Of a DNA stretch of 12,442 nt, positions 1 to 12,442 are shown one piece after another (positions within the stretch are counted from its first letter, which is position 1; each line of letters starts with the position of its first letter). Under the pieces are notes generated by a model, which saw nothing but the letters and a program-made list of their open reading frames with translations, did not search any database and was not told the DNA's origin. Location of the stretch: assembly GCA_013150955.1 (NCBI GenBank), contig JAADJD010000003.1, positions 1-12,442 of the forward strand, read 5' to 3'. The stretch is from Calditrichota bacterium. Its GTDB lineage: Bacteria; Calditrichota; Calditrichia; RBG-13-44-9; J042. A program made the translations under genes and the position numbers.

Positions 1-40
1 ACCGTTTCAACGGTTTGGGTTGTCTAATTCGCACAACGGG

Positions 41-168
41 TAATTGTATTTTATTATTTTATTGGTGTTAATTTGTGTGATTCGTAGGCTAATGCACAAT
101 TTGGGTTTATTATTTTTGTTCGTGTGAATTCGTGTCATTCGTAGGCGAATGCATAATCCGGGATAAAC
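41..168 (+). repeat. Interspersed AT-rich repeat units, left cluster
   Basis: Two consecutive degenerate units read on the plus strand. Each has a T-rich lead (TTTATT, ATTTGTG), a core like ATTCGTAGGC.AATGCA and an end like AATTTGGG or AATCCGGG. The second unit (128-167) matches 8398-8437 at 39 of 40 positions, the one difference being C at 159 against T. No open frame here has a ribosome site or a recognisable product, so the first 200 bases hold repeats only. The units belong to the same family as the larger cluster at 8131-8716. What they do is unknown; an interspersed non-coding element is the simplest reading. Confidence 0.8.
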
Positions 169-330
169 CGAGCCTGGCAATCCGGGGGATTCCCACAAAA
201 AATTGAAAGATGCTAAAAATTCACCAGAAGGTGGCAGGCAGATTTCAGGTCGGACAGGTCTTCCTGTTCAAAACAAAAAATCTTACCAAAAGCGATGATC
301 TGCTCCAGTTGCGATTTCCGTATTCCATCC

Positions 331-372
331 ATTAAGATAAAAAGGCGCAGTCGAATAACGGACTGCGCCTTT
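331..372 (-). terminator. Rho-independent terminator after the CDGSH gene
   Basis: A perfect 12-bp stem (341-352 with 361-372, arm AAAGGCGCAGTC) encloses an 8-nt loop. On the minus strand it is followed at once by TTTTTATCTTAAT. It begins 5 nt beyond the stop codon of the CDGSH gene, so it should end that transcript. No T-run follows the stem in the plus direction. Confidence 0.92.
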
Positions 373-377
373 ATGCC

Positions 378-587
378 TCAACGAATCTGCAGCTCTACCC
401 CTTCCGCTTCAAAATTGATCTTCTTGTGGCTGCCATCGCAGAAGGGTTTGTTTCCCGAAGCTCCACACCGGCACAGGGCAATGGCCTTCTGGTTAATCAC
501 CTCCTCCTTACCATCCCGAATCAGCACGTACGTTCCCTCGGCTTCCACCAAACAGGGGCCATTCTGCAGCACATTGATCTTAACCAT
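378..587 (-). CDS. CDGSH iron-sulfur domain protein
   Basis: This 69-residue protein is nearly all one CDGSH-type zinc-finger-like domain. The three-Cys, one-His ligand set of a [2Fe-2S] cluster is complete: Cys39, Cys41, Cys50 and His54, in the pattern C-R-C-G-A-S-G-N-K-P-F-C-D-G-S-H. No signal peptide or membrane segment is seen, so the protein should be cytoplasmic; the eukaryotic mitoNEET family by contrast is membrane anchored. Family members are redox-active cluster carriers or electron-transfer proteins, and the bacterial single-domain forms mostly lack a fixed role. The start is well supported: AGGAGG lies 7 nt upstream of the ATG. The gene stands about 210 nt downstream of the methyltransferase gene on the same strand and ends in its own strong terminator. 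I saw no convincing promoter in the 588-797 gap, so it could be independent or the tail of the upstream operon. Confidence 0.93.
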   Translation of the reverse strand: MVKINVLQNGPCLVEAEGTYVLIRDGKEEVINQKAIALCRCGASGNKPFCDGSHKKINFEAEGVELQIR

Positions 588-797
588 CTCTATTCCTCCT
601 CTGTTTTGGGTTTCCGTGTTTCAAGTGAATGGTTTACAAACCCGAATGACATTTCTTACTCGCGTTCATCAAAACGCCAGACATTGTGAATCCCGCCGTG
701 TCAACCTTCTCGTCATTCGCGGTTCACGATGGTGCCAGCGATTAAAAGGCGAATATTTCCTTCTCATCCACCGTCCCTCGTCCGGTCACGGGCATTT

Positions 798-1370
798 TTA
801 ACCCCGGGGGACAAACTCCAGCACGTAGTGATAGGGAAAAATGTCCCAATCCTGCGTTAGCCGAAACGCCCATCCTGTAATTGCCTGAATCACCTGCTCT
901 TTCGGGATTCGGTGATCCAGCGGCGGCCCGACTTCCGTTTCCACCGGATGCCAGTCGATAACCAACAGCTTCCCCCGGGGACGTAACACCCGACGCACTT
1001 CCGCAAGGGCCCGTTGGGGATTGTCCAGCTCGTGATACACATTGGCCATCAGCACCCCATCCACACACTGATCCTCCAGTGGTAGATGTTCACCGTCGGT
1101 GGCGTAAATGTTGACATTCTGGATATGATGCTCAGAAAGGCGTTTCTGGCAGACGCTGCGCATTTCCGGACTCACATCCACGGCCAGCACCTGTGCCACC
1201 CGTCTGGCCAGCGGAAGGGTAAAATATCCAGGCCCACACCCCAGATCCAGCCATACCTCCCGCTCACTCACCTGCGCCACCTGAAGAAACGCTTCCACAT
1301 TCTGCCAGGCCTCGCGTTCCGGACTCACCAGGCGTTCCCAGTTCCGGGGATCAAATCGTTTTTCATGCAT
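798..1370 (-). CDS. Class I SAM-dependent methyltransferase (Methyltransf_11-like)
   Basis: This 190-aa Rossmann-fold methyltransferase should act on a small molecule in the cytoplasm. Motif I is LDLGCGPGYF (residues 41-50), the acidic residue ending strand 2 is Asp65 (AVDVS), a TDGEHLPLED stretch near 91-100 carries the adenine-contacting acidic position, and LRPRGKLLVIDW (129-140) is the usual post-motif. The later GPPLDHRI segment resembles UbiE/arsenite-methyltransferase-like family 11 enzymes. Its three cysteines (45, 74, 102) are not placed like the catalytic set of ArsM, so I do not call it arsenite methyltransferase. I chose the ATG at 1370 because CAGGAG sits 6 nt upstream. An in-frame ATG at 1409 has no ribosome site and lies inside a strong hairpin. 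Residues MHEKRF also look like a natural N-terminus. It follows doxX by 74 nt on the same strand. The substrate is unknown. Confidence 0.88.
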   Translation of the reverse strand: MHEKRFDPRNWERLVSPEREAWQNVEAFLQVAQVSEREVWLDLGCGPGYFTLPLARRVAQVLAVDVSPEMRSVCQKRLSEHHIQNVNIYATDGEHLPLEDQCVDGVLMANVYHELDNPQRALAEVRRVLRPRGKLLVIDWHPVETEVGPPLDHRIPKEQVIQAITGWAFRLTQDWDIFPYHYVLEFVPRG

Positions 1371-1401
1371 CTCGTGCTCCTGAACGGCATTTAGGGGTTT
1401 T

Positions 1402-1436
1402 GCCGGCATGCCCGGTTTTTAACCGGACATGTCGGC
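1402..1436 (-). other. Strong intergenic hairpin between doxX and the methyltransferase gene
   Basis: Two 16-nt arms (1402-1417 and 1421-1436) enclose a 3-nt loop. On the minus-strand transcript there are 14 Watson-Crick pairs, one G-U pair and one C.A mismatch. The core arm is CCGGTT facing AACCGG. No T-run follows on the minus strand, so this is not a standard intrinsic terminator. It lies 8 nt past the doxX stop codon and 31 nt before the methyltransferase start. It could protect the upstream message from 3' decay or lower expression of the downstream gene. Function is inferred only. Confidence 0.65.
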
Positions 1437-1444
1437 CTTGAAAT

Positions 1445-1843
1445 TCAGTTTTCGGAGGATTTTTCCAGGCTCATGGGCCCGGTTCCAAAATAAAACAGCA
1501 GCAGCGCTGCTCCCGCCAGAGACAGATTTTTCAGAAAATGCGCCATCTGCGCCTGCGCCTGCATGGGATCATCCAGTCCCCAGAAAGCATGCATGATGAA
1601 CGCTGTAAACACCAGAAAAACAAACAGCAACAGCGATCCGATTTTTACTTTATACCCCAACAGCACGCTCAGCCCCCCAAGCAGGATCATCAAACCAGTC
1701 ACAATCACGGCCAGGGTGGGTGCCGGAACTCCCATGGCCCCCGCATACTGGCTCATTTGATTTAAATTGGTAAAATGCCCGATCCCGAAGAACACGAAAA
1801 TGAGGGCATATAATATCCGGCCAATTAATGGAACGTATTGCAT
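1445..1843 (-). CDS. DoxX family inner-membrane protein
   Basis: This 132-aa protein has four predicted membrane helices, roughly residues 5-22, 43-63, 67-87 and 105-121, the layout and length of the DoxX/DoxD family. Family hallmarks visible are the GIGHF end of helix 1, the GG pair in helix 2 (LMILLGGLSVLLGY) and the AFIMHAFWGL turn after helix 3, followed by the MAHFLKNLSLAGAALLL final helix. Some DoxX relatives work in thiosulfate or quinone-linked redox reactions, and others such as mycobacterial DoxX in oxidative stress; the reaction here is not known. The start is firm: AGGAGG lies close upstream of the ATG. It sits 29 nt after the arsR stop codon, so co-transcription and control by that repressor are likely. 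Confidence 0.9.
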   Translation of the reverse strand: MQYVPLIGRILYALIFVFFGIGHFTNLNQMSQYAGAMGVPAPTLAVIVTGLMILLGGLSVLLGYKVKIGSLLLFVFLVFTAFIMHAFWGLDDPMQAQAQMAHFLKNLSLAGAALLLFYFGTGPMSLEKSSEN

Positions 1844-1872
1844 GACGACCTCCTCCTGTTTTGTGATGAGAG

Positions 1873-2160
1873 TTATTCCCCGGATTTCGAATGAACTTTC
1901 TCGAAATCCGGAAGGAAGCGCTCCAGAACCTGCTTGTTGATTTTCATGTAGATATGTTGGCCGGCTTTGCGGGTTGTGATCAGACCAGAATTTTCCAGCA
2001 CCCGGTAGTGATGGGACATGGCCGATTTGCTGAGGTGGAATTCCCGATCGAAATCGGCGCAGCTCAACTCGCCGCGCTCCAGTAACAACCGGATGATGCG
2101 GTAGCGGGTGTCATCGCCCAGGGCTTTAAAGATTCGGACGGCCTGCTTTTCAAACTTCAT
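1873..2160 (-). CDS. ArsR/SmtB family winged-helix transcriptional repressor
   Basis: A 95-aa single-domain ArsR-type regulator. It opens with the usual FKALGDDTRYRIIRLLLERGELS segment, and the recognition helix is LSKSAMSHHYRVLENSGLI (residues 43-61), followed by the wing TTRKAGQHIYMKIN. Family members bind DNA as dimers and release it on metal binding or thiol change. The ELCVC metal motif of true ArsR is replaced by ELSCADF, leaving one cysteine (Cys34, the only one in the protein), so classical arsenic sensing through that site is unlikely. It is first in an apparent operon with DoxX and the methyltransferase. A good promoter and a repeat-rich putative operator lie just upstream. The start codon has no clear Shine-Dalgarno site; its leader is short and very AT-rich, so translation may be weak or nearly leaderless. 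Confidence 0.92.
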   Translation of the reverse strand: MKFEKQAVRIFKALGDDTRYRIIRLLLERGELSCADFDREFHLSKSAMSHHYRVLENSGLITTRKAGQHIYMKINKQVLERFLPDFEKVHSKSGE

Positions 2161-2188
2161 GATATTTCAACATTTTTAAATTTTTAGA

Positions 2189-2217
2189 AAAATAAAATAA
2201 TCGGGACGATTTGTCAA
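2189..2217 (-). promoter_or_regulatory. Sigma70-like promoter of the arsR-doxX operon
   Basis: On the minus strand a perfect TTGACA -35 box (2212-2217) is followed by a 17-nt spacer and TATTTT (2189-2194, 4 of 6 matches to consensus). Transcription would start near 2182, giving a leader of about 20 nt before the arsR ATG. The spacer holds a small dyad, AATCG-GGA-CGATT (2199-2211), a possible extra regulator contact. Confidence 0.65.
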
Positions 2218-2218
2218 G

Positions 2219-2254
2219 CAGTATTTCGAAATTTTTGGAAATACTGAAATACTG
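2219..2254. promoter_or_regulatory. Putative ArsR operator: one inverted and one direct repeat of GAAATACTG
   Basis: CAGTATTTC (2219-2227) and GAAATACTG (2238-2246) form a perfect 9-bp inverted repeat with a 10-nt spacer. A second GAAATACTG (2246-2254) follows as a direct repeat sharing one base. The inner ATTTCGAAAT (2223-2232) is itself palindromic. The block ends one base upstream of the arsR -35 box and lies after the stop codon of the outer-membrane barrel gene. Position and symmetry fit an autoregulatory site for the ArsR-type protein, though ArsR sites often overlap the core promoter instead. A weaker alternative is an mRNA hairpin ending the upstream operon; it lacks a T-run. Confidence 0.5.
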
Positions 2255-2290
2255 GGGCGCCCCGGCCCAGCCACCCCCGAAACCGCCGCC

Positions 2291-3640
2291 TCAGAAACTG
2301 TAGGTCACCTTCAGAAACCCTTCGTCCAGTTGCTTGACTTTGCTGAACAGGTTATCGCCTTTCCCCTCAATAATAAAGGCCCCGATGGAAACCTCCAGGG
2401 CATCCACCGGATGGTAGCTGATCTGCGGCCCACCGGCAAACCCAAAATTATCCCGATACCGCGACCAATCCGGAATGGCCAGCGCAATCCCAAACGGCAC
2501 AATCTTTAACGCATCGTTCCAGGCGCGTTTCTCCAGCCGAACCAGCAGATAGTCCACCAGCTCATCCCGTCCCCGCTCGTGTATGAATCCTCTCAAAAAT
2601 TGCCCATTGATGTACCAGCCATTCTTGAACGTGTAATCGGCTCCGATCAAAAATTTTAGGTAAGGTTCATCCTTCAGCACCTGCCGTTTTTGAACATGGG
2701 TTCCGGCGGGACTGGCAATGCGGAGCACACCGTCGATGCGATCCGGGAAAAACAGGGCCGCCTCTGCCCAGATGCCAACTCCCATTATCTCGCCCGCCAT
2801 ATCTGCACCCAGTACCCGAAAGCGGGGAAAGACCAGTTCGGCCTGCACATCGTATGCTGGAGGCACCTCCGAAGGTGTCAGGGTCAAATTGGTTAAAATG
2901 GGCAGATCATCCCGGCCAACGTAGTAACTGAGGGACCAGTCATAAGAGAACAGGGTACCGCTTACTTTGGCCGCAAAGCTGGAGGTTTGCGACAGGCGAT
3001 TTTCCGGCAACAGCACCCGATCCTGATAGCTACGAATGCGCAGATAAGGCGGAACCGGCATCGAGGCGCGAAACGCCTCCGCCCAATCCCCAAAAGGCAA
3101 AATGGCCGGGGTGAACACCGGGATGTACACCATCTGAAGCGAAAGGTCGTTTAGGTAGTAGGTCATCATCAATGCGTTGGTGGGAAAATGCCGTCCGAAA
3201 TCGAAGATATCTTCCAGATCATCGGGGTTTAAATTATCGGTGGGATTCAATCCATCGCCGGTACCCCAGGCAATGCGCTGTCGTCCCACCCGGAGGTCCA
3301 GATTGGGAAGCAAAAAGTCGTACACTTCCACATACGCCTCCCGAAATTCCAGCGTCCAGGGCAATACCCGGTCCTTTTCCCGACGCTGCAAATCGGCGGT
3401 CTGGCTAACCACCGGCAACCCAAAGGCCCGCAGTCGCACCTTGCTGTAAACATACACCCGATCCGAAAAATTGCCTTCCCAGACCAATCCCAGACGATTT
3501 TCATTCCAGGTATACTTACCATTCTGCTGCAGGCGCATCCGATTGTAGGTTTGCACATATCCGCTGGTGGTGATCTGCGCTTCCAGCCAGGCCACAAAGC
3601 AAATCCCAAAGACCAGGGCAAGACTCAGGATACGTTTCAT
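2291..3640 (-). CDS. Outer-membrane beta-barrel protein, DUF1302-like
   Basis: A 449-aa exported protein. Residues 1-21 form a signal peptide (KR, hydrophobic core, cut probably after LEA). The rest alternates short amphipathic strands with aromatic girdles and ends in VTYSF, a terminal-Phe signal typical of BAM-assembled barrels. Residues 119-142 carry the segment GRQRIAWGTGDG...NPTDNLNPDD, which resembles the conserved GxQxxxWG...NPxD region of DUF1302-type barrels. No mature Cys is placed for lipidation. In other Gram-negatives, DUF1302 proteins are often encoded beside an RND/MMPL pump and a LolB-like DUF1329 protein; here a LolA-like gene takes that place, 14 nt upstream. The role is inferred as outer-membrane exit or entry channel of this set. 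AGGAGG stands 10 nt before the ATG. I see no intrinsic terminator after the stop codon. Confidence 0.82.
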   Translation of the reverse strand: MKRILSLALVFGICFVAWLEAQITTSGYVQTYNRMRLQQNGKYTWNENRLGLVWEGNFSDRVYVYSKVRLRAFGLPVVSQTADLQRREKDRVLPWTLEFREAYVEVYDFLLPNLDLRVGRQRIAWGTGDGLNPTDNLNPDDLEDIFDFGRHFPTNALMMTYYLNDLSLQMVYIPVFTPAILPFGDWAEAFRASMPVPPYLRIRSYQDRVLLPENRLSQTSSFAAKVSGTLFSYDWSLSYYVGRDDLPILTNLTLTPSEVPPAYDVQAELVFPRFRVLGADMAGEIMGVGIWAEAALFFPDRIDGVLRIASPAGTHVQKRQVLKDEPYLKFLIGADYTFKNGWYINGQFLRGFIHERGRDELVDYLLVRLEKRAWNDALKIVPFGIALAIPDWSRYRDNFGFAGGPQISYHPVDALEVSIGAFIIEGKGDNLFSKVKQLDEGFLKVTYSF

Positions 3641-3654
3641 ACCGCTGCTCCCTC

Positions 3655-4395
3655 CTATTTGCCTCGTTTCAAGTATCGCCGGGTAAAATATTTGTCCGGC
3701 AGATTCAGATCGAACGAAATATCATCCAGTTGAATGATGGTGCGGTGTTGCTCCTTTAAATCCTGCATCTCCATTTCCCGGGCGACCCAGTAATTCCCCA
3801 CCCGGGTAATTTGACGGCGCTCCATGATTTTCCACAAGTTCCCCGCCGGATCATAAAACTCCACCTTCACGGGATAATAGTTGTCCCGACGCACCCACAT
3901 TTTCAACTTCCCGTAATCCTTCTCCACACCCGGTTTGGGGGTCAACTCCAGAACCCAGAATTGATCGTTGGTTTCCAGAAGCCGGGCATTGAAATCCCGG
4001 GAGTAGCTAAAGGCACTCAGATCATCGTAGGTGAAATCCGTACCGGCGAATTTGGTATTTTTGACGTGAGACGCGATGCGTCGGACTTTGTGAAATGCCG
4101 GCATATAGAGATACTGCACATCGTTGGGCAAACTCAGGAACGCAATGCCTTTCTGATCGGCCGGTGCAGTGAAACGCAGTAATCGCTTCTCGCTTCCTTT
4201 TTGCATGAATTCTGCCTGGCGAATTTTCTGATTGCCCTGTTTGTCCACCAGGATCATCTTCATGGTGGCCTTCTGATCCTTAGGGGCATTGATCACCGAA
4301 TCCACGCGCGACAGTATTCTATTGGCGTCCTGGGCCAGCAATGAACCGCTGAGTAGCAGTCCCAAAATCATCACGACACCGATTGCTCGAATCAT
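3655..4395 (-). CDS. LolA-like outer-membrane lipoprotein-sorting family protein (periplasmic)
   Basis: A 246-aa protein with a signal peptide (about residues 1-21, ending SLLA before Gln) and no lipobox Cys, so probably soluble in the periplasm. The mature part fits the LolA-like family often annotated as outer membrane lipoprotein-sorting protein: ATMKMILVDKQGN, then RLLRFTAPADQKGIAFL, VQYLYMPAFHKVRRI, the FTYDDLS motif at 121-127, and WVRRDNYYPVKVEFYDPAGNLWK later. This fold is an open half-barrel that shelters acyl chains or other hydrophobic ligands. It is not the housekeeping LolA: it is longer, lies away from other lol genes and is translationally coupled to an MMPL exporter. Its ATG overlaps the exporter stop codon as ATGA (4392-4395), with GGAGG 7 nt upstream. 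The probable role is to carry the exporter's substrate to the outer-membrane barrel. Confidence 0.87.
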   Translation of the reverse strand: MIRAIGVVMILGLLLSGSLLAQDANRILSRVDSVINAPKDQKATMKMILVDKQGNQKIRQAEFMQKGSEKRLLRFTAPADQKGIAFLSLPNDVQYLYMPAFHKVRRIASHVKNTKFAGTDFTYDDLSAFSYSRDFNARLLETNDQFWVLELTPKPGVEKDYGKLKMWVRRDNYYPVKVEFYDPAGNLWKIMERRQITRVGNYWVAREMEMQDLKEQHRTIIQLDDISFDLNLPDKYFTRRYLKRGK

Positions 4396-7328
4396 GAGCT
4401 CCCTCCTTCTTGCTTTGGGTTCGATGAAACCGAGGGTGCGGATATCACCTCGGCTTTATTATGGACGACCTGCCGTCCTACAAAACGGGCACGGGTGAGC
4501 AGAATCAGGGCCGGCAAAAACAGAATGGCGCCTCCCGCGCTGAACAGCATGGTGGTGGCCGTCAACCAGCCAAATCGTTGAATGGGAATCAAACGGGCAA
4601 ACACCAGAATGATGAATCCCAGCGCCACCGAGAGCGCGTTGATCAGGATGGCACGGCCTGTGGTGGTCAGGGTTTGCTCCAGGGCTTCCACCGACGTGGG
4701 TTGCCGCTCCAGCTCCATTTTAAACCGGCTGGTAAAATGGATGGCGTAATCGATCCCGATGCCGATGGCAATGCTGGCAATCATCATGGTGGCGTTATCC
4801 AGGGGGACATCCAGGTAGGCCATCAGGGCAAAATTGAACAACACGGTGATAGCGATCGGCGAGATGGCCATCAAACCGCCGGTTATCGAACGCAGCTGGA
4901 ACATCAGAATGAGCGCCACCAGTCCAAACGCAATGGCCAGGCTCTGGATCTGGCTCTTCAACAAACTCTGATCCAGGCGGACAAAAATGGTGGGTAAACC
5001 GGACTGGATCATTCGCAATCGCACGGGTTCACCAGCCATCCCCAGCTGATTGGCCAGTTCCTGTGGCAGGGCAATCCAGTCATCATTCAACAGCCACAGG
5101 CAATCCCGCAGCGCCTCCCGAAAAGACCTATCGCGCTGCAACACCCCGGGGAACAGTGGCAGGATTTGTTCCACTGCCTGCTGAATGCGCTGGTACTCCA
5201 CAAACTCCTCCAGCATCCGGCTCAGGGAGTAAGCCGTTTCGGTGACCGCTTCGGGATCCTCCCGGGCAACCGCCCCGGCATATTGACGAATCCATGCCAC
5301 CAGCGTTTCCTGCGGTACCACCTGGCCGTTCCGCAGATAATCAATGATCCGGGTAGTGATTTTGCGAATGCGCCAGGAATCAACAATTTCGATCTCCGCA
5401 TCCTCCTCAAAAAAGAACATCAAATCCCGGGAAATTTTTTCCAGGCGATCGGGAGGAAACGACACCCGGGGACGTTCCCACACAGCAGCAATGGCCCTGT
5501 CCAGAGCCAGGGTATCCACCACCGCGCCAGCATCCCGCCAGGCCACCTCCCACAAGATGTTCTCCCGAATCCGCTGGAAAATCCAGCGTCGTGCGGCCTC
5601 CTGCCTCAGTGCATTTGTCGGCACCATGACCCGTACGCTGTCCAGCCGATGCTCCAGATACGCATTGATGCGATTGACCGTTTGCAATATCTTTTTTGTG
5701 TCCATGGTACCCAGATTGGCCTGGATAATGCCTTCGCTGGCATCGGCATTCACCAGCTGCACCATGATGGGTTCACTCTCGATAAAAAACCACAGATTGG
5801 CAACCTGATCCCGCGTGGCCGGAATGGTGTAGTGGTGATTCATCACCCGGTTCATTTCGCAGATCAAATCGGCGACCGACTGAGGCTGGCTGACATAAGG
5901 CACGGTCTTCAGGAACCGCTCCAGCCGCCGCATTTCTTTCAAAACCGCGGGATGCTTCAGATCGCCCTGTACCACTATCTGAATGGGTGTGGATCCACCG
6001 AAGTGGATTTCCATCATTTTTTCAGCAATGCGAATGTCCGTATCTTCTGGAAAGTATTCCATAATGTTCACTTCCCGGTGCAAACGGGGCAGCCCCCATA
6101 GCGCCACAACCATCAAGATCACTGACCCCCAGACGATGCCCTTCTTCCAGTGAACAACCCAAATGGCCAGCCGATCCATCAATCGGATCAACAAATGATC
6201 CTCCCGCTGCGAGCTTTGTGTAATCACCCGGGGGAGAGGCAAGTAGCTCAACACCGAGGGAATGACCGTCAGCGAGATGACGAGGGCAAAGGCCACCCCG
6301 ATGCCCGTAAAAATGCCAAAGTGGGTGACGGAGGTTAAGTACGATCCGGCAAAAGAGAAAAATCCAATCAGGGTGGTGACGCCGGCCAGCAGGATGGGTA
6401 CCCCCACTTCGGCCAGCGCCTGTTGAACACAGCGGGATTTATCGGGGCAATCCCGCACTTTTTCCTTATAACGGGCGATCATGTGAATCCCATAGGCGGA
6501 ACCGATTGCAATCAGAATAACCGGCATGATGTTGGAAATGATGGACAATTCGATCCCCAGAAAGGCCATCAATCCCATGGCCCAGACGGTGCTGATCAGC
6601 ACCGTGGTAAGTGGCAGCAGTACCCCGCGGAGGGTACGGAAGCTAAAATAAAGCATTCCCACCAGCATGATCACCACCACCGGAATGAGCTGGATCATGT
6701 CTCGAATAATAATCTGGTTAATCTCGATCATCTGCATGGGCAGACCGGAGAAATAGAGGCGATATCCGGGGGCCAGTTCCCGCGCAATGCGCTGAATTTC
6801 CGTGGCAACCTGCTGTTTGTTCGCCCGTTGTTGCAGGCGATTGATAATGATGGTGATGCGTCCGTCGGGAGAGACGATGCGGCCCCGGTACATGTCCCGG
6901 GAAAGGGTGTACTCCCGAATCTGCCGCAGGGTCCGGGGATCCCGGGGAATCCGATGTTTATCAATCAATCGCCCCACCTCCAGGCCACCTTCCACGGAAC
7001 GGATGTCCAGAATATCCGTCAGGCTCATTACCGAAGCCACCCCGGGAATTCGCGAAAAGGCCTGGGTAAGCTGATGAATGGTCTGAAGCGTCTCGTAAGT
7101 GAACACATCATCCGCTTCCAGTCCCACCAGGGCCAGCTCTGTTCCGGCGTAGGTTTCCCCAATACGGTTGAACAGCACCACGGCAGGATCATCGGGATTT
7201 AAATTGGCCAGAATATCGCTGTTCACGCGAATGTGGGTGAGCTGGTAGGCAAAGAACAGGGTAAGCAGCAGGGTGCCGGAAAGGATCCAGGCACGCCATT
7301 GCAGGATGCGCTGTGCCAGGCGGTTCAT
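4392..7328 (-). CDS. MMPL/RND-superfamily exporter
   Basis: A 978-aa inner-membrane transporter with the twofold RND layout. Predicted helices lie near residues 13-30, 210-228, 235-255, 260-285, 308-330, 336-362 in the first half, and 397-413, 795-812, 817-838, 843-863, 893-912, 920-945 in the second. The second half carries the proton-relay style motif IGIGIDYAIHFTSRF with Asp860. The matching stretch of the first half, AIGSAYGIHMIARY, has Ala278 there instead. Periplasmic loops are unequal, about 180 residues in the first half and 380 in the second. Relatives (MmpL, HpnN and similar) move lipids, hopanoids or other hydrophobic compounds out of the inner membrane using proton flow. No membrane-fusion adaptor gene is next to it. 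GGAGG lies 5 nt upstream of the ATG. It is second in a TetR-exporter-LolA-barrel operon and probably under TetR control. Substrate unknown. Confidence 0.93.
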   Translation of the reverse strand: MNRLAQRILQWRAWILSGTLLLTLFFAYQLTHIRVNSDILANLNPDDPAVVLFNRIGETYAGTELALVGLEADDVFTYETLQTIHQLTQAFSRIPGVASVMSLTDILDIRSVEGGLEVGRLIDKHRIPRDPRTLRQIREYTLSRDMYRGRIVSPDGRITIIINRLQQRANKQQVATEIQRIARELAPGYRLYFSGLPMQMIEINQIIIRDMIQLIPVVVIMLVGMLYFSFRTLRGVLLPLTTVLISTVWAMGLMAFLGIELSIISNIMPVILIAIGSAYGIHMIARYKEKVRDCPDKSRCVQQALAEVGVPILLAGVTTLIGFFSFAGSYLTSVTHFGIFTGIGVAFALVISLTVIPSVLSYLPLPRVITQSSQREDHLLIRLMDRLAIWVVHWKKGIVWGSVILMVVALWGLPRLHREVNIMEYFPEDTDIRIAEKMMEIHFGGSTPIQIVVQGDLKHPAVLKEMRRLERFLKTVPYVSQPQSVADLICEMNRVMNHHYTIPATRDQVANLWFFIESEPIMVQLVNADASEGIIQANLGTMDTKKILQTVNRINAYLEHRLDSVRVMVPTNALRQEAARRWIFQRIRENILWEVAWRDAGAVVDTLALDRAIAAVWERPRVSFPPDRLEKISRDLMFFFEEDAEIEIVDSWRIRKITTRIIDYLRNGQVVPQETLVAWIRQYAGAVAREDPEAVTETAYSLSRMLEEFVEYQRIQQAVEQILPLFPGVLQRDRSFREALRDCLWLLNDDWIALPQELANQLGMAGEPVRLRMIQSGLPTIFVRLDQSLLKSQIQSLAIAFGLVALILMFQLRSITGGLMAISPIAITVLFNFALMAYLDVPLDNATMMIASIAIGIGIDYAIHFTSRFKMELERQPTSVEALEQTLTTTGRAILINALSVALGFIILVFARLIPIQRFGWLTATTMLFSAGGAILFLPALILLTRARFVGRQVVHNKAEVISAPSVSSNPKQEGGSS

Positions 7329-7348
7329 GATGTCCTCCGCAAGATGCT

Positions 7349-7380
7349 AATTTTCGAACAATCCCGTTTTTCGTTCGAGA
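7349..7380. promoter_or_regulatory. Putative TetR operator in front of the exporter gene
   Basis: AATTTTCGAAC (7349-7359) repeats exactly a half of the dyad found before tetR (7993-8003). The partner half, GTTCGAGA (7373-7380), starts 14 nt later. The two TTCGA cores begin at 7353 and 7374, 21 bp or two helical turns apart, the same spacing as in the tetR site. Inverted arms CGAAC (7355-7359) and GTTCG (7373-7377) centre at 7366. The site fills most of the 65-nt gap between the tetR stop codon and the exporter ribosome site. No clear -35/-10 pair could be assigned in the gap. Confidence 0.6.
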
Positions 7381-7393
7381 TCGCGAAAAAATA

Positions 7394-7981
7394 TTAATCC
7401 CGTCTCTCGATGCCTTTGAACAAAATGGTCAACAGGGTATCCACATTTTTCTCGATGGTCTCCAGGGGTACATGAATGGTCCAGTGGTATTCCAGGCCCT
7501 TGAGGGCGGCCACAATGGCCTCTGCCGTGAGATGCACATCCTCAATCTGAAACACCCCCTGATCCATGCCTTCCTGAAGGATGTCCCGGATCACCTGCTG
7601 TTCAAATTCATTATATTCCCGCCGTGCTTTTTCGATGAATGCGTACTGTTCCAGGTACTCATCCCGGAAGGCGGTGTAATAATTGGCCAGCTCCTTAAGG
7701 GCACTGGCGCGGGTGATGACGTAAGCCCGGATCTTACGCTGGGGGGTGCGTTCGGCGCGGATGGCCTGCAGAACTTTCTGGCGCAACTCCCGGCCTTCCT
7801 TGTCGATCACTTCCTGGAAGATGGCCTCCTTGTTCCGAAAATAATAATAGATGCTGGCCTTTCCCATGCGCGCCCGCCGGGCAATGTCCTCGATAGTGGT
7901 TTTGGCCAGCCCAAACCGGGAGAACAGCGCCTGTGCCACCCGGAGAATGTTTTCCTTGCGATCGGCTTTTTCAATCACCAT
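7394..7981 (-). CDS. TetR/AcrR family transcriptional regulator
   Basis: A 195-aa repressor-type protein. The N-terminal helix-turn-helix is clear: ENILRVAQALFSRFGLAKTTIEDIARRARMGKASIYYYF over residues 10-48, ending in the hallmark YYYFRNKE. The remaining helical region would bind a ligand and dimerise; its sequence gives no hint of the ligand. I chose the ATG at 7981; an in-frame TTG at 7993 would add four residues but overlaps the operator arm and has no ribosome site. The ATG itself has only a weak GAAG upstream. The gene is first in the cassette with the MMPL exporter, LolA-like protein and outer-membrane barrel. Two matching dyads, one before its own start and one before the exporter, suggest that it represses both itself and the export genes until an inducer, perhaps the exported compound, appears. 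Confidence 0.93.
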   Translation of the reverse strand: MVIEKADRKENILRVAQALFSRFGLAKTTIEDIARRARMGKASIYYYFRNKEAIFQEVIDKEGRELRQKVLQAIRAERTPQRKIRAYVITRASALKELANYYTAFRDEYLEQYAFIEKARREYNEFEQQVIRDILQEGMDQGVFQIEDVHLTAEAIVAALKGLEYHWTIHVPLETIEKNVDTLLTILFKGIERRD

Positions 7982-7991
7982 CTTCAATCTC

Positions 7992-8028
7992 AAATTTTCG
8001 AACGTTTTGTTTTATTATTCGAAAATTT
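7992..8028. promoter_or_regulatory. Putative TetR autoregulatory operator
   Basis: A perfect 11-bp inverted repeat, AAATTTTCGAA (7992-8002) and TTCGAAAATTT (8018-8028), with a 15-nt spacer and its centre at 8010. The TTCGAA cores start 21 bp apart. It lies 10 nt upstream of the tetR ATG. On the minus strand a weak promoter, TTGCAC - 17 nt - TAAATT, would place its -10 box within the distal arm, so repressor binding would block RNA polymerase. The long span (37 bp) suggests two dimers, as for QacR, or a widely set dimer; that is inference. Confidence 0.68.
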
Positions 8029-8275
8029 AATGCTCCGGGTCGCCCCGTGCAAATGATTTTTTCCAGAATCCAACAATCCACTTGACTGTTTTCTAATCCG
8101 CATCCCCCATCGATGATTCACTCCAAATGATGCACGAAACCCCGAATTTCATGAATCAACACAAATAATAAATCCAGATTATGCAATAGCTTACGAATGA
8201 CACGAATTAAACCCAAATTATGCCTCAGACCACGAATTGCACGAATGAACACTAATAAAAACAATAAACCAAAAA

Positions 8276-8432
8276 ATGCATTTAACCGCGAATCACACGA
8301 ATGAAACCAAAAAATATCTTCAAAATCGCGAGTAAACCCTGGAACACATTTTCATCCAGACACAATCCAAAGTATTTTATTGGTTTTATTTGTGTTCATT
8401 CGTGTCATTCGTAGGCGAATGCATAATCTGGG
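8276..8432. repeat. 157-bp repeat element, copy A, with terminal inverted repeats
   Basis: Starts ATGCATTTAACCGCGAATCA and ends GCATAATCTGGG. Its ends form an imperfect 30-bp inverted repeat (8276-8305 with 8395-8424, 24 of 30 matching). The centre is shared with copy B, for instance the ACCCTG and TTTTCAT segments. Small size, inverted ends and no coding capacity are MITE-like; no transposase or clear target-site duplication is visible. Confidence 0.65.
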
Positions 8433-8500
8433 ATAAAATCCGTTGGATTGGATCTGGAAGAAAATTCGCTTCATGGTTTATTCGTGATTTATCCCAAATA

Positions 8501-8657
8501 ATGCTTTAAACCGCGAATCACGCGAATGAAACCAAACCATATTCACAAAATAACAAATATACCCTGAAACAAATTTTCATTCAGATCTAATCCAATGTAT
8601 CTGATTATTTTTATTTGTGATAATTCGTGCAATTCGTGGTTTAGTGCATAATCTGGG
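8501..8657. repeat. 157-bp repeat element, copy B, with terminal inverted repeats
   Basis: Same orientation and same length as copy A, 225 bp further on, running from ATGCTTTAAACCGCGAATCA to GCATAATCTGGG. Ends pair imperfectly (TAAACC.CGAAT against ATTCGTGGTTTA). The centres differ from copy A by many substitutions and small indels that cancel out in length. This suggests an old duplication or two insertions rather than a recent copy. Confidence 0.65.
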
Positions 8658-8781
8658 TTTATTGATATGATTCGAATTCATTCGCGTGATTCGTGATTTA
8701 ACGCTTTATCTGGGTTGAAATTCCTGTAACCGACTCCCGAAGCAAGCGGGAAGACGAGATCGGGTAACCCGTTTTGACAAA

Positions 8782-10359
8782 TTAATGGGTGGAAAGCGGA
8801 AAGAGGTTCTGAATTTCGGCAAACATTTCCCGGGGGATATCCATCCGGTGTTTCAGCACCCGAATGGCATGATCGACATATTCCGGGCGATTCATGCTGT
8901 TCAGGGCGGCGGCCACGCCGGGTGCACTGGCGGCAAACAACAGGGCTTTCTCTGCCATGTTCAGGGGTTGAGCATCGGGGACGTGTTGACCGAACAGCTC
9001 ATTCAATGGCGCCACTCGATCGCGATTGCGGGCGGTGAGGTATTTTACGATGGCCGGCATCAACTTCTGGAGATGAGCCAGATAGGCATCCAGGTAATCC
9101 CGCAGCTTATTCACCTGCCTGGGGCCAGCGGACAGGAACAACCGCCGGGTGGCCTCCTGAATGCGAGGCAGGTAAACCTGCTGGATCTGCTGCACAACGG
9201 CCAGGGGATTGGTCACCTCGTTGGCCAGTACTTCCAGCGATGCGGATAGCGAGAAAACTTCCCGCATCTCATCTTTCTCTTGCGAACGCGAACGGGGATA
9301 GACCTTCTCCAGCAGTTGGAGCAGGTGGGTTTCGATCTCCCGAAAATTGGTTAAAAAATGGCGAACCTGTTCCTGAAGCCGGGCCAGCTCAGGATGATCG
9401 TAATCGGCAAGGCGAATCATCATCTGTCCCCAGATGGCATGCAAAGGCCGATTGACCACCACTCCCAGATCCAGCCGACGGGCCAGCTCCAGCAGTGGGT
9501 AGCGCCGCCCCTGAAAGGTATGCGCGGCCTCCGTAACCGCCCGGTGCTCAATCACGTTTAACGGAAATTCGATGACCGCAAAGTGTCCTTCTTCCGGGGT
9601 GATGTGTCGTTCCAGGCAAACCTGTTCGTACACCCGCCACACTTCCCCCAGATCAATAAAGTTGTATGATTGGGGATCGTTCACCAGACCATTGGAAGAA
9701 ATACCATAATAGCGAATCAGATTGTCCTGTACCATTTTCTCCAGGGCCAGAAACGCATCGTGCAAACGCTGGTAAAATGCCTTTCGATGTTCGGCCAGCT
9801 GCTGTGGCGAATCGCCCTGGGTACCCAGAAAAAAATATTCCGGGCTATGCAGCAGATACACATCCAGCGTATCCAGGTGCAGGCGGGCCAGGGTTCGGGG
9901 GATTTGATCTTCCAGAAACCGCGGATGCAGGCAATACCACAGATCGGGGGTGTATTTCAACAGGTCTTTAAAGGGTCGCTTTTGCCGCTCCCGCTCCAGC
10001 GCCTGCTCCCGAATTTCGCCCTGCACGTACCCCACTTTGCTCATCACCACCACCTGCTCCCGGGAAAGCCCCTCCCAGACCACCTGCCGGGTCAGCACCT
10101 CGCCAATCAGTGACTCGGCCGTTCCCCCTCCATAAATCGCTGCCGTATCAATAAGGTTGATGCCCTGCTGAAGGGCTTTCTCCAGTGCCTGACGATTGGC
10201 TTCGCTTTCCAGATGGTAGTGGAACGTGCCCACCCCCACCTTCGAAACCCACAATTCCGTTCGCCCCAGACGCCGAAAGGCATCCGGTGCCCATTCGGTA
10301 GCCAGGCGTTGCTGATGAGCGCGGGTGGCCGCTGTGGTGGCGTATCCCGGAAGGGACAT
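8782..10359 (-). CDS. Aldo/keto reductase family protein with a long helical insertion
   Basis: A 525-aa cytoplasmic enzyme, against about 280-340 for typical aldo/keto reductases. The catalytic tetrad is intact: Asp71 and Tyr76 in LIDTAAIYGGG, Lys108 in VMSKVG and His171 in YLLHSPEYF. Early barrel strands run from RLGRTELWVSKVGVGTF, as in the galactose-dehydrogenase-like subgroup, through YYGISSNGL (218-225) and FAVIEFPLN (260-268) to LGVVVNRPL (298-306). Residues about 320-460 are a helical, charged stretch I do not recognise. Then residues 467-503 (AEKALLFAASAPGVAAALNSMNRPEYVDHAIRVLK) look like the usual final strand and cofactor-binding end, so the extra part is an insertion rather than a tail. 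The reaction is probably NAD(P)(H)-linked oxidoreduction of a carbonyl or sugar; substrate unknown. AAGGGG stands 5 nt before the ATG. It follows the membrane-anchored protein gene by 40 nt, likely in one operon. Confidence 0.88.
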   Translation of the reverse strand: MSLPGYATTAATRAHQQRLATEWAPDAFRRLGRTELWVSKVGVGTFHYHLESEANRQALEKALQQGINLIDTAAIYGGGTAESLIGEVLTRQVVWEGLSREQVVVMSKVGYVQGEIREQALERERQKRPFKDLLKYTPDLWYCLHPRFLEDQIPRTLARLHLDTLDVYLLHSPEYFFLGTQGDSPQQLAEHRKAFYQRLHDAFLALEKMVQDNLIRYYGISSNGLVNDPQSYNFIDLGEVWRVYEQVCLERHITPEEGHFAVIEFPLNVIEHRAVTEAAHTFQGRRYPLLELARRLDLGVVVNRPLHAIWGQMMIRLADYDHPELARLQEQVRHFLTNFREIETHLLQLLEKVYPRSRSQEKDEMREVFSLSASLEVLANEVTNPLAVVQQIQQVYLPRIQEATRRLFLSAGPRQVNKLRDYLDAYLAHLQKLMPAIVKYLTARNRDRVAPLNELFGQHVPDAQPLNMAEKALLFAASAPGVAAALNSMNRPEYVDHAIRVLKHRMDIPREMFAEIQNLFPLSTH

Positions 10360-10399
10360 CGGTACCCCTTTCTACCCGACCTTACAGCGATCGGATGGG

Positions 10400-11035
10400 T
10401 TATTGTGTAACGATCAAATATCCTTCGTGAAGTTCAATATGGCGAAAAGGCAGGGCCAATTGCAACTGTTTTTCCAGATCCATGAAAGTGCGCGATTGTT
10501 CCAGCACCACATTCATGGGCACGCTGAACCCGGCAATCTGGATTTGAGCATCTTCAGAGAACTGCAACCGGTTGTTGACGATTCGGGGGTAGCCGCTCAC
10601 TTCCACCCGAAAATTCTCCAGCGCCTTCTGTCCAAACATTTTTTCGTACACCTGAAGGGCGTTTTCCACTTCCGCCGGGAATTGATCCCGGGGAACGTTT
10701 CGCAAATTTACCACCACTTCCACACGCATACCATCCGGGCGGATCTCCGTTTGCACCGCACGGATCAGGCCAGCCTCCGAATCGCGCAAATGCTGCCGCA
10801 CGGTGGCTGCAATCAATCGGGCAACATCCTCTTCGTCTAACACCAGCCGCGATTCCTTCTGCAATTCCTGACGATAATCGCGGATAATCTTGCCAGCGTT
10901 GCGGGCATCCGGCAATTGTTGTACCGTACTGGAGGCCGTTTCCACCGGAGCGGTGAGTTGCGATTTCAAATAAACGTACATCAGGGCCACCAGCCCAATC
11001 ACCAACACCGTAATCACCAGAACAACCTTCTTCAA
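10400..11035 (-). CDS. Unrecognised single-pass membrane-anchored protein
   Basis: I do not recognise the family. The protein is 211 aa with an N-terminal KK followed by one strong membrane helix (about residues 4-23, VVLVITVLVIGLVALMYVYL). A mostly soluble region rich in charged helices follows, with a strand-rich second half (MRVEVVVNLRNV, FRVEVSGYPRIVNNRLQF, HIELHEGYLIVTQ). The topology suggests a large domain outside the inner membrane, in the periplasm. I chose a TTG start at 11035 because GGGAGG lies 4 nt upstream and it gives a natural signal-anchor N-terminus. In-frame ATG (11080) and GTG (11110) codons upstream would add 15 or 25 polar residues and lack ribosome sites. The gene precedes the aldo/keto reductase gene by 40 nt, so the two may be functionally linked. 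The C-terminal half might bind a ligand or polymer, but no motif proves it. Confidence 0.78.
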   Translation of the reverse strand: MKKVVLVITVLVIGLVALMYVYLKSQLTAPVETASSTVQQLPDARNAGKIIRDYRQELQKESRLVLDEEDVARLIAATVRQHLRDSEAGLIRAVQTEIRPDGMRVEVVVNLRNVPRDQFPAEVENALQVYEKMFGQKALENFRVEVSGYPRIVNNRLQFSEDAQIQIAGFSVPMNVVLEQSRTFMDLEKQLQLALPFRHIELHEGYLIVTQ

Positions 11036-11398
11036 TGTTCCTCCCGCCGTTTTTTTATGCGAATTTACTTCCGAACCCATTCGAATACCAGTGCAAAGTT
11101 GGGCAGCCACCGGCCGGGATACGGAACCGGCATAAACACCCGCCGATCGATGGGTTCAATATAGCTTTCGGCCAATCTTTCTGATTCATCACCCACGATT
11201 GAAATAGGATCCCCGGAGCATATCTTAACGAAAATTTGAAATTAGCGGCGCTCTTCCACACAAAATTTTATAAATATGTCTCTTTGTTTATTGAGCCTCA
11301 TCTATTAAAATGTAGGGAGTAAAAAATTGCAAGATAGGTCACCAAAACGGGGATGGCGAGCGTTTAAATTTATGGACGAAACAAGGACGGGACAAAAA
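11036..11398. other. Divergent intergenic region; possible promoter of the HAD gene
   Basis: This region separates the minus-strand membrane-protein/reductase operon from the plus-strand HAD operon, so it must hold promoters for both. For the plus strand, TTTGTT (11283-11288), a 17-nt spacer and TAAAAT (11306-11311) make a modest sigma70-like candidate. For the minus strand I find no convincing pair, although 11262-11276 is AT-rich with a TATAAA-like core. An open frame across 11055-11261 (minus) has no ribosome site or recognisable product and is not called. No riboswitch or RNA gene signature was seen. Confidence 0.4.
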
Positions 11399-12037
11399 AT
11401 GAAGGCACTGCTCTTCGATTTTGATGGCGTGGTGGTTCGCAGCATGGAGTCGCATTACGAGGGCTGGCGACGGGCGCTATCCGAATATGGCATTGACATG
11501 AGTCCGGAGGAACTGTACGTGCTCGAAGGGCAGAACCTGGAAACCGTCGCCAACCAGATTGTGCGCAAATTCAACATTCCCTTCGAAGAGACGCCCCGCC
11601 TGATCGAAAAGAAGCAGTACTATTACGATAAAATCAAGAAGATGGAATCGTATCCCTATTTGATTGATGTGCTACGCTGGGCAAAGGAAAAGGAATTAAA
11701 AATTGCGCTGGTCACCGGAAGCACGCGGGAGCAGGTTCAGCAGGCGCTGGAGAGTTTTGGGCTGGAAAGTTATTTCGATGTGATCGTCACAGCCGACGAT
11801 GTGCAATTCACCAAACCATCTCCCGAACCGTATTTAACAGCCGCTGAACGCCTGCAGGTGGATCCCGAGGCCTGTGTGGTCATCGAGAACGCGCCTCTGG
11901 GAATCCGAAGTGCGCGCAATGCTGGCATGCGCTGTATTGCCATCACCACCACGTTGCCCGCCCCCTTCCTGAAGGAAGCCGACGTGGTGGTGAACGATTT
12001 TCAGGAAGTGCTGGAGGCTTTGAAAAAATTATACTAA
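11399..12037 (+). CDS. HAD-superfamily hydrolase, beta-phosphoglucomutase/phosphatase type
   Basis: A 212-aa cytoplasmic HAD enzyme with all four motifs: nucleophile and acid/base Asp7 and Asp9 in LLFDFDGVVV, Thr106 in LVTGST, Lys139 in TKPSPEPY, and Glu163-Asn164 in VVIENAPLGIRSA. The helical cap between residues 16 and about 85 is of the C1 type, as in beta-phosphoglucomutases and phosphoglycolate or sugar-phosphate phosphatases. The EN pair in place of ED is a known variant in this group. Substrate cannot be fixed from sequence. I chose the ATG that places the first strand at the N-terminus, as usual; a GGGA lies 6 nt upstream. An ATG at 11372 is possible, and so is a TTG at 11327, which has AGGGAG 7 nt upstream and would add 24 residues. 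The 69-aa gene follows after 23 nt. Confidence 0.9.
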   Translation: MKALLFDFDGVVVRSMESHYEGWRRALSEYGIDMSPEELYVLEGQNLETVANQIVRKFNIPFEETPRLIEKKQYYYDKIKKMESYPYLIDVLRWAKEKELKIALVTGSTREQVQQALESFGLESYFDVIVTADDVQFTKPSPEPYLTAAERLQVDPEACVVIENAPLGIRSARNAGMRCIAITTTLPAPFLKEADVVVNDFQEVLEALKKLY

Positions 12038-12060
12038 ATCCAAATGGGGAGAGGCCGGGG

Positions 12061-12270
12061 ATGAAAAACGAAAATGCCGATAAAGCCTTTGAACCATCGT
12101 CCTGGTCGGGATGGACACGGAAAGATTCCGAGGCGCTGGTTGCCCTGTACCTGATGGACTACTTCCGCACACTGGATGACTATTATCTGGAAGAAGCGGT
12201 AGCCATTGCCCGGGACGATGGCGTTGATCTGGAGCGGATCATGCGCCAGATTCGCTTTAAGCAGGCATGA
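12061..12270 (+). CDS. Small conserved-looking protein of unknown function
   Basis: I do not recognise this 69-aa acidic, helix-prone protein. Its N-terminal 20 residues are polar (PSSWSGWTRKD); the rest is predicted helical, with SEALVALYLMDYFRTLDDYYLEEAVAIARDDGVDLERIMRQI forming two amphipathic helices. No cysteines, signal peptide or membrane helix are present. It is likely real: a GGGGAG stretch stands upstream of the ATG, it begins 23 nt after the HAD stop codon on the same strand, and a strong intrinsic terminator begins 27 nt after its own stop. It may be a partner or regulator of the HAD enzyme, but only position suggests this. Confidence 0.75.
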   Translation: MKNENADKAFEPSSWSGWTRKDSEALVALYLMDYFRTLDDYYLEEAVAIARDDGVDLERIMRQIRFKQA

Positions 12271-12296
12271 AGAGAAACAAACGATTGGATAGTGTG

Positions 12297-12336
12297 GCTG
12301 CCGGGATTGGGGACAATCCCGGCAGCTTTTTTATTT
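12297..12336 (+). terminator. Rho-independent terminator of the HAD operon
   Basis: A perfect 12-bp stem (12297-12308, arm GCTGCCGGGATT, with 12315-12326) and a 6-nt loop are followed directly by TTTTTTATTT. It ends the HAD/69-aa operon on the plus strand. Confidence 0.95.
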
Positions 12337-12360
12337 GAACCCGGATGATCCAACCTGAGT

Positions 12361-12389
12361 TTGACAGCAAACCCTCCATAGACGATCAT
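12361..12389 (+). promoter_or_regulatory. Weak possible promoter at the right edge
   Basis: A perfect TTGACA (12361-12366), 17-nt spacer and GATCAT (4 of 6) point toward the right edge of the window, after the terminator. No gene start is seen before the window ends at 12442, so this can only be a candidate for a gene outside. Confidence 0.25.
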
Positions 12390-12442
12390 TTTTGCTTGAA
12401 AATGCAAGGGTTTTGGCCGTTTTTTTCAAAACGCTGTAGTCT

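Follow-up and report, generated by a model that had tools for sequence, protein, structure and literature searches.

The 12,442-nucleotide stretch of Calditrichota bacterium DNA analysed here (the window) is one whole contig (C59) of a 4.07-Mb genome that is 99.7% complete, and it carries a compact cassette of four minus-strand genes. From first to last these encode a TetR/AcrR-family regulator (tetR, 7394-7993; 199 amino acids from a TTG start), a 978-amino acid MMPL/HAE3-family RND pump (4392-7328), a 246-amino acid LolA-like periplasmic carrier (3655-4395) and a 449-amino acid DUF1302-like outer-membrane beta-barrel with a signal peptide and a C-terminal phenylalanine (2291-3640). An earlier note on this DNA had described gaps of 65, -4 and 14 nt between these genes, and the open reading frame coordinates match exactly (7329-7393 between tetR and the pump gene, 4392-4395 shared by the pump and LolA-like genes, and 3641-3654 between the LolA-like and barrel genes). 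The end point given there, 8028, lies 35 nt past the tetR open reading frame, and the intervening stretch contains an operator-like dyad, O1 (7997-8023; TTCGAA-N15-TTCGAA with perfect half-sites), directly upstream of tetR; a second dyad with one mismatch, O2 (7353-7379), is in the tetR-pump gap, and neither is assigned a strand. The cassette is flanked in the window by genes for ArsR, DoxX, a methyltransferase and an aldo-keto reductase, and lipid-synthesis genes are absent from these flanks. The aldo-keto reductase gene (8782-10359) encodes, besides the reductase domain, a C-terminal stretch of some 300 amino acids for which no family scores above its cut-off. Neither a membrane fusion protein nor a TolC-type OEP is among the scanned window proteins.

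The TetR, MMPL and LolA-like family calls of the earlier note are borne out by Pfam matches, and its DUF1302-like call for the barrel is supported by matches of that protein's orthologs. The regulator matches TetR_N (PF00440, E=1.6e-16), and the pump matches MMPL (PF03176, E=2.6e-52) above the cut-off; its best NCBIfam model is the HAE3 family TIGR00921, at 319 bits against a cut-off of 352. The structures nearest to the predicted model of the pump (pLDDT 83) are those of MmpL4/5, HpnN, MmpL3 and NPC1. An extra helical region lies inside its second periplasmic domain (approximately residues 576-748); long-form pumps carry such an all-helical region of about 170 residues in this domain, and the short-form pumps without it (loci L022, L027, L029 and L030) keep the same partners. 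The same genome encodes a further 978-amino acid MMPL pump (contig C21; L085, 5410-8346) that adjoins a Na+/H+ antiporter gene, on a short contig that has neither a LolA-like nor a barrel gene. At several short-pump loci (L098, L099, L101 and similar ones) an open reading frame of 180-190 amino acids lies between the MMPL and LolA-like genes, and five proteins adjoining short-pump cassettes match YtfJ_HI0045.

The carrier has a hydrophobic N-terminal signal without a lipobox cysteine and matches LolA_like (PF17131) at an E value of about 1e-58; it also matches DUF1329 (E=8e-13; 48.8 bits, above the cut-off of 23.1), but PF17131 is by far the better model. It does not match canonical LolA (PF03548), which this genome encodes separately on contig C29, and among solved carriers Porphyromonas gingivalis LolA3 (9tp6, E=3e-27) is the closest in sequence. 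The window barrel scores just under the DUF1302 cut-off (E=1.2e-4; 21.7 bits against 23.2), and all 16 aligned barrel orthologs match DUF1302 at E<=0.01 (best 1.4e-9). An AF2 model made with 16 sequences has a mean pLDDT of 79 and more than 20 strands. Conservation is strongest in GTGDGLNPTDNLNPDDLEDI, which the model places in a loop of low confidence (residues 126-151). Foldseek comparison of the model with the PDB returned porins and AlgE (TM 0.37-0.56, AlgE the best at 0.56), and we rejected the barrel fold as a guide to the substrate since these generic matches name none.

Does this arrangement extend beyond the window? Genome contigs searched with the LolA-like protein yielded 16 loci, with the labels KSB1, WOR-3, Stahlbacteria, Aminicenantes, Krumholzibacteriota, Cloacimonadota, Bacteroidetes or unnamed bacteria, and the cassette order also recurs in Calditrichia-type MAGs. 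By open reading frame calling and iterated profiles, the pump, carrier and barrel genes share one order at nearly all loci, and tetR is the conserved first gene in most. Because gene order is kept across phyla, the four-gene cassette is real and more than a chance arrangement, and the earlier claim that the genes form one unit holds. Across 14 loci the four proteins have correlated pairwise distances (r 0.67-0.78, Mantel p<=0.0005, values that are not corrected for the species tree). Cassette orthologs from different phyla are about 40-70% identical, yet the window cassette's ortholog group occurs in only a few of 40 relatives and the cassette in 6 of 60 Aminicenantes-class genomes; this patchy distribution together with high identity suggests that the cassette has moved between lineages as a unit, by transfer.

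The earlier note had also named, as grounds for refuting its reading, LolA-like and barrel genes that occur mostly away from MMPL genes, a condition that has to be applied with caution. A census covered most of the LolA-like places found in the 40 relatives and counted the 36 loci flanked by 4 kb or more on each side. A pump gene lies within 6 kb of the LolA-like gene at every one of them (36/36), but the pump is of the MMPL type at 15 loci, and at the other 21 it is an FtsX/MacB_PCD, LolCDE-like ABC transporter; the barrel gene is present at 30 loci and tetR at 25. The best NCBIfam model for the ABC permeases (MacB_PCD/FtsX) is lolCE, at 132-152 bits against a cut-off of 362, and the ATPase best matches LolD, at 230 bits against 308; since these scores are well below the curated cut-offs, we call the modules LolCDE-like and not LolCDE. 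The window genome itself has three MMPL cassettes (C59, C50 and C15) and one ABC cassette (C14). Thus, the carrier and barrel stay together as a constant unit while the motor can be exchanged, which is the clearest new fact to come from this analysis. The paralogous cassette on C50 (L067, 1305-6529) directly follows the rod-shape genes for MreC, a 199-amino acid open reading frame, the PBP2 transpeptidase and RodA.

Because sister cassettes in this genome and in its class have a LolCDE-like transporter in the pump's place, the job of the pump would be to load the carrier, and the motor swap favours loading in the outward direction. The ABC transporter of the sister cassettes, like the LolA fold of the carrier, could also be expected of a specialised Lol-type lipoprotein route, in which lipoproteins are freed from the inner membrane by the pump or ABC transporter and chaperoned by the LolA-like protein. 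We judge this to be very improbable, given the separate canonical LolA and a cassette without a cognate lipoprotein gene. In addition, the paralogous P. gingivalis LolA3-PG, which has a hydrophobic groove, binds LolB only weakly (PMC13103446), and deletion of lolA3 in Flavobacterium johnsoniae gave no phenotype (PMC11885536).

The region upstream of tetR and the tetR-pump gap were characterized further. An in-frame ATG at 7981 would give a TetR of 195 amino acids, closer to the length of the TetR proteins of most relatives, and O1 precedes the TTG by 3 nt and this ATG by 15 nt. The 27-bp dyad has three matches in the window, where 0.07 are expected; the third (11582-11608) is within a coding gene, and the exact dyad occurs at 4 places genome-wide, three of them outside the cassette. 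Upstream of tetR, dyads equivalent to O1 and with its spacing are found in L016/L070, L017, L022, L024-26, L027, L029, L073, L075 and L077; L016, L017, L029 and L073 have both dyads, and L030 has the second site. TCGA cores at a spacing of 17 are present in 14 of 62 tetR upstream regions, while each other spacing from 5 to 34 is found in three or fewer of the 62, except for spacing 8, with 7. These paired dyads before tetR and the pump gene are newly described and conserved in relatives, and are putative TetR-binding sites. No sigma-70 promoter or terminator consensus is present in 7300-8200, and there was no Rfam match. The intergenic region farther upstream of tetR (8120-8740) holds repeats of about 50 nt in both orientations with the core CACGAATTGCACGAATGAACAC, of which the genome has 311 copies at two or fewer mismatches versus 0 for the reversed control. 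Next to the cassette in L022 is a second, divergent TetR-LolA-like locus (3089-3727) with a strong palindrome, TTGACCGAACGGTCGGTCAA, upstream.

Inducible efflux systems usually have this design, a TetR gene and two operator-like sites, and the cassette appears to share its families and organisation with AmeABCD of Castellaniella defragrans, where an HAE3 pump, a DUF1329 LolA-fold protein and a DUF1302 barrel carry out efflux of apolar monoterpenes; cells deleted for AmeABCD tolerate monoterpenes less well and accumulate more Nile Red (PMC6394551). The window cassette might then serve detoxifying efflux of exogenous hydrophobic compounds (solvents, terpenes, hydrocarbons or drugs), with TetR sensing the toxicant. 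We take this to be a credible though somewhat unlikely explanation; the window genome has four LolA-like cassettes, and lipid biosynthesis genes, for which a foreign-compound pump has no need, lie within or beside orthologous cassettes.

These neighbours were tallied as genes in or beside the ortholog group, with families not preselected and mostly short-pump cassettes as the control. Patatin (5), PlsC acyltransferase (5) and class I/II PLP enzymes of the serine palmitoyltransferase (SPT) type (4) lead among the 63 ortholog-group neighbours, followed by GT2, radical SAM and DUF3108 (3 each) and KAS III and PAP2 (2 each); the 62 control-group neighbours include YtfJ (5), DUF3943 (3), FtsX (3) and patatin (2). 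Lipid enzymes thus head the Pfam tally beside the ortholog group and do not head it beside the control group. A Fisher test (13/22 vs 2/72) used families chosen post hoc and loci that are not phylogenetically independent, and the tally of unselected families is the safer evidence. The linked PLP enzymes are best matched by the serine palmitoyltransferase model NF047600 (541-545 bits, below its cut-off of 640), with BioF at 368-392 bits. The SPT-like gene lies between the LolA-like and barrel genes in L018 and directly after the barrel gene in L022 and L025, and two lineages, L018 and an Aminicenantes clade (L022, L024-26), have it physically linked to the cassette. In the window genome an SPT-like enzyme (531 bits) is encoded elsewhere, on C49, beside a GNAT-type acyltransferase, and the three other genomes examined have the same pair. 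Global co-occurrence with SPT was considered as proof of cargo and rejected: SPT-type enzymes are present in 36 of 40 relatives at the cut-off used, SPT occurs in 54 of 60 Aminicenantes-class genomes versus the cassette's 6, and a close SPT is absent from 5 of 13 cassette genomes. Physical linkage is the one association with SPT that carries weight.

Most likely, the cargo is either a lipid that the cell makes or a membrane-soluble compound. Judged by gene neighbourhood, a lipid cargo is likely and a sphingolipid possible, and because the passenger enzymes differ between lineages the cargo may differ too. A narrower proposal is that the ortholog group of Calditrichota, KSB1, Aminicenantes and allied phyla is a carrier route dedicated to bringing sphingolipid-type lipids, or related amino- or glycolipids, to the outer membrane; we regard this as decidedly doubtful. 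Were it true, it would fill a gap described in Caulobacter: sphingolipids of this bacterium reach its outer membrane, and the authors wrote that a flippase or lipid transporter had not been identified (PMC11087976). Biosynthetic neighbours also bear on the direction of transport. In Thalassolituus, an MMPL/LolA-domain protein that is induced by long-chain alkanes and adjoins a porin was read as a component of alkane transport (PMC6304351), and the cassette could by the same token import lipids from outer to inner membrane in a FadL- or Mla-like manner, with the barrel as entry pore. The biosynthetic neighbours, the exchange with LolCDE-like modules and the export phenotype of AmeABCD all argue against import, which we consider extremely unlikely; outward transport is most likely.

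Overall we think it fairly probable that the cassette is a TetR-repressed envelope exporter of a hydrophobic, lipid-like molecule. Its mechanism can be proposed by analogy. TetR dimers would occupy the 27-bp dyads before tetR and the pump gene and silence both, until a hydrophobic ligand frees them from the DNA. The MMPL pump, to judge by its family and fold, would then use the proton gradient to take the molecule from the inner membrane and pass it through its periplasmic domains; the LolA-like protein, whose fold is assigned by homology, would hold it in an open beta-groove and ferry it over the periplasm; and at the outer membrane the predicted barrel would take it over, to be inserted or released. 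We infer that the cassette parts could make up a complete trans-envelope route in which the LolA-like protein replaces the adaptor. Outside a few model pathways, the passage of lipids across the periplasm is poorly understood, and a constant carrier and barrel served by either a proton-driven MMPL or an ATP-driven LolCDE-like motor imply that the loading and carrying roles are separable. The linked SPT-type, acyltransferase and patatin genes suggest a cargo that can be tested, and through the paired 27-bp dyads the regulator and its inducer can be approached directly.

Among known systems, HpnN (a hopanoid transporter) and MmpL3/4/5 resemble the window cassette in pump family and predicted fold; to our knowledge they have no LolA-like or DUF1302 partner. 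The P. gingivalis PG1175-PG1181 operon and its P. intermedia homologs have, by annotation, a TetR gene, an MMPL gene and an 'outer membrane lipoprotein-sorting protein' gene in one operon, but they differ in having additional ABC transporter genes and in their strong induction by low iron (PMC10434189). The aryl polyene proteins ApeM/ApeL/ApeN of E. coli, an MMPL-type RND and LolA-like route (PMC8253772), and LolA2/LolB2 of the flexirubin system (PMC11885536) share with the cassette a dedicated LolA-like carrier that is proposed to take a lipid to the outer membrane, and the ape cluster an RND pump as well; their acceptor is a LolB-like lipoprotein where the window cassette has a barrel, and their loci are embedded in large biosynthetic clusters. 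AmeABCD, whose authors already noted conserved cassettes (PMC6394551), combines an HAE3-family RND pump, a LolA-superfamily periplasmic protein and a DUF1302-type barrel in one operon, a set that the window cassette appears to share. It differs in its fourth protein, AmeC (COG4447); the window cassette has no further open reading frame, and its orthologs have no constant extra gene. Moreover, AmeB is a 451-amino acid DUF1329 protein compared with the 246-amino acid LolA_like carrier, the Ame pump has 787 amino acids compared with 978, and the Ame barrel 605 compared with 449. A mode of working like that of AmeABCD or of the ApeM/ApeL route would be the best reading by analogy. Because AmeABCD and the aryl polyene route have been published, the concept is already known, and the window cassette represents a variant of it that lacks AmeC, has a small LolA_like carrier, paired dyads and a long pump, and comes with a sister form of the ABC type.
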